A stretch of 64,000 nucleotides of DNA from Candidatus Eremiobacterota bacterium (GTDB taxonomy: Bacteria; Vulcanimicrobiota; Vulcanimicrobiia; Vulcanimicrobiales; Vulcanimicrobiaceae): positions 593,300-657,299 of the forward strand of contig JAFAYE010000001.1 in the NCBI GenBank assembly GCA_019240525.1, in the 5' to 3' direction. A program made the translations under genes and the position numbers. Under the pieces are notes generated by a model. The model did not search any database. It saw only the letters and a program-made list of their open reading frames with translations, and was not told the DNA's origin. The first letter of the stretch is position 1. Each line of letters begins with the position of its first letter. Positions 1 through 64,000 of this stretch are shown here, piece by piece.

Positions 1-2161
1 GCGGCAGGACGCGATGTAGCAGCTCTTGCGCGTCCTTCGCGCGTCCCCGTCGGGCGAGTACCTCCGCAAAGCCGTAGCCGCACTCGATTTCCGGCGCCGA
101 TACGATCGCACCTTCGAACCCATCAAACCACTTTTCGATCAGGTTCTCGTCGCCCACGTACGTTCCAACCGCCGTTCCGGCTCCCGCCGCAAAGACGATA
201 TTGACGCGATTGTCGCTCGTTGTTGGAACCGCTTCCACCGCCTCGCGAGCAGCTTGCAGATCTCCGCTCAAGATGTAGCAGAGCGCCGCGGTTGCGTGCG
301 CGCACTCCTCCGCGTGGCGGCTTCGCGTTTCGCGCGCAACGCGCAGGGCATGGCGAATATTCTCTCGCGCATCTTCGTGCAATCCAAACCACGCAAAGTA
401 TTTCGCTGCATTGTAATACACGCCGGCGGTTGCGCCGGCACCGTGAGCACGCGCTGCGTCGAGCCAAGCTGCATGCTCGCGCCGAAACCCGTCAGCATCG
501 CCAAATGCAGCGGCAATGGCGGCGGCAACATTATGGAACCGGACGCCGACGTCAGTCGTACCGGCCGTCGCTCGCCGATCGACCAGCGCGAGATGCGCTT
601 GTGCGCGCGACGGAAAACGCAAGCCGATTGCAATCCAGGCAATGCCCAGATGTAGTCGAGCGCGCGCGAGATACTCAGTCGCATCGAGCCGTGCCAACAT
701 GTGCTCCAAGGACGCGCTGGTGTCCGAGAGATTAATCGTGTATGCAGTCATCGCCGCCCGAACGCGGCACACCGCTTCACATTCGAATGCTCCGGCCGAG
801 GCAAAGGCGTCAGCTGCGGCGTTATAGGCTGCCTGACCTTCTTCGGCCATGCTCGATACCAGGCGCAGGTTTGCAATCTTTTCCAGAATGGACCCGCGCG
901 TCAGCGGTTCGATGCTATCGGCCTCGAGCGCGCGTTCGTAAAACGCGATCGCGTCGCCGTGCGCATAAACGTTCCGGGCAGCGTCACCGGCAAGTTCGTT
1001 ATACTGAACGCACAACTGATCATCGCCCGCGGCCCACCAATGATACGCCAATGCCTCGATCGACCGGTCGCTGCCCGGCGCGCGCTCGATCGTCAAGGCG
1101 ATCCGGCGATGGAGTGGGCGCAGTTCAGCAGCAAGAAAATCGTCGCAAATAACTTCTCGCGTTAAGCCGTGACGGAACCGGAAGCGATCGGGGCCAACCT
1201 CTTCAATCAGCTGGAAGTCGCGAGCACGCCGTAAGGTAAGAATCAAGTCTTTGGGCTCGGTCTCGGCCACTTCGGCAAGGAGATCGAGCGTAAACGTTCG
1301 TCCGATAGCTGCCGCTTGCGTTACGATGCGGCGATCGGTGCCTTCAAATGGCCGCAACCGTTCGAGCAATGTTGTTCGAACGCTTGGAGGGACTGCCTGG
1401 ACGTCGCCGCTATTACGCCGCTCCGCTGCTTCTTGCACCGCGTTTTTCAGTAACTCTTCGGTGAAGAATGGGTTGCCCTCGCCCGCTAATGCTATTGCTC
1501 GTCTCCTCTTAGCGCTCAAATTGAAGCCTGATAAGGCCTCATCGATGAAGGTCTGCAACTCGCTCCCTTCGAGCGGTCCGATGTCGATGCGGCCGGCGTG
1601 CGCAGAATGCCCGACCTTTTCTATGCCGGCGGCCGCGGGATGCCCCGCATGAAGGTCGGGTCGAAAGGACGCCAACACGAGCACGCGCATTCGGTGCAGC
1701 CGAGATCCAAAGTATGCTAATAAGTCCAGCGTTGCTGCATCCGCCCAATGCAAATCCTCGAGCACGACGACCAACGCTTTGCGGGAAGCAATATCTACGA
1801 AGCGCTCCACGATTGCCTCGAAGTATTGGCGCTTAGATTCGGCGGGGACAACTGCGGCGGCGGTGGACTCGGCGCTCGATATTGCATCTAAGATTGGGCC
1901 GTACGGACGCCCTCCGAACTCTCTACAAAAGCCATGCGTTATTCGCCAGCGAGAATAGGCGAGCGATCGGCAAAACTCCGAGATAAGCCGAGACTTGCCG
2001 AGGCCCGCATCTCCCGCGACAAAGACCAAGCTACCGCGAGAAACGCCCGCCTCAAGTCTTCGCTCTCGAAGATAGGCAAGTTCGGCCCGGCGCCCAACGA
2101 ACGGCCGGCAGAGGATTGGTCGAACAATCACTTTGCGTGGCCTGATTTGGCGCTCGTGCAC
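1..2161 (-). CDS. AAA-ATPase/TPR regulator, 3' end outside window
   Basis: An open reading frame of about 720 codons runs off the left edge without a stop. It begins at GTG 2161, shortly after an in-frame TGA. Near the N-terminus PFVGRRAEL is followed by the Walker A motif GDAGLGKSR (about 2000-2030) and then a Walker B-like VVVLEDLHWAD. After the ATPase come a helical linker (ALAYHWWAAGD, YNELAGDAA) and degenerate TPR-like helices rich in Ala and Arg. This is the layout of MalT/LuxR-type or cyclase-associated STAND ATPases, which usually end in an output domain, here missing with the 3' end. A role as ligand-responsive regulator is inferred from the family. The same module recurs in the truncated ORF just upstream. 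Confidence 0.75.
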   Translation of the reverse strand, partial: MHERQIRPRKVIVRPILCRPFVGRRAELAYLRERRLEAGVSRGSLVFVAGDAGLGKSRLISEFCRSLAYSRWRITHGFCREFGGRPYGPILDAISSAESTAAAVVPAESKRQYFEAIVERFVDIASRKALVVVLEDLHWADAATLDLLAYFGSRLHRMRVLVLASFRPDLHAGHPAAAGIEKVGHSAHAGRIDIGPLEGSELQTFIDEALSGFNLSAKRRRAIALAGEGNPFFTEELLKNAVQEAAERRNSGDVQAVPPSVRTTLLERLRPFEGTDRRIVTQAAAIGRTFTLDLLAEVAETEPKDLILTLRRARDFQLIEEVGPDRFRFRHGLTREVICDDFLAAELRPLHRRIALTIERAPGSDRSIEALAYHWWAAGDDQLCVQYNELAGDAARNVYAHGDAIAFYERALEADSIEPLTRGSILEKIANLRLVSSMAEEGQAAYNAAADAFASAGAFECEAVCRVRAAMTAYTINLSDTSASLEHMLARLDATEYLARARLHLGIAWIAIGLRFPSRAQAHLALVDRRATAGTTDVGVRFHNVAAAIAAAFGDADGFRREHAAWLDAARAHGAGATAGVYYNAAKYFAWFGLHEDARENIRHALRVARETRSRHAEECAHATAALCYILSGDLQAAREAVEAVPTTSDNRVNIVFAAGAGTAVGTYVGDENLIEKWFDGFEGAIVSAPEIECGYGFAEVLARRGRAKDAQELLHRVLP

Positions 2162-2177
2162 CAGGCCCCTGGAGTTG

Positions 2178-2735
2178 CTAGCCGGTGCTGTGCAGCCGAG
2201 CGATTTTGTTCGTCAAGCGCCGATATTCTTCGGAATGCGGGCCGACGAACTCGCGCGCACGAGCATAGTATGCCTGCGCGCCCTGGCTCGCGAACGCGGC
2301 GGTCGCTTGGTCGCCCGCCAGTTCGTTGTATCGGAGACAGCGCGCCGCGTCGCCACCGGCCCAGGAATGATACGCGAGATTGTCAAGTGCCGTTTCGCTC
2401 GTTTCCGCGCAGCGTTCTAAAGCGCGCGCGATGCGCCGGTGAATAGGACGCACGTGAGTACCGATAAACTCTGCATACGCGATGTCTCGAATCAAAGCGT
2501 GCCGGAAGGCGTACCAGTCACCGCAACGGCTCTCTCGCACGATGAATTGAAGCGTGCAGGCCTTGTCGAGCACCTCGCGTACGCGCTCTTCGGTTAATAC
2601 GGTAATGTCGGTCAGTACTGCCAGACTAAAATGCCGTCCAATGAACGACGCACGCATAAGAACCGTACGTTCGGCCCGATTCAAACGCCGCAGACGCTGC
2701 AGCAAGCTCGTGGCGAACGAATCGGACATCGGCAT
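2178..2735 (-). pseudogene. truncated paralogue of the adjacent AAA/TPR regulator
   Basis: This 185-codon ORF (ATG 2735, with TAA immediately upstream in frame) has no P-loop. It aligns with the region just after the ATPase core of the neighbouring gene: ASFIGRHFSL versus AAAIGRTFTL, FRHALIRDIAY versus FRHGLTREVIC, LAYHSWAGGD versus LAYHWWAAGD, and YNELAGDQA versus YNELAGDAA. It stops where TPR repeats should continue, 17 bases before the GTG of the next gene. It is most simply the remnant of a tandem duplicate that lost its ATPase and most of its TPR region. A short expressed protein cannot be excluded. Confidence 0.55.
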
Positions 2736-2837
2736 TCGGTCAGTTTAGCCTGCCCTTCGGCGCCGCGGCATGGGGAGAAGCCCCTACTTCAGCCTCGCCG
2801 ATCGCGGGCGGGCCTCAACCCGCCCAGTCCGCAAACT

Positions 2838-2920
2838 CATGCTTCGACAAGCTCATGCTTCGACAAGCTCAGCATGACACAATGCGGCAGGCTCATGCTT
2901 CGACAAGCTCAGCATGACAT
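2838..2920. repeat. palindromic intergenic repeat, cluster 1 (3 copies)
   Basis: Three tandem copies of a unit with core CTTCGACAAGCTCAGCATGA, the first truncated. Each full unit can form a hairpin with CATGCT/AGCATG outer arms and a GCTT/AAGC inner stem. Related copies occur at 24277-24342 and 58693-58811. The surrounding 2736-2997 interval has no convincing gene. Confidence 0.85.
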
Positions 2921-2926
2921 AGGAAT

Positions 2927-2954
2927 AGGGCGGCGATCTTGCGATCGTCGCCCT
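2927..2954. terminator. stem-loop downstream of the S53 peptidase gene
   Basis: AGGGCGGCGAT and ATCGTCGCCCT pair with one G-T wobble around a six-base loop. The hairpin lies 40-70 bases beyond the stop of the minus-strand peptidase gene. No T-run follows on either strand, so termination is only plausible. A direct repeat AAGAGCGTTGGCC follows between it and the gene end. Confidence 0.35.
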
Positions 2955-2997
2955 ACACTAACGAGCCGAACGCTTAAGAGCGTTGGCCGGCGCCCAC

Positions 2998-5388
2998 CTA
3001 AAGAGCGTTGGCCAGAGCCCAGCCCTTCGGCGCACCGATGCCGGCAGCCTGATTGTACTGCGAGGCATTGCACGAGTAGGCTCCATTGCTGCCCGACGTG
3101 CAAGGCGTGTAGTACGTGCTATAACCGGTCTGCGAGAAGAGACTATAGATCGTCGGGTCGACCCAACCCAGTTTCGTGCCGTGAAGTTCGTTCGCTTCGA
3201 TAATCAGTGCCACCGAAGCAGGCGATGACCACGACGTGCCCAGGTATTCGCCCCAACTGCCGCCCGTATAGACGGCAACCGGATAGAACGGCAGCGAGAT
3301 GTCGGGCTGATTTCGTCCGGAGGTGATCATGCCCGCAATACCGCTTTGATAACTGGGCAATGCGAAGACGGTCGAAACGCCGCCGCCGCCGGAGTATCCG
3401 CTCACGCTGCCCATCGTGACGGTTTCGAGAACACCCTGATTCGTGTCGGTGAAATCGATGCCGCCAATCGAGGAGAAGTACGGACCGCCGGCCGGCGCGC
3501 TAACGCCTTCCGACCCGTTGCACTCACTGCTTCCCGAGTCGCCGCTCGACGCCGAGAACTCGACGCCTTCCGACGCGCCCTGTTGCGCGATGGAGTTGGT
3601 CGAATCGGCGAATGAAACGTCGCTCGACTCGCAGCCGCCGAACGAGGAGTTCACCGCGGTTGCTTTACCATCGCTGAGCACTTTGTTGTACGTGTCTTCG
3701 ATTTGCTGATCGCCCAGCGATCCCATGTCGTAGACGATGATGTTGGCTCCCGGCGCCAAACCCGAGATCGTTTGCACGTCGAGATCGGTCTCGGCGTCGT
3801 CACCGCTGCCGCCACCGTCGACGGCTTCATTCGTCACCGTTCCGGTCTGGGTGACGCCGGCGGCCGACAAATATGTGGAGAGATAGCTGGTATTGACCGG
3901 GTCGTCGATCGCAATGGCTGCGGTATAACCGGCCCCGTTGCACCCGTGCTGTACCGGGAAGTCGAACGGTTTGGCAACACCGGTTGCGAGGGTCCCCGAC
4001 GAGTTCGTGAGGGGTCCATTATCGGGCGCGGCGTTATTACAGCCGCCGCTCGGTGTTGAAGTCGGACTCGCGGTCGGAGTCGGGCTCGCGGTCGGCTTGG
4101 ACGTCGGACTCGACGTCGGCGTCGGGCTCGCGGTCGGCTTCGAGGTGGGACTCGACGTCGGCGACGGCGAGGGAGATGGCGACGACGAGCCGGCCCACGC
4201 GACGTCGTCGACATATTGATAGACGTACGTCTGATTGAAACCATCGCCGTAACAGCCGAAGTAGATGTAGTCGGTCTGTCCGGCGTATGCGCTGAGGTTC
4301 ACTTGGTAGTTCACCCAGCCATTGGTGTTGTTGACGGTCTTATAAAATGTGGTGAGGATGCGCCCGCTCTGATTGAGCAGGTATCCCGCTTGCCAGGCGT
4401 ACTTGGTTCCGTAACTGCCTTCGTTCGAGCCTTGATAGACCCAGAAGCTCAGAACGCCATTAGTCGGCACCTTGACGAGTTGCGCGATCGATGCCCAACC
4501 ATTGATCTCGGGCGGTTGCAAGGTGCCCATGAACGCCGAATACGTGCTCTGGTAGGCCTGCGCCGTCGTAACTTGCACGTAGTTGCCGTTCGTACTGCTC
4601 TCGTTGATCCAGCCCGGGCTCAACGAGCCGCTCGCGAAGTTGCCGTTGACCAGATTGCCGCTTGAATCAGCCGGTTGAATTCCGCTCGATCCGAGCGGGA
4701 TCGTGACTCTGCCCTGCGAGTCGCGCTGGATCTGCGGCGCCGTGCGCGCAGACTGATCGGCGACCGTGCGAACCACGATCAGATTGTTGAGCGAAACATC
4801 GCGCACCAAAGGCGCGATCTCTCGCGGCACCGCGGCCGGCTTCACGTTGGTATAGCGCTCGCCGTACTTCGCTTGATGCACTGTGTGAATTTCGGTCGAA
4901 AAGAAACGCTCGACCACCGAACTGGGAGCCGTCGCGTCGACGATCGTGCGGTTTGGAAAGCGCTGCACGATCGTGAAACCCGCGCGCTCGAGAGCGCGCA
5001 CCACGCGCTGCTCCTGCGCCGGCGTCGGCGCATACCGGTCGTCAAACTCCCTCGCCGTGAGGAAATGACGCGCCCGACCGCGCAGATTGCTGATATTCGC
5101 GACGAACCGATCGAGCTCGGCCTGATGGTTGTAGCGAAGCGTCAGCGAGACTCGCACAGCAGCGCTGGAAGCGCGCCGGCCGCTGTCGGTGAATGCGAGA
5201 GCTCCGTAAAGCTTTGGAACCGAAATCAACGGTTTGTCGGGACTTGCGGACCGTACCGCCGACTCGGTGATCGGGCCGGCGTTGCCGGCACTCGTCCACG
5301 GAAGTGAGGCGTTCTGACCACCTCCGCATGCCGTGAGTGCGAGCGCGATCCCCACGGCAGACGCGATCGAGCGTGATGATGTGCGCAT
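2998..5388 (-). CDS. S53 family (sedolisin) peptidase lipoprotein
   Basis: This 796-aa exported serine-carboxyl peptidase starts at ATG 5388 behind a strong ATTAGGAGG site. A signal peptide ends in the lipobox LTAC (Cys21). A pro-kumamolisin-type propeptide spans about 75-210. Next comes a beta-rich module of about 160 residues starting NLVNGNFASGSLSPGW, then a Ser/Thr/Pro linker at about 402-447 (repeated SPTSKPTA units), then the catalytic domain at about 450-796. Catalytic residues are visible: E533 and D537 (ETDLD), the oxyanion Asp D617 (SSGDSG) and S719 (GTSWSSP). The family cleaves proteins at acidic pH after autocatalytic propeptide removal. The carbohydrate-binding-like module sits between propeptide and catalytic core, where most sedolisins have none. 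The C-terminal calcium-site Asp appears replaced (QAAGIGAP). Confidence 0.9.
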   Translation of the reverse strand: MRTSSRSIASAVGIALALTACGGGQNASLPWTSAGNAGPITESAVRSASPDKPLISVPKLYGALAFTDSGRRASSAAVRVSLTLRYNHQAELDRFVANISNLRGRARHFLTAREFDDRYAPTPAQEQRVVRALERAGFTIVQRFPNRTIVDATAPSSVVERFFSTEIHTVHQAKYGERYTNVKPAAVPREIAPLVRDVSLNNLIVVRTVADQSARTAPQIQRDSQGRVTIPLGSSGIQPADSSGNLVNGNFASGSLSPGWINESSTNGNYVQVTTAQAYQSTYSAFMGTLQPPEINGWASIAQLVKVPTNGVLSFWVYQGSNEGSYGTKYAWQAGYLLNQSGRILTTFYKTVNNTNGWVNYQVNLSAYAGQTDYIYFGCYGDGFNQTYVYQYVDDVAWAGSSSPSPSPSPTSSPTSKPTASPTPTSSPTSKPTASPTPTASPTSTPSGGCNNAAPDNGPLTNSSGTLATGVAKPFDFPVQHGCNGAGYTAAIAIDDPVNTSYLSTYLSAAGVTQTGTVTNEAVDGGGSGDDAETDLDVQTISGLAPGANIIVYDMGSLGDQQIEDTYNKVLSDGKATAVNSSFGGCESSDVSFADSTNSIAQQGASEGVEFSASSGDSGSSECNGSEGVSAPAGGPYFSSIGGIDFTDTNQGVLETVTMGSVSGYSGGGGVSTVFALPSYQSGIAGMITSGRNQPDISLPFYPVAVYTGGSWGEYLGTSWSSPASVALIIEANELHGTKLGWVDPTIYSLFSQTGYSTYYTPCTSGSNGAYSCNASQYNQAAGIGAPKGWALANAL

Positions 5389-5551
5389 GTGCCTCCTAAT
5401 AAAAGTAGCGAGGAAACCTGCCGCCCCGTTCGTCGCACCGGCATGGGTCAGCCTGCCGCTTGGTGTGCTTAACTAATGTGGTGAAATCCAAGCGTTCGAG
5501 CGTTGCCTAGCGATATAAGGCAAATCGCGCGGGCGCCGAAGCCGGTGATTT

Positions 5552-6163
5552 ATGAATAAGGCGCGATTCGAAGCCTTTTCGGACGGGGTCTTTGCCTTCG
5601 CCATTACGTTGCTGGCCCTGGGCTTCGTCTTGCCGCCGTTGCGATCGGCCTCGAACCATCAGCTGACCACCGCCCTGCTGGCGCTTTGGCCCAACTTTAT
5701 TGCCTACGTGTTGAGTTTTTCGGTAATCGGCCTCATGTGGGAAAATCACCACGCGCTCTTTCGGGTCGTACGCCACGTCGATCGCCGAACGGTTTTTTGG
5801 AACATGCTGCTGCTCGCAGCGACCGTGCTGATTCCATTTGCGACCACAACCCTCGGCTCGTATCCCACATTAGCGGCCTCGACGTTCTTTTACGGCGTCG
5901 TTCTCTCGACGTGCGCGACATTTTACAATCTCATGCTCTTGCATCTCGTTCGTGCCGACGCGTTTCTGCCGGAGGTCGATCCGACTGCCATCGCGGCGAC
6001 GGTGCGCGGCTACCGAACGGGCTGGTTCACGTACATCGGCGCGACGCTCATCGCACTGGTGCTGCCGCTTCTGAGTTTTGCACTCTATTTGGCGATGGTC
6101 GCCTATTTTCTGATTCCCCGCGGCGCCGACTCGGACAGCCCGCTCAGCGCTCGCCGGTGGTAG
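5552..6163 (+). CDS. TMEM175-like (DUF1211) potassium channel protein
   Basis: A 203-aa integral membrane protein. The N-terminus ARFEAFSDGVFAFAITLL carries the FSDG signature of the bacterial TMEM175/DUF1211 family. About six hydrophobic helices follow, with charged loops (WENHHALFR, RHVDRRTVFW) typical of the family. Bacterial members form tetrameric K+-conducting channels; activity here is inferred from the family. ATG 5552 follows a TATAAG-like element by some 35 bases. The hydrolase gene begins 34 bases downstream in the same direction and may be cotranscribed. Confidence 0.85.
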   Translation: MNKARFEAFSDGVFAFAITLLALGFVLPPLRSASNHQLTTALLALWPNFIAYVLSFSVIGLMWENHHALFRVVRHVDRRTVFWNMLLLAATVLIPFATTTLGSYPTLAASTFFYGVVLSTCATFYNLMLLHLVRADAFLPEVDPTAIAATVRGYRTGWFTYIGATLIALVLPLLSFALYLAMVAYFLIPRGADSDSPLSARRW

Positions 6164-6197
6164 TCACGCGGGTTCGAAGTAGGCCGTTCAAAGCAGC

Positions 6198-7337
6198 GTG
6201 ATACTCGCGAGTGTGGTGGGCGCTTTCGCGGTTGCGGTCGCGAACGGGCCGGCCGGGAACGCATTCTATCAACCACCGGCGCCACTCCCGGCGCTCACCG
6301 AGGGCGGCGTGATTTGGGCGCAACGTTTTTCCGGCGGCGCGGCATTGCCGTCGGCGGCAACGAACTATCGCGTCCTCTACGAGACGCTCGCCGGCAGCGG
6401 CGCATCCGTCGCTGTTTCCGGGACACTCGCAATTCCGCCGGGAAGACCTCCGGCCGGGGGTTGGCCGATCATCAGTTGGGCGCACGGGACGACGGGGAAT
6501 GCGCCGCAATGCGCTCCCTCGCGTTTCGAAACGCCCGATCTCGAGCAACAAATGGTCGATGGTTTCGTGCGCAGGGGTTACGCCGTTGCGCAGACCGACT
6601 ACGAAGGCATCGGTACGCCCGGAATCCATCCCTACATGGTTGCGCTCTCCGCCGCACGCGACGTCACCGACATCGTTCGCGCCGCGCGGGAGGTCGATCC
6701 CGATATCGGCACGCGTTGGATTGTGATGGGGCATTCGCAAGGCGGCGCTGCCGCGCTGGCAACCGCGGCCGCGGGCCCGCTGATCGCACCCGAACTGGAC
6801 TTGCTCGGCGCGGTTGCGTACGCGCCGTTTTCGACGCCCGAAGGGATGCTACAAGACGAACTCCCGAGCACCACGCCCAACTCCGGCATGGCGATCCTCG
6901 CGCTGTTGATCGAGGGTTTTTCGACGGTCGATCCGCGGGTGGTACCCGGCGAGATGCTCGAACCCGCGGCCGTGAAGCTGCTGCCGGAGCTGGAGCAGCG
7001 ATGCCTTCCGTATTTGATGACGATCTCGCAATGGTCGCAGATCGTGCCGCATTCGATCTTTTCGCCAAAAGCCGAAAGCGCAATCGCCGCCCTCGATGAG
7101 GATCTCCTCAAGAACAGCCCCGGCAATTTCAAAATCACGATTCCAACCCTGCTCGTGAACGGCACCGCCGACACACAGGTCGCTTCGGAAAGCACGCTGT
7201 TGCTGCGCGATCGCCTGCAACGCCGTGGTACGACCGTGGAGTTCAAAGCTTATCTCGGCGCGACCCACGGCTCGGTGCTGGCGGCGTCAGCCGCCGATGT
7301 CGCCGCATGGGTCGCTGCTCGTTTTGCCGGCCGCTGA
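6198..7337 (+). CDS. secreted alpha/beta hydrolase (lipase-like)
   Basis: A 379-aa protein starting at GTG 6198 with a hydrophobic N-terminus (about 3-20) that could be a signal peptide. The alpha/beta-hydrolase core shows WAHGTTGNAPQC at 94-105 (oxyanion region), nucleophile S180 in GHSQGG, acid D325 in NGTADTQV and H357 in GATHGSV. The spacing and the TDYEGIGTPG segment resemble secretory lipase/esterase families. The substrate cannot be told from sequence. It lies 34 bases behind the channel gene and is followed by a terminator hairpin at 7386-7407. Confidence 0.8.
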   Translation: MILASVVGAFAVAVANGPAGNAFYQPPAPLPALTEGGVIWAQRFSGGAALPSAATNYRVLYETLAGSGASVAVSGTLAIPPGRPPAGGWPIISWAHGTTGNAPQCAPSRFETPDLEQQMVDGFVRRGYAVAQTDYEGIGTPGIHPYMVALSAARDVTDIVRAAREVDPDIGTRWIVMGHSQGGAAALATAAAGPLIAPELDLLGAVAYAPFSTPEGMLQDELPSTTPNSGMAILALLIEGFSTVDPRVVPGEMLEPAAVKLLPELEQRCLPYLMTISQWSQIVPHSIFSPKAESAIAALDEDLLKNSPGNFKITIPTLLVNGTADTQVASESTLLLRDRLQRRGTTVEFKAYLGATHGSVLAASAADVAAWVAARFAGR

Positions 7338-7385
7338 AGGCTACAGCCCCTAGGAACTGCGGGCGGAAGGTACAATACGCGGCGT

Positions 7386-7407
7386 GCGGCCCATTGAGGC
7401 CGCTTTT
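7386..7407 (+). terminator. rho-independent terminator after the hydrolase
   Basis: GCGGCC and GGCCGC pair perfectly around CATTGA, followed by TTTT. It separates the hydrolase gene from the lipoprotein gene that begins at 7432. Confidence 0.6.
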
Positions 7408-7431
7408 CCCGCTGTCTAAAGAGGAGTCAGT

Positions 7432-8403
7432 ATGCGAACCTTACCGCTTCTCGGTTTATCTCTTTTCGCGATTACTTTTGCGGCGTGCTCTTCGAGCGGC
7501 ACGCTGACGGGCGCAAATCCGTCGGCACCCGCGCAAAGCACCGCCGGACGTTCCGCGATCGGACCCAACGGCGTGACGCCGCGCCACCTCGCCAACCGGC
7601 ACGGGTGGATCTCCCCGAACCTTAAACCCAACACGCAATTGCTGTACGTTTCCGACGAAGGCGACAATCTGATCGACGTCTTTACCGTCCCCGATTACTC
7701 CCTCGCCGGTCAGATTACCGACGGAATCGATCAACCCGAAGGCATCGCCGTCGACAAGAAGGGCAATTTGTACGTTTCCAACCTTTCAGGCAACACCGTG
7801 ACGGTGTATCCGAGAGGGTCGACCGACCAATATCAGACGCTGAGCGAACCGGACGGTCCCGATGACGTCGCCGTCACCAAGAACGGCTACGTCTTGGCCG
7901 GTGACACCGCAGGCGGCGTTGACGTCTATGCGCCGGGTGCCACATCGCCAACAACCCGGCTAACCAATTCCAGCGTGGACGGCGGCGTGTACGGCGTGGG
8001 CGCCGATGCGCATAATAACGCCTATGCTGCGGGCTTCGGCAACTCGGCACCGGCCGTGGTTGAATTCAAACACTTGAAAGGCGCCGGCGTAAATCTCGGA
8101 CTAACGGGCATGTCATTTCCGGTGGGCGTGCTCGTCGACAAGCACGGCAACATCGTCGAATCCGACTTTAGCGGCGGTTTCATCAACATCTATCCGCCCG
8201 GCTCGACGTCGCCATCTTCGTCGATCAGCGCCTCCGAGGCCGAGCGCAGTTCACTCAACAAAGCAGAGAATCTGATCTACGTTCCGCAGGGCGGTAACGA
8301 TGACGTCGCCGTCGACGACTATTCCAGCGGAACGAACGTTACCACCATCTCGATCGGCAACTTCACTACGGGTACGGCGCTGAGCCCGGCACCCAAACCA
8401 TAA
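7432..8403 (+). CDS. NHL/SMP-30-like beta-propeller lipoprotein
   Basis: A 323-aa lipoprotein with an AGAGGAG ribosome site before ATG 7432. The signal peptide ends in FAAC (Cys19). After a low-complexity spacer, repeated blades of the type LYVSDEGDNLIDVFT, GIAVDKKGNLYVSN and VYAPGATSPT indicate a six- or seven-bladed propeller of the NHL/gluconolactonase class. No catalytic metal site is obvious, so enzymatic function is unproven. Similar lipoproteins are, from memory, common in Eremiobacterota genomes. The gene ends before a strong bidirectional terminator. Confidence 0.75.
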   Translation: MRTLPLLGLSLFAITFAACSSSGTLTGANPSAPAQSTAGRSAIGPNGVTPRHLANRHGWISPNLKPNTQLLYVSDEGDNLIDVFTVPDYSLAGQITDGIDQPEGIAVDKKGNLYVSNLSGNTVTVYPRGSTDQYQTLSEPDGPDDVAVTKNGYVLAGDTAGGVDVYAPGATSPTTRLTNSSVDGGVYGVGADAHNNAYAAGFGNSAPAVVEFKHLKGAGVNLGLTGMSFPVGVLVDKHGNIVESDFSGGFINIYPPGSTSPSSSISASEAERSSLNKAENLIYVPQGGNDDVAVDDYSSGTNVTTISIGNFTTGTALSPAPKP

Positions 8404-8424
8404 CATTCCTGGATTTTTCCGAAG

Positions 8425-8449
8425 AAAAGCCCGACATCGTCGGGCTTTT
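8425..8449. terminator. bidirectional rho-independent terminator
   Basis: AAAAGCCCGAC and GTCGGGCTTTT form a perfect 11-bp stem with a three-base loop. It gives a T-run on both strands between the convergent propeller lipoprotein and cyclophilin genes. Confidence 0.85.
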
Positions 8450-8470
8450 CCTATTCTTTTGCTCTTGCGA

Positions 8471-9094
8471 CTAGCCCGAGCCGCCGACGATGCGAGCGGT
8501 TTTGATGTAATCGAGCCGCGGAAAGTTTTTCTTGAGGTAGGCGTTGCCCCCAGATGCGATCAGACCTTGATCCGGCTGCTCGCCGTAGCCGGCGTAAATG
8601 CGACCGACGGCCGGCATGCCGCTGCTGACTCGACCAATCGGAGCAAAGCCCATCGCATCCAGCCTGGCGTTGTTGCCAAGGTTAATGAAGAGATGCGTCG
8701 TGCGGCTGTTCGGATTTCCGGTTGCTGCAAACGCCACCGTGCCGCGCGTATTTGATGTCTTCACGCGATCGTCGGGAATCGTAACGTCCCACTTTTTGGT
8801 GACGGCCGGATTGGCCGCGGCGCCCCACTGCACGACGAACCCGGGAACGACGCGGTAGAAGCGAGCACCGTCGAAGTATTTCGCCTTCACAAGCTCGTAA
8901 AATCGTTGCGCCCCATGCGGTGCAAGGCTGCGATCGACGTCGATGATAATGGGCCCCTCGCTGGTGTCGAACAGAACGCGAAAGGTTTTCGCGGGAACGC
9001 TAGCTGACGGGGACGGCTTTGCAACAAGCGTAGAGCCGATGAACGCGAGCGCCAAAATGGCGACAACTGATAATCTCGTACGCAACAACACCAT
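8471..9094 (-). CDS. exported cyclophilin-type peptidylprolyl isomerase
   Basis: A 207-aa protein read from ATG 9094. A GTG at 9139 would add 15 residues in front of the signal peptide and is less likely. The hydrophobic N-terminus (VVAILALAFIGSTLVA) looks like a signal peptide or anchor. The cyclophilin fold is marked by EGPIIIDVD, RFYELVKAKYFDGARFYRVVPGFVVQWG and FINLGNN, and it includes the catalytic Arg in FYRV. Periplasmic proline isomerisation is inferred from the family. It is divergent from the padR gene and shares a 92-base promoter region holding a perfect palindrome. Confidence 0.88.
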   Translation of the reverse strand: MVLLRTRLSVVAILALAFIGSTLVAKPSPSASVPAKTFRVLFDTSEGPIIIDVDRSLAPHGAQRFYELVKAKYFDGARFYRVVPGFVVQWGAAANPAVTKKWDVTIPDDRVKTSNTRGTVAFAATGNPNSRTTHLFINLGNNARLDAMGFAPIGRVSSGMPAVGRIYAGYGEQPDQGLIASGGNAYLKKNFPRLDYIKTARIVGGSG

Positions 9095-9152
9095 GTGCAA
9101 ATTCTCAAATATCCGTCCGGTCCCTCTTGACGATGGCACGCGGGTTGCGATA

Positions 9153-9173
9153 TTATACCGTCAGGCGGTATAA
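9153..9173. promoter_or_regulatory. palindromic operator upstream of padR
   Basis: TTATACCG-N5-CGGTATAA is a perfect inverted repeat with 8-base arms, ending 13 bases before the padR ATG and between two divergent genes. The position fits autoregulation by the PadR protein, although the core differs from the classical ATGT-N8-ACAT PadR site. Confidence 0.6.
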
Positions 9174-9186
9174 CGTAAAGCGATAT

Positions 9187-9525
9187 ATGGAAACCGATCT
9201 TTCTGTCTTCGTCGAACCGGCGCTGCTCATTCTTATCAGCCTGGCTGACCGACCGAAACACGGCTATTCGATCATGCAAGACGTCCAGGAAATGACTGGA
9301 TGGGCGATGCGACCGGGCACGCTCTACGGCGCGCTCGGCCGCATGGGGCGCGTCGGCTGGATCGAGGAAACGAAGAGTGAAGATTACCGTCGCCGGCCTT
9401 ACGCGTTGACTAGCGACGGCCAAGCCGAGTTGGCACGTCAACTCGCCATTTTGAACACGCTCGCGCAAACCGGCCTGAAACGAAGCAAGAAACTTTCTAA
9501 GACTCGGAGGATACTCTCGCAATGA
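9187..9525 (+). CDS. PadR family transcriptional regulator
   Basis: A 112-aa protein from ATG 9187. An upstream ATG at 9127 would place the palindrome inside the coding region, so the internal start is preferred. The winged helix is clear: LLILISLADRPKHGYSIMQDVQE, then MRPGTLYGALGRM and GWIEETKSEDYRRRPYALTSDG (the wing). PadR proteins are dimeric repressors, often of detoxification genes, and respond to small molecules. The stop overlaps the start of the VOC-family gene by four bases (ATGA), which suggests that the pair is cotranscribed and coupled. Confidence 0.9.
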   Translation: METDLSVFVEPALLILISLADRPKHGYSIMQDVQEMTGWAMRPGTLYGALGRMGRVGWIEETKSEDYRRRPYALTSDGQAELARQLAILNTLAQTGLKRSKKLSKTRRILSQ

Positions 9526-9902
9526 ACGATGCTCTTTCGACCAAACAACAGTACAACGTCAGTTTCGTAACGGTTATCGTGGCTGACATGCAGCGTTCCA
9601 TCGACTTTTATACGAAGAAGCTTGGCCTGCCGCTCAAGACGCGTTACGGCGATCACTTTGCGATTGTCGAAGCGCCGGGCGTTACGATTGGCCTGCATCC
9701 CGCAAAGGATGGAGGCGCAGCGCCAGGCACGCTTTCGATCGGTCTGGGAGTCAGCGACGTCGCAGCAAGTCGCGAAGAGCTCCAAGGTCGCGGCCTCGCG
9801 TTCGATGGCGATATCGTCGCCGACCCGCCGATGCGATTTGCATTCTTGCGCGACCCCGACGGCGCGCAACTCTATCTCGCCGAACAGAGCGAGTGGGTAT
9901 AG
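9522..9902 (+). CDS. VOC family protein (glyoxalase/bleomycin resistance fold)
   Basis: A 126-aa protein with the paired beta-alpha-beta-beta-beta modules of the vicinal-oxygen-chelate superfamily: VSFVTVIVADMQRSIDFYTKKLGL at the N-terminus, then SIGLGVSDVAASREELQGRGL and FAFLRDPDGAQLYLAE at the C-terminus. Members are metal enzymes or drug-binding proteins; substrate unknown. Translational coupling to PadR suggests that it is a direct target of that repressor, possibly for detoxification. Confidence 0.85.
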   Translation: MNDALSTKQQYNVSFVTVIVADMQRSIDFYTKKLGLPLKTRYGDHFAIVEAPGVTIGLHPAKDGGAAPGTLSIGLGVSDVAASREELQGRGLAFDGDIVADPPMRFAFLRDPDGAQLYLAEQSEWV

Positions 9903-9911
9903 CCGCAGCGC

Positions 9912-11432
9912 TTGATTCTCGGGAAAAGCCGGTTGTGGGCATCAATTGGCTTCGCATTGTTCGGCATCGGATTGCTGCTCAGAGCGGCGCTCTACTTCCC
10001 GCCGGCCATGTTTCAGATCGACTCGGACGCCGTGCTTTCGGGCCTGTGTGCGTTTCGAATTGCCGATGGGCAGTATCCGGCATTTTTTCCCGGCGGTACA
10101 CGCTTGAGCGCCGCCAGTTGCTACGTCGCCGCCGCCTACTTTCATCTCTTTGGCGCGGGACGTGCCGGCTTAGCTCTGACCGCGCTGACGTGGGCCGCGC
10201 TTTACCTTGCGTTTACGCTGCTGTTTCTTCGCGCGATGCTGGGACCGAGGCTCGCCTGTCTAGGATTTCTCTTTGCAATCGTGCCGTCGGAACAGTTCAT
10301 GACCGTCACCTATGCGCCATGGGGATATGGCGAGATCGTGGCTTCGTGCGCCGCAACGCTCTGGTTAGCAACCCTTTGGCGAAATACGGCGGCGCTGTGG
10401 CAGCGGTTCTGTTTCGGACTGAGCGTGGGGCTCGGCTTCTGGTTTTCAATGGAGACGCTGATGATTTCGCTGCCCGCGATCGCGTGGGTTGCGCTCAAGC
10501 GGCGCGACGCAACCGTTGAAGAAGGCGGCCCGGCATTTCTCGGCGCGATGGTGGGCGCGATACCGTTCTTGGCCGGTAACGTTACGCACGGCTTTCCTTC
10601 GCTGACGCAGAACTGGGCGTCGCGGCCAACGTCGAGCATCGCGCAAGCCTGGGCCAATGGTGTTTGGCTGACAACCTACCTGATTCCAAAGCTGCTCTTC
10701 CGATCGTCGGGATGGTGGTCGGAAACAACGCTGCTCATCGTCGCCTACGCGTTCGTCGCCGCCGGCTTCGTATTGGCGGTCCGACGCAGGAGAGAGAATT
10801 CGCGTTTTGCGCATGATTCGCGTGACACGGCGACGCTTCTTCTCCTCGTGCTGGCGGCGTGTTTGTTGATCTTCAGCTTTTCACAAGCCGGAACGAGCCG
10901 TGGCTGGACCGTGCGATATATCGCGCCATTGTACGTCGTCGTGCCGCTCTTCTGCGCGCTCGGAATCGAAGCTCTTTGGACGTGGAGCAAAGCGTTGTCG
11001 GTTGGCGTTGTCGCCGCGCTGCTCGTCCCCAACTTGCTGCTGTATGGCTTACCCGGGAGCGCCACGCGTGCGGAGCTGACGGCGGAGCTGTCGAACGACG
11101 TGCACCTTCGCGATATCCTTGCCCGGGATGGCATTCGGATGGTGTACGGCGATTACTTTTGGGTTTATCACTTGAACTTCGATAGCGACGAGCGCATCGC
11201 CGGCGTCCCGTCGGTGCGCGCCGTCGACTACTTCGACTATGGCGGAGAGCTGGGAACCTCGACCGTCCGCTGGGCGTTGCTCGGCGGCCTCGACGAAGTG
11301 CGCCGATTCGCTCGAGTGGCGTCGGCGCACGGGACGTTGACCCCTGACGGCGACCTTTGGGTCTTCATCGCGGACCGTCCCACGGCAAACGCGGCGCAAC
11401 TCATAACGACGCTTCGAAGAGCCAGCAACTAA
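9912..11432 (+). CDS. GT-C fold glycosyltransferase-like membrane protein
   Basis: A 506-aa polytopic protein starting at TTG 9912, nine bases after the VOC gene. About ten hydrophobic segments fill the first 390 residues, followed by a soluble C-terminal domain. The first periplasmic loop has the acidic pair MFQIDSDAVLSG, the position of the metal-binding Asp motif in GT-C/GT39-type mannosyltransferases. The family transfers sugars from polyprenyl-phosphate donors; neither donor nor acceptor can be named here. It may belong to the padR transcript. A terminator follows directly. Confidence 0.65.
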   Translation: MILGKSRLWASIGFALFGIGLLLRAALYFPPAMFQIDSDAVLSGLCAFRIADGQYPAFFPGGTRLSAASCYVAAAYFHLFGAGRAGLALTALTWAALYLAFTLLFLRAMLGPRLACLGFLFAIVPSEQFMTVTYAPWGYGEIVASCAATLWLATLWRNTAALWQRFCFGLSVGLGFWFSMETLMISLPAIAWVALKRRDATVEEGGPAFLGAMVGAIPFLAGNVTHGFPSLTQNWASRPTSSIAQAWANGVWLTTYLIPKLLFRSSGWWSETTLLIVAYAFVAAGFVLAVRRRRENSRFAHDSRDTATLLLLVLAACLLIFSFSQAGTSRGWTVRYIAPLYVVVPLFCALGIEALWTWSKALSVGVVAALLVPNLLLYGLPGSATRAELTAELSNDVHLRDILARDGIRMVYGDYFWVYHLNFDSDERIAGVPSVRAVDYFDYGGELGTSTVRWALLGGLDEVRRFARVASAHGTLTPDGDLWVFIADRPTANAAQLITTLRRASN

Positions 11433-11459
11433 AAAGACCCCGCTGAGAGCGAGGTCTTT
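11433..11459. terminator. bidirectional terminator
   Basis: AAAGACCCCGCT pairs with AGCGAGGTCTTT with one mismatch around a three-base loop, between the convergent glycosyltransferase-like and lipoprotein genes. Confidence 0.7.
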
Positions 11460-11483
11460 ATTTGCGTATAGTGCGTGGCCGCT

Positions 11484-12671
11484 TTAGGTGCTGCAGACTC
11501 CCTGCGGGCTCGTGAACGTCCCTTCGAACGAATACAAGCCGCCGGTACCGGTCGACGGCGTGCGGTAGAACCACGAGAAGAACGCAAGCTCCTGCGGATG
11601 GTAGGTGAACCCGTGATATTGGACCGTGAAATCCGTGCCGGTCAGCGGATCGCCAACTTCGAAATTATATTGACAGCCGCCGACTTGCCCGACGTGGCCC
11701 CATCCAGGTGTCGCGTTGTTGAGAAACGGATCGTTGATCAGCTCGCCGAGCTCGTGCGTCCAGACGCTGATATCTTCGATCGGCACGTTGAAGATGCCCG
11801 GATCGTTGTACGTTCCCACCGAATAGGGCACGTAACCGGTGTAACGCTGCATCAGCGAATGGTATCCGATGATGCAACAGCCGCCCTTATACGTGAAGAA
11901 CGTGTTGTACGTGAGCATAACCGGAATCTGCGCCCCGCTCGTATAGGTGGAGGCGATGTTCTGCACGATGAGATTGTATTCGTTGAGCCGTATCGTGCCT
12001 ATCCGGTGCGATTTACCACTGCAAACACCGGCGAACGTCTTCGAGTGACGCGGAGCGTTGACGTAGACGATAATCGGAGTGGTCGCCCCCCGCAGCCGCG
12101 TGTGATAGTGCGAGCCTTTGAGAATCGTCCAGAATTCCGCGCGTTGAAATCCGTCGTTGACCTGCGTCTTGCCAACGTCGACGCCGTTCGAAATCAACTC
12201 CGTATTATGAAAATTGGGTCCCCGGAAGAAGCGGTTTGCCACTGGAACGGTGTCGCCGCAACCCGGCTGCCGTGGATCGAGCACGGTTCCATCGGGAAAC
12301 GTGAGGACCAGAACGATCGGCACGTATCGAAGGAACGTCGTCTTGTCGCTCTTCGTCGGGTCTTTCCCGGCAATGATGTACTGGTAGGTGTTTCCGTCGA
12401 GCGGCGACTTCACCGAACCGCTAAAGAACGGAATCGTATTGCCATACGCTTCTTGCCGTTTGAGGTCGGCGAGATCGATGGCGTGCGCAAACGGCAAGGT
12501 GGCATATTTCGGCGCCCAATGATACGCGTCGGCGAGACTGCGGTCACCGGCGGTGCGCACAATTTGATTCGTTGTTGAGGTTTGCCCGGGCATCGACCCG
12601 GTTTGACCGCCACAGGCGGTCAACATTGCGGCGACAGCTAAAACCGCCGCCGTCTTGCTGTAAGTAAACAA
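11484..12671 (-). CDS. lipoprotein with HExxE metalloprotease-like motif
   Basis: A 395-aa lipoprotein: signal peptide to the lipobox LTAC, followed by a Gly/Ser/Thr-rich spacer. No family is certain. Near the C-terminus ISVWTHELGELINDPF contains HELGE followed by an Asp-Pro. This arrangement resembles the HExxE...DP segment of bacterial EXORDIUM/phosphate-induced-like proteins, which look like inactive or atypical metallopeptidases. Several Cys pairs (GGCCIIGYH, PGCGD) suggest an extracytoplasmic location. A surface hydrolase is possible but not shown. Confidence 0.6.
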   Translation of the reverse strand: MFTYSKTAAVLAVAAMLTACGGQTGSMPGQTSTTNQIVRTAGDRSLADAYHWAPKYATLPFAHAIDLADLKRQEAYGNTIPFFSGSVKSPLDGNTYQYIIAGKDPTKSDKTTFLRYVPIVLVLTFPDGTVLDPRQPGCGDTVPVANRFFRGPNFHNTELISNGVDVGKTQVNDGFQRAEFWTILKGSHYHTRLRGATTPIIVYVNAPRHSKTFAGVCSGKSHRIGTIRLNEYNLIVQNIASTYTSGAQIPVMLTYNTFFTYKGGCCIIGYHSLMQRYTGYVPYSVGTYNDPGIFNVPIEDISVWTHELGELINDPFLNNATPGWGHVGQVGGCQYNFEVGDPLTGTDFTVQYHGFTYHPQELAFFSWFYRTPSTGTGGLYSFEGTFTSPQGVCST

Positions 12672-12753
12672 GAGAGTCCTCCAGTTTCCAAAAAACGGCT
12701 ATACCACGCCCCCATCGGGCAGACCTATTGGCAAGGCCATAAACGGGTGGTAC

Positions 12754-14922
12754 GTGAACTCTTGGGCGATGAATTTGCCGACTCGGTCCGTCCTTTTTAT
12801 CCTCACCATCGCCCTCGTCGCTGCGACAGCGCCGGCACCGCCTCCGCCGCCCGCCGTGCGCAATGTGACGACCGTGTATTACGGCGTCTCCGTGCCCGAC
12901 CCGTACCGCTATTTCGAGGATTCAAAGGATCCGGGACTGGCCAACTACTTTCGCGAGCAGAGCAGCTACACGCGACAAATTCTCGACGCATTGCCGGGCC
13001 GAGAGGCGCTAGCCAAACGAATCGCCCAACTCGACAACGGCAATGAGAGCCTCGACACCGTGCGGATCGTCGGCTCGTATTACTTTTACCTCAAACGCGC
13101 GGCAGGAGCGAACACCACGAAGCTCTACCGCCGGCGCATTGCCGGTGGCCCGGAACGTCTGGTATTCGATCCGGATACCTTTGCGCGCTCGCCGATGCAA
13201 CACTACACGTTCGATTACTACTCCATATCGCCCGACGGCCGTTATGCCGCGATCGGGACCGCCGAAGGCGGTTCGGAGAACACCGTATTGCACGTGGTCG
13301 ACGTGCGCGACGGACGCTTGCTGTCGGACGTCATCGAGCGCGCCGTTTATTTAGATCCGCAGTGGCTCAGCGATTCGCGCTCGTTCTATTATTTTCGAAC
13401 CCCGGATCTCGGCCCCAATGCGCCGCAAAGCGCGCGCGACACCCAAGGAGTGGTTCGACTGCACGTACTGGGTCGCAGCCCGGATCTCGATCCGGCGATT
13501 TTCGGCTACGGCTTGTCGGCGGCGATTCCGTTCGCCCCCGAAGATGCAGCGATCGTCAACGTGTCGCCCAGGACGACTTGGGCGGTTGCCGCGATCTATC
13601 ACGGCGTGCAGAACGAAATTGCGCTCTATGCGGCGCCCGCCTCGCAGGCCATCAACGGCCACGCACCTTGGCGCAAAATAGTCGGTTACGAAGATGACGT
13701 CACGGCTTTCGAAGTCGTCAACAACACGCTCTATTTGAGCTCGCATCTGAATGCTTCCCGTCACCGCATCCTGGCCGTGGACTTGCGTAACCCGTCGCTC
13801 GCAAATGCTCGTGAGGCGGTCGCCCAAAGCCGAAGCGTCATCGAAGCGCTCAGCCTCGCGGCCGACGGGATCTATCTTCAAGACCTCGACGGCGGAATCT
13901 CCAAACTGCGACGCCTTGCGATTAATTCCGATGGCACGCCGGGAAAGATCACCGATATCGCTTTACCGTTTGCCGGAACGATTTCGGAGACCGCGACGGA
14001 TCCGCTGCGAGCCGGTGCGACGTTCGACATGCAGTCGTGGACGAAATCCCCGTTGTGGTATCGCGTTTCAAGCACCAATTCGGTGAGCGACACGGGCCTT
14101 CGCAAGAAATCAGCGGTCGACTATTCCGGAATCATGGCCCGGGAAGTCTTTGCCCAGAGTTCGGACGGGACAAAGGTGCCGCTCTCGATCGTCATGCGCG
14201 CCAATACCGCGCTCGACGGTACAAATCGGGCGCTCGTAGACGGTTACGGTGCGTACGGAATTTCGATCTCGCCGGCATTCAGCCCGACGCGCCTGGCCTG
14301 GCTGGAGCGCGGCGGCATTTTCGCCGAGTGCCACGTTCGCGGCGGCGGCGAGTTTGGTGAAGACTGGCACTTTGCGGCGCATATCGCCACCAAGCAGCGA
14401 ACCATTGACGATTTCATCGCGTGCGCACGCTATCTTCTGGATAACCGATACACGACGTCGGCGCGCCTCGCCGGCTCGGGAACGAGTGCGGGCGGCGTTA
14501 CGATTGGCAACGCCATCGTTCAGCATCCCGAGCTTTTCGCCGCGGCGCTCGACGTCGTGGGCGATACGAATCCGACTCGCGACGAATTTGCCGAAGGCGG
14601 CCCCGCCAACATTCCCGAGTTCGGAAGCGTTACCGATCCGGTCGGATTCAAGGCCCTCTACGAGACCGATCCCTACATTCACATACGCGACGGGGTCGCG
14701 TATCCGGCGGTTCTCGCCATTACCGGGGCAAACGATCCGCGCGTCGCTCCGTGGATCGTCGCAAAGTTCGCGGCGCGTTTACAAGCGGCGACGTCGAGCG
14801 GGAAGCCGGTGTTGTTGCGCGTGGACTACGACGCGGGCCACGGCAACCTCGGGGCGTCTCGCGCGCAAACGCAGTCGCTCATCACCGATGAATACGCGTT
14901 CCTGCTCTGGCAACTCAGCTGA
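12754..14922 (+). CDS. S9A prolyl oligopeptidase family serine peptidase
   Basis: A 722-aa protein. The GTG 12754 start is used here; ATG 12769 would also give a good signal peptide. An N-terminal signal (NLPTRSVLFILTIALVAA) is followed by a Pro-rich stretch. The propeller begins YYGVSVPDPYRYFED, the usual S9A opening. The C-terminal hydrolase domain carries nucleophile S578 in GSGTSAGGV (the family consensus is GGSNGG, here altered to GTSAGG), D661 in GANDPRV and H696 in DAGHGN. The family cleaves proline-containing oligopeptides. Here the enzyme is exported, which suits peptide scavenging. Confidence 0.9.
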   Translation: MNSWAMNLPTRSVLFILTIALVAATAPAPPPPPAVRNVTTVYYGVSVPDPYRYFEDSKDPGLANYFREQSSYTRQILDALPGREALAKRIAQLDNGNESLDTVRIVGSYYFYLKRAAGANTTKLYRRRIAGGPERLVFDPDTFARSPMQHYTFDYYSISPDGRYAAIGTAEGGSENTVLHVVDVRDGRLLSDVIERAVYLDPQWLSDSRSFYYFRTPDLGPNAPQSARDTQGVVRLHVLGRSPDLDPAIFGYGLSAAIPFAPEDAAIVNVSPRTTWAVAAIYHGVQNEIALYAAPASQAINGHAPWRKIVGYEDDVTAFEVVNNTLYLSSHLNASRHRILAVDLRNPSLANAREAVAQSRSVIEALSLAADGIYLQDLDGGISKLRRLAINSDGTPGKITDIALPFAGTISETATDPLRAGATFDMQSWTKSPLWYRVSSTNSVSDTGLRKKSAVDYSGIMAREVFAQSSDGTKVPLSIVMRANTALDGTNRALVDGYGAYGISISPAFSPTRLAWLERGGIFAECHVRGGGEFGEDWHFAAHIATKQRTIDDFIACARYLLDNRYTTSARLAGSGTSAGGVTIGNAIVQHPELFAAALDVVGDTNPTRDEFAEGGPANIPEFGSVTDPVGFKALYETDPYIHIRDGVAYPAVLAITGANDPRVAPWIVAKFAARLQAATSSGKPVLLRVDYDAGHGNLGASRAQTQSLITDEYAFLLWQLS

Positions 14923-14938
14923 CCTGTTCGCGAGGCGA

Positions 14939-15178
14939 CTACTTCGGCTTTGCGACGTAGCGAAACTGCCCCGGCGCCCACGCGCAGAGGCTTCCGTCGT
15001 TCATAACGAACGATTCAAATCCGTCCACTTCGGGATTGAAATCCGCATTGTGGACCTTCGTCGCGGGCCAATCTACCGAGGGATCTTGACGCGCCGCGGC
15101 GCGAGCCTTGCTGTTCGAGAACTGCGGCGACTTTGCCAGCGCATTGAGCGCCAACGCAAGCTCCTTTGCGGCGGGCAT
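14939..15178 (-). CDS. small hypothetical protein
   Basis: A 79-aa ORF convergent with the S9 peptidase gene. The N-terminal half is Ala/Lys-rich and helical. The C-terminal half (FNPEVDGFESFV, DGSLCAWAPGQFRYVAKPK) reads like a small folded domain with one Cys. No ribosome site stands out before ATG 15178 and no family was recognised. The protein-like composition and the absence of an overlapping alternative gene favour a real gene. Confidence 0.45.
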   Translation of the reverse strand: MPAAKELALALNALAKSPQFSNSKARAAARQDPSVDWPATKVHNADFNPEVDGFESFVMNDGSLCAWAPGQFRYVAKPK

Positions 15179-15279
15179 TCGACCATCGTTCTCTACGGGT
15201 GAACGCTTCTACTTCAGCGATCCTCCGCGGGAACCGTCCGAAACGAAACAAGCGGTGCGGCGCGCCCGTAGTTGGGGTG

Positions 15280-16002
15280 ATGGAAATCGAAATCCAAGCG
15301 TTGACGAAACGCTATCGCAGCGTCGTCGCCGTCAGCGATTTCAGCTTGCGACTCGGCCCCGGTATTCTCGGACTGCTCGGTCCCAACGGTGCCGGCAAGT
15401 CGACGCTCATGCGCATGCTCGCAACGGTTACGCGTCCGACGAGCGGTACGATTCTGCTCGACGGAATCGACATCGTAAAATCGCCCGACCGGGTGCGTCG
15501 CACGCTCGGATATCTGCCGCAGGATTTCGGGGTCTATCCGCATCTCAATGCCGTCGAGTTCCTCGAGTATATCGCCGCCCTCAAGGGGCTCGATCGCCGC
15601 ACGTCGCGCGAACGCATCGAACGACTGCTGGAGATGGTCAACCTCACGCCGGCCAAGCATCGCCAGCTGGGAGGCTACTCCGGGGGCATGCGTCAGCGCG
15701 TCGGGATTGCGCAGGCGCTGCTCAACGATCCGACGTTGCTGATCGTCGACGAACCGTCGGCCGGACTGGACCCCGAGGAGCGCGTTCGATTCCGAAATTT
15801 GCTGCGAGATCTCTCCGGCGATCGGATCATCATTCTTTCCACGCATATCTGCTCGGACGTGGAAACGACCGCAAGCGACGTTGCGATCGTCGGCGGCGGC
15901 AAGTTACTCAAGCGCGGATCGCCCGCGTCGCTGACCAATGGTTCGGGTTCGCTCGAAAACGCCTACTTACGAACGGTCGCTGCGGCGAAGGGCAACGCTT
16001 GA
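15280..16002 (+). CDS. ABC-2 type transporter ATP-binding protein
   Basis: A 240-aa ATPase starting at ATG 15280 (MEIEIQALTKRYRS); the in-frame extension upstream is not protein-like. Walker A GPNGAGKST, the Q-loop (YLPQDFGVYPHL), signature YSGGMRQRVGIAQAL, Walker B LLIVDEPSAGLD and the switch His (STHICSD) are all present. It powers an exporter with the downstream permease, whose TTG start overlaps its TGA (TTGA). The exported substrate is unknown. Confidence 0.92.
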   Translation: MEIEIQALTKRYRSVVAVSDFSLRLGPGILGLLGPNGAGKSTLMRMLATVTRPTSGTILLDGIDIVKSPDRVRRTLGYLPQDFGVYPHLNAVEFLEYIAALKGLDRRTSRERIERLLEMVNLTPAKHRQLGGYSGGMRQRVGIAQALLNDPTLLIVDEPSAGLDPEERVRFRNLLRDLSGDRIIILSTHICSDVETTASDVAIVGGGKLLKRGSPASLTNGSGSLENAYLRTVAAAKGNA

Positions 16003-17549
16003 GCGCAGCTCGCGTCGTCTTGAGCGTTGCGCGCGCCGATTTCTTCGAACGCTCGCGCCGTTATCAATATCTTGCGACGCTGGTCGTTACGCTTGTCGCC
16101 GGCATTTTCTTCGTGCCCCCGCGCGGGGCGAATTACGTGGCGTTCACCGTTGATGGCTACCGTGGCATCTACAACTCGGCGTGGATGGGAGCGATGATGG
16201 CGATGCTAGCCACGACCGCGCTCTCGCTCTTTGGCTTCTATCTCGTTAAGAGCGCCATTGCCGTCGACCGCGCTACTCGCGTTGGCGAGATCGTGGCCTC
16301 AACCCGTGCCTCGAGACTTGAATATATCGGCGGAAAGTGGCTTGGCAACGTTGCAGTACTCACGTCGCTGACGCTTCTGCTTATGGCGGATGCCGTCATC
16401 ATGCAACTGGTTCGCGGCGAAGATCGCACGATCGACCTGATTGCGATCGCATCGCCCTTCCTGGTGGTTTTGCTCCCCGTTATCTTGCTCGTTTCGGCCG
16501 TGGCCGTCTTGTTCGAAGCGATACAGTTTCTGCGAGGCGGTGCGGGGAACGTCACGTACTTTTTCCTCTGGATTGCGGGTCTGAGTCTCGGCGCGGCACC
16601 CGCGTCGAAAATTCCGTCGCCGTGGAACGATCCACTAGGGATTATGGCGGTGGGTCAACAGATCAACGGCGCGCTTGCAAAGATTGCTCCGCACATTCAT
16701 AAAGACGTTGATTTGCTGCTGGGCGGGAGTCGGAGCACAGAACGCTACTTCGTGTGGCACGGCTTTGCGTGGAGCGCGGCCGATGTTGCCGGCCGCCTCA
16801 TCTGGTGTTTGGTAGCCTTCGCTATCGTGGTTCTCGCCGCGCGACTTTTCGATCGTTTCGCCGACGGCGCGCAACCAACGCGCGAACGCGCGGCGAAGCC
16901 CTGGCAGTCGGCGCTGGCGCGAACCGCCGAACGCGTCTCGGCACCGATCTTCGACCGTCTCTTCGCCGGCGACTTTGGCGCGCTGGTTTTGGCGGAGTTG
17001 CGACTGATGCTCAAAGGATCGAATATCTGGTGGTACGTTGTCGCAATCGGCCTGTGGATCGCGACGCTCGTCTCTCCGGCGACGGCGCAGAGTGCGCTGC
17101 TCGATTTGGCCTGGCTGTGGCCGATTTTAAAATGGTCGCAAATTGGAACGCGCGAGTGTGCCTTTAACACCGAAGGCTTCGTCTTTCCCTCGCTGCAGCC
17201 ACTGCGCCGCCAGTACGTCGCGATGTGGATCTCCGGCATCGCGCTCGCGCTCTTGATGGGAAGCGGCTCGATCGTGCACTGGCTGATTGCCGCCGATTGG
17301 ATCGCCGTGGCGGCGGTCGTGGCCGGCGCTGTCTTCGTGCCAACGCTTGCACTCGCGTGCGGCGCGATCTCGGGCACAAGCCGACTCTTCGAAATCGTTT
17401 ACCTCGTTCTGTGGTACGTCGGCCCGATGAACAACGTGCCGGATTTGGACTTCACGCGGCCTTCGGGTGTGCCAATGGCGATGACCGCAACCGTTGTGCT
17501 CGCCGTGGTCGCCTTCGCGATGCGCCGGATTCGCCTACGCAGCGCTTAG
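15999..17549 (+). CDS. ABC-2 type transporter permease
   Basis: A 516-aa polytopic protein. The reading frame is open far upstream, but TTG 15999 overlaps the ATPase stop and immediately precedes a typical membrane-protein start (ARVVLSVARADFFERSRRYQY). About ten to twelve hydrophobic segments follow in two halves separated by a hydrophilic stretch (FADGAQPTRERAAKPWQ). The layout matches a fused two-unit ABC-2 exporter subunit. No known substrate-specific family could be assigned. Confidence 0.85.
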   Translation: MSAARVVLSVARADFFERSRRYQYLATLVVTLVAGIFFVPPRGANYVAFTVDGYRGIYNSAWMGAMMAMLATTALSLFGFYLVKSAIAVDRATRVGEIVASTRASRLEYIGGKWLGNVAVLTSLTLLLMADAVIMQLVRGEDRTIDLIAIASPFLVVLLPVILLVSAVAVLFEAIQFLRGGAGNVTYFFLWIAGLSLGAAPASKIPSPWNDPLGIMAVGQQINGALAKIAPHIHKDVDLLLGGSRSTERYFVWHGFAWSAADVAGRLIWCLVAFAIVVLAARLFDRFADGAQPTRERAAKPWQSALARTAERVSAPIFDRLFAGDFGALVLAELRLMLKGSNIWWYVVAIGLWIATLVSPATAQSALLDLAWLWPILKWSQIGTRECAFNTEGFVFPSLQPLRRQYVAMWISGIALALLMGSGSIVHWLIAADWIAVAAVVAGAVFVPTLALACGAISGTSRLFEIVYLVLWYVGPMNNVPDLDFTRPSGVPMAMTATVVLAVVAFAMRRIRLRSA

Positions 17550-17597
17550 GCAAAGCGCGAGGACGAGGCAGCCCTTTGCCTGAATCGCCTTAAGAGT

Positions 17598-18317
17598 ATG
17601 AAGAAAAGCATTAGTTTCGTCGTTCTTATTGCCACGATGATAGGTGCACCGGCATTCGCTCTGGCCGCCGGCGCGACACCAACACCGGCGCCGACCGCGG
17701 CGCCGCCCGCCTCGCCTTCCGAGCAACAGTTCGTTGCATCGGTCACGACCGATCTTCAGCACCGCTTTCCCACAACAACCGCGGCTGCCGCTGCCGGATA
17801 TTTTCAATACACGGTCGAGGACCAAACCGGTGCGATCAGTTGGGTGAACACTCGCTATTGGCAGAGCGACGCCACGCATCCAAGCCAGCTTTGGTATGAC
17901 GTCCGCGGTCGCCTTATCGGTGCCGACTTCTCGGTACTGCAAAGCAACTCGGCCACGCGTCCGCAAGTGTGGGGAATATCGCCGTCGCGCTACCTCGATT
18001 TTTCGCCCAGGCACGTGCATTTTGCAATTCGAACCGCATCGGGACTTCAATACGGCGGCGTCGGCGCGAAGACCATGGCCAAAGTGGGCGGCTCGGTCAA
18101 CAATCCGACCGCTAACGACATTTACAAGATCAGCAAACTCAAGCGCTGGACGGTTTTGGGCATTTCGGCACCGCGTTCGGTAAGCGACGTCGCGTTCGTT
18201 TTTGCCTTTCCGGCAATCTGGGATTTGCAAGTGTGGCTCGTGCCGAATCCGCTCGGCGCCTTCGCCGAACATAATCCCAACGTGATCCCGAGCGCCGCCG
18301 CAAAGGACCAAGACTAA
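17598..18317 (+). CDS. exported protein of unknown function
   Basis: A 239-aa protein with a clean signal peptide (KKSISFVVLIATMIGAPAFALAAG) followed by a Pro/Thr/Ala-rich linker. The rest is a soluble domain with GYFQYTVEDQTGAISWVN and SPRHVHFAIRTASGLQYGG. The second motif holds His residues that could bind a ligand, but no family is recognised. It starts 48 bases after the ABC permease and may be the last gene of that transcript. Confidence 0.7.
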   Translation: MKKSISFVVLIATMIGAPAFALAAGATPTPAPTAAPPASPSEQQFVASVTTDLQHRFPTTTAAAAAGYFQYTVEDQTGAISWVNTRYWQSDATHPSQLWYDVRGRLIGADFSVLQSNSATRPQVWGISPSRYLDFSPRHVHFAIRTASGLQYGGVGAKTMAKVGGSVNNPTANDIYKISKLKRWTVLGISAPRSVSDVAFVFAFPAIWDLQVWLVPNPLGAFAEHNPNVIPSAAAKDQD

Positions 18318-18319
18318 GA

Positions 18320-18357
18320 CGGGCGCTGCGACGCGCCCGGCGGCCTCAGACTTTTTT
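18320..18357 (+). terminator. possible terminator
   Basis: CGGGCGC and GCGCCCG pair around TGCGA-type bases, and a six-T run follows after 12 bases. The spacing is longer than ideal, so this is tentative. Confidence 0.4.
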
Positions 18358-18418
18358 CATCGGCTTGGCTTACGCTCTTCGCATCGTCACCCTCATACAA
18401 TACAAAGGAGAGCGTCTT

Positions 18419-18865
18419 ATGCGTTTTTTGCGACGGAGCGTTGTTTTCGCCGCTGCGATCCTGTTTGCCTCAGCCGGCGCTGCGATGGCGCATAGTTTCG
18501 CCGAAGACCCGACGAATATGCTAGCACCGGCGTCGCAGAACCTCACCGGCAGTTGGCCGGTGACCGTGAGCCGCTCGCAGCGTAGCAACGGCACATATTG
18601 CCTGACCTTGACCGAAAATAGCCGCAATGCAGGTTCGGCGTCGCTCGTGATCGGCAGTCAAAAATATCCTTACGGCACGTTCCAAATCTTCAACCATACG
18701 CTCGTAGCAACGATTGAAGTCGAGGGCTACGGCCAGAACGCCGGCTTGGTCTTCATCGGATCGGCTGGACGGGGTACCATTGGAGCAGGCGTGTTTGACG
18801 ACGTTTACGGCGGCGAGGCGTTTGACGAGGGCGCGTTGGCGTTCGGGATGAAGGGCGGCTGCTAA
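18419..18865 (+). CDS. small exported protein, unknown function
   Basis: A 148-aa protein from ATG 18419, behind AAAGGAGAG; an upstream in-frame start at 18365 lacks a ribosome site. The signal peptide (LRRSVVFAAAILFASAGAAMAHS) is followed by a beta-rich domain. NLTGSWPVTVSRSQRSNGTYCLTLTE and GQNAGLVFIGSAGRGTIGAGVFDDVYGG resemble small lipocalin-like or beta-sandwich secreted proteins. Function unknown. The 149 bases after it (18866-19014) hold nothing recognisable, and the DNA becomes AT-richer from there. Confidence 0.65.
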   Translation: MRFLRRSVVFAAAILFASAGAAMAHSFAEDPTNMLAPASQNLTGSWPVTVSRSQRSNGTYCLTLTENSRNAGSASLVIGSQKYPYGTFQIFNHTLVATIEVEGYGQNAGLVFIGSAGRGTIGAGVFDDVYGGEAFDEGALAFGMKGGC

Positions 18866-19014
18866 CGCGGCCGACTCGCGTGACGCCTAGTGTATCGTGA
18901 TTCCGTTCGGGTCATCGAGTTCAGTTTTCTTGCACACATCAGCCGCTTAATCCGCGGCCCGTCAACGACAAATAGTTTGAAGCGACACCGTGTTGGTCGA
19001 CGTGGTTCCGAGAA

Positions 19015-20691
19015 CTACTTCAGCTCGCTTTCTATTGCGCGCATCACTTTATCGAAGACCGCGTCCTGTTCCGTTTTGCTCATTGCAGCAAGCGGCTGTG
19101 ACGGTGGATTTACGGTCTGAAAAATTGACAAAGGGCTGCGCTGATAGGCTGAGGGGCTGATCACGATTGGCAAAATCCGCGCCCCGTGGTCCTGTGCAGT
19201 CGAGAGTATCGTTGGGAGCTCCTGTCTTGCGATAAAATCTGAAGCAAAAAAGTCGGCGCTTATGAGAAGCACGATAACCCTTGCGCCCGAAAGTGCCCGA
19301 TGGAGATCATCCTGCCACAGGGTGCCGGCTTCCACATTTTCGTCGCACCAGTAATCAACTAGGCCCTCCCTCACGAGGGGTTTCAAAAACACGCTAAACC
19401 TATCGCGCCATTCACTATCGTGCCGGCTGTAGGAGATAAAGACCTTGGCCCGCTTTGTAAACGACGTGACCGGTTTGCCGTCGACCGAGTTTGCGGTGAG
19501 CACATCGTCATGCCCATTCCGAAGCGCCTTGATTTCGTGAATCGTGTAACTGAGCCCCGTCACTTGCTCGGGTCTCGCAACCCTGAAGGCCTCCAGCTTG
19601 CAGGAGGACGCTATTATGTCCCTTGCTTCGTGGAACGTAAGGTTATCGCATAATATGCGCCTTCCACTGCGGGCGTGATACTCAAGAGCGGCTGCGAGAT
19701 TTACGGCCCCGCCGATAACAGTGAGGTCGCGGAGTCGCTCATTTCCGGTCGGTCCTAGGACAACGTCGTCAGTGGAGATTCCGACGCCAACGTCCAGAAA
19801 GCTGATATCTTGGTTAACCTTCTGCGCCCAGCCTTCATGCAGGCGCGCAAATCCCGCAATTATTTCAAAGGAGCATTGTAACGCTCGGCTTGCCGATGCC
19901 TCGTCCCGAAAGAAGCCCATGATGCCGTCGCCGAGCATCTTATTCACGATGCCGCCGGCCGCGTATACTTTGTCGATGAGAAGCGCCAAGAACTCGTTGA
20001 GCCGAGCGTGAATCCTGCTAGCGTCTCCGAGTATTTCCGCGAACCTCGTTGAGCCGCGTAGGTCTGCGAAAAGCACCGTGACGCGCTCAACCGTAGCGGC
20101 GCCCTCATTTAAAACAAAACGCCTTACTAGGTCGCCGCAAGCGGATGGCGCGCCGTAAAGACCGCTCGAAGCAATGACGCGACCGAAGAGTTCGGCGTTG
20201 CGAATCGCAATCGCGGCCTGGTCTGCCAAATGGCGCGCCAGATCGAGGTCAGCTTCCGTGAAGGGCTCGTTTCCCGCGGCCTTGTTCAGAAGCTGGAGGA
20301 CGCCTAATTTTTCGTTTGCAAACGAAAGTGGTACGCAAATCAAAGATTTCGTATCGAACGCCGTCTCATCATCCACAGCTTTGTAGTGATTGGTTACCCT
20401 GTTCTCAAGCCTAGATGCTGAGGTGGCAAAAACCGCGCCCGCGATCGAGTCCGGCCCTTCAGGGATCCGCATGTTCCGCACTTGGTCCGCTGCAGGCCCA
20501 GTTGCGGCCGCGAAATAGAGATCGTGTCGCAACGGGTCATGTAAAATTACCGATGCGGCCTCGGCTCGCGAGATTCGGCCCGCAACGACCAACAGGTTAT
20601 CGAGCAGCGCTGCGAGTGAAAGTTCCGACGTCAGTTGGCCCGCGGAATCGAGTAGGGCAAGCAACTGGTCAGAATTAAGACGCGATGGCAT
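19015..20691 (-). CDS. GAF - class III nucleotide cyclase - TIR fusion protein
   Basis: A 558-aa soluble protein with three domains. A GAF sensor spans about 20-170 (LICVPLSFANEKLGVLQLLNK). A class III cyclase homology domain spans about 200-385, with metal Asps D210 (LFADLRGSTRF) and D254 (KMLGDGIMGFF), purine-selecting K251 and D322, and transition-state N331 (VNLAAALE). The usual Arg four residues after that Asn is Ala335, so catalysis may be weak, altered or absent. A TIR domain spans about 414-558 (KVFISYSRHDSEW, DYWCDENV, LLISADFFASDFIARQEL); E491 matches the catalytic Glu of TIR NADases. A GAF-sensed signal controlling TIR NAD+ hydrolysis is inferred. The gene is clearly AT-richer than its surroundings and lies downstream of a small membrane-protein gene, on the 3' side of tRNA-Asn. 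Confidence 0.9.
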   Translation of the reverse strand: MPSRLNSDQLLALLDSAGQLTSELSLAALLDNLLVVAGRISRAEAASVILHDPLRHDLYFAAATGPAADQVRNMRIPEGPDSIAGAVFATSASRLENRVTNHYKAVDDETAFDTKSLICVPLSFANEKLGVLQLLNKAAGNEPFTEADLDLARHLADQAAIAIRNAELFGRVIASSGLYGAPSACGDLVRRFVLNEGAATVERVTVLFADLRGSTRFAEILGDASRIHARLNEFLALLIDKVYAAGGIVNKMLGDGIMGFFRDEASASRALQCSFEIIAGFARLHEGWAQKVNQDISFLDVGVGISTDDVVLGPTGNERLRDLTVIGGAVNLAAALEYHARSGRRILCDNLTFHEARDIIASSCKLEAFRVARPEQVTGLSYTIHEIKALRNGHDDVLTANSVDGKPVTSFTKRAKVFISYSRHDSEWRDRFSVFLKPLVREGLVDYWCDENVEAGTLWQDDLHRALSGARVIVLLISADFFASDFIARQELPTILSTAQDHGARILPIVISPSAYQRSPLSIFQTVNPPSQPLAAMSKTEQDAVFDKVMRAIESELK

Positions 20692-20889
20692 GGCCTTCTA
20701 GCAACCTAACCGCACGGTTGATTGTTCTCGGTAGCCGTGGTCTTTCCCCGGTGTTAGATTGGCGGATGCCGAAACGTTGAACAAGCGCTTACCACACTTT
20801 GCCTCGCCCTTCCAGGCATAGAATGCATGGTGCGATCAGAACGAACTGAACACGCTGATTGAGCTTCGTCGCGGCATCGAAAAACAGGG

Positions 20890-21333
20890 CTACGACTTCA
20901 GAAGGGGCGCAGCGAGGCCCCATGCGACGACGGCGATGGCTACGACTGCGAGCGACCCGTGCAGCGGGAGGGCAGCGCGGCTTAGCGCGGCTTTGAACCA
21001 TTCCGCGGGCGAAACATTGCCTACGTTCATATCGTAGACCAGGACTTCCGGCATTTGGAGGTTAGCCGCCGCGCGAAGCGATGGGACACTAGCTACGTAT
21101 CTCGCGCGGTAAAGCCGCTCGAGTGCCAAATAATATGCGTCGAGGAGCCAGAAAGCGCCGATTGGTATTAGCGCAAGCCAGGCGAGCTGCGGATGTGAGT
21201 CTTTGGCAGTAAAGCCGATTATTACGCTACCAAGAGCGACGCTCCAACCCTTCACTTGAAATGAATTTGCAGCGAGGCGTGCAATCGTTGCTTGCAGGAT
21301 GTCGATGTACTTCCGAATGTCGTCGTTCATCAT
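20890..21333 (-). CDS. small multi-TM protein, putative partner of the TIR fusion
   Basis: A 147-aa protein from ATG 21333 behind TTAAGGA. Residues 1-27 form an amphipathic helix (DDIRKYIDILQATIARLAANSFQVK). TM1 is about 28-43, TM2 about 50-70 (followed by the charged LERLYRARY), and TM3 about 122-143. The pattern of a short cytoplasmic helix, a TM hairpin, a middle soluble segment and a last TM is like small membrane effectors found beside bacterial signalling or defence genes; no named family is assigned. It is in the same orientation as the TIR fusion, 198 bases upstream, and equally AT-rich. The 198-base gap has no credible gene. Confidence 0.75.
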   Translation of the reverse strand: MMNDDIRKYIDILQATIARLAANSFQVKGWSVALGSVIIGFTAKDSHPQLAWLALIPIGAFWLLDAYYLALERLYRARYVASVPSLRAAANLQMPEVLVYDMNVGNVSPAEWFKAALSRAALPLHGSLAVVAIAVVAWGLAAPLLKS

Positions 21334-21467
21334 GTCACGTCCTTAACGATCGTCTGCAGCCACCTCGCCAAACTAGAGAATAGTAATTTTATTCGCGCCC
21401 GCTCGCGCTCCCGCCAAGCTGCCGCTTCCGGCAAATTTGCGTATGCCACCCGCACTGAAATGTTCAT
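21330..21467 (-). CDS. possible 45-aa ORF coupled to the membrane protein
   Basis: ATG 21467 opens a 45-codon frame (MNISVRVAYANLP, then a basic helix AAAWRERERARIKLLFSSLARWLQ) whose TGA overlaps the ATG of the next gene (ATGA). A TTG at 21527 would add 20 residues. The helix is amphipathic and basic. No family is recognised, and short ORFs arise by chance. The ATGA overlap and the lack of any other gene in the interval are the only support. Confidence 0.3.
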   Translation of the reverse strand: MNISVRVAYANLPEAAAWRERERARIKLLFSSLARWLQTIVKDVT

Positions 21468-21579
21468 TTTTACTTGCCCCGGAGGCAGCGCCGGTACATA
21501 CACCGACGGCTGGACCGGCGCGCTCAATTATTGACTGGTTTGCGACCTGCGTATTGTCAACATGGCGAGGTAGATAAGG

Positions 21580-21606
21580 AGTGACCACCCGTCGTAGGTG
21601 GTCACT
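21580..21606. terminator. strong hairpin beside tRNA-Asn
   Basis: AGTGACCACC and GGTGGTCACT form a perfect 10-bp stem around seven bases, 12 bases beyond the 3' end of the tRNA. No clear T-run is present. It probably ends the tRNA transcript. Confidence 0.5.
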
Positions 21607-21618
21607 CTCTTTACTATC

Positions 21619-21691
21619 CTCCGGATGTTGGACTCGAACCAACGACCCGCTGATTAACAGTCAGCTGCTCTACCAACTGAGCTAATCCGGA
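21619..21691 (-). tRNA. tRNA-Asn (anticodon GTT)
   Basis: A 73-base cloverleaf on the minus strand. The acceptor stem is TCCGGAT/ATCCGGA, the D arm GCTC-AGTTGGTA-GAGC, the anticodon stem GCTGA/TCAGC with loop CTGTTAA (anticodon GTT), and the T arm GTTGG-TTCGAGT-CCAAC, with discriminator G. CCA is not encoded. The 3' end faces the AT-rich TIR segment, the usual side for island insertion. Confidence 0.97.
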
Positions 21692-21755
21692 TTGGAAAAC
21701 CAGCCGCGCCGAGGCGTTCCACGGAGGCTCAAAGGCCCCTGCCGACGTGCTGGTT

Positions 21756-22244
21756 TCAGCGGAGGCGAGCTTCGCGGCGAATCTCACCTTCGATCGTCAA
21801 CGCCACGGGCACGCCGAAAAAGATCGCATGCGCAACGAGCACGTTGGCAAGATGCGACAGAGTGGGCTCCAGTTGGGTCGCGTGACCGAGCGGAACAACG
21901 ACAAAGAGCATGGCTATCATCACCAGCGCGCCGAAGCAAAGCCCGGCCAGCACAACGTAACGCCTGACGATTGGCAGCATCACGTAAAGCGCCGCAAACG
22001 CAACCGCCCAAGCAAACGAAACGACAAAATCCATTGCAAGGCCCACGAACGCCGTCGGCCAGCCGCCGTTAAAGGCGCGGACGCCGTAAGCATTTGAAGC
22101 GTCCCACTGCAAGAGCTCGCGTAAGCATAGCGCTATGGGAAGATGCGCCGCGACCGCGCGCTCAAGCACGAGATACACGGTGATGGTAACGAGGCCGACG
22201 ATGGCGGCCACAGCAGACGCGCGCAGAAGCCGGGGTCCTGGCAT
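21756..22244 (-). CDS. four-TM membrane protein, unknown function
   Basis: A 162-aa protein with about four hydrophobic helices: AVAAIVGLVTITVYLVL, VVSFAWAVAFAALYVML, VLAGLCFGALVMIAMLFVVVPL and LVAHAIFFGVPVALTI. Charged residues concentrate at the ends and in the first loop (LRELLQWDASNAYG). The family is not recognised with certainty. It lies just upstream of tRNA-Asn on the same strand and is divergent from the LigD polymerase gene. Confidence 0.7.
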   Translation of the reverse strand: MPGPRLLRASAVAAIVGLVTITVYLVLERAVAAHLPIALCLRELLQWDASNAYGVRAFNGGWPTAFVGLAMDFVVSFAWAVAFAALYVMLPIVRRYVVLAGLCFGALVMIAMLFVVVPLGHATQLEPTLSHLANVLVAHAIFFGVPVALTIEGEIRREARLR

Positions 22245-22326
22245 CGTGCATCCACAGCGCCCGAACGGTAGTCAACGTGACCGGTCGCGAGCGGAAAAGC
22301 GGTAACTTCCACGGTATAGGCCTGGC

Positions 22327-23274
22327 ATGGCGGAGCGTAGCAAGCGCGGCCCTGCGGCAACCCTCATTCCGGCCGACGTCGACGATGCCACCGTCGAAGT
22401 CGACGGTCGACACGTTGCGCTGACGAATCTGCGCAAAATTTATTTCCCGGCATTGAAGCTGACCAAGGGCGATCTTCTCCGCTACTATATGAGCGTTGCC
22501 GACGTTCTTCTTCCGCACATTCGGGAGCGGGCGATGGTGATGAAACGCTACCCCCACGGGGTCACGGGCGAATTCTTCTACATGAAGCGAACGCCGACGC
22601 CGCGACCGCCATGGATACGCACCTGTCCTATCTCGCATCGCTCAGGCAACGTCATTGACTTTCCCGTGATTGACGATCGCGCGTCGCTTCTCTGGTTGAT
22701 CAATCTTGGGTGCATCGACCTCAACCCCTGGTACTCCCGCTGCGAGGATCCCGACCGCCCGCTTTACATCCATTTCGACATGGATCCCACCGACAACACC
22801 CCGTTCTCGGTGGTCCGCGAGGGCGCGCTGATCGTCAACGACGTCCTGCGCGGCCTTGGAATGACGCCCTTCGTGAAGACGACCGGCAGCAGCGGCGTAC
22901 ACATTTACGTCGCAATCCGTACGGGGCCGACGCAGCACGAAGTCTGGGCGATCGCTAAGGAGATCGGCCATCAAATTGCGCGAGCCCATCCCGACGTGTT
23001 GACTGCCGAATACCGCATCGCCAACCGCCCCGATCGTCACGTGCTGGTCGACTACAACCAGAACGCCTGGGGGAAAACCCTGGCCTCGATTTATTCCGTT
23101 CGCCCGAACGAAGAAGCGACCGTTTCGACGCCCGTGACTTGGGAGGAGTTGAAGAACGGCTGCGAGCTGACCGACTTTACGATTTTCAACGTGCCCGATC
23201 GCATCGCAAAAATCGGCGATCTTTGGAAGCCGCTGCTCAGCAGCCGCGGCCGTTTCGCACTGCATGCCGTTTGA
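22327..23274 (+). CDS. ligD: LigD-type primase-polymerase domain protein (NHEJ)
   Basis: A 315-aa stand-alone polymerase of the archaeo-eukaryotic primase superfamily, as found in LigD. It opens with VEVDGRHVALTNLRKIYFP and LTKGDLLRYYM, has the substrate-binding segment FYMKRTPTPRPPW, the metal-binding HFDMDP (DxD) and the strand TGSSGVHIYVAI with the conserved SGxH. In bacterial non-homologous end joining this domain fills gaps, preferring ribonucleotides. Here it is a separate gene whose end overlaps the ligase gene by 11 bases, so LigD is split in two. No Ku gene is in the window. Confidence 0.92.
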   Translation: MAERSKRGPAATLIPADVDDATVEVDGRHVALTNLRKIYFPALKLTKGDLLRYYMSVADVLLPHIRERAMVMKRYPHGVTGEFFYMKRTPTPRPPWIRTCPISHRSGNVIDFPVIDDRASLLWLINLGCIDLNPWYSRCEDPDRPLYIHFDMDPTDNTPFSVVREGALIVNDVLRGLGMTPFVKTTGSSGVHIYVAIRTGPTQHEVWAIAKEIGHQIARAHPDVLTAEYRIANRPDRHVLVDYNQNAWGKTLASIYSVRPNEEATVSTPVTWEELKNGCELTDFTIFNVPDRIAKIGDLWKPLLSSRGRFALHAV

Positions 23275-24301
23275 CAGGCTCGTTTTGCGTCCGCCGGTCG
23301 AACCCATGGAAACGCGCCAGGTGCAACGGATTCCTGAGGGCGCCGAATGGACGTACGAGCCAAAATGGGACGGCTTCCGCTGCATCGCCTTTCGCGACGG
23401 CGACGATGTAGAGCTTCAGTCAAAATCGGGAGAAACGTTGACGCGCTACTTTCCCGAAGTTGTCGAGCTCGTCAAGTCGGCGCCGGCGCAGCGGTTCGTC
23501 ATTGACGGCGAGTTGCTCATCGCAGGCGAAACCGCATCAGATTTCGACGCGCTGCTGCAACGCATTCATCCCGCGGTAAGCCGTGTGCGGCGATTGGCGC
23601 AAGAAACGCCGGCGTCGTACGTGCTCTTCGATCTGCTCGTGGACGGCGGCAGCCCGCTGTACGAACAACCGTTGCGAGGACGGCGGAAATGTTTGGAGGC
23701 TTTCGTCGCGCAGAATTTCGATGGAAGCGAAATGCTGCGCTTGTCGCCTGCCACGAGCGACGTTTCCCTCGCGCAACGATGGCTCGACGGAAGTCTCGCG
23801 CGGCTCGATGGGGTGATCGCCAAGCGCGATGTGCCCTATGCTTTCGGTAGCCGCGACGCGGTGGTCAAAATTAAGCGCAGTTACACTGCCGACTGCGTTA
23901 TCGGCGGCTTTCGCACCAGCGCCGACGGCACCATTGCCTCATTGCTGCTCGGTCTTTACGATGATGCCGGCCTTCTCAATCACGTCGGCTTCGTCGGTTC
24001 GATGAGCGCCGCCGAGCGCAAACGCGCCGCCGATTTGCTCAAGCCGATCGTCGAGCCGCCGGGTTTTACCGGCGCTGCGCCTGGAGGCCCGAGTCGCTGG
24101 CGCCGCGGTGATAGCGTGCAATGGTTTCCGGTGCGCCCGCAAATTGTGGTGGAGGTGGCTTTCGATCACGTCACCGGCCATCGTTTTCGCCATGCAACGC
24201 GCTTGTTGCGCTGGCGCCCCGACAAACCGCCGCGCCAGTGCACAATGGAGCAAATGCTACGCCCGGGGCGACAGGCTCGTCCTTCGACAGGCTCAGGATG
24301 A
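23264..24301 (+). CDS. ATP-dependent DNA ligase (LigD/LigC-type)
   Basis: A 345-aa ligase. Motif I is EPKWDGFRC with nucleophile K34; motif III follows (VLFDLLV), motif IV is LDGVIAKR and motif V AVVKIKR. An OB-fold begins near TADCVIGGFR. It seals nicks and double-strand breaks with ATP and should work with the upstream polymerase. The last residues (RQARPSTGSG) and the TGA are encoded inside a copy of the dispersed palindromic repeat, so the natural C-terminus appears to have been replaced by repeat-derived sequence. Confidence 0.9.
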   Translation: MPFDRLVLRPPVEPMETRQVQRIPEGAEWTYEPKWDGFRCIAFRDGDDVELQSKSGETLTRYFPEVVELVKSAPAQRFVIDGELLIAGETASDFDALLQRIHPAVSRVRRLAQETPASYVLFDLLVDGGSPLYEQPLRGRRKCLEAFVAQNFDGSEMLRLSPATSDVSLAQRWLDGSLARLDGVIAKRDVPYAFGSRDAVVKIKRSYTADCVIGGFRTSADGTIASLLLGLYDDAGLLNHVGFVGSMSAAERKRAADLLKPIVEPPGFTGAAPGGPSRWRRGDSVQWFPVRPQIVVEVAFDHVTGHRFRHATRLLRWRPDKPPRQCTMEQMLRPGRQARPSTGSG

Positions 24302-24342
24302 CAAAGGCAGTCATCCTTCGACGGGCTCAGGATGACAAAGGC
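24277..24342. repeat. palindromic repeat, cluster 2 (2 copies)
   Basis: Two copies of the variant core CCTTCGACRGGCTCAGGATG, each followed by ACAAAGGC and spaced about 34 bases apart. The first copy overlaps the 3' end of the ligase gene; the second fills the gap to the convergent gene at 24347. Confidence 0.85.
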
Positions 24343-24938
24343 GAAGCTATGGGATCGTTAGGTCGGCGGTGAGTTGGATCGTGACGGCCGTGCCGGCATG
24401 GATGACGATCGGCTCGTGCGCGTTGGCTGCGTAGATCGTTCCGCCGACTGCCGTCGTTGGACGATTCGAAACGCTCGCGCCGCCGCTTCCGAAGTTCATC
24501 TGCCACGCAACCGGACCCGGCGTCGTAAAGCCGTTGGGCATCGGCGGAGGCATGTTGCGCTGGGCCTGCTGCGCCGCGGGATTATATTGCACGACGCCGC
24601 GGTTGACGACGAAGGCGTGGATTGGCTTCTTGGTGCCGTTGCTGAAATGGATTTTGGTCAGCAAGAAGCTGATGCGGGCGCGGTTCATTCCCGAAGGCTG
24701 CGTGACCACCGTCACATACCCGTGCACTTCGGCGCCTTCCAGCGCCGGATGCGACGGATCGGTAACGCGCAGCTTGAAATCCGCGTATTCGACCGTCGTT
24801 GCCGAATTGATCGTCTCGTCGAGAACGCAGTTGATCTTCGTTCCCGCTTTGAACGTTTGTGACGGAGCAAACTGAGCCGCGGGCGCCGGAACGCTTAACG
24901 CGAAAAACGCGACGAGTAAAGCGGCGGCGCGGCGCGTA

Positions 24939-28069
<3,131 letters not shown>

Positions 28070-28080
<11 letters not shown>

Positions 28081-29572
28081 GGTAGGCGGCCGCGGCCATT
28101 TCGCCGAGGATCTCGCCGGCCACGTGTCCGGTATCCTCGTCGTGCGGGCCGTTCATCGCGCTTATATAGAAGGCGAAAGCCACGTGGCGGCCGCCGCGCG
28201 TCGTTATGAAACCCGCCAAGCCTTTTTCGAGCGCTTCACCTTGGTTCAAATAGTTGGTGCTGTCGTCGGTCCCGGTCTTGGCAAAGACTTTGCCACGAGC
28301 AGGCGTGTTTCGCGCGATATCGACCAGGGTGCCGTCAACGCCCATGATCGGCAAGCCTCGTCGCAAGGCCGGATACCACGATTGCGTGCGAACCCAAGCC
28401 AGATAACGCGCCATGAAATCCGGCGTGAAGTACGCGCTTCCGCCTTCGCCGTCTTGCTGCGCGGCCTGGACGACGTCGAGTCCGGCCGATTGCAGCATGC
28501 GCGCCTCCAATGCGAAACCCGCATTGAGATAATCGCGCTTTGCGTGCGCGAGATAGAGGGCCCACATATACGGCATCAAGGTGGCGTGCAAGTTGTCGCT
28601 GACCTTGAGCGTGATGTACGCATCTTCCGAGAGCGGCGGAGAGATGTGTTTCGCAACGAGATTCGCCGGCACGTAGGCGTCGGTCGCCGGGGTTACCGTC
28701 GTTTGCAGCTGCGACGGCGCTTGCACCGCGACGCCGGCCTCGTTGAGCGCGAGAGTGAGCGCGGCTTGCGCGAATGCGGCCGGCTCGGGGACACGATAGC
28801 CGTAGAGCACGCCGGGGCCGACGGGCTGCGAGCCGACGATGGTTACCGTGTGGCGACCGGTCGCGTCGCGCACGTCGGCACTCAAGTCGATCGTTGCGTC
28901 GCTTTTGCGCTCGCCGGTGGTCGCTTTGTTGACGAACCGCACGTAGGGCGTCGCCGGCGAGACCGCGATGCTTACCGGATCGCCGGGATGCGCGCCCGGT
29001 GTAACGATCACGTCGACAAGATTGTCGTTGACGACGATCGGCGAGACGATCACTCCGGTTCCACCTTCGGCGCCTTGATCGGGAAAGAGCGACGCGTCAA
29101 TCAGAACGCGCCCGTCGATCCGTTTGACGCCCGCCTTCGCTACTTGCGCGGCGAGATCGCGAAGAACCGCCAGCGGATCACCGGGCACCGCTTTTGTTTC
29201 CGCGGAGCCGTCGTAGGCATGGTCTTCGTTTTCAAAGGCGAGCGTGCCGTCCGGCTGAATTCGCTGCGAGAGATTGGGATCGCCGGCCGCGACGAGCACG
29301 AGATCGCCGTGCAAGACGCCTTGCGCGTCAATGGGGCCGGTGCGATAGACCGGGGTCGTCCAGCGAAAACCCGGGCCCAGCAGCGCAAGGCTCGTTCCTT
29401 CGGTTAGGAGTTTCGTCGTCGAAGCCGCGACCATCAGAACCGCGGCATTGCGGGCGTAGAGCACGCGGTGCGCGTCGAGATCGTAGACTTCGCCCGCAAC
29501 GATCGAGTTTTTCAACCGCGGCGTTTGAGTCGGACCGTTGATGGCGACGGCCAGCGCCGCCGCCGTTATCAC
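28070..29572 (-). CDS. dacB: D-Ala-D-Ala carboxypeptidase/endopeptidase (PBP4, S13)
   Basis: A 500-aa S13 penicillin-binding protein. The SxxK motif is ASTTKLL (about S51-K54), the SxN motif SDNLHATLMPYM, and the KTG motif AKTGTDDS. A large insert between SxxK and SxN matches class C PBPs. The N-terminus (ITAAALAVAINGP) is a short signal-like segment with no basic n-region, so export may depend on a different start. It trims or cleaves peptidoglycan cross-links in the periplasm. It overlaps the PHP gene by four bases (ATGA) and ends a five-gene operon. Confidence 0.93.
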
Positions 29573-30381
29573 GCGAAGACTTCGACGAGATCGAAGAACG
29601 GCGCGAGGTCGGCCGCGTCAACCTCCATTCCGACTCCGCGTGTGTGATAGCGGATGTCGTGAAAATCCATACCGGCCGTCATGACCAGGCCATGGCGTTT
29701 TGCCGTCTCGCGAAATTCGCGCGTATCCTCGGGCGTGTGCAGCGGATAGAAGACCTCGAGCCCGCGCAGACCGTGGCCGACCAGCTCGTCGATAAGGATA
29801 CGGTCTTTGAGCCGGCCGGGATGCGCGAGCACCGGAAGGCCGCCCGCCGACGCGATCGTTTCGATCGCATGCTCGGGTGTCGTGTAAATCTGGGGGACGT
29901 AGCCCGGTTTTCCGGGAGTCAACGCTTCGCGAAACGCCGCATCCACGCTATCGACGATGCCCAGACGCACCAGCGCCTTGGCGACGTGGGGACGTCCCAT
30001 CGCATCGGCTCCGCCAGATTCGCGCAGAACGTCTTCGATGGTGATCGCGTAACCGGCTTCACGCAGACGTTCGACCATCGTCACGGCGCGAAGGCGCCGC
30101 TGTTCCTGGTTGTATTCGATCAGCTCGTTGATGGGCGACGGTTCGAGGGGGACGCCGTAGCCCAGGACGTGCACCTCGTTCTTCCGCCAGGTCGTGTTGA
30201 TTTCGATGCCCGTGATCACGCGCGCGCCGGCGGGGGGGTCGAATTGACCGTAGGCGGCGAGCGTATCGTGATCGGAGATAGAAAATACCTCGACCTCGCG
30301 CTCGCTCATGAAATCGACGAGCTCTTGCGGGCTGAGCGTGCCGTCGCTCATGCGCGTGTGCGAGTGAAGATCAACCTTCAA
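29569..30381 (-). CDS. PHP domain phosphoesterase (TrpH/YciV-like)
   Basis: A 270-aa metal-dependent phosphoesterase. PHP motif 1 is DLHSHTRMSDG, motif 2 SISDHDTLAAY, then TGIEINT, VLAHPGR and the final GMDFHD. Members such as YciV are 3',5'-nucleoside bisphosphate phosphatases or 5'-3' exoribonucleases acting on short RNA. It overlaps spoVS by 11 bases and dacB by 4 bases, so its translation is tied to that of the envelope genes around it. Confidence 0.9.
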   Translation of the reverse strand: MKVDLHSHTRMSDGTLSPQELVDFMSEREVEVFSISDHDTLAAYGQFDPPAGARVITGIEINTTWRKNEVHVLGYGVPLEPSPINELIEYNQEQRRLRAVTMVERLREAGYAITIEDVLRESGGADAMGRPHVAKALVRLGIVDSVDAAFREALTPGKPGYVPQIYTTPEHAIETIASAGGLPVLAHPGRLKDRILIDELVGHGLRGLEVFYPLHTPEDTREFRETAKRHGLVMTAGMDFHDIRYHTRGVGMEVDAADLAPFFDLVEVFA

Positions 30382-30673
30382 GGCTAGCTACTTTCTCTTC
30401 CAGCTTGCGGCGCTCGACGAAGAGCGATATCGCGGTGCGTTCGCTCTCGCCGATGGCGACGACGACGAATGAGGGGGTACAGACCAAATCGAGTTGCGCG
30501 CCGCGCAGATAGCTGCGAGCGATGGCGACGGCCTTGATCGCCTGATTGATGGCGCCCGCCCCGACCGCCTGCAACTCGGAGGTTTCGCGCTCACGCAGCG
30601 CCGCTGCGAGGGCCCCGGCCACCGCGTTGGGATTGCTTTTTGCCGAGACCTTAAGGGTCACTGCTACGCTCAT
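30371..30673 (-). CDS. spoVS: stage V sporulation protein S family
   Basis: A 100-aa protein with the hallmark VTLKVSAKSNPNAVAGALAAAL, LQAVGAGAINQAIKAVAIARSYL and ERTAISLFVE segments of SpoVS. The usual length is 86-90; the extra residues are a short C-terminal tail (RRKLEEKVASLEG). It is an Alba-like small nucleic-acid-binding protein, needed for late sporulation in Bacillus but also found in non-spore-formers such as Deinococcus. A non-sporulation regulatory role is likely here. It overlaps the ymdB-like gene by 4 bases and the PHP gene by 11. Confidence 0.95.
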   Translation of the reverse strand: MSVAVTLKVSAKSNPNAVAGALAAALRERETSELQAVGAGAINQAIKAVAIARSYLRGAQLDLVCTPSFVVVAIGESERTAISLFVERRKLEEKVASLEG

Positions 30674-31446
30674 GCAATACCCTTCAAAAAGATGCGGCGA
30701 ATCTCATTGGCCCGGCCCGAGTTTGGATCGAGAGCGACCACGGCCCCGCACAACTGCTTCGGGCCCGTCTTCTGCACGCTGAAGCGTTCCGAAAGGCCCG
30801 TTCGGAACCGCTCGAGCACGGCGCCGGCATCCATGCCGATCACCCCGTCGGTCGGGCCCGTCATGCCCAGATCGCTGATATAGGCCGTGCCGCCCGGTAG
30901 AATCTGCTCGTCGGCGGTTTGGACGTGCGTGTGGGTTCCAAAAAGGCACGATATCCGGCCGTCGAGGTAGCGACCCAGCGCAACCTTCTCCGACGTGGCC
31001 TCAGCGTGCAGATCCACGACCACGATCGGGGTGCGCGCGCGCAACTCGGCAACGCAGAGATCGGCGCAGCGAAACGGGTCGTCCACGGGCGGCATGAACG
31101 TCCGTCCCATCAAATTGAGGACGCCGACCGTGGTGCCGTTAACCGCGAAGGTGGCGGCACCGCGACCCGCGACCCCGGGCGAATAGTTCGCCGGCCGAAT
31201 GACGCGGTTGCTGGTCTCGAGATATTCGGCGAAATCGCGTTTGTCGAAAATGTGATTTCCACCGGTAATGAAATCGACGCCGGTTGCGAAGATCTCCTCG
31301 GCGGTTTGCGCGGTCAAACCAAAACCGCCCGCGGCATTTTCACCATTGGCGATGCAGGCGTGAATGTGATACTGCTCTCGAAGCAGCGCGACGCAGCGCT
31401 TGAGCACCTCTCGCCCCGGGGAACCGACGACGTCCCCGATGAGCAA
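30670..31446 (-). CDS. ymdB: YmdB-family metallophosphoesterase (TIGR00282)
   Basis: A 258-aa dinuclear-metal phosphoesterase. LIGDVVGSPGR, ANGENAAGG, TGGNHIFDKRD, DLHAEATSEK and GTHTHVQTADE are the five family motifs, all intact. The first plausible start is TTG 31446, giving MLIGDVVG, only slightly shorter than usual. Bacillus YmdB hydrolyses 2',3'-cyclic nucleotides and influences biofilm and RNA turnover; activity here is inferred. Pairing with spoVS recalls the rny-ymdB-spoVS order of Gram-positives, but no rny is present. Confidence 0.93.
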   Translation of the reverse strand: MLIGDVVGSPGREVLKRCVALLREQYHIHACIANGENAAGGFGLTAQTAEEIFATGVDFITGGNHIFDKRDFAEYLETSNRVIRPANYSPGVAGRGAATFAVNGTTVGVLNLMGRTFMPPVDDPFRCADLCVAELRARTPIVVVDLHAEATSEKVALGRYLDGRISCLFGTHTHVQTADEQILPGGTAYISDLGMTGPTDGVIGMDAGAVLERFRTGLSERFSVQKTGPKQLCGAVVALDPNSGRANEIRRIFLKGIA

Positions 31447-31463
31447 GAGGTTGAGGGAGTTTT

Positions 31464-32015
31464 CTATCGGCGAGCCGACGCCTTGGCTTTCTTTTGAGAC
31501 TTGAGGAAGTACACGAGAACGCGCTTTTCTTCTCTAAACCCGACCAAACTCTTGGACTGCGCCGGATCGCGCAGCGCCTCGATCGCATAGAGCGCGGCTT
31601 CATCCTGCGCCGCCGGATCGGCTTCGAAATGGTCGTCGGGAAGCGGATTGCGTACGAGCGCGTCGCCCCAGCGGTCGCCGAAGAAGCCCACGTGCAACTC
31701 GAGCTCTTCCTTTGAGAAACTCTCGAAGTCGCGGGTGAGGTGGACGAACGTCATCGTGCGATCCCCTTCGCACTCGACCCGCAGGACGCCGGGTTCGGCC
31801 TTATCGAGTGCCAAGAAGCTGCGCACGTGCTCGTCGACCGATTCGGCCAGCGCCATCTGCGCGGCGCGATCCATGCGCTGGCGAACCGCAAACGTGAGCC
31901 GCAACGTGCGATCGGTCGGACCGGAGCGAATCGAAGTCAGCTCGGGAAAGCGCACGAGGAGTGCGCAAACCAAGCTGACCGTGTCGGCGTTCTCGACCAG
32001 TGCTCGTGTGCTCAT
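31464..32015 (-). CDS. conserved-looking hypothetical protein, first gene of the ymdB operon
   Basis: A 183-aa soluble protein from ATG 32015, 17 bases upstream of ymdB. The N-terminal half alternates hydrophobic strands and a helix (TLRLTFAVRQRMDRAAQ); the middle has DRTMTFVHLTRDFESFSKEELELHVGFFGDRWGD. The C-terminus is basic (FLKSQKKAKASARR) and could bind nucleic acid. No family is recognised. Its position, where many genomes have the RNase Y gene, suggests a function connected to YmdB and SpoVS. Confidence 0.7.
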   Translation of the reverse strand: MSTRALVENADTVSLVCALLVRFPELTSIRSGPTDRTLRLTFAVRQRMDRAAQMALAESVDEHVRSFLALDKAEPGVLRVECEGDRTMTFVHLTRDFESFSKEELELHVGFFGDRWGDALVRNPLPDDHFEADPAAQDEAALYAIEALRDPAQSKSLVGFREEKRVLVYFLKSQKKAKASARR

Positions 32016-32029
32016 GATTTCTTCGATCT

Positions 32030-32130
32030 TTTCTTTCCCGCTTCCATCCCTCAGGATGGACGTCGGCCAAGGGGGAGGGTCGTACGACGCGGCACCCAGG
32101 TCTCCCCGCGCCGCTACCTAGAAAAGACCG
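32030..32130. other. structured intergenic leader of unknown class
   Basis: This divergent region contains TCCATCC/GGATGGA (four-base loop), CGTCG/CGACG, GGGGAG/CTCCCC and GCGGC/GCCGC inverted repeats, partly nested. It precedes the GTG of the membrane-protein gene by a few bases and, read the other way, is the leader of the operon starting at 32015. It matches no riboswitch consensus I can recall. The pairing may regulate either operon or may be incidental in GC-rich DNA. Confidence 0.3.
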
Positions 32131-32132
32131 CC

Positions 32133-32675
32133 GTGACCTTACGGAAGGTTCCCGGTGCGCTGGCGCTAGGCTTGCTTGCCGCGCTGGCGGCCCATACCGC
32201 GCTCTTTGGCGGCGAGCACGCCATGGGCGGCACCTATCATGCCTTCTTGCTGCAGGCTGCCCTCGTGGCCGGCTTGGGCCTGGTCGTCTTTTTCGGTGCC
32301 CTGGCGTGGACTGAGTCCGCCAATGCGACCGAAGGCACCGTGCTGGCGGCGCGACTGCGCGAACGCCTCCCGGGCCTCGCCTCGACCTTCGCAGCCGCCC
32401 TGCTGTGGTACTTGGCGGCCGAAATGCTCGAGCCTCATCATGCCGGAGCACCGCCGATTGCCGCGCTGCTGATTCTCGCGATCGCCGCATGGCTGACCCT
32501 GCGCCTCGCCGGTGCAACGGCAATCGTTCTCGGCGGAGCCGCAATCGCAATTCTTCGCCTTTCCTTCGCACCGCGAACGCCTTCGTGGCAGCGGCGAGCA
32601 ACTGCTCGCCCCATCGCGCGCCGCCGCCCACTGACGCGACGGCGCTTCGCTCGTCCTCCTCCAGTCGCCATCTAA
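32133..32675 (+). CDS. small His-containing membrane protein
   Basis: A 180-aa protein from GTG 32133. Four hydrophobic segments are visible: ALALGLLAALAAHTALF, AFLLQAALVAGLGLVVFFGALAW, LASTFAAALLWYLAAEML and IAALLILAIAAWLTLRLAGATAIVLGG. The first periplasmic loop is GGEHAMGGTYH and the second has EPHHAGAPP, both His-bearing. A strongly basic tail (RRRPLTRRRFARPP) follows. It lies 55 bases upstream of a TonB-dependent receptor gene, so a role in metal or cofactor uptake is possible. The family is unrecognised. Confidence 0.6.
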   Translation: MTLRKVPGALALGLLAALAAHTALFGGEHAMGGTYHAFLLQAALVAGLGLVVFFGALAWTESANATEGTVLAARLRERLPGLASTFAAALLWYLAAEMLEPHHAGAPPIAALLILAIAAWLTLRLAGATAIVLGGAAIAILRLSFAPRTPSWQRRATARPIARRRPLTRRRFARPPPVAI

Positions 32676-32730
32676 GCACCGCGCGCATCGCGCGCTATTC
32701 GCACTCACTCTTCTCCGACCGGAGGATTCC

Positions 32731-35124
32731 ATGTCACGCTTTATCGCGGCGCTCATCGCCGCACTCTTGGCTTTGAGCCTGACCTTAACCGTCGAGGCGG
32801 CAACGACCGGACTCGTGCGCGGCACGATTACCGTTGACGGCAAAATCGCCGTCGGCGCCACCGTTACGCTGGAGGGAGAAGGTTCGCTCTTCAAGACGAC
32901 CACCGATTCACGGGGCGAGTACGTTTTTCCACAAGTACCGTTCGGTTCGTACCGGCTGATCGCGCAGGCAAAGGGCGTCCACGAGCTGCAAGTGCTCGTC
33001 AACGTCGCCAGCGGTCAGGTGTCGACGATCAACGTGCCGCTGACGACGCAGCTGCGGGAGATCGCGCAGACCACCGTCACCGCGCACGCCGGCACGGAGA
33101 CAAACCCGCCCTCGGTCAATCAGCTCTCGCGCACGACGATTCAAACCTCGCCGGTCAACAACAGCCTCGACCGGATGTTGGAGACGCTCCCCGGCGTGGT
33201 GCAGTTCTCGTACAACGAGCCGGTGATCAACGGCTTTCACGGCGTCACCTACAACATCGACGGCGCACCGCTGCCGCTCGGCACCACCTCGAACTTCGCG
33301 GAAATCATCGATCCGAAGGTGATCGATTCGATCGAACTGCTCACCGGTGCGATTCCCGCCGAGTACGGCGGCGACCGCATGGGCGGGGTGGTGAACATCA
33401 TCAGCAATCGTCCGAGCGACATCCCCGAAGGAACGTATGGCACGGTTACCGGCGGCTTCGGCAATCAAGCGCAGGGCATCGGTGAGTTCGACGTCGAGTC
33501 GCGTTCCGGCCTGAGCGAAGCGTTCTTGAGCGCCAATACCTCGACGACGAATCGCGGGCTCGACGCCCCGACCTACGTGCCGATTAACGACGCGAGCTCG
33601 AACAGCGACGAGTTTTTCCGCTTCATTACGCAGATGACGCCGCGCAGCACGCTCGCCTTCGATTATTCGAATCAGTTTTCGCAGTTTCAAATACCGATCA
33701 ATACCGATCCAAACAATCCGCTCGACCCGGTAGTGAGCGTGCCGGGAACGCTCGACACGCAGCTCGAGTACGAGCGTTTCTCGAATCTCAACTTCACCCA
33801 AGTCTCGCAGGACGGCAACGGCATCGTTCAGGTGATCCCGTGGTGGCGTTCGACGCGCATCGACTACTACGGCGATCTCCCGCTCGACGTTCAGGCGGTC
33901 GAACCCGACTTTAGCGTCTGCCCGCCGACCTGCGCGAAGACCGTACACATCGTTGGCCTCAATCAAAGCTCGTACGCCAGCTACGTTGGACTGCGCGCTT
34001 CGGATTTCCGAGCGACGAAGACCCACGCCTGGAAGATCGGCATCGACGTCAACCGCGAAAACGCCACGGCCTCGCAAGAGTTTGCCTGCTACTTCGTCGA
34101 TTGTAAATCGAGCGGTGCGGTCGCCACGCCCTACTTTCCGTCGTACACGACACCGCAGGGACAAGCCGGCTCGCAGATCGGCATCTACGGTGAAGACCGC
34201 TGGCAAGAGACGCCCAACGTCTTATGGAGCTACGGCATACGTTACGATCACTCGACAGGCTACGTCGGCGGCTGGCAACTCAGCCCGCGGATCGGCCTGA
34301 CCTTGTGGGACGGCGGAAAGAACGTCGGTCATGTCTACTACGGGCGCTTCTACGCCGCACCGCTGCTGGAAGACGTGCGACAGGCGTGCGTGCTGTTGCA
34401 AGCGCAGCAGGCCTGCACGACGACGAATCCCGTTTACGATCTCAAGCCCGAAAGCGATTCATATTTCGAAATGGGCGACGTCTTTTCGTTCAATCCGCAC
34501 TTTACGCTGACCGCCAATCTTTTCGAGAAAGGCGTCGTCAACGTTCTCGACACGACGCAACTCTTTAATACGCCGATCTTCGCCGTCTATAACAACTCAA
34601 TCGGAATCAACCACGGCTTCGAAATGCGGCTTCAAAATCAGGAGCCCGGCGGCGACTCATGGTTCTTGACGGGAACCCTCTCCGCATCGTACGCCGCCTG
34701 CATTTCGGGTTCAGAGTTTCTCTTTCCACCAAATCCGGTCGGCGTGGCCTGCACGGCGCAGTTGTCGCTCGAAGATCACAGTCAAACCGTCGACTCGACG
34801 GCCGGCTACACGCATCGCTGGGGACAAGCGCAGAAGCTCTGGTATGCGACCCTGCAAGCAAACTACGGCAGCGGCTTTCCCGTCCAGTTCCAAGACGCCA
34901 ACGTCAACTTGCGCGGCACCTTGCCGGCGCATACGACCTTCGACTTCTCAGCAGGACGCAATCTCACGCCGGGTCACGCCGGCCAAGATCAGGGGCTCGG
35001 TCTTTCGCTGCAGATTCTTAATCTGCTCAACCATCAATTCCCGATCAAGGTGGCCAACGGCTTCAATACCACGCAAATCGCCAACAGCCGGTCGATTCTG
35101 CTGCGTCTGACTGCGCCGTTCTAG
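32731..35124 (+). CDS. TonB-dependent receptor with N-terminal CarboxypepD_reg domain
   Basis: A 797-aa outer-membrane receptor with a GGAGG ribosome site before ATG 32731. A signal peptide precedes a carboxypeptidase-regulatory-like beta-sandwich (GLVRGTITVDGKIAVGATVTLEG, FPQVPFGSYRLIAQA). The plug domain is marked by TLPGVVQFSYNEPVINGFHG and YNIDGAPLPLG, followed by ELLTGAIPAEYGGDRMGGVVNI. The rest is a beta-barrel ending in an aromatic residue (LLRLTAPF), as outer-membrane proteins require. The substrate is unknown. It is convergent with a second receptor only five bases away. Confidence 0.9.
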   Translation: MSRFIAALIAALLALSLTLTVEAATTGLVRGTITVDGKIAVGATVTLEGEGSLFKTTTDSRGEYVFPQVPFGSYRLIAQAKGVHELQVLVNVASGQVSTINVPLTTQLREIAQTTVTAHAGTETNPPSVNQLSRTTIQTSPVNNSLDRMLETLPGVVQFSYNEPVINGFHGVTYNIDGAPLPLGTTSNFAEIIDPKVIDSIELLTGAIPAEYGGDRMGGVVNIISNRPSDIPEGTYGTVTGGFGNQAQGIGEFDVESRSGLSEAFLSANTSTTNRGLDAPTYVPINDASSNSDEFFRFITQMTPRSTLAFDYSNQFSQFQIPINTDPNNPLDPVVSVPGTLDTQLEYERFSNLNFTQVSQDGNGIVQVIPWWRSTRIDYYGDLPLDVQAVEPDFSVCPPTCAKTVHIVGLNQSSYASYVGLRASDFRATKTHAWKIGIDVNRENATASQEFACYFVDCKSSGAVATPYFPSYTTPQGQAGSQIGIYGEDRWQETPNVLWSYGIRYDHSTGYVGGWQLSPRIGLTLWDGGKNVGHVYYGRFYAAPLLEDVRQACVLLQAQQACTTTNPVYDLKPESDSYFEMGDVFSFNPHFTLTANLFEKGVVNVLDTTQLFNTPIFAVYNNSIGINHGFEMRLQNQEPGGDSWFLTGTLSASYAACISGSEFLFPPNPVGVACTAQLSLEDHSQTVDSTAGYTHRWGQAQKLWYATLQANYGSGFPVQFQDANVNLRGTLPAHTTFDFSAGRNLTPGHAGQDQGLGLSLQILNLLNHQFPIKVANGFNTTQIANSRSILLRLTAPF

Positions 35125-35129
35125 CACGA

Positions 35130-37520
35130 CTATGGTCTGAAGCGAACGCCGATGTTGACTTCACGGCCGGGACCAAAGTGATTGCCCTGGGCATTGAGGA
35201 GGGTGACGTAATAGCGATCGTTCAGCAGATTCGCAACGTCGAGCGTCAGAGCGGTTCTTGGCGATAGCGCAATGCCGTCTTCGACGTTGAAAGTGGTGTG
35301 CGGGGTCTCCTTGCAATAGCCGGGAGTCCCCACCGGGCAAAAGTTCGAGGAGAGACCGCTACCGTAGTAGGCATCCGCGGAGAACCAACCTCCGCGCCGG
35401 TTGTTGAGCAAAAGGCCGCTCGTGAGCGTGTAGCGCTGCTCGTGATCGGCGGGCGTGAACCCCGTGGGTTGTCCGAAGCATGGAGCGAGCAGCTGCGTCT
35501 CGCAGCCGGAGTTGAGCGAAACGACGTGGGCGAGCGAGAAATACGCTCGCCCATTGAAAACCATCGGCTGCGTATAGGTCAGCGCTTCCTGCGATAGACG
35601 GCCCAGCGCGTAGTTGATGTCTTGATGCAGGAGGGTAACGCCGACTTGCGTGTCGTCGATGAGGTCGTTGGCGTTCTTCTGCCAGATGCGAAAACCCAGA
35701 TCGCCCGAGCCGACCGGGAGGTGGCCGCCAAGCTCGAGTTGGGTGTCGCGCTCGGGCTTGAGGTCGAACTGAGCGACGCCGGCCTGCAAAGGTAGATTGA
35801 GCAAATGCGCGGCGTACGGGCTGACGTTTTCGAGCGAGAACGGTTCGAAGAATCGGCCGACGTATCCGTAGAGATTCGCTCGTTTGCCAAAGAGACGCGT
35901 CAACTTGAACCTGGGACTGAATGAGCCGAATCCCCGAGCGAAACCGCTCGACTCGATCGTGAAGAAATCGTAGCGCAGCCCGTAATCGGCCTGCCAGCGA
36001 TCGCCCATTCGCCAGCTATCTTGAACGTATGATTGATAGGTGTTTCCCACGTTCGGCGAGTCGTCCACAACCGTCGCCGGCGCGTTGGGGGTGTTCGGCG
36101 TGATAATCGGGGCGAGAAAATTGTTTGGTTGGAGCGTAATCGCGTAGTATTTGAGTACGCGCGTGAGATCGTAGGAAAGCCCTGCGGCAATGGTATGACT
36201 TCCGAAGCTCTGCGTGTAGTCGCCCTGCATGATGTAGTCGAGCTCGCTGCGAGTATCGGCTAACGACACTCCGCACATCGTCGGAAAAGCCGTCGGATTG
36301 GTAGGGGCAACCACGAAGGCATTGGCGCAGTCGGTCGGCGCGCCGCCGTTGCCGAACGGCGGAGGCGTCACGTTGAGCGCCTCGCCGTAGGCCCAATCGT
36401 TGACCGGATCGCCATAATCCTCAATCCGCGACGCGTTGTATGCCGGGCCATACGTGATAGCGCCGCTGCTGCCGATCGCATGGTGAAACTGAATGCCGAG
36501 AAACGTGTCGGCTTGGCTTTCGGCGTCGTTGGTATCGCCCGGTTCGCCGTACGCGATGTCGTTGGGGATCTGAAAGTTGCTGCGGCTGTTGATGAACGTG
36601 ATGTTGGTGAAATTGTTTCCGCCCGCCGGCAAGGTGAACCGCGCAAACTGCCCGATCGATCCCGCGTCGTTGTGAGGCGAGTTGAAATCCGGCGGATCGA
36701 GTCCCCGCGTCGTCGTCATGCCGTTGAAAGCGACGTCAAATCCGCCGCCCCCGGCGAGCGGCGAGTGGTATCCGATCGTGGATTGCGTGTCGGTGTAGGA
36801 TCCGAACGAGGAATAGCCGTCGAAACCCGGGGGTCCGGTGCCGGCCCGCGTGGACATATTGAAAACCGCGCCAAATCGCAGCCCGTACTGCGCGGGGTAC
36901 GCGCCCTCGATCAAATCGACGAACGAGAGATCGTTGATGTTGATCTCGCTGCCGATGTCGCGATTGAGCTCCTGGGGCAGCGGCACGCCGTCGATCATAT
37001 AGTTGATGACGCCGTGATCCCCGTTGATGTGCACCACGCCGTTGGCTCCCTGAGCGGCCCCAGGCATTTGCAGCTCCATTTGGGTGAAGCTGTTGTCGAA
37101 CGGCAGGCGCGTCAAGGCCGTGCTATTGAGAACGACGTCGCTGCCGCTGCCGTGGGTGAGGGCCGACGACCATTCGCCGACCACCGCATGCGCGATCTCG
37201 GCCAGTTGGACCAGCCGGATGCTGACACTCGCACCGCCGTTTCCCAGATCGATGCGGACCAGGCCGCGCCGGTCGCCACGACGCGCTTCGACGTCGTACG
37301 TGCCCAGCGCCAGCGGGGGGAACGAAAAGCGCCCGGCAGCGTCGGTGGCGGTCGTGGCGGTCAGATTGTTACCCGACGCCGTGACCGCGACGTGAGCGGC
37401 CGGCTTGCCACCCTCGGTGACCGTTCCCGTGATAAAGGCGCTCGCATTGACGGCTACGGCGGGCGCGGCCCAGCTGGCGGTAATTACGCCCAAATAACAA
37501 GCAAGCATTCGCCGGTTCAT
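35130..37520 (-). CDS. TonB-dependent receptor, second of a convergent pair
   Basis: A 796-aa receptor, nearly the same length as its convergent neighbour, with the same layout: signal peptide, CarboxypepD_reg domain (FITGTVTEGGKPAAHVAVTASG, FSFPPLALGTYDVEA), plug (YMIDGVPLPQELNR, LIEGAYPAQYGLRFGAVFNM) and barrel ending VNIGVRFRP. No ribosome site precedes ATG 37520; instead a tandem 11-base repeat lies immediately upstream. Substrate unknown. The two receptors may descend from an inverted duplication, but sequence divergence is considerable. Confidence 0.88.
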   Translation of the reverse strand: MNRRMLACYLGVITASWAAPAVAVNASAFITGTVTEGGKPAAHVAVTASGNNLTATTATDAAGRFSFPPLALGTYDVEARRGDRRGLVRIDLGNGGASVSIRLVQLAEIAHAVVGEWSSALTHGSGSDVVLNSTALTRLPFDNSFTQMELQMPGAAQGANGVVHINGDHGVINYMIDGVPLPQELNRDIGSEININDLSFVDLIEGAYPAQYGLRFGAVFNMSTRAGTGPPGFDGYSSFGSYTDTQSTIGYHSPLAGGGGFDVAFNGMTTTRGLDPPDFNSPHNDAGSIGQFARFTLPAGGNNFTNITFINSRSNFQIPNDIAYGEPGDTNDAESQADTFLGIQFHHAIGSSGAITYGPAYNASRIEDYGDPVNDWAYGEALNVTPPPFGNGGAPTDCANAFVVAPTNPTAFPTMCGVSLADTRSELDYIMQGDYTQSFGSHTIAAGLSYDLTRVLKYYAITLQPNNFLAPIITPNTPNAPATVVDDSPNVGNTYQSYVQDSWRMGDRWQADYGLRYDFFTIESSGFARGFGSFSPRFKLTRLFGKRANLYGYVGRFFEPFSLENVSPYAAHLLNLPLQAGVAQFDLKPERDTQLELGGHLPVGSGDLGFRIWQKNANDLIDDTQVGVTLLHQDINYALGRLSQEALTYTQPMVFNGRAYFSLAHVVSLNSGCETQLLAPCFGQPTGFTPADHEQRYTLTSGLLLNNRRGGWFSADAYYGSGLSSNFCPVGTPGYCKETPHTTFNVEDGIALSPRTALTLDVANLLNDRYYVTLLNAQGNHFGPGREVNIGVRFRP

Positions 37521-37527
37521 AATATTT

Positions 37528-37549
37528 GCAAATCATTCGCAAATCATTC
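37528..37549. repeat. tandem 11-base repeat in a divergent promoter
   Basis: GCAAATCATTC occurs twice in direct tandem between the divergent receptor and hldD genes, eight bases from the receptor start codon. It could be a regulator half-site pair on one helix face. Confidence 0.6.
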
Positions 37550-37593
37550 GGGGAGGACCTTTGCCCGCGTCGGGCGATTAGCTTGTCGGAGCG

Positions 37594-38625
37594 ATGCACG
37601 ACTTAAGCAGCGGAAGAATCGTGGTTACGGGGGGCGCCGGTCTGATCGGCAGCACCCTGGTTTGGTCGCTCAACCGGCGCGGGCTCGACGATATTTTGGT
37701 CGTCGATCGTTTCGATCGCTCGGAGAAATGGAAGCACTTGGTGCCGTTGCGTTTCGCCGATTGCTTGGATGCCGATGAGTTCGAGCGCTCCTTGGCTTGC
37801 GGCCGAAGCTTCGGCGACATACGCACGATTTTTCACCTCGGAGCCTGCTCGTCGACGACCGAAACCGACCTGGGGTATTTGCTGCGTAACAATTACGAAT
37901 ACACTAAGGCGCTTGCACTCTGGGCGATGCAACAGCATGCCCGTTTCGTCTACGCTTCGTCGGCCGCGACGTACGGCGGCTTGGAAGCCGAGCTTTCTGA
38001 TGAAGCCGATCTGCATTCGCTGCGGCCGCTCAACGCCTACGCGTACTCAAAGCATCTCTTCGATCTCTACGCGGCGCGAACGGGGCTCGATCAGCGAGCC
38101 TGCGGCCTGAAATACTTCAACGTGTTCGGACCGAACGAAGATCACAAGGCCGAGATGCGCAGCATCGTGCAAAAGGCCTACGAACAAATTCGTGAAACCG
38201 GCAGCGTTCGGCTCTTCAAAAGCCATCGTCGCGAATATCGCGACGGGGAGCAGCAACGCGATTTCATCTACGTTAAGGACGCAGCCGAGATGACGGTGCA
38301 TCTGGCCGAGTCGGGCGCCGCCGGGCTCTTCAACGTCGGCTCTGGAACGGCGCACACGTGGCTCGATTTGGTCGGGCCCATCTTCCGCGCGCTCGAGATG
38401 CCGGAACGCATCGAGTTCATCGAGATGCCCGCGCAGCTGCGCGGGAAGTACCAATATCATACGTGCGCGCGAATGGCGCGGTTCTATGCGACCGGTTACG
38501 ATCGACCGCTAACGCCGTTGGCGGACGCCGTCACCGATTACGTCATCAACTATTTAGTCCCTCAACGGCCGCTCGAGCTCTCGGATGCTCCGGTCGCTCC
38601 ACCGCTGAAAGCAATATCTTCCTGA
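37594..38625 (+). CDS. hldD: ADP-L-glycero-D-manno-heptose 6-epimerase
   Basis: A 343-aa short-chain dehydrogenase/reductase that epimerises ADP-D-glycero- to ADP-L-glycero-D-manno-heptose for the LPS inner core. The NADP-binding motif TGGAGLIGS, the HldD-typical FHLGACSSTTETD, the catalytic Ser/Tyr/Lys (YASSAATYG, YAYSKHLFD) and KYFNVFGPNEDHK are present. It implies a heptose-containing LPS and hence an outer membrane. The TGA overlaps the ATG of the next gene by one base (TGATG). Confidence 0.95.
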   Translation: MHDLSSGRIVVTGGAGLIGSTLVWSLNRRGLDDILVVDRFDRSEKWKHLVPLRFADCLDADEFERSLACGRSFGDIRTIFHLGACSSTTETDLGYLLRNNYEYTKALALWAMQQHARFVYASSAATYGGLEAELSDEADLHSLRPLNAYAYSKHLFDLYAARTGLDQRACGLKYFNVFGPNEDHKAEMRSIVQKAYEQIRETGSVRLFKSHRREYRDGEQQRDFIYVKDAAEMTVHLAESGAAGLFNVGSGTAHTWLDLVGPIFRALEMPERIEFIEMPAQLRGKYQYHTCARMARFYATGYDRPLTPLADAVTDYVINYLVPQRPLELSDAPVAPPLKAISS

Positions 38626-39356
38626 TGCCGCAGCCCAGCCGTCCCGAACGCCGCCGCCACCAGCGCGGAGGTGCCGCTCCGCCGCCGCGGCGCGATCCGA
38701 TGCGTCCGATCTATCTGGGCATCGGCGTTGCCATCGTCGCGCTGATTCTGATCTTCGTCGGCTTTAACTGGTGGCAAAATCGGACCGTGCAGCAGGCAAA
38801 TGCGACGCCGTCCCCCGGACCCAACGCGAGCGCAAAGCCGGTTCAGCTGAGCAACGGGGCGAGCATCGGAAAGAAATTCATCAAGACGAAGTATCCCGAC
38901 ACAGCCTCTGGCGGGCGGGGACAGGTGGTCGACGGCATCGGCTGCGGATCGCAAGAGTACGCGACGCTCCACGTGCACACGCACCTCGCGCTCTTCTATC
39001 GCGGCAAGCAGATGCAGGTTCCCGAGTTCATCGGCTTCGCGCCGAATCTGGCCGGGGGATGTCTGTATTGGATACACACGCACGATCCGAGCGGGATCAT
39101 TCACGTCGAGGCACCGGATATTAGTCCGCCGCAAGGTGGCCCGTACACGCTCGGCATGTTCTTCGATGTCTGGGGTCAGCCGCTCGACCGCAACATCGTC
39201 GCCGGATTCGTCGGGCCGGTGACGGCCTATGTGAACGGCGCGCGCTACGACGGGGATTTACGGCAGATTCCATTGCACGCGCATCAGGAGGTTACGCTCG
39301 AGGTCGGCACGCCGCTCGTGCCCCCTCCCAACTACACGTTCCCCGCTGGGGTATAG
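38625..39356 (+). CDS. membrane-anchored His-rich extracytoplasmic protein
   Basis: A 243-aa protein. The basic Pro/Arg-rich N-terminus is followed by one TM helix (LGIGVAIVALILIFVGFNWW) and a Pro/Thr/Ser linker. The outer domain carries three His clusters: ATLHVHTHLALF, YWIHTHDPSGIIHVE and IPLHAHQEVTLEV, plus two Cys (GIGCGS, GGCLYW). The pattern suggests metal binding, perhaps copper. Similar proteins occur, as far as I recall, beside thioredoxin-like genes in other phyla. Here it is convergent with a TlpA gene and coupled to hldD. Confidence 0.7.
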   Translation: MPQPSRPERRRHQRGGAAPPPRRDPMRPIYLGIGVAIVALILIFVGFNWWQNRTVQQANATPSPGPNASAKPVQLSNGASIGKKFIKTKYPDTASGGRGQVVDGIGCGSQEYATLHVHTHLALFYRGKQMQVPEFIGFAPNLAGGCLYWIHTHDPSGIIHVEAPDISPPQGGPYTLGMFFDVWGQPLDRNIVAGFVGPVTAYVNGARYDGDLRQIPLHAHQEVTLEVGTPLVPPPNYTFPAGV

Positions 39357-39926
39357 CTACCGGACCTTTTCGATCGCGCGGCTAAGCTCGCCGTAAGAAA
39401 GCTCGCCGCTGTTGAGATATGCGACGCGACGATCGCGCGCAATGAGAACGATCGTCGGAAATCCGCCCTGCAGGTAGAGATTCGCGACGTTGAGCAGCGG
39501 ATCGTACGCGACCGGATAGGCAACGTTGAAGCGACGCTTCCAATCGAGCACGTCGAGCTCTGACGAAGTTGACGTGCCGTCGATCGCGGTGTCGCTTCCC
39601 GAAACCGCAACGAACTCGACCGACGAGCCGTAACGGCGATAGAGCCGATCGATGACCGCGGCTTCGCGCTGGCAGTGCGGACACCACGTTGCAAAGACTT
39701 CGAGGAAGACGGGCTTGGTGACTTTGCTAAGGTCGAAGAGTCCCGCCGTCGTTGCAACTTCAAAGTTCGGCGCCGGCTGGCCAACTTGCGCCTTGCCAAC
39801 GACCGGCGAGGTCGACGCATTCTGAACGCGCCGGTGCTCGGGTGAAAAGAAATACCACAGGATCGCGCCGACGACGATGATGCCCACGACCGCAATCGTG
39901 GCCAGAATCAGAGGTCGCTGCTTCAC
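39357..39926 (-). CDS. TlpA-like membrane-anchored thiol-disulfide oxidoreductase
   Basis: A 189-aa protein from GTG 39926; the open frame upstream belongs to the MauE gene region. An N-terminal TM helix (LATIAVVGIIVVGAILWYF) precedes a thioredoxin fold with active site ATWCPHCQREA and cis-Pro in GGFPTIVLI. It should act in the periplasm on protein disulfides or cytochrome maturation. The start overlaps the MauE/DoxX-like gene stop (GTGA), and the two likely form an electron-transfer pair. Confidence 0.9.
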   Translation of the reverse strand: MKQRPLILATIAVVGIIVVGAILWYFFSPEHRRVQNASTSPVVGKAQVGQPAPNFEVATTAGLFDLSKVTKPVFLEVFATWCPHCQREAAVIDRLYRRYGSSVEFVAVSGSDTAIDGTSTSSELDVLDWKRRFNVAYPVAYDPLLNVANLYLQGGFPTIVLIARDRRVAYLNSGELSYGELSRAIEKVR

Positions 39927-40360
39927 GCGCTGCGCAGCTTTCGATCGACCGCCAACGCGCCCGGCGCGGCGAAGGCGACGACCATGCTGGCGGCGGCAAG
40001 CGCCAGATCGAAGGCGACGTGCGGCCAGTCGGCGGCGCTGGAATCGCTGGGACCGAAGCAACCGCAGTTCGCCGAAATGTGCCGAACGACGGCCGAGCCG
40101 ATGGCCCCGGCATAGCATAGAAACTGCACGGCCGCGACGATCGCCACCGTGCGCGTAAACAGCCCGGCAATCAGGTACGCGCCTAGCAAGAGCTCGATAT
40201 AGGGGAGCGCCACGGCGAGCGGTCCCGTCACGGGCGCCGGCAGAAGGCGAAAGCTTGCAATGGTCGCGGCCAGTTCGGTGGCATGACCGATTTTCAGGAT
40301 ACCCGCCGCGAGCAGCAGCCCGCCCAAAAGAACGCGGATGATCAACACCGCAGCATTCAT
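39923..40360 (-). CDS. MauE/DoxX-family redox-associated membrane protein
   Basis: A 145-aa protein from ATG 40360, behind GAAGG; an upstream in-frame start adds an unlikely Arg-rich leader. Four TM helices are visible (VLIIRVLLGGLLLAAGILKI, PLAVALPYIELLLGAYLIAGLF and others). The loop ISANCGCFGPS bears the paired Cys typical of MauE-like proteins, which pass reducing equivalents to periplasmic thioredoxins. It is coupled to the tlpA-like gene. Confidence 0.85.
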   Translation of the reverse strand: MNAAVLIIRVLLGGLLLAAGILKIGHATELAATIASFRLLPAPVTGPLAVALPYIELLLGAYLIAGLFTRTVAIVAAVQFLCYAGAIGSAVVRHISANCGCFGPSDSSAADWPHVAFDLALAAASMVVAFAAPGALAVDRKLRSA

Positions 40361-40452
40361 CGGCAGCCTTCGTTGCGCTCGCGATTCGCCAACCCCTGGC
40401 AAATGCGGTCATTTGGGCAGCGCGGGGCGGCCCGTCGTCGTACAATAGGACG

Positions 40453-41394
40453 GTGAACGCACTGCTGACCGTGTTGCTCTGCAGCGTGGTGCCCGTGCAC
40501 GGACTCGTTCTCGCAACGCTTCCCGATCATGCTGCGATCGTGCGCACCGACGCGGTGGTCGACATGTTTCCCGCGCAGACCCAACGCTACCGGTTGCCGC
40601 CGAATGCATCGTTTCGCGCGGGGACTACGATCGACGCGCTGCTCGATCTGGCGAGCCGGCCAATCGTGCTGCGCGATCCCGTCGCCGCGGCGGCCTTCGC
40701 GCCCGGACTGCCCGATGCCGGACGCGCGGTCCGCGTCGTGGCCGGTGGATTGCTGCCGGCGGCGACGCTGGTGGACCAAGAGGGGCGCGTTACGCCGCTC
40801 GATTCGGCGTTCCGCGGCAAGACGCTGCTGCTCTCGTTCGTCTTTACGCGATGTCCCGATCGAACGCTCTGCCCGGCGATCAGCGGAAAATTTGCGTATT
40901 TGCAACAGCATCTCGACCCGAAGCGATTTGTGCTCGCGGAGATTACGCTCGATCCGCAGTACGACTCGCCGGCGGTTCTGCGCAAATATGGCGCAATGTT
41001 TGGAGTGCAATCGCAGAGCTGGAGATTGCTGACCGGCACCGGCTCGACCATCGCGCGTCTGCTCGACGCTTTTACGATAAGCTCGATGCGGGTGAGCGAC
41101 GATAACTTCTTGCACGACGACCGGCTTTTTTTGGTCACGCCGGCCGGACGCGTGGCCTACGTCGTGGAGACGGGAAGCTGGGATCCGGCGAGCGTGATCG
41201 CGCAAGCGCAGGCAATCTCAGGCCTTGCGAGCGATCCGTTCGAGCGCTTCAAGCTCGCGCTGATCGCGCATATGGTCGCGCTCTGCGGCGGAAGTGAATC
41301 GGGCGGAATCGTGCTGCTCGAACTCTCGCTCTTTGCGCTCTTGACGGCGGCATCGTTCGCGGCGCTGTGGGTCGTCGCTCGCGTCATCTGGTGA
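40453..41394 (+). CDS. SCO1/SenC-family protein with CusF-like N-terminus
   Basis: A 313-aa protein starting at GTG 40453. After a signal peptide, VLATLPDHAAIVRTDAVVDMFPAQTQRYRLP resembles a degenerate copper-binding CusF-like strand. The SCO/thioredoxin core is LVDQEGRVTPLDSAFRGKTLLLSFVFTRCPDRTLCPAISGKF, with Cys pair spacing C-x5-C rather than the classical C-x3-C; the downstream His lies in NFLHDDRLFLV. A C-terminal TM helix ends the protein (about 285-312). SCO proteins deliver copper to cytochrome oxidase. The gene begins a four-gene coupled operon. Confidence 0.85.
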   Translation: MNALLTVLLCSVVPVHGLVLATLPDHAAIVRTDAVVDMFPAQTQRYRLPPNASFRAGTTIDALLDLASRPIVLRDPVAAAAFAPGLPDAGRAVRVVAGGLLPAATLVDQEGRVTPLDSAFRGKTLLLSFVFTRCPDRTLCPAISGKFAYLQQHLDPKRFVLAEITLDPQYDSPAVLRKYGAMFGVQSQSWRLLTGTGSTIARLLDAFTISSMRVSDDNFLHDDRLFLVTPAGRVAYVVETGSWDPASVIAQAQAISGLASDPFERFKLALIAHMVALCGGSESGGIVLLELSLFALLTAASFAALWVVARVIW

Positions 41395-41906
41395 CCGATC
41401 AACAGGCGTTCCTCGAGGACGCGATCGAGCGATATGGCAAACAGGCCTATAATTTTGCCTACCGGCTGACGGGCAACGATGCCGACGCAAGCGATCTTAC
41501 GCAAGAGGCCTTCATTCGCGTCTATCGCTCGTGGCAAACGTTTCGGGCCGGGACCTCGTTCCTTTCGTGGATCTACCGGATCGTCACCAATTTGCACCGC
41601 GACGAACTTCGGCGGCGGAAAGGACGTTATCCAGAGGAGATCCCCGGGGACGGTCCCCGAACGCCGTCAATTCAGCCCATCGAGGAGTACGTCGAAGGCC
41701 AGTTGAGCGAACCTATTTCCAAAGCGCTTGCCGAGCTTGGCCCCGAACAGCGTCAGATCGTGCTGCTCGCGGATGTCGAGGGATGCAGCTATCAAGAGAT
41801 CGGCCAGGTCGTCGGCTGTTCCGTTGGGACGGTGCGGTCGCGACTTCATCGCGCCCGCGGCCAGTTGCGAACCTTGCTCGTGCGCCACATGAAGTCGTCG
41901 CCATGA
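41391..41906 (+). CDS. ECF sigma-70 family RNA polymerase sigma factor
   Basis: A 171-aa sigma factor from GTG 41391, which overlaps the SCO stop (GTGA). Region 2 is AYNFAYRLTGNDADASDLTQEAFIRVYRSW and region 4 LGPEQRQIVLLADVEGCSYQEIGQVVGCSVGTVRSRLHRARGQL. It directs polymerase to envelope- or redox-stress promoters. It is followed by its likely anti-sigma (ATGA overlap), and a RseB-like gene completes a sigma-E style circuit. Confidence 0.95.
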   Translation: MTDQQAFLEDAIERYGKQAYNFAYRLTGNDADASDLTQEAFIRVYRSWQTFRAGTSFLSWIYRIVTNLHRDELRRRKGRYPEEIPGDGPRTPSIQPIEEYVEGQLSEPISKALAELGPEQRQIVLLADVEGCSYQEIGQVVGCSVGTVRSRLHRARGQLRTLLVRHMKSSP

Positions 41907-42367
41907 ACCAAACGCATCCCAGCATCGAAGCCATCGTCGATTTCCTACACGGCGAAATGCCAGCGCCGCAACTAGCGGCAATTGCGGCGCATCTCGCGGG
42001 CTGTCCGGAATGCCAAGACCGGCGAGCCGCGGAGGACGCGATCACCGACGCCGTACGCGCCTATGCCCGCGAACAAGAACGAGCGCTGCCGGCCAACGTC
42101 GTTGCCGGGATTCGGCGCGGCATCGAACCGGGCGGCGCGCCCTGGGGCTGGGAAGGTTTTCGCGCCGTGCTCCGACCGATCTACGCCGTGCCGCTCGCCG
42201 CCGCGATCGCACTGGTACTTTACATCGGCATCAGCGCTCGGCATGGCGAGAACGTTCCGCCGGCAATCGACTCTGCTTACTACGTCGAAAACCACGCGGT
42301 GATGGCCGAGACCGCACCGTTTGCCGACGGCGCGCCGCCCGCAATCATGCTGACGTCGAGCCGATGA
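41903..42367 (+). CDS. zinc-finger anti-sigma factor
   Basis: A 154-aa protein with an N-terminal ZAS domain: IVDFLHGEMPAPQLAAIAAHLAGCPECQ contains the H-x3-C-x2-C zinc site. One TM helix follows (PLAAAIALVLYIGIS), then a short periplasmic tail. It should hold the upstream ECF sigma factor at the membrane. Both ends overlap neighbours by four bases (ATGA), so sigma, anti-sigma and RseB-like proteins are made in fixed ratio. Confidence 0.9.
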   Translation: MNQTHPSIEAIVDFLHGEMPAPQLAAIAAHLAGCPECQDRRAAEDAITDAVRAYAREQERALPANVVAGIRRGIEPGGAPWGWEGFRAVLRPIYAVPLAAAIALVLYIGISARHGENVPPAIDSAYYVENHAVMAETAPFADGAPPAIMLTSSR

Positions 42368-43380
42368 AACTCGCTACGACGGCGACGATTAGTCTCGCGA
42401 TCGGAATGCTTGCCGGCGGTCGCGCGGCTGCCGATTCCGCCGATCAACTGCTGGCGCAAGCCATGGCGGCGCCGTCGACGATCTCGTATGCCGGTGTTGT
42501 GAGTGTGGTTCGCCGAGGTAAGGCCACCACGGAGGTTGAGACGTACCGTGTCGCGCATCGCGCAGCCGACGATTTGACACGCCGGATTTACAGCGCGCCG
42601 CCGACGCTCGCCGGCGATTCGGTTATTATTCGGCGCGCTGAAATCTTTTCGGTCGATCCTTTGCACCGGCGGGTTTTTGAAGCGCGCAACGACGCTGCCG
42701 GCGATTCGTTTGCGCTAGCAGCGAACGTCGCACTCTTGCACGCGAACTATCGTGCTGCGCGCCGAGGCGACGAGCGCTTCGACGGGCGACGTTGCGCCGA
42801 TCTAGCGATAGTGAACCGCGCGAGCGGCCGAACGGCCATGCTGGTGCGCATCGACGCCGTCACCAAGTTGGTGCTCGACAAGCGCGAGTATTCCGCGAAC
42901 GGCGCGCTGGTCGCGGAGCGCCGCTTTACTTCGGTCAGTTATTCCATACCACCGGCGGCCGATTTCACGCTGCCTAAGCAGTATGCGATCGAACGCGATC
43001 CGGCGTTCGGCGAAATGTCGTGGCCGCCCGATCGTATCGTTACGCTCGCGGGTTTTCATCCGGCCGACCCGAGCGCACTTCCCGGCGGCTTCGCACCCGT
43101 TGACGCTACGATGGTAACGCTGCACGGAGTTCGTACCGTGCATCTGCTCTACTCCGACGGGTTACGAACCGTCTCGCTCTTCGAAAGCGCCACGCGCGTC
43201 ACCATCGAGGCCGCGAGCTTGCGTTCGCATTCGATGCACGTTCGCGGCCACGAGGCCGAATATGGAGAGAACGGCGCGACCGAATTGCTCGCGTGGAGCG
43301 ACGGCACGCTGCATTACACACTCGTGGGCCAGTTCGGCTTGGTGAATCTTCCCGCCATCGCGGCGTCAATCGGAAGATAG
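42364..43380 (+). CDS. RseB/MucB-like sigma regulatory protein
   Basis: A 338-aa exported protein from ATG 42364. A signal peptide is followed by a LolA-like domain (SYAGVVSVVRRGKATTEVETYRVAH, DSVIIRRAEIFSVDP) and a smaller C-terminal domain (AGFHPADPSALPGGFAPVDATMVTLHG, LLYSDGLRTVSLFE), as in RseB. RseB senses envelope damage and protects the anti-sigma from cleavage. A sigma-E-type pathway with a ZAS anti-sigma in place of RseA is inferred. A strong terminator follows. Confidence 0.85.
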   Translation: MKLATTATISLAIGMLAGGRAAADSADQLLAQAMAAPSTISYAGVVSVVRRGKATTEVETYRVAHRAADDLTRRIYSAPPTLAGDSVIIRRAEIFSVDPLHRRVFEARNDAAGDSFALAANVALLHANYRAARRGDERFDGRRCADLAIVNRASGRTAMLVRIDAVTKLVLDKREYSANGALVAERRFTSVSYSIPPAADFTLPKQYAIERDPAFGEMSWPPDRIVTLAGFHPADPSALPGGFAPVDATMVTLHGVRTVHLLYSDGLRTVSLFESATRVTIEAASLRSHSMHVRGHEAEYGENGATELLAWSDGTLHYTLVGQFGLVNLPAIAASIGR

Positions 43381-43422
43381 ACGCTTCTCGTTAGGCCGGC
43401 TCGCACGCCGAGCAGCAACGAA

Positions 43423-43450
43423 AAAGCCTCCGTCGCGAGACGGAGGCTTT
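43423..43450. terminator. bidirectional rho-independent terminator
   Basis: AAAGCCTCCGTC and GACGGAGGCTTT form a perfect 12-bp stem with a GCGA tetraloop, extendable through CAACG/CGTTG, between the convergent RseB-like and receptor genes. Confidence 0.9.
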
Positions 43451-43472
43451 CGTTGTTGCGATAACCGCTGGA

Positions 43473-46400
43473 CTAGAGTCGAACGTTTGCCGTCAAGTAG
43501 AACTGCAGCGGCTCTTTGGTGGAAACGTTCTCCGCCGATACTAAGGCGGGCCCGAACGTGGGCTCGTAGGGGTACTTCCGGAATGACTGGATGATCGAGC
43601 CGGGATAGCCCGGCGGATTGACGTCGGCACCGGGCGTTCCGTACGGAGCAACCGGATAGATCGTTCCCGCCACGTTGCCGTACGAGCAGATGTTGCCGTC
43701 ATTGAAGGTCCACGGCGTTTGCGTGCCGCCCCAGCAGTAGTTGACGAGGTTGGTTAGGATGCCAACGAGTTGGATTCGCGGGGTCACGTCGAAGGTGAGT
43801 TGCAAGTTAGCAATTAGCTCGTTGGGCTGGGTGAAGGCACCGATGCCGTCGTAGGCGCCGGTGTAGGGATCGGGGATGAAGACCACACCGGGGCAGGTTG
43901 CCGCGTTGTAACGGCTACCGACGAGCGGCGCTCCGCAGCCACTTGCGGGATCGATGCCGGCGTTGGCGATCGGTTCGCCATACTTGCCGCCGCCTTGGAA
44001 CTGCAACGACGGCGTGATCGCGAACTTGTTCCGGCGATAGTTCAGCACCAGCGTACTAACGTAGGGCGATCCGAATCCCTGGGCCGCTTCCCCAAGCGCT
44101 CCGGGGAAGGTATCGAACGTGGGGAATGCCTGCGCCGTATCGACCAGCGCCTGTGGCGCCGCGTTCCAATACGGATTGGCGATATCGCCGACCGGACAGC
44201 CGCCGCTTGGAGACGCGGCAACCGGTACTCCTTTGCCCGTGTAACATGCATTGGCGGCCATGTTATTGGTCGTGCTGCCGCCGCACATCGTGTTCGCACC
44301 ACCCGGATGGTTTGCGCAATACTTCGTATACGCGTTGTACTGCGCGATCGAGTTGTTGATCGGCCCGAGCACCGTCGTCCCCGAGGCTCCCGCCGCGATC
44401 GGACCGTAACGAATGTACGAGTTGGTGTAGGCAAACGAGAGCAATCCCGAGATGCCGTTGCGCGAAAAGTCGCCCTTTTGCATCTGGAACTCGACGCCTT
44501 GGCTACGCTGGCTGCCGACGTTGAGGCCGGAGACGAAGCCTTGAATCGGATTCAGGAAGAACTGCTGGATTTGATCCTGCGTCTGACGCAAGAACGGCGT
44601 CACTTTGAACGACAGATCGCTGCCTTTGAAATGATGCTCCAACGACAGGTCGTAGTTCATCGAGGTCGGCGGCCGAATCGGATAGCCGGGCGTGTTACGA
44701 CCGAAGGCGAGGAAGTGCGAGCCGATATAATCGGCGAGATCTTCCTGTCGCGTATTGTATTGCTCGAACGCCGTGTTGGGCGCTTCGGTGTAGCGTCCGA
44801 ACGAGAAGCGAATCACGTTATTGGGATCGGCCGTATACGTACCGCTCAGTCGCGGCTGCCAGATCGGGTAAGTAAATGTCTGCGAGGGTGCGTTCACGAG
44901 GTTTGCCGCGTGCGAACCGGCCGGGCATGCCGCCCCCGGGTTCGGATTCGCCTCCGGTGCGCCGCTGCTATTGATGATGCAATTGTCGAGATTGTAGGCC
45001 GCGAACCAGAAGGCCCGCGCATTGGCCGAGCCGCCTAACGGCGGCACCAGCGTATTCTGCCCGACGAAATTGAAGTCGTCGAGACGAACGCCGGCATTGA
45101 GAAGCCACTTATCGGTGGGACGGTATTGGTCGGTGATGGATGCCGAGGAAAAGTTCGGCGTCGTGCCGCTGTAGGTGCCATCGAGTCCGTTCTCGGCGAC
45201 GAGATACGTGCACGTCGACCCGTACTGAGGCTTGCCCGGGACGGGGCATGTCTCGTGGTAGTGCGGGCCGCTGAAGGGCAATACGTTATAGTTCGGCCCA
45301 AGGGGCACAGTCGTTCCCTGACAGCTGACAACCGGACTCGCTCCGTTTGTTTCCGGCGGCGCGAAGCAATAGCCGCCGTAGGGATCTTTCGAGTTGACGA
45401 CTACGGCTTGATTGCCGGCGGAAGCCAAGGTATAGAAACCGTTGTTGTCGCGAACGATGCCGGCGGTAGTGAACGAGCCCTGGATGCTCAGCAGGTTCTG
45501 CTCGTTGATCTGGTCCTGAAACTCCGCGCTAATGCCGCGTGTGTGGGTGTTGAGCTCGTAATCCGGAGAGACCGGACAGACGAAGTTGCAGAAGCTCGTG
45601 CTGTAGGCGCCGTTCAAGAACCAGTCGCTGTAGAAGCTATAGCCATAGATCCGCAAATACGCCGAAGAACCGAAGTTCTTGGTGTACTGCAGCTTGAAGA
45701 TCGCGGTATCGTTATAGGAGTTATCGCGATCGCCCGCCGGGATGACGTTCGGATTGCTGGGCGATCCCGTGTCGGTCCCGTTGGGAAACGTGTACGGGCG
45801 AACGCAGCTCGTCATAGCATTCAGGGACGTCGGACTAAACGTCTTTCCAACGGCCGATGCGCAACCCCAGGTATACGTGTTCAAGTACGTTACCGGGAGC
45901 TGAGTCCCAAAGGCCACCGGCGCTCCCAACGAGGCGGCGGTGTCGCCGTTGATGAGATTCATGCAGGCTACGCCCGACATCGCCGGCGCACCGGAGCTGC
46001 AGAACGGCGATGCGACGTCGTTGCCTGAAATGTAAAACTGATTCTTCAGTGCTTCGTCGGTATAGAGGATCTGCACGTCGTCACGGCCCGCGTCGTTATG
46101 GTGCGGGATGCCGATGTGAAAGTTCGCCACGACATTGCGCGCATAGATCGTCGAGAAGTTGGAATAATTCCCCGCGGGCCCGAGCGGGAAATACGCGTCG
46201 CCGGGGTTACCGAAAAAGAGCGACGTACCGGGAGCAAAGGGGCCGCCCGGACCGAACTCACCGCCGCCGACGATCCCGAGCGGTGGTCCAAGCCAGTTGT
46301 CGTATTCGGAACCGTTGTTGTTGTTGACGTAATTGTACGCTTGGTTCGAACCGGCGATGCCGAAGTAGTACGAGAAGAGCCGGTCGGGCGTCGAACCGCC

Positions 46401-47225
46401 AACCTCGACGGACGCGCGATGGTAGAACGCCGGGGTTCCGATTCCCAGCGAGCCGGTTGCGAAGCCGGGATACGTTCCCGTCTTGATGACCTGATTGATG
46501 AATCCTGAAAGGCCTTGGCCTTCGGAGTTCGCCGGACTCGCGCCGGTATAGACCTGAACTTCGGCGTTACCCAGCGAGGACGCCGAGCTCGAAGCGTAGT
46601 TGTCGAACGAACGGTTAACGGGAACGCCGTCGAACTCGTAGCCGACTTGGTCGTAGTCACCGCCGCGAATGTTGATGGTCGCGTAGTAGCCGCTTTGGTT
46701 CGGGATGACGTACGCGCCGGGCACGGTGGAAATCGCCGAGTACGCCTGATTGATCAAGCCGCCGCCGCCTAGGGCCGCAGTAGCCTGTTGTGTCGTGGCA
46801 TTAATCGAATAGACGTCGGCGGTGGTGCCGGATTTCACGAGCGCGCCGCCCGCGGCCGACGTAACGTGTGCGATCGTCCGTAACGTACGAAGCATTCGCA
46901 CCGACACGTTTTGGACGGAGTCGGCAAAGACGACTTGTCCGGGAACGCTGACGGACTGATATCCACCCTTCGACGCCGTGACCGTGTACGTGTCGGGCGC
47001 GAGGGTGAGAAACGTGAAGCGCCCCGCGGCATCGGTGGTCGCCGTCACCGACTGTGACGGACTAACCGCGGTTACTTGCGCTCCGGCAATTGGGGCGTTA
47101 TTGTCGGCATCCAGTACGGTTCCGCTCAAACCGCCCGTGGTGCTTGCCAGTGCCCATGTTCCCTGGTAAGCGAATGCAACGAGCAGGGTGATTGCAGTCC
47201 CGAGGTGCCGCAGCGATCTTTTCAC
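43473..47225 (-). CDS. large TonB-dependent receptor
   Basis: A 1250-aa receptor. The start is set at GTG 47225 because GGAGG lies eight bases before it; an ATG at 47246 lies upstream of this ribosome site. A signal peptide and a CarboxypepD_reg domain (GLSGTVLDADNNAPIAGAQVTAV, FTFLTLAPDTYTVTASKGG) precede the plug (YYATINIRGGDYDQVGYEFDGVPVNRSFDNY, SGFINQVIKTG). The very long barrel, with large extracellular loops, ends YLTANVRL. Its size is that of receptors for polymers or large complexes, but the ligand is unknown. Confidence 0.9.
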   Translation of the reverse strand: MKRSLRHLGTAITLLVAFAYQGTWALASTTGGLSGTVLDADNNAPIAGAQVTAVSPSQSVTATTDAAGRFTFLTLAPDTYTVTASKGGYQSVSVPGQVVFADSVQNVSVRMLRTLRTIAHVTSAAGGALVKSGTTADVYSINATTQQATAALGGGGLINQAYSAISTVPGAYVIPNQSGYYATINIRGGDYDQVGYEFDGVPVNRSFDNYASSSASSLGNAEVQVYTGASPANSEGQGLSGFINQVIKTGTYPGFATGSLGIGTPAFYHRASVEVGGSTPDRLFSYYFGIAGSNQAYNYVNNNNGSEYDNWLGPPLGIVGGGEFGPGGPFAPGTSLFFGNPGDAYFPLGPAGNYSNFSTIYARNVVANFHIGIPHHNDAGRDDVQILYTDEALKNQFYISGNDVASPFCSSGAPAMSGVACMNLINGDTAASLGAPVAFGTQLPVTYLNTYTWGCASAVGKTFSPTSLNAMTSCVRPYTFPNGTDTGSPSNPNVIPAGDRDNSYNDTAIFKLQYTKNFGSSAYLRIYGYSFYSDWFLNGAYSTSFCNFVCPVSPDYELNTHTRGISAEFQDQINEQNLLSIQGSFTTAGIVRDNNGFYTLASAGNQAVVVNSKDPYGGYCFAPPETNGASPVVSCQGTTVPLGPNYNVLPFSGPHYHETCPVPGKPQYGSTCTYLVAENGLDGTYSGTTPNFSSASITDQYRPTDKWLLNAGVRLDDFNFVGQNTLVPPLGGSANARAFWFAAYNLDNCIINSSGAPEANPNPGAACPAGSHAANLVNAPSQTFTYPIWQPRLSGTYTADPNNVIRFSFGRYTEAPNTAFEQYNTRQEDLADYIGSHFLAFGRNTPGYPIRPPTSMNYDLSLEHHFKGSDLSFKVTPFLRQTQDQIQQFFLNPIQGFVSGLNVGSQRSQGVEFQMQKGDFSRNGISGLLSFAYTNSYIRYGPIAAGASGTTVLGPINNSIAQYNAYTKYCANHPGGANTMCGGSTTNNMAANACYTGKGVPVAASPSGGCPVGDIANPYWNAAPQALVDTAQAFPTFDTFPGALGEAAQGFGSPYVSTLVLNYRRNKFAITPSLQFQGGGKYGEPIANAGIDPASGCGAPLVGSRYNAATCPGVVFIPDPYTGAYDGIGAFTQPNELIANLQLTFDVTPRIQLVGILTNLVNYCWGGTQTPWTFNDGNICSYGNVAGTIYPVAPYGTPGADVNPPGYPGSIIQSFRKYPYEPTFGPALVSAENVSTKEPLQFYLTANVRL

Positions 47226-47308
47226 TATGCATACCTCCGATTGCATACGTCAAAGAAGCGCCGATCCGGCATTTGCCGGTGGCATACAAGCGGGCCGTTC
47301 GTACTGCT

Positions 47309-48319
47309 CTAGCGAGTTCCTTGAGCGATGCTTAAGATTTCATCGAGAGCACCGCGTACTTCCTGAGGAAACGCTCCAGTATCGCGGCGAGTGACAACCG
47401 CGCCGGGCGCATCGTGAACGCCCGCGATGGACGAAATCGATTCGGTGAGTGCGTCGATGCCGTAGCCGCCTTCGAGCACGTAAGCAACCGTGCCGCCACA
47501 ATATTCTTCGGCGACGCCGCGAATAATCGAAGCAATCTCTTCGGCGGCTTCCACCTCGACACCAAGATCGCCGACAGCGTCACCGCGCACGTAATCGAAG
47601 CCCGCGCTCACGATCAATGCGCTCGGCCGCACCGCCGCCGCGACTGCCGGTAAGAGTTCGTCCCAGACGCCGACGAACGTTTTCGTTGCAACGCCGTGCA
47701 CTGGCAGCGGAACATTCGCTACGATGTCGCTTCCAAGGCGATAACTCCGAACGCCTGTGCCTGGATATGCGGGATACGCGTGCGTGGAGCAATAGGAGAG
47801 GCCGTCGCCCGCGACGGCTTGGGTTCCGTTTCCATGATGGTAGTCGAAGTCGACGACGAGCACGCGGCCACCGAGCGCGGCGAGATAGGCACGCGCGGCG
47901 ACGGCGACATTGTTGAACAGACAGAAGCCCATCCCGCGATCCGGCTCGGCATGGTGGCCGGGCGGCCGCACCAGGGCGAAGACAGCCTCTTTCCCCGTGG
48001 CACTCGCCTCGACCGCGACGATGGCGCCGCCTGCCGCCCGGCGTGCGGCGCGGTACGACGTCGCGTCGACAACCACGTCGCCGGTCGAAAGGTATTGCGC
48101 CTCCTCGAGCCCGTCGGTTTCGCGCTCGACCAGCTCGATGTAGCCGCGGGCGTGCACGCGCTCGAGCTCGTCGTTACGCGAGTCGCGGGCCGCCAGCACT
48201 TCTGAAAGCACGCCGCGTTGGCGTAAGCGCGCCGCGACGAGCTCCACGCGCTCGGGACGCTCGGGGTGAGCTACTCCGCGAAGATGCTCGCCGTAGAGCG
48301 GATCGGTGACGAACTTCAG
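47309..48319 (-). CDS. histone deacetylase family (acetylpolyamine/acetoin-type) hydrolase
   Basis: A zinc amidohydrolase of the arginase/deacetylase fold. VRPPGHHAEPDRGMGFCLFNNVAVAARA and VDFDYHHGNGTQA hold the His pair and metal ligands, followed by SAGFDYVRGD and LEGGYG. The first ATG/GTG start (48247) would omit the family N-terminus. The frame continues upstream as KFVTDPLYGEHLRGVAHPERPER, which contains the conserved HPERPER motif. The frame opens just after the TPR gene's TGA and the only plausible initiator is CTG 48319, giving 336 aa. Bacterial members deacetylate polyamines or small molecules. It is the last gene of the etf operon. Confidence 0.88.
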   Translation of the reverse strand: MKFVTDPLYGEHLRGVAHPERPERVELVAARLRQRGVLSEVLAARDSRNDELERVHARGYIELVERETDGLEEAQYLSTGDVVVDATSYRAARRAAGGAIVAVEASATGKEAVFALVRPPGHHAEPDRGMGFCLFNNVAVAARAYLAALGGRVLVVDFDYHHGNGTQAVAGDGLSYCSTHAYPAYPGTGVRSYRLGSDIVANVPLPVHGVATKTFVGVWDELLPAVAAAVRPSALIVSAGFDYVRGDAVGDLGVEVEAAEEIASIIRGVAEEYCGGTVAYVLEGGYGIDALTESISSIAGVHDAPGAVVTRRDTGAFPQEVRGALDEILSIAQGTR

Positions 48320-48334
48320 AGTTCGTTCAGCGGC

Positions 48335-49861
48335 TCAACCGGAGTGCTTCGATACGACGTGACACGGATCCGACGCTGCTTTGCGGATGGTGTCGTAATC
48401 CTTAGTGCCCTTCTTCATCATCGGCAGCAGTAGCTTGTAGGTAGCGACCGCCTTCGAGCACTGATTCGAACCGGAGTACGATTTCGCGGCGATGTAAAGC
48501 AGCTCGGGGTTGTTGTCGAGGAAATTTTTGGCCGCGCGCTGGAGGGCGTCGAAGATTTGCGCCGCCTCCTTGTAGTTGCGCAGCTCGAAATCGGCGCCGG
48601 CGACGCAGCTGAGCGTTACCGGCGACCGCTGAAGCTCAAAACTTTTGCTGCAGGCGTCGCGAGCCCCGGAGTAATCGTGCACGCGCGAGTAGGCCTGGCC
48701 GAGCAACGCAAACCCCTGCGCGTCGGGCTGCACTTGCGTGTAGTGCCGCAAGTAGTTGATACTATCGTTGAGGCGACCGTTCTGCAAGGAGACTTGACCG
48801 AGCCCAAGCAGGGCGGCGGAGTTATTCGGGTCGAGCGCGAGCGCCGATTGCCATTGGGCGATGGCCCGATCGTATTGACGCTGCGTGGCGTAGTAATCGC
48901 CGAACGCGACGAACCCTTGCGGCACTTTCGGAAACTGCGTGGTCATCTGCTGCAGAATCGCGACGCCCTGCGGGTCCTTCTTCTCGGCGATGAAGTAGCC
49001 GGCTTTGTGGATCATGATCTCGACTTTTTGATCGTCGGTCGGGGCGACCACAACGGCGTCATCGTAGGCCGCGGTCGCGTGCGCGTCGTCGTGCTGGCGC
49101 GCGTAGAGATCCGCTTTGAAAACCAGCGCTTGAATGTTGCGCGGGTCGATCGTCAAAATGCGGCCGAGCGTCTGAAGCGCCATCGGAATGTTGTCTTGCT
49201 GGGCGTACGTCGTCGCGATTTGGAAGAGCGGCGCGGTGTCTTTTCCACCGATTGCGAACGCCGCTTCGAACTGCGCGCGCGCATCGTCGAAATGCTGTTC
49301 GGCCGCGTAGACGCTGCCGAGCGTTTGGAGCGCGAGCGCGTCGTTCTTGTTGAACGTTACCGCGCGTTTGGCGATGCGCTCGGCATCGTTGAAGCGATTC
49401 TCCTTGATGTAGATTTCCGTAAGCTGCGCCAGAATGCCAAGGTTGGTCGGGTCGAGATTCGACGCTTGCTCTAGGTCGTAGGTTGCACCGGCGGCATTGC
49501 CGAGCTGCTCGTAGGCAACGCCGTCGTAATAGAAAACTTGCGCCGTCTTGTCGCCCATTTGCAGCAGGTGCTGCGTATACTGCAACGTGATGTCGGGGCG
49601 ACCGACTTGCAGATACTCAGCCGCGAGTTGCGCCATCGCAAGCTGGTCGGCCGGATTTGCCTTGAGCTTGGCGACCAGGCGGGGAATCGCGATGGCCGGC
49701 GGCTCGGGAGTCGCGGTCGGAAGTGCCGACGGCGACGGCGAGGGGGTTGGGCTCGCGGTCTTCTTGCTACCAAAAAGGCCGGCGTGGGCCGGCGGGGTGG
49801 TGGTGGCAATGCCGATCGCAAAACCGGCGAGGATCAATACGAGGAGTGCGAATCGTTTCAA
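48335..49861 (-). CDS. exported tetratricopeptide-repeat protein
   Basis: A 508-aa protein: signal peptide (FALLVLILAGFAIGIATTTPPAHAG), a Pro/Thr/Ser linker, then about ten TPR units (for example AVFYYDGVAYEQLGNAAGATYDLEQA-type helices and SAALLGLGQVSLQNGRLNDSINYL). It probably acts as a periplasmic scaffold. Its ATG overlaps the etfA stop by four bases (ATGA), an odd partner for a cytoplasmic flavoprotein. Two Cys near the C-terminus (NQCSKAV, DPCHVV) may form a disulfide. Confidence 0.85.
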   Translation of the reverse strand: MKRFALLVLILAGFAIGIATTTPPAHAGLFGSKKTASPTPSPSPSALPTATPEPPAIAIPRLVAKLKANPADQLAMAQLAAEYLQVGRPDITLQYTQHLLQMGDKTAQVFYYDGVAYEQLGNAAGATYDLEQASNLDPTNLGILAQLTEIYIKENRFNDAERIAKRAVTFNKNDALALQTLGSVYAAEQHFDDARAQFEAAFAIGGKDTAPLFQIATTYAQQDNIPMALQTLGRILTIDPRNIQALVFKADLYARQHDDAHATAAYDDAVVVAPTDDQKVEIMIHKAGYFIAEKKDPQGVAILQQMTTQFPKVPQGFVAFGDYYATQRQYDRAIAQWQSALALDPNNSAALLGLGQVSLQNGRLNDSINYLRHYTQVQPDAQGFALLGQAYSRVHDYSGARDACSKSFELQRSPVTLSCVAGADFELRNYKEAAQIFDALQRAAKNFLDNNPELLYIAAKSYSGSNQCSKAVATYKLLLPMMKKGTKDYDTIRKAASDPCHVVSKHSG

Positions 49862-50841
49862 GAGAGATGTCCTTTAGCAGTCTCGATAAGTTTCGTCAGC
49901 TCGGGGACGATGCGAAAGGCGTCGCCCACGACGACCAGGTCGGAGAATTCGGCAATCGGCGCGGCGGCATCCTTATTGATAGCAACGATCGTGCCCGAGG
50001 CACGCATGCCGACTTTGTGCTGAATCGCGCCGGAGATTCCGATGGCGATATAGAGTTTCGGGGTGACGGTCTTTCCGGTCTGACCGATCTGTAGGTTATA
50101 CGGCACCCAGCCTGCGTCGGCGGCCGCACGCGACGCGCCGACGGCTCCGCCGAGCGCCCGCGCCAAGGGTTTCAACAGGGTCTCAAACGGCTCCGGTCCG
50201 CCGAGCCCCCGGCCGCCCGCCACGACAACCGGCGCCTCCTCGAGGGCTAGCTCGCCGGCACCTTCTTCGACGTCTTGCTCGATTGTCGCGGCATAACTCG
50301 CCGCGGGCGCCTGCAGCTCGACGATTTGCGCGCCGGCGCCGCCTTGCGCGACAGCAAACGCGCTTGGCCGGACCGTAACAACGCCGTAGTCGGCCGGCCG
50401 CAGCGCGCAATTCGTAACGAGCACGCCGCCGAGCTTCGGCGAGACGCAGACGACCGATTCGCCGTCGAGCTGCACGTCGACGACGTCGGCGACGATGCCG
50501 GCGCGCAGCCGCACGGCCAGGCGTCCCGCAACGTCGCGGCCCGAGAGCGTATTGGGAATCATCACCAGCGACGGGCCGGCGAGCCGCGCAGCCGCTTCAA
50601 GATAATTGACGACAGGATCGAGCAAGAAGCCGTCCACGGCGCGATCGTCGTTGACGTAGATCACGTCGAGCGGAAACTTCTGCAACGTTTGCGCGAGCTG
50701 GGAGGCACCGGAACCGAGCGCGACCGCGCAGGCCTTGCCGCCGAGCGCGTCGGCGATGCGCCGGGCTTCGGTTGCAAGTTCGAGGGTGACTTTTCGCGTG
50801 CCGCCCTGGCGATGTTCGGCGAAGACGATGACGTTTTTCAC
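49858..50841 (-). CDS. etfA: electron transfer flavoprotein alpha subunit
   Basis: A 327-aa subunit from GTG 50841, one base after the etfB stop. The N-terminal domain is VIVFAEHRQGGTRKVTLELATEA. The C-terminal FAD-binding domain has VVAGGRGLGGPEPFETLLKPLARALGGAVGASRAAADAGWVPYNLQIGQTGKTVTPKLYIAIGISGAIQHKVGM, the ETF-alpha signature. With EtfB it shuttles electrons from acyl-CoA dehydrogenases to the quinone pool. No dehydrogenase or ETF:quinone oxidoreductase gene is adjacent. Confidence 0.95.
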   Translation of the reverse strand: MKNVIVFAEHRQGGTRKVTLELATEARRIADALGGKACAVALGSGASQLAQTLQKFPLDVIYVNDDRAVDGFLLDPVVNYLEAAARLAGPSLVMIPNTLSGRDVAGRLAVRLRAGIVADVVDVQLDGESVVCVSPKLGGVLVTNCALRPADYGVVTVRPSAFAVAQGGAGAQIVELQAPAASYAATIEQDVEEGAGELALEEAPVVVAGGRGLGGPEPFETLLKPLARALGGAVGASRAAADAGWVPYNLQIGQTGKTVTPKLYIAIGISGAIQHKVGMRASGTIVAINKDAAAPIAEFSDLVVVGDAFRIVPELTKLIETAKGHLS

Positions 50842-50842
50842 G

Positions 50843-51631
50843 CTACACCAGTTTCCTTTCCGAAAGAAAATCGAAGATGGCCTGCGCGCCGGCAACAGCG
50901 TCGCCGGCTTCGACCGTTCGGCCGTTGCCGCGCGCCGGCGGGGGCGCGAAGCTCCGCAGCTCGGTCTTCGAGCCGCTGTTACCGACCGGCTCCTCTAACG
51001 CGAGTTCGCGCAGCGATGTCGGGGCAATCGTCTTTTTCTTTGCGCCCATGATGCCTTTGAGCGACGCATAGCGCGGCTCGCCGAAGGTCAGCGCGGTGGT
51101 CAAGAGGGCGGGCAGCGGGGTGCGAACGATTTGATATCCGGCGTCGGTCTCGCGCTCGACGGTCAGCGAAGCCTCGCCGATATCGACCTTGCGCGCGTTG
51201 GTCACGCAGGGCAAGCCAAGGTGCTCGGCAAGCGCGCCGGGGACGGTGCCGGTGCTGCTGTCGTCGGTGAGGCCGCCAACGATGAGCAAATCGAACTCGA
51301 GCTTGCGCAGCGCAGCAGAAATCGCATACGCGCTCGCCCAGACGTCGCTGCCTTCGAGCGCCGGATCCGAGAGAACGACGGCGTCGTCGGCGCCCATCGC
51401 CAGCGCCTTTCGCAAGGTTTCGCGCAGCGCTTCCGGGGCCATCGAAAAGACGGTGACGCGCGAGTCGCCGCCCGCACGCTCCTTGAGCTGCAAGGCGGCC
51501 TCGAGCGCGTACTCGTCGTAGGGGTTGAGCACCGTTTCGACGCCGGTCCGCACCAGGCGCTTGCTCTGCGCATCGATCCGTTTTTCGGCGTTCGGGTCGG
51601 GTACGAGCTTAACCGTCACCACGATCTTCAC
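50843..51631 (-). CDS. etfB: electron transfer flavoprotein beta subunit
   Basis: A 262-aa subunit from GTG 51631 (VKIVVTVKLVPDP), downstream of GGAGG; the upstream frame is not protein-like. It shows LNPYDEYALEAALQLKE, MGADDAVVLSDP, LLIVGGLTDDSSTGTVPGALAEHLGLP and SLKGIMGAKKK, which together are diagnostic. AMP-binding and pairing with EtfA are known for the family. First gene of the etfB-etfA-TPR-HDAC operon and divergent from the M61 peptidase gene. Confidence 0.95.
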   Translation of the reverse strand: MKIVVTVKLVPDPNAEKRIDAQSKRLVRTGVETVLNPYDEYALEAALQLKERAGGDSRVTVFSMAPEALRETLRKALAMGADDAVVLSDPALEGSDVWASAYAISAALRKLEFDLLIVGGLTDDSSTGTVPGALAEHLGLPCVTNARKVDIGEASLTVERETDAGYQIVRTPLPALLTTALTFGEPRYASLKGIMGAKKKTIAPTSLRELALEEPVGNSGSKTELRSFAPPPARGNGRTVEAGDAVAGAQAIFDFLSERKLV

Positions 51632-51671
51632 GTGGTAATAGTGACCTCCGTCGGAAAGGCGTGGGAAGAAC

Positions 51672-51697
51672 CGTGGCCTCTTGGTGGTAAGGCCACG
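51672..51697. other. inverted repeat in the etfB/M61 divergent promoter region
   Basis: CGTGGCC and GGCCACG are perfect 7-base arms separated by 12 bases. Position between divergent genes would suit an operator, but GC-rich DNA yields such repeats by chance. Confidence 0.25.
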
Positions 51698-51748
51698 CAG
51701 GACCTGCACCCGGCGCGGGAGGGTGACCTTCGGGGGTAAGAATCGCAC

Positions 51749-53665
51749 ATGACGTTTCGAGCGGGTTTCTTCATATCGTGTTGCGCCCGTTTCGCGATGT
51801 GTTGCGCCCTTCTCGCGCCGGGCGCCGCCTCGGCTGCGGGCTTCACCGCCGCGACACCCTATGCAACGCGGGATCGGCCGGCCACGCTCGTGGTCGATGC
51901 TGAGCGAGCGGGCGATGGGATCATGGAGGTCCGCGAGCACATTCCGGCCGCGCCCGGAAGTTTCACCGTCGTCTACCCAAAATGGATTCCCGGCGAGCAC
52001 GGGCCGACCGGGCCGCTCAACGATTTGGCCGCACTGCGCATCTACGCGAATAATGCGACGCTAGATTGGCGCCGCGATCCGCTCGATCTCTATACCTTCC
52101 ACACGACGGTGCCGGCCGGTGCGCAGGCACTCGACGTGACCTTCGACGTGCTGATGAACGCCCCCGACGACGTGATGGCGACGCATTCGCTGGCGGTCGT
52201 CAACTGGAACCGCGCGCTGCTCTATCAGGATGGAGTCGACTCTCACCACTACTTTGTGAAGCCGTCGATCGTGCTTCCCGACGGCTGGGATTACGCCACC
52301 GCGTTACGCGGAGCTGTTCGCACGGGCAACCGTGTCGATTTTGCCACCACCCCGCTCAACATGCTCGTGGATTCACCACTCGACATGGGGCGCTACGTCA
52401 AGAAGTGGCAGTTGTGGCGTGAGGGTTCGGCGTTCGTGGAACTCGACGCCTTTGCGGATTATCCGCAGGATCTCGACGTTCCGGCCAACGTCGTGCGCGC
52501 GTACGAACGCGTACCGGCGCAAGCCTTTGCGATGTACGGCTCGCGTCATTTCGACGACTACCATGCGCTGCTGACGCTGAGCGACAGCGTCGGCTTTCAA
52601 GGCATCGAGCATCACCAGTCGAGCGACGATCGCGCTGCCACCGATTTTCTGACCAACGATGATCAAGCGCTGGCGAGCGGCGATCTGGTCACGCACGAGT
52701 TTTCGCATTCTTGGAATGGAAAGTACCGGCGACCAGCCGATCTGACGACCCCGAACTTTCAAGTGCCGCAACTCACCGATCTTCTCTGGGTCTACGAGGG
52801 GATGAACCAATACCTCGGCGATCTGCTCTCCTTTCGCGCCGGGATACGACGGCCGAGCCTCTACCCGGAGTACGTTGCCAGCATCTACGCCGACATGTAT
52901 TACGAGACCGGGCGGACAACGACGCCGCTAATCGATTTGACCACGGGCGCGCCATACTTTTACCTTGCGCGCGGCGTCTACCCATCAATCCGCCGAGGCG
53001 CGGACGATTTTTATACGGAAGGCGAGCTGCTCTGGCTCGACGTCGACACGATTATTCGCGAACGCTCGCACGGCGCGCGCTCGCTCGACACGTTCTTGCA
53101 CCGATACAGCGCGCCGGCGGTGACCGGACCTATCGTCGAAACATACACGCGCGCGCAGATCGAGCAACTCTTGAATGCCGTCGAGCCGTACGATTGGCAC
53201 GCATTCTTCGAGCAATACGTCTACCACGTCGCCCCCTTGCCGCCGACCGACGAACTGGCTCGGGCGGGATGGCAGCTCGTGTTTACCGAGAAACCGAACA
53301 CTTTCATCAAAGCCGAACAAGCCGACGATGAGGGCATCATCGGCTGGTACGCCTACGGCGCAAACATCACCAAGCAGGGTGAAGTGCGAGACGTGCGCGA
53401 GAACTCGGCCGCGCGCCGCGCCGGTCTCGCACCCGGAATGGAAGTGCTTGCGGTCAACGGCCAACAGTTTTCAAACGACGTTTTGGAATACGCGCTCGAT
53501 CGAGCACAACATTCGAGCGCGCCGATCACACTCATTACGAGGCAGACGGGCTGGTATCAAACGCTCGCGCTCGATTACCACGCCGGTTTACGCTATCCGC
53601 ACCTCGAACGTATAGCCGGCACGCCCGACATGCTCGCCGCGATCGCCGCGCCGCATGGCCCGTAG
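51749..53665 (+). CDS. M61 family metallopeptidase with PDZ domain
   Basis: A 638-aa exported peptidase. The signal peptide is followed by the M61 N-terminal beta domain (FTVVYPKWIPGEHGPTGPLNDLAAL). The zinc site is H316-E317-xx-H320 (THEFSHSWNGKYRRP) with third ligand E350 (WVYEGMNQYLG). A PDZ domain at about 545-620 carries EVRDVRENSAARRAGLAPGMEVLAVNG. M61 enzymes are glycyl aminopeptidases or related proteases. Two more genes follow in the same direction (33 bases, then an overlap). Confidence 0.93.
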   Translation: MTFRAGFFISCCARFAMCCALLAPGAASAAGFTAATPYATRDRPATLVVDAERAGDGIMEVREHIPAAPGSFTVVYPKWIPGEHGPTGPLNDLAALRIYANNATLDWRRDPLDLYTFHTTVPAGAQALDVTFDVLMNAPDDVMATHSLAVVNWNRALLYQDGVDSHHYFVKPSIVLPDGWDYATALRGAVRTGNRVDFATTPLNMLVDSPLDMGRYVKKWQLWREGSAFVELDAFADYPQDLDVPANVVRAYERVPAQAFAMYGSRHFDDYHALLTLSDSVGFQGIEHHQSSDDRAATDFLTNDDQALASGDLVTHEFSHSWNGKYRRPADLTTPNFQVPQLTDLLWVYEGMNQYLGDLLSFRAGIRRPSLYPEYVASIYADMYYETGRTTTPLIDLTTGAPYFYLARGVYPSIRRGADDFYTEGELLWLDVDTIIRERSHGARSLDTFLHRYSAPAVTGPIVETYTRAQIEQLLNAVEPYDWHAFFEQYVYHVAPLPPTDELARAGWQLVFTEKPNTFIKAEQADDEGIIGWYAYGANITKQGEVRDVRENSAARRAGLAPGMEVLAVNGQQFSNDVLEYALDRAQHSSAPITLITRQTGWYQTLALDYHAGLRYPHLERIAGTPDMLAAIAAPHGP

Positions 53666-53707
53666 CAGCAGCGGAGTCGACGTGTCAATCTGGAAAGGAT
53701 GCGGCCT

Positions 53708-54769
53708 ATGACGCTCACTCGCATTGGCACTCTCTTACTCGCAGCCGCGCTTGCGTTCGCGGGCTGTACGACGATGCACGCGGGGCTGCCGCCAACGCAA
53801 GGCGGCGGTGCAGAGCAGGCGACCGGCGCCGGTTTGCCGGCGCACGCCGTCATTGGCTTTAGCGTCGATACGCCCAAACGCGCAGCAACGGCGGCCGCAC
53901 AAGGGATCACCTCGACGATTCTCTACGGCGGATCTCCCGCGCCCGGCAGCGACTTGGAGCGCGCGCTTTCAGCACATAACATCTCGGTCGTCGACGCCGC
54001 CATTTCCGGAATTCTCTTTTATTGGGAATGTCATCGCACGCACACGATCAAACCGCCGCCCAAGAGTTACGGCTATAACCCGTACTGTCGCACCGACGAA
54101 GATCCTAAGATCGATTCGCCGAGCGTTGTTTTGCGCGACGTCGCGGCCATACTCAAGCGCGATGCGACGCGCCCATACGTCGTGGCGCATTGGGTTCTCG
54201 ACGATTGGGCGTGGTGGGACAACGGCAGCGGTCGCGAGCTGTTACAGCGCGTCCACGCGGAAATCACGAAAGAAACGCCCGGACGACCGGCGATCTGCGG
54301 ATTCGGCGCGGCCGTTCTGCGACCGGGAAAAGTCGGTTGGGATCCCGGCACTGGGGCGAACTATTCCAACGGCGGTTGCGATATCGTCGGCTGGTACAAC
54401 TACTCGCCATTCGGACGTACGCATCCGAGCAACGGTAAGCAACTCGACTGGTCGATGAAGGATCTCTTGCCGGCGATGGCGCGTACGCTTGAAAAGCGCG
54501 GCTGGAACATAGCGGCCACTCCCCTGTACGGCATCGGTCAAGCCTGGGGCGGCTCGTACGAAGGCAAATATTACCAGCCGGGATTGACGCGCGGCGAGAT
54601 GCTCGAACAGGCCAAAGCGTTTTGCGATTTCGGAGCGGCCTATATCGGTTGGTACGCGTGGGACGACAGCGGTTATGAGGGGCGCACCGAGACGCCGAAT
54701 AACTCGGCGACGATTACCGCCGGAATCGCGGCGGGCCTGAAAGCCTGTCGGTCGGCGTGGAGGACGTAG
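53708..54769 (+). CDS. lipoprotein with a putative TIM-barrel glycosidase-like domain
   Basis: Read from ATG 53708 with AAAGG nine bases upstream; ATG 53699 is too close to that site. The signal peptide ends in lipobox FAGC. The mature domain alternates strands and helices (AHAVIGFSVDTPKR, STILYGGSPAP, RPYVVAHWVLDDWAWWD, CDIVGWYNYSPFGR, GAAYIGWYAWDDSGYEG), the rhythm of a TIM barrel in which late strands place acidic residues (WAWDDSG). A glycoside hydrolase-like function is possible; no GH family is assigned. Its 3' end overlaps the amidohydrolase gene by 13 bases. Confidence 0.6.
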   Translation: MTLTRIGTLLLAAALAFAGCTTMHAGLPPTQGGGAEQATGAGLPAHAVIGFSVDTPKRAATAAAQGITSTILYGGSPAPGSDLERALSAHNISVVDAAISGILFYWECHRTHTIKPPPKSYGYNPYCRTDEDPKIDSPSVVLRDVAAILKRDATRPYVVAHWVLDDWAWWDNGSGRELLQRVHAEITKETPGRPAICGFGAAVLRPGKVGWDPGTGANYSNGGCDIVGWYNYSPFGRTHPSNGKQLDWSMKDLLPAMARTLEKRGWNIAATPLYGIGQAWGGSYEGKYYQPGLTRGEMLEQAKAFCDFGAAYIGWYAWDDSGYEGRTETPNNSATITAGIAAGLKACRSAWRT

Positions 54770-55920
54770 ACGACCTTGCACTGACCGGGGCGATCGTCTA
54801 CCAAAGCCCCGAGGAAAAACTCGACGACGGGGTCGTTCTCGTACGTCGCGGTCGAATCGCGAACGTCGGCCATCGCGGCGCCGTGGAAATCCCAGCGGGT
54901 ACGCGCGCGATCGATTGCAACGGATGCGCGATCACCCCGGGCTTTTGGAACAGCCACGTTCACTTTCACGAGCGCAAATGGGCCGATGCCGAATCAATTC
55001 CGGCGTCCGAACTGGAACGCGAGCTTGGAGAAATCACGCAATACGGTTTTACGGATCTCTTCGATCTCTCGTCGCCGTGGAACAACACGCAGCGCCTTCG
55101 CGATCGCATCGTGTCGGGCGAAATTGCGGGCCCGCGAATCAAATCGACCGGCGAAGGATTGGTTCCCCTCGGCGGATCGCCATCGCCGGAAGTCTTTCGC
55201 GCGCTCGGCCTGATGGAAACGATGCTGACCGAAGTGTCGACCGTCGAGCAGGCGCGCGACGCCGCAAAGAAGCTGCTCGCACGGGGAGTTGACGCGCTGA
55301 AGATTTTTGCATCGTCGCCATTGGCCGGCCAGCTCAGTCGTGAGGCGATCGGCGCGGCGGCAGACGAAGCGCACCTCGAGGGCAAGCTCGTCTTTGCCCA
55401 CCCCAATACGGCGTTCGACATTTCCGCGGCATTGGCGGGCGGCGTCGACATTATCGCGCACACGACCCCGCGTTCGAGCCCGTGGAGCGAAGATATTTTA
55501 GAGAGAATGCGCACGGCGGGTGTCGCGCTCATTCCGACGCTGACGGTCTGGAAGAGCATGATGCGTCACGATCGCATTTCGGCGCGCGACCACGCCGTTA
55601 CCGCGGCGGTCGGCGAACTGCGGGCGTGGTTGAAAACTGGCGGCGAAGTGTTATTCGGAACGGACGCCGGCGCGATGGAGTGGGATCCGACCGACGAATA
55701 TCGCCTCATGGCCGATGCGGGAATGAGCGCCGCACAGATCTTGAACTCGCTTACCATCGCACCTGCCCAGCGATTCTCGAAGGAGGCGATGGCCGGCCGA
55801 ATTGCGGCCGGCTCGCCCGCGACGCTGGTCGTGCTTCGGGGAGATCCGTCCACGAACGTGTCGGCGCTCGCCGACGTGCGCTACACCATGCGCGACGGCA
55901 AGATCATCTACGGCGGTTAG
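54757..55920 (+). CDS. amidohydrolase family protein
   Basis: A 387-aa metal-dependent hydrolase from GTG 54757, overlapping the preceding lipoprotein gene. The composite beta-sandwich opens with DDLALTGAIVYQSPEEKLDDGVVLVRRGRI; the metal motif is PGFWNSHVHFHERKW (HxH). KIFASS, VFAHPNTAFDI, IIAHTTP and LFGTDAGAMEW supply the other metal and catalytic residues of the imidazolonepropionase/prolidase-like subgroup. It lacks a signal peptide. The substrate is probably a small cyclic amide or peptide; co-location with peptidases would suit dipeptide degradation. Confidence 0.85.
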   Translation: MEDVDDLALTGAIVYQSPEEKLDDGVVLVRRGRIANVGHRGAVEIPAGTRAIDCNGCAITPGFWNSHVHFHERKWADAESIPASELERELGEITQYGFTDLFDLSSPWNNTQRLRDRIVSGEIAGPRIKSTGEGLVPLGGSPSPEVFRALGLMETMLTEVSTVEQARDAAKKLLARGVDALKIFASSPLAGQLSREAIGAAADEAHLEGKLVFAHPNTAFDISAALAGGVDIIAHTTPRSSPWSEDILERMRTAGVALIPTLTVWKSMMRHDRISARDHAVTAAVGELRAWLKTGGEVLFGTDAGAMEWDPTDEYRLMADAGMSAAQILNSLTIAPAQRFSKEAMAGRIAAGSPATLVVLRGDPSTNVSALADVRYTMRDGKIIYGG

Positions 55921-55930
55921 ATCGCTTCGT

Positions 55931-57886
55931 TTACGGCGCGGGCATCGAGGCGCGTACGCGGTTGCCGTCGATGCTGCCCTCAATCGCCGCGGCGGCAGTG
56001 CTGCCGGTGGTCGACCAGGCGGCGTGCAGCGCGCCGATGGCTGCACCCGTGATTTTCAATGCCGCCTGCGCGCTGGCCGTACGCGCGTTGAGATCGGCCG
56101 TGCCAGAGACGGCGAGATCGTTGGTCCAGCGAACTTCCGACAGCATCACCCGATCGGCGGCGTTTTGAAAGCTTGCGGAATACGTACCGCCGCGTAAACC
56201 GGCGCCCGAGCTCAAATGGAATTGATACGAGCGCGAAAGCACGTCGGCCGCGGCAAGCAGCGCGGCGGCGGCGGCGCGAAGTTGCTTGGGCGTCGCGCGA
56301 TTGCCCGGCAAGGGCGAAGCGGGTTCGACGTCGTCGAGCGAGCGCGAGAACGCAGGCACCAAATGCAGCGCGGGAACACGCGCGGTGCAGGCGTCGCTCA
56401 CCTCGCCGCTCTGCGTAAAGCGGCGCACGATTGACGATGCGCAACCGCCGAAGTCGTCGAGCGCGGTCACATGACCGGTGTTGGCAACGATCACGTGCGT
56501 CGAGTGCGCAAAGAGCTGTGCGGCCTTTTCACCTTCTGCCGGCGTCGTGATCGTGTCGAGATCGCCGTTGAGCACGAGCACCGGGACGCGCGGGAAATGC
56601 GTTCCCGGAGGAACCGGCTCGCCGGCAGGATGGTACTTCGAGGCGACCGGCCAGGTGAGGCAGAGCGGAACGTAGGCGTAGTCGATTGGAATATTGAGAA
56701 ACTCGTCAATGCTAAACGGCGCATAGAGCGCAGGGTCGTCGTCGCGCTTGCGCTGCAAGGTGGCATCCCAATCGCGCTTGCGTGCGGGCGGCGGAAGTCG
56801 CATGTCGTAAGCCTGCGGATTATCCGAGCAGCTTGCCGCGGCAAAGAGACCCTGACTGTAAAAACGGGCCTTGGCGCCGGCACCTTCTTCTTCGGCATAT
56901 GCTTCGCTGACGAGACGCTCGAGCGGCGCGCGATCGTTCGCCAAAAATGCGCGCGCTGCCGCGTCGAGGTCGCGATAGGCGATCGGGTCCAATCCGGCCG
57001 TATCCATCACGAAGGCGACGTCCGCCGGCGAGACACGATCGCGATCGACGCGCAGCTCTTCGAGGAGCGATTTAATGCGCTCCACGGAGCTCCCGCGCAG
57101 ATCGGAGCAGACCGGCGAACGCGAGCACGCGCGAGTAAATGCCGCGCGTAAGGTCGGTGCTGTGCTCGGATACCAGGGACTGCCGCCGATAACTTGATAA
57201 GCGCCGTCGAGCACGATCGAGCGGACGCGGTCGGGATGGCGACCCGCGAATGCTTGAACGAAAAACGAGCCGTACGAATCGCCGTAGATATCCACCTTCG
57301 TGATGTGCATCGCGGCGAGAACGGCGGCCATGTCGTCGGCAGCAATCGCCGTTCCGTAGAGGTCGGACGTGCGGCCTAGCTCGCGCCCGCATTGCGTAAC
57401 CTGCGATAACCTCATTACCGGCGCACCTTGCAGCGGCCGGCAAACAATTGCGTCGGACGATCCCGTGCCGCGATTGTCTACTAAGAGCAAGTCGCGCGTT
57501 TGCAACAGCGGCGCGTAGAGCCCTCGATAGAGCGAGTGGCTGCCGATCGACGGATATCCCGGGCCGCCTTCCACTGCGACGATCGTGCCGGCCGCTCGCA
57601 CCGAACGATTCGCATGCGGGAGCCACGCAATCGCAAGATCGATCGAGCCCGGAACTTGGCCGGCCGGATCGAGAGCGACGCGCAACGTTCCGCAATAATA
57701 GTCGCCGCCGAGACAAGGCGTCATCTTTATCGATCCGACGTGCACACTGGGATCGGCGATGCGGCCCGCACCGAGCGCAAGCGGCGGCTGCAAGTGCGAT
57801 GCAGCGCAGCCGCCCGCGACGGCGATCGCAAGCGCAGTTAGGAAACGCGAGGCATGCACTCTTACGGAGTTCACAGCCGGCGCCAC
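55931..57886 (-). CDS. TAP-like alpha/beta hydrolase, lipoprotein
   Basis: A 651-aa protein; GTG 57886 is used, but GTG codons at 57874 and 57859 are also possible. The signal peptide ends in a lipobox (VAGGC). The hydrolase core has VEGGPGYPS (the HGGPG-like oxyanion loop), nucleophile in YGDSYGSFF, acid in LNGDLDTITTP and His in NTGHVTAL. It resembles the SlpD/Tap tripeptidyl and prolyl aminopeptidases. A C-terminal extension of about 150 residues (from about 500) has a beta-rich domain of unknown role. The DpnI-like gene lies immediately upstream. Confidence 0.82.
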   Translation of the reverse strand: MAPAVNSVRVHASRFLTALAIAVAGGCAASHLQPPLALGAGRIADPSVHVGSIKMTPCLGGDYYCGTLRVALDPAGQVPGSIDLAIAWLPHANRSVRAAGTIVAVEGGPGYPSIGSHSLYRGLYAPLLQTRDLLLVDNRGTGSSDAIVCRPLQGAPVMRLSQVTQCGRELGRTSDLYGTAIAADDMAAVLAAMHITKVDIYGDSYGSFFVQAFAGRHPDRVRSIVLDGAYQVIGGSPWYPSTAPTLRAAFTRACSRSPVCSDLRGSSVERIKSLLEELRVDRDRVSPADVAFVMDTAGLDPIAYRDLDAAARAFLANDRAPLERLVSEAYAEEEGAGAKARFYSQGLFAAASCSDNPQAYDMRLPPPARKRDWDATLQRKRDDDPALYAPFSIDEFLNIPIDYAYVPLCLTWPVASKYHPAGEPVPPGTHFPRVPVLVLNGDLDTITTPAEGEKAAQLFAHSTHVIVANTGHVTALDDFGGCASSIVRRFTQSGEVSDACTARVPALHLVPAFSRSLDDVEPASPLPGNRATPKQLRAAAAALLAAADVLSRSYQFHLSSGAGLRGGTYSASFQNAADRVMLSEVRWTNDLAVSGTADLNARTASAQAALKITGAAIGALHAAWSTTGSTAAAAIEGSIDGNRVRASMPAP

Positions 57887-57907
57887 TCATCGCGTACGTT
57901 CGCACGG

Positions 57908-58620
57908 TCAAGCCCTGCCGGCGCTACGATTCGCACGCGGCTCGAGGCCCTCCACCAAAATGTTGCATCCTTTCCAACCTGCCCGCCTCGCTTTTTCTGA
58001 AAGCGGTTTGCGCGGCTCGACCCGATCTTCGCCGATGAGGCGTCCCGGAAACGCGTCGACAAAAACCACCGTTGCAAACCGCGTATCGAACTCGACGAGC
58101 ACGTATTCTGGCATTGCCCCGCGCGAATTGCCTCGATCGTGGGCTGGTATGCCGCGCCCGGGATGCGTTTTCCGAGACGGCCATTCTTCCCCTTGAGTTG
58201 GTAGCGGCTCTGGCATCCAACGCATTGAAAATCGGCGACCGGCGTATTGTCGGGCAGTTGGCCGAGCTCGTCGCGTTTGCAGTTCAAGCAAAAGAGGTTG
58301 AACGACGCCCATGTTTCGAGGGCCACCCGCGTGGCTTGCGCCGCGCTGACGAATCGAGTCATCAATGCCATGTCGATCAACGGGCTGAAGACGGGTGCGA
58401 CGTCGAGCCGCTGGTAGCGGCCGGGGCTCACGAAGCGAAGCATACCTTGATCGCGAAGCACCTGAAGCGACTGGCGGATCTTAGCGTCGACGAAGCGATT
58501 GTTGGGGAACTCTCGCTCAAAGCGATGGCGCTGTTTGAGGACGTCTGAGAGTCTGAAGTCCCTAGGTAGCTCCGACACGATCCCGTGCATTAGGTCTTTC
58601 CACGTTACCGATTTGCCCAT
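57908..58620 (-). pseudogene. frameshifted DpnI/Dam-replacing-type restriction nuclease with N-terminal wHTH
   Basis: Two overlapping frames together encode one DpnI-like protein of about 237 aa. Frame 1 (ATG 58620) gives a winged helix at about 1-75 (FRLSDVLKQRHRFEREFP, VDAKIRQSLQVLRDQGMLRFVSPGRY). The nuclease start follows: zinc ligands C111, C114, C133 and C136, with D130 and K143 in VADFQCVGCQSRYQLKG. DpnI has Glu where Q141 stands. After the GGGG run at 58117-58120 the match continues one frame over: PEYVLVEFDTRF, EPRKPLSEKARRAGWKGCNI. Adding one G restores the frame. In DpnI the winged helix is C-terminal; here the order is reversed. DpnI cuts adenine-methylated GATC. Genuine loss or assembly error cannot be separated here. 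Confidence 0.8.
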
Positions 58621-58692
58621 GGATTATCGGATTTGCTTCGGATCTTCGGAAGTCTTGTTCTTGACGCTCCCCAGGCGCGTCGCTCGCCGTCG

Positions 58693-58811
58693 GCATGCTT
58701 CGACAGGCTCAGCATGACAATGCTGATCTGCTTCGACAGGCTCAGCATGAAAATGCTGATCATGCTTCGACAAGCTCAGCATGACAAGGCTTCGACAAGC
58801 TCAGCATGACA
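58693..58811. repeat. palindromic repeat, cluster 3 (4 copies)
   Basis: Four copies of the core CTTCGACARGCTCAGCATGA, some joined by the spacer AATGCTGAT. They fill most of the 58621-58888 gap between the DpnI-like gene and the exported-protein gene. Same family as clusters at 2838 and 24277. Confidence 0.88.
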
Positions 58812-58888
58812 GAGGGGGAGGCGTCACAAAGCTGGCGTTGAGTTGTTAAGAGCAGAGTAAGCTTTCTAGAAAGTCAGGAGATCGTGGT

Positions 58889-59614
58889 ATGAGATCTTGG
58901 CGCGTCGTCTTACAATTCGCAATCACACTTGGCCTCGGCATGGCGACCGTATTGCCAATCGCCGGATCGGCCGGGAGCCTGCCCGATACACAGGTGTCTC
59001 CGCTTAGTCAGTACCTCATGGCGGATCGCTCTGCCGAGATCGCCCTGGCGCGCAGCGCCGCACCCGCGTCGGTTTCACTCCACGCAACCGCGCTCATACT
59101 CACCCCTCACGGCTACATAACTGCCGTCCAGGGTACCAACGGCTTCACATGCCTCGTCGAACGTTCGTGGACGAGCCCCTTCGATGCGACGGATTTCTGG
59201 AGCTGGAAACTGCGCGGACCGGTATGCTACAACGCGCCCGCTTCACGTACGGTACTCCGGTACACGATATTTCGGGCGACGTTGGCCGCGGCAGGTGTGA
59301 GCAAGGCACAGATGCTCGATCGTCTCCAGGCTGCCATCGAGAATCATTACTTGCCGCGTGCGGAGCCGGGCTCAATGGCGTATATGCTGTCGAGAAAGCA
59401 ATATCTGGGCGACGCCGGAAAGGCATGGTACCCGCACTTGATGCTCTACGCACCAAAGTCAAGCGGCGCGAACTCCGGTGAGAGTTGGGGCGCGAACCGC
59501 CCGGGTTCTCCGGTGGTCTTCGACTCCTCACATCACATCGTGCCGGAGCCGTGGACGATCTTTTACGTTCCGGTCGGCCGCTGGTCCGACGGCTCCGCCG
59601 CTCCTTCGATGTGA
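58889..59614 (+). CDS. exported protein, unknown function
   Basis: A 241-aa protein with CAGGAG before ATG 58889 and a signal peptide (VLQFAITLGLGMATVLPIAGSAG). The mature domain includes ATALILTPHGYITAVQGTNGFTCLVERSW, CYNAPASRTVLRYTIFRATL and MAYMLSRKQYLGDAGKAWYPHLMLYAP. The last of these recurs, as far as I recall, in secreted hypothetical proteins of soil bacteria. Function unknown. It is convergent with the next gene, ten bases apart. Confidence 0.7.
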   Translation: MRSWRVVLQFAITLGLGMATVLPIAGSAGSLPDTQVSPLSQYLMADRSAEIALARSAAPASVSLHATALILTPHGYITAVQGTNGFTCLVERSWTSPFDATDFWSWKLRGPVCYNAPASRTVLRYTIFRATLAAAGVSKAQMLDRLQAAIENHYLPRAEPGSMAYMLSRKQYLGDAGKAWYPHLMLYAPKSSGANSGESWGANRPGSPVVFDSSHHIVPEPWTIFYVPVGRWSDGSAAPSM

Positions 59615-59624
59615 GAGCTTCGAG

Positions 59625-61208
59625 CTAGCCCCCGCGTTCTTCCGAAATTTCAATCACGATTCCATTGCGAATCGTGAACTCTATCGGAAGCGGCTCGCCC
59701 GTGCGGTTCACATATACGTACAATTGCTCGTTGCATCCATTGACGATCTTCGGCTCACCAAGCGCATTGACAACCGCCGCGGCGCGCGATCCCAGTTTGA
59801 TTCCCGACGTGGTCTGCAGCCAGCTCAGATCGGCCGGGGGGACCCCGCGCGGCGGCGGGCCGGCCGCTACTCGAAGCGCAATCGTTCCACCCCCGTCGCT
59901 TCGCGGATAGTGCAGGGCGTAGTGGCCCTTTGGATCGTAGAAGTACCATGACGTTAGTGGAGTCATTGGGCGATCGAAAACGAGGTTGGAATCATGTTTG
60001 GCAAACGGCTGTGGATGAGCATCGCTTAAAGAGATGCTTTCGAACGCCGCGCATAGGCCGCTATCGAACCAGCGAGCGACTGGATCGGTGGTACTCGCGG
60101 CAACGGCGAAAGGCGCGCGCACCAGCGGCGTAAGCCGACCACTACCGGCGTCGATTCGGTAAGCATAGATGGCGCGCGGATTGAGCACGTACGCGAATTT
60201 GCCCGTCGGGTCGACCGTTAGACTATATGGGCTGCCGCCGGCGCTACGGCTGTAATTCGGAGGAGCGAGTGCTTTCAATTTGCCGCTCGTGGGATCGAGC
60301 ACGAGAGCGTCGATTTGGTTGAGCGCGGCGTCGAGCGCGTATGCAAATCTCCCGGTCGGGTCGATCGCGAATCCCGCAAGCGCGGAGACACCCGGTTCCC
60401 CAAGGCTCAAGTGCGCGGACGCGGTCAGCGCGCCGGTTGTGGCGTCGATGGCGTAAACGTAGATGTAGCGCTCGCTGCCGGTCACATAGGCGAACTTGCC
60501 TCGTGGATCGATCGTCACGCTCGAAAAGCCAGGACTGTTGCTGTTTTGTCCTGCGTTCGGAAGCGAGCCTGCGAGTTTCAGCGCTCCCGTTGCGTCGATC
60601 GTGTATGTGGAGATCGTGTTATGAAAGTAGTCGAGAATGTAAGCGAACCTATTTGAAGGCGCGATCGCGAGCGAGCTGGTTCCGATATCTTGCGACCGGG
60701 CAAAAGGCGAGCCCGGTATCGGTATCAATTTGCCCGTCGCGGGATCGATCGAGAATGCGGAGATGCCCACACTGGAAACGACGTACACATGGCGACCGCG
60801 CGGATCGATGACGACTCCAACAGGCCCTTCGGGGCTGTAATCCAACGCGAATGGAGAACCTCGCGTTTGCATCAGCTTCCCGGTCCGCGGCTCGATCGCA
60901 TAAGCGGAAATGTTCTGGGATTGCTTGTTGATGACATAAGCAAAGTCGCCGCTCGGAGCGATCGCCGCAAGCGACGGCTCTGAACCTGCCGCGAACGGCG
61001 AACCGGCAACGAGCGATAGATTGCCGGTCGCATCGTCGATCTTGTAGGCCAAAATGCTATTCGAACTGCGGACTTCGCCAAAGATCGTGGAATACGGGAC
61101 GACGAGCATGGCGGGGGTGTTCTGAATTACGGACCTTGGAAGTCCACTGCTTTTGCTATCGGCTAACAGCGTCGCAAAGGCAACCAGCACCGCCGACAGG
61201 TTTCGCAT
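59625..61208 (-). CDS. YncE/lactonase-like beta-propeller protein
   Basis: A 527-aa protein with a weak N-terminal signal. About seven repeated blades of the form VAIDPRGKFAYVTGSER-YIYVYAIDATTGAL run from about 45 to 380, as in 6-phosphogluconolactonase/YncE-like propellers. A C-terminal domain of about 140 residues (SWYFYDPKGHYALHYP, IKLGSRAAAVVNALGEPKIV, YVYVNRTGEPLPIEFTIRNG) resembles small exported ligand-binding domains. The fusion may recognise an extracellular partner. Enzymatic activity is not evident. Confidence 0.75.
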   Translation of the reverse strand: MRNLSAVLVAFATLLADSKSSGLPRSVIQNTPAMLVVPYSTIFGEVRSSNSILAYKIDDATGNLSLVAGSPFAAGSEPSLAAIAPSGDFAYVINKQSQNISAYAIEPRTGKLMQTRGSPFALDYSPEGPVGVVIDPRGRHVYVVSSVGISAFSIDPATGKLIPIPGSPFARSQDIGTSSLAIAPSNRFAYILDYFHNTISTYTIDATGALKLAGSLPNAGQNSNSPGFSSVTIDPRGKFAYVTGSERYIYVYAIDATTGALTASAHLSLGEPGVSALAGFAIDPTGRFAYALDAALNQIDALVLDPTSGKLKALAPPNYSRSAGGSPYSLTVDPTGKFAYVLNPRAIYAYRIDAGSGRLTPLVRAPFAVAASTTDPVARWFDSGLCAAFESISLSDAHPQPFAKHDSNLVFDRPMTPLTSWYFYDPKGHYALHYPRSDGGGTIALRVAAGPPPRGVPPADLSWLQTTSGIKLGSRAAAVVNALGEPKIVNGCNEQLYVYVNRTGEPLPIEFTIRNGIVIEISEERGG

Positions 61209-61343
61209 GGTCTCTAGTTTTGAACAACTGTCCTAAAGCCTTCGGGTGAGTTTTCGCTAGGTCCCGACATGTGTGCGAGAGACCCGTCAACGATAAACGT
61301 TTCCAAGAGGAAGCGCACAAGTTGAAATGAAGCAGCAGTACGC

Positions 61344-61862
61344 GTGAAACCTATCGGTGCGGTTCTGCTCTTTTCCGTCTCAATGGTTATCGCGATCCCG
61401 GCGCGAGGATTTGACTACGGCGATCCCGCCGTGCTTGATGGGCGGCCCTGGCCCGCAAAGCGTCTGCCGTGCACCGACGCAACGGTTTCGCAGGTTCGGC
61501 CGCGCCTGGATGGTTCCGATTCGCGAAAGGTCTTTGCTAAGGCGGAGTTCGATTCCGGCGTGGAAGTGATCTTTGCCCTGCCCAAGGGCTACCGCTTTTT
61601 TAACGCACAATATGGTATCCAGGCATCGGTAACGCATTATCAAGGCGAAACGCAGAACTCGCTGATGATGAGCGAGAAGCCGGGCGATCGCGTTCAGGTC
61701 TGCTTGGTCGGGACGCCTACGCCGGAATACAGCACGCAAGAAAAGCGCTGGATCTGCAATCCGGACTACGACGCGCGAGGGTACATCTTTCGCGTTTACG
61801 ACTACAAGCGACATGCGACCTACGACGGCCCTTCCACCGAACACGGCTGCGGCGGGGCGTAG
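61344..61862 (+). CDS. small exported protein, unknown function
   Basis: A 172-aa protein from GTG 61344 with a signal peptide (IGAVLLFSVSMVIAIPARG). The mature part contains four Cys (LPCTDA, VQVCLVG, RWICNPD, EHGCGG), consistent with two disulfides, and a beta-rich core (VEVIFALPKGYRFFNAQYGIQASVTHY). No family recognised. The 135 bases before it hold no visible feature. Confidence 0.6.
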   Translation: MKPIGAVLLFSVSMVIAIPARGFDYGDPAVLDGRPWPAKRLPCTDATVSQVRPRLDGSDSRKVFAKAEFDSGVEVIFALPKGYRFFNAQYGIQASVTHYQGETQNSLMMSEKPGDRVQVCLVGTPTPEYSTQEKRWICNPDYDARGYIFRVYDYKRHATYDGPSTEHGCGGA

Positions 61863-61883
61863 CGGTGTTGCACCCGAATGGTG

Positions 61884-62255
61884 CTACTTAGCGAAACTAC
61901 GTAACGCGGCTGTGATCTCGGGTTCGGAGTAACCGCGCTGCGCCAGCGCTTGCAGAAACTGTGCGATCGTTTCGTGAAGCTTTCGTGCTCGCGTCGGTTT
62001 ATCGCCGGCGCGCACGCCCGATGCGACGCGGGTGCCGTGACGCCCGTTGGACGTAACCACGCCTTCCTCTTGCAGTTCGGCGTAGGCGCGCGCCACCGTG
62101 TTGGGAGCGACGCCGAGATCACCTGCTAACTGGCGCACGGTAGGAAGTGCGTCGCCTGCGCGCAGCTCACCACATTCTATGAGGTTGCGGAGCTGATCCA
62201 TGATCTGCTGAAACGGTGCGAGATCAGGATCGACCGCGAGAAGCAGCTCTTTCAA
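61884..62255 (-). CDS. GntR family (YtrA-type) transcriptional regulator
   Basis: A 123-aa regulator from TTG 62255, which overlaps the stop of the membrane-protein gene (TTGA); the open frame upstream is antisense-like and rejected. The winged helix is IMDQLRNLIECGELRAGDALPTVRQLAGDLGVAPNTVARAYAELQEEGVV. The effector part is a short helical tail, as in the YtrA subfamily. It is expected to repress its own operon through the palindrome at 62992-63012. Confidence 0.9.
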   Translation of the reverse strand: MKELLLAVDPDLAPFQQIMDQLRNLIECGELRAGDALPTVRQLAGDLGVAPNTVARAYAELQEEGVVTSNGRHGTRVASGVRAGDKPTRARKLHETIAQFLQALAQRGYSEPEITAALRSFAK

Positions 62256-62977
62256 GAGGTCGAGTCGCCTAAGCGGCCGAGATAAACGGAATATAGGATT
62301 ACCGACGCGCCCGATAGCGCCCAGGTCCACCACGAAACGGTGAGGAGGGTACGCTGCAACGGCAGCACTGCCGGTAGGTTGAAGTTCACGAAACTGATGA
62401 AGACCATGATGCTGCCCATTGCAATGACGGCAGTGATGCCAGCCTTTAGCGTGCGTGATCTGCGATCGCTCATCCGTTCGGATTGGATGTGTTCGCCGTA
62501 TAGCTGCCTGGGCGCGCTGGCGATGCGCCAGGCGATGGCGGCCATAACGAGCGCGCAAATGGCGACAATCGTTGCGGCCGCGCGTTCCTCGTTAAGGATC
62601 ACGTACGGAGTGAGCGGCAGCACGGATGCTACGGCCAGAGCGACCCACAGCCTCGGGGCGACCTCGGCCGCAGGCCGCGGAGCGAGCGATGCCACCCTGC
62701 GCCGGTGCGCTCGTGCCTGCTCGTCCTTTAATAGATCGGCGAGCTGAAACCCCGCCAGCGCCAAGCATAGCAAGCTGTAGCTGACCACCGGAGAAACCAC
62801 CTGGGAAAGTACTAGCAAGGCAATGACAAACGCAACAAACGCCGTGCAGAAGGAGGCGCGCGCGTAGGGCGCATCACAGTGGCGGTTCCGAATACCAAGA
62901 ATGCCGTACACGATGGTTGCCAAAAAGGCCACGGCGGCAACCAAGAGATTCTGATCGAAACTTGTCAAGTGATGCAT
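62252..62977 (-). CDS. polytopic membrane protein coupled to GntR
   Basis: A 241-aa protein from ATG 62977; a GTG at 62995 lies inside the operator palindrome. About seven hydrophobic segments are visible (LLVAAVAFLATIVYGILGI, FVAFVIALLVLSQVV, LWVALAVASVLPLTPYVIL and more), with a basic cytoplasmic loop (KDEQARAHRRR). The C-terminal half (RTLKAGITAVIAMGSIMVFISFVNFNLPAVLPLQ) resembles DUF1648/SdpI-like proteins only loosely. It is translationally coupled to the downstream GntR regulator. Function unknown. Confidence 0.7.
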   Translation of the reverse strand: MHHLTSFDQNLLVAAVAFLATIVYGILGIRNRHCDAPYARASFCTAFVAFVIALLVLSQVVSPVVSYSLLCLALAGFQLADLLKDEQARAHRRRVASLAPRPAAEVAPRLWVALAVASVLPLTPYVILNEERAAATIVAICALVMAAIAWRIASAPRQLYGEHIQSERMSDRRSRTLKAGITAVIAMGSIMVFISFVNFNLPAVLPLQRTLLTVSWWTWALSGASVILYSVYLGRLGDSTS

Positions 62978-62991
62978 TGTACCACCATATA

Positions 62992-63012
62992 ACACAAACT
63001 ATCGGTTTGTGT
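62992..63012. promoter_or_regulatory. palindromic operator of the GntR operon
   Basis: ACACAAAC-N5-GTTTGTGT is a perfect inverted repeat with 8-base arms, 15 bases upstream of the ATG at 62977. This is the expected place for autoregulation by the YtrA-type GntR protein encoded second in the operon. Confidence 0.65.
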
Positions 63013-63064
63013 CAACCGTAGGTACAAAAGCTGGCCGACGTTCGCCGAGAAAGCGGAAGTCGAG

Positions 63065-63964
63065 TCAGTTCGGTTCGAAATCGGCCCTGAAAAGATACGT
63101 TCCCGGCGCGGGTTTGCATAGCGAAATACCTCCACGATATCTCGAAAGCTTCGCCGCTTTTAGCGCCTCTAGATCCAAATCTGGATATCCCGACGGCCGA
63201 TAAATCCATGCACCCGCGAGACGACCGTTTGCGGCGACGGCGACTTCAATCTCCGACACGACTGCTGCACTAAGCCTGGGTACGCTCCTTGGCCATACTG
63301 GCTGAAACGCGTGAATTACGGTTGCCGCAACAAACGGTTTTGCGCACTCTGTCATCTCGGCGGGCTGCGGTATCTTCGCAGCGGCGAGTATGGTGTCGCC
63401 GGCAGCGGGCAGCTGGAAAAGATCGTTTGGGGGATTCACTCTCTTTGCTACGTCGGTTGCAGCGTTGATTAACGTAACGCTCTCCGGCGGCGGAGAGCAG
63501 GTAACGTCTCCTTGCTTTTCCCATCCGAAGCCTGAGTCTCCGGTCGTAATCGCGTCGTAAATCCACCACCGGAGGATCTGTTCACCGGGTGGTAGGCGAA
63601 CGTATAAGGGTTTGCTATGGTACAGCATGCGGTCGAATCGCACGGTAGGGCTTTCGAAGTGCGCTAGATCGGGAAGTATAGCCGCATCTTTGAACTGAAA
63701 TGTGTACCAATTGCTTTCACTCTGAACGATGACGTTCGCTGAAACGGAACGTGCCGATTCGGCCGCGACGTAGAATGCAATGAGCCCGTCGTTTGACCCC
63801 CGAAACTCATGGAAGGCGTTCACGCTGCCGGGGCAAAACTCGACTTCGGCGGCACACGCTCTGCCATACGCCTTGACAAATAACGATCCGGCGATTAGTG
63901 TGCCGAGAAGAATTCCGCGCAGCGAGCTTCGCATTTCCTTTGCGTTGGTCAAGCTCGTTGACAC
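63065..63964 (-). CDS. exported protein with TonB C-terminal-like domain
   Basis: A 299-aa protein; GTG 63964 is the longest start and ATG 63934 (just after AAAGGAA) is an alternative. The N-terminal signal or anchor is LRGILLGTLIAGSLFVKAYG. The middle region has a beta domain with several Cys (EFCPGS, VTCSPP). The C-terminal PVWPRSVPRLSAAVVSEIEVAVAANGRLAGAWIYRPSGYPDLDLEALKAAK matches the TonB-family C-terminal fold that contacts outer-membrane receptors. A role in energising one of the TonB receptors is possible. The last 36 bases of the window hold nothing recognisable. Confidence 0.7.
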   Translation of the reverse strand: MSTSLTNAKEMRSSLRGILLGTLIAGSLFVKAYGRACAAEVEFCPGSVNAFHEFRGSNDGLIAFYVAAESARSVSANVIVQSESNWYTFQFKDAAILPDLAHFESPTVRFDRMLYHSKPLYVRLPPGEQILRWWIYDAITTGDSGFGWEKQGDVTCSPPPESVTLINAATDVAKRVNPPNDLFQLPAAGDTILAAAKIPQPAEMTECAKPFVAATVIHAFQPVWPRSVPRLSAAVVSEIEVAVAANGRLAGAWIYRPSGYPDLDLEALKAAKLSRYRGGISLCKPAPGTYLFRADFEPN

Positions 63965-64000
63965 TTCAACGAAAGATGCTAAGCTCCCATCATGGCAAGA

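Follow-up and report, generated by a model that had tools for sequence, protein, structure and literature searches.

The window, a stretch of 64,000 nucleotides from a genome of the phylum Eremiobacterota, carries on its minus strand a gene of the DpnI type (58620-57871; Table 1). Its open reading frame is exactly as long as the intact homologues in two related genomes (G043 and G039), with a middle segment that lies out of frame. A Pfam search placed a winged helix (wH) domain, PF17726 (DpnI_C, E 1.9e-17), first and the nuclease domain PF06044 second, the following part of the nuclease being recognized in another frame. DpnI was the only PDB protein found similar by phmmer, and the match runs in swapped order: query residues 83-223 correspond to residues 9-148 of chain 4esj_A, and the wH (query residues 20-72) to residues 205-257 of the same chain. 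The PADLOC model mREase_II also matched (E 3.8e-41). The relatedness to DpnI proposed in the preliminary description of this DNA is thus borne out by both DpnI-family Pfam models and by the phmmer match. The gene end that it placed at 57908, on the other hand, had to be moved, because the first frame resumes after a second break and the open reading frame runs on to 57871. The gene is flanked by a putative exported hydrolase-like gene and by a gene without a Pfam match.

Table 1. Features of the DpnI-type gene in the window (positions are those of the window).
Feature	Position	Strand	Evidence
Complete permuted DpnI-type open reading frame, 249 aa	57871..58620	-	Translations and Pfam; homologues of G043 and G039 of equal length
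N-terminal wH, aa 7-70, PF17726	58411..58602	-	Pfam; phmmer to 4esj_A 205-257; alignment
PD-QxK nuclease, first part (aa 82-168), still in the starting frame; contains the Cys pairs and the catalytic residues D130, Q141 and K143	58117..58377	-	PF06044, E 2.4e-21
First frame break	58115..58121	-	Translations; DNA alignment with G043 and G049
Second nuclease part, about 56 codons, readable only in another frame	57945..58114	-	PF06044 profile positions 94-149, E 3.8e-9; dN/dS
m6A pocket and guanine-reading loop RKPL...RRAGWKG, out of frame here	57968..58012	-	Residue table; roles from PMC4117772
Second frame break, of opposite sign	57941..57947	-	DNA alignment; fragment tblastn with the G108 homologue
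C-terminal strand and helix of the nuclease, starting frame again, reading VRIVAPAGLDRANVRDEWRRL up to the stop at 57871	57871..57936	-	Comparison with VRIVAPAAVDRANVRQQWRLL of G043

At either end of the displaced segment the frame is broken, near 58118 and again, with the opposite sign, near 57943; the two breaks lie about 170 bp apart and leave the length of the open reading frame unchanged. The first, already recognized in the preliminary description, is confirmed in the assembled sequence and sits in a short G run; the second, compensating one had been missed and does not fall in a homopolymer. It was exposed by DNA alignment with two relatives (G043 and G049), and fragments of the G108 homologue re-enter the first frame at 57936-57874. 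Protein fragments were used in this search because tblastn with whole proteins aligns straight across the compensated stretch. About 56 residues are read out of frame, among them the whole m6A-binding loop, in which alignment identifies the counterparts of DpnI R126, L129, R135, W138 and G140.

The nuclease domain PF06044 was found in 18 of the 149 genomes of the phylum. The 17 copies besides that of the window have no interruption, share 36-77% identity with the window protein, contain both Pfam domains (PF06044 and PF17726) and, without exception, have the wH first, the reverse of the nuclease-then-wH arrangement of the DpnI family. The permuted order, initially suggested for the window protein alone, is therefore shared by all its relatives in the phylum, and homologues of standard order turned up only outside it. 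Across 84,980 species genomes, a scan yielded at least 80 loci; among the matches listed, the two-domain homologues outside Eremiobacterota (about 70 loci) were all nuclease-first, and a few homologues were nuclease-only or split open reading frames. Further sampling of 400 Chloroflexota, 291 Armatimonadota and 396 Acidobacteriota genomes added about 20 new proteins, again exclusively nuclease-first. Altogether, the wH-first order occurred in none of about 90 two-domain homologues from outside Eremiobacterota, counting the matches listed and the sampled phyla. The nuclease tree unites the permuted proteins in a single group (support 100/100); the domain order changes once on this tree, and the Glu/Gln state of the active site requires two changes. 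The wH tree, based on a shorter alignment, also groups the permuted proteins, with weak support. Within what was searched, the simplest reading of these trees is a single origin of the permutation within the phylum. The most divergent permuted copies, L118:1018-1836 (G093) and L131:9305-10228 (G106), are 35-38% identical to the G043 homologue and branch as a deep subgroup; one zinc Cys has been lost from the G106 copy.

How the domains are joined can be seen by comparing predicted and known structures. The AlphaFold model of the G043 homologue has a pLDDT of 90, and its residues 78-249 superpose on residues 1-175 of DpnI (Z 20.6, 1.6 A over 171 residues). The end of the wH, GRYQRL, aligns to DpnI's own C-terminus, GKYRKL, at the very end of the chain. 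It follows from the superposition and the wH alignment that the new internal junction lies between the former C-terminus and the former N-terminus, which only a few residues separate, and that the new termini fall in the old interdomain linker of DpnI. Such junctions are as expected of a natural circular permutation at the level of domains. The permutation may have proceeded through a tandem duplication, the C-terminus of the first copy becoming fused to the N-terminus of the second, with the outer domains lost. A DpnI homologue with two tandem wH domains behind the nuclease is encoded at L083:4980-5990 and also at L174 (Abditibacteriota), indicating that domain duplication happens in the DpnI family. 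We also considered a mobile origin and rejected it: a phage record gave one weak partial match, viral contigs contained no relative, and the matches in the plasmid collection were all distant or partial.

In DpnI, catalysis involves Asp53, Glu64 and Lys66; guanines are read by Arg126, Arg135 and Asn48, and the methyl groups of both m6A bases are packed on Leu129, Arg135 and Trp138, the latter supported by Gly140 (PMC4117772). The equivalents of R126, L129, R135, W138 and G140 are invariant in all 18 permuted proteins, that of N48 is present in 17 of them, and the zinc Cys residues are nearly invariant. The position of DpnI Ser17 is occupied by Ala, Ser or Thr (Ala or Thr in 11 of the 18), and that of Asp78, which acts via its main chain, by Gly. 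The catalytic D, Q and K are invariant in the 17 homologues. Compared with the PD-ExK motif of DpnI, D and K are kept and Glu64 is replaced by Gln throughout the clade, that is, in 18 of 18 proteins. The same Gln is found in 10 of the 67 canonical-order proteins compared, which come from several phyla, and in more of those sampled later; predicted QxK active sites are widespread in homologues of DpnI. MspJI and EcoKMrr, the latter a wH-QxK protein, use PD-QxK as their catalytic motif (PMC12707154). The clade-wide occurrence of Gln marks it as a family state and not as a lesion, and its place in the catalytic motif of these two enzymes makes it compatible with activity.

Both domains of the permuted proteins are homologous to those of R.DpnI of Streptococcus pneumoniae (PDB 4esj, 4kyw) and of the PD-(D/E)XK-wH family, which includes FcyTI and Psp4BI (PMC11037411, PMC4117772). 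They share with DpnI the zinc Cys residues, Asn48, Asp53, Lys66 and the residues of the m6A pocket, and differ from it in the reversed order, in QxK instead of ExK, in their restriction to one phylum in the searches made and, in the case of the window copy, in the broken frame. The canonical-order QxK homologues of Chloroflexota, Acidobacteriota, Elusimicrobiota, Nitrospirota and Methanoperedens have the same Gln and the same two domains, and are the closest neighbours of the permuted clade in the nuclease tree as drawn; unlike the permuted proteins, they have the nuclease first and the wH second. EcoKMrr (wH, then PD-QxK) and MspJI (SRA, then PD-QxK), which act on modified DNA (PMC12707154), have in common with the permuted proteins the layout of a reader followed by PD-QxK. 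However, this is a likeness of layout and not membership: the domains of the permuted proteins belong to the DpnI family by Pfam, no Mrr domain was matched in the window or in the 17 relatives, and only the QxK motif is common to both. Proteins of the wH-GIY-YIG, PUA-wH-HNH, PLD-wH and wH-Mrr-NTPase types likewise combine a wH reader of adenine methylation with a nuclease, sometimes wH-first, but with other nuclease folds (PMC11037411). The fusion types listed in that study (PD-(D/E)XK-wH, wH-HNH, PUA-wH-HNH, wH-GIY-YIG, PLD-wH and wH-Mrr-NTPase) do not include a wH-first DpnI. We found no mention of a permuted DpnI, and no biochemistry of a permuted or QxK DpnI homologue, in the literature searched; REBASE and supplements lay outside its scope, so a prior listing is possible.

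The neighbourhood of the permuted gene varies, and the comparison revealed no partner gene conserved across the clade. In six genomes (L120, L121, L123, L124, L125 and L129) the gene adjoins glyA, encoding serine hydroxymethyltransferase, and at four of these loci it also adjoins a uracil phosphoribosyltransferase gene. The recurrence of the glyA neighbourhood in several genera points to a stable chromosomal place rather than to a mobile element. In three other genomes an HNH_2 nuclease gene lies nearby.

We consider it probable (about 0.7) that a single lineage of Eremiobacterota carries DpnI-type m6A-dependent endonucleases whose domains were swapped once by circular permutation, and that their intact members are DpnI-like. 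This reading draws on the retention of the catalytic D, Q and K and of the m6A-binding residues, on low dN/dS, on the DpnI-like predicted fold and on the position of some relatives' permuted genes beside HNH nuclease genes. Against it speak the Dam-family methylases encoded in three of the 18 genomes, two of them within an apparently intact DpnII-type system, the Ala or Thr at the Ser17 position and the broken state of the window copy itself. If intact members do work like DpnI, the wH would bind a fully methylated Gm6ATC-like site, the nuclease would independently check the two methyl groups through its Trp/Arg/Leu pocket, and the cut would be made within the site by the D-QxK metal center. 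Incoming Dam-methylated DNA would be destroyed as a result. DpnI serves as a model enzyme and as a laboratory tool, and a double check of methylation is ascribed to the cooperation of its two domains. Naturally domain-swapped DpnI proteins with a different active-site motif and the same DNA contacts would offer a direct test of whether such cooperation hinges on the linkage between the domains.

The state of the window copy is a separate matter. The swap is real and old; the breakage is either recent or a sequencing error. As assembled, the copy cannot make a working nuclease, since the m6A-reading loop falls out of frame between the two opposite breaks; the gene could still yield the wH, but not the loop. 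Compared with G043 and G049, nonsynonymous differences amount to 0.09-0.18 per site and synonymous differences to 0.70-0.87, in the in-frame and shifted parts alike. With dN/dS of about 0.1 or less, the shifted segment included, constraint must have held until very recently. Searches with fragments of 54 relative proteins, covering the roughly 29.5 kb of the window for which relatives allow a comparison, revealed no further genuine break of the frame; four candidates elsewhere proved to be gene ends or antisense open reading frames. The lack of residue-level decay and of other breaks points to a recent and local cause, which leaves either a very recent event or a local assembly error. The preliminary description had offered a decaying gene or an assembly error as the choices, and a recent and local break may stem from either. 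Programmed frameshifting is not favored, as it would need two shifts of opposite sign, neither of which is present in any relative in the phylum.

That the breaks are real and recent, and the nuclease inactivated in this species, seems to us about an even bet. The reason might be that a solitary Dam-family methylase made the nuclease self-harming: this genome encodes one 52.6 kb past the window end (TIGR00571, E 3.2e-53), with E. coli Dam as its best match in the PDB and an IstB gene of the IS21 type nearby, and a genome search found no DpnII gene. The scrambled segment is exactly the part that reads m6A and GATC, and no other frame break lies nearby. However, the conflict need not lead to inactivation, as two relatives (G049 and G108) combine the same kind of methylase with a nuclease gene that is intact, and plain decay would not predict a second, frame-restoring break. 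The restored frame and the unchanged length of 249 aa, the strong constraint on an otherwise undecayed gene, shifted segment included, and the G run at the first site would instead fit an assembly or sequencing error, in which case the living organism has an intact permuted gene; we put this at somewhat less than an even chance. An error at the second site would have to arise outside a homopolymer, and general indel errors were not seen in the comparable 29.5 kb, indicating that the assembly is not generally indel-prone. By our own estimate over that length, the chance of two random breaks both falling in this 0.75 kb gene is below 0.001.

Dam-family methylases bear on the intact genes as well. 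Matches over the curated cut-off occur in G000, G049 and G108 and in none of the other 15 nuclease genomes; with their predicted GATC specificity, they should conflict with an active Gm6ATC nuclease. The Dam-family methylases of G049 and G108 are 69% and 62% identical to that of the window genome, and each is accompanied by a DpnII endonuclease, a DpnA-like methylase and an intact permuted gene. In G049, a single contig (L113:2269-9435) holds this gene and, about 3.3 kb away, the genes for DpnII, the DpnA-like methylase and Dam. In G108, the same system and the permuted gene (L115:9040-12355 with L114:8821-9675) share a 1.75 Mb contig. DpnII is present in only four of the 149 genomes of the phylum, and two of these four have the permuted gene. 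The co-occurrence in two genomes challenges the pneumococcal rule, according to which DpnI and DpnII are alternative cassettes (PMC12707154). Mutual exclusion of the permuted gene and Dam was looked for and not found: of 99 family genomes, 17 have the nuclease, 10 have this kind of Dam (62% identity or more) and three have both, against 1.7 expected by chance. GATC avoidance proved uninformative, the observed/expected ratio being 0.95-1.04 with or without the gene.

The conflict might be resolved by a changed specificity, by tight control or by a role as reader. One could go further and suppose that the permuted proteins do not cut host DNA at Gm6ATC at all, because they recognize another mark, are tightly silenced or act as non-cutting m6A-binding regulators. 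The intact permuted genes beside DpnII-type systems, the presence of the nuclease in three of the 10 Dam-bearing family genomes and the stable housekeeping locus next to glyA in several genera would agree with this. We nevertheless regard it as unlikely, given that those same proteins keep every catalytic side chain and nearly every one that contacts GATC or m6A. Nor is coexistence with Dam unique to the permuted clade: among 50 genomes with canonical homologues, a Dam-family match over the cut-off occurs in five of the 39 of ExK type (and in none of the 11 of QxK type), and fewer than 100 potential conflicts were reported among more than 1000 wH fusion proteins (PMC11037411). It is equally unlikely that the permuted wH-PD-QxK descendant of DpnI in Eremiobacterota shares the cell with an active GATC-methylating DpnII-type system. 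If it does, the permuted enzyme must read a different mark, switch on only in defined circumstances or be a non-cutting m6A reader, and a DpnI relative would no longer be mutually exclusive with GATC methylation. The weakest reading, that of a degenerating DpnI with its catalytic Glu mutated to Gln, had been prompted by a Gln that is indeed present and by frame breaks that do exist in the assembly, but it is highly improbable and, as regards the Gln, refuted, since this Gln is invariant in the 17 intact homologues and recurs in 10 canonical-order homologues of other phyla.

Several smaller observations were made along the way. At six canonical loci (L099, L071, L084, L046, L068 and L090), DpnI genes lie beside split or truncated Dam or DpnA-like matches, an arrangement that might have arisen if DpnI replaced, or inserted itself into, an operon of the DpnII type. 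In two genera, two genes adjoin the permuted gene (L117:4747-7412 and L131:10138-12166): one for an HNH nuclease, with weak PtuB similarity in L117, the other for a conserved protein of about 320-340 aa without a Pfam match. Finally, a short repeat, TGCTTCGACA(A/G)GCTCAGCATGACA, is present in six copies at 58698-58810 and 2858-2920 of the window, four of them directly upstream of the gene, and similar copies are scattered through related genomes.
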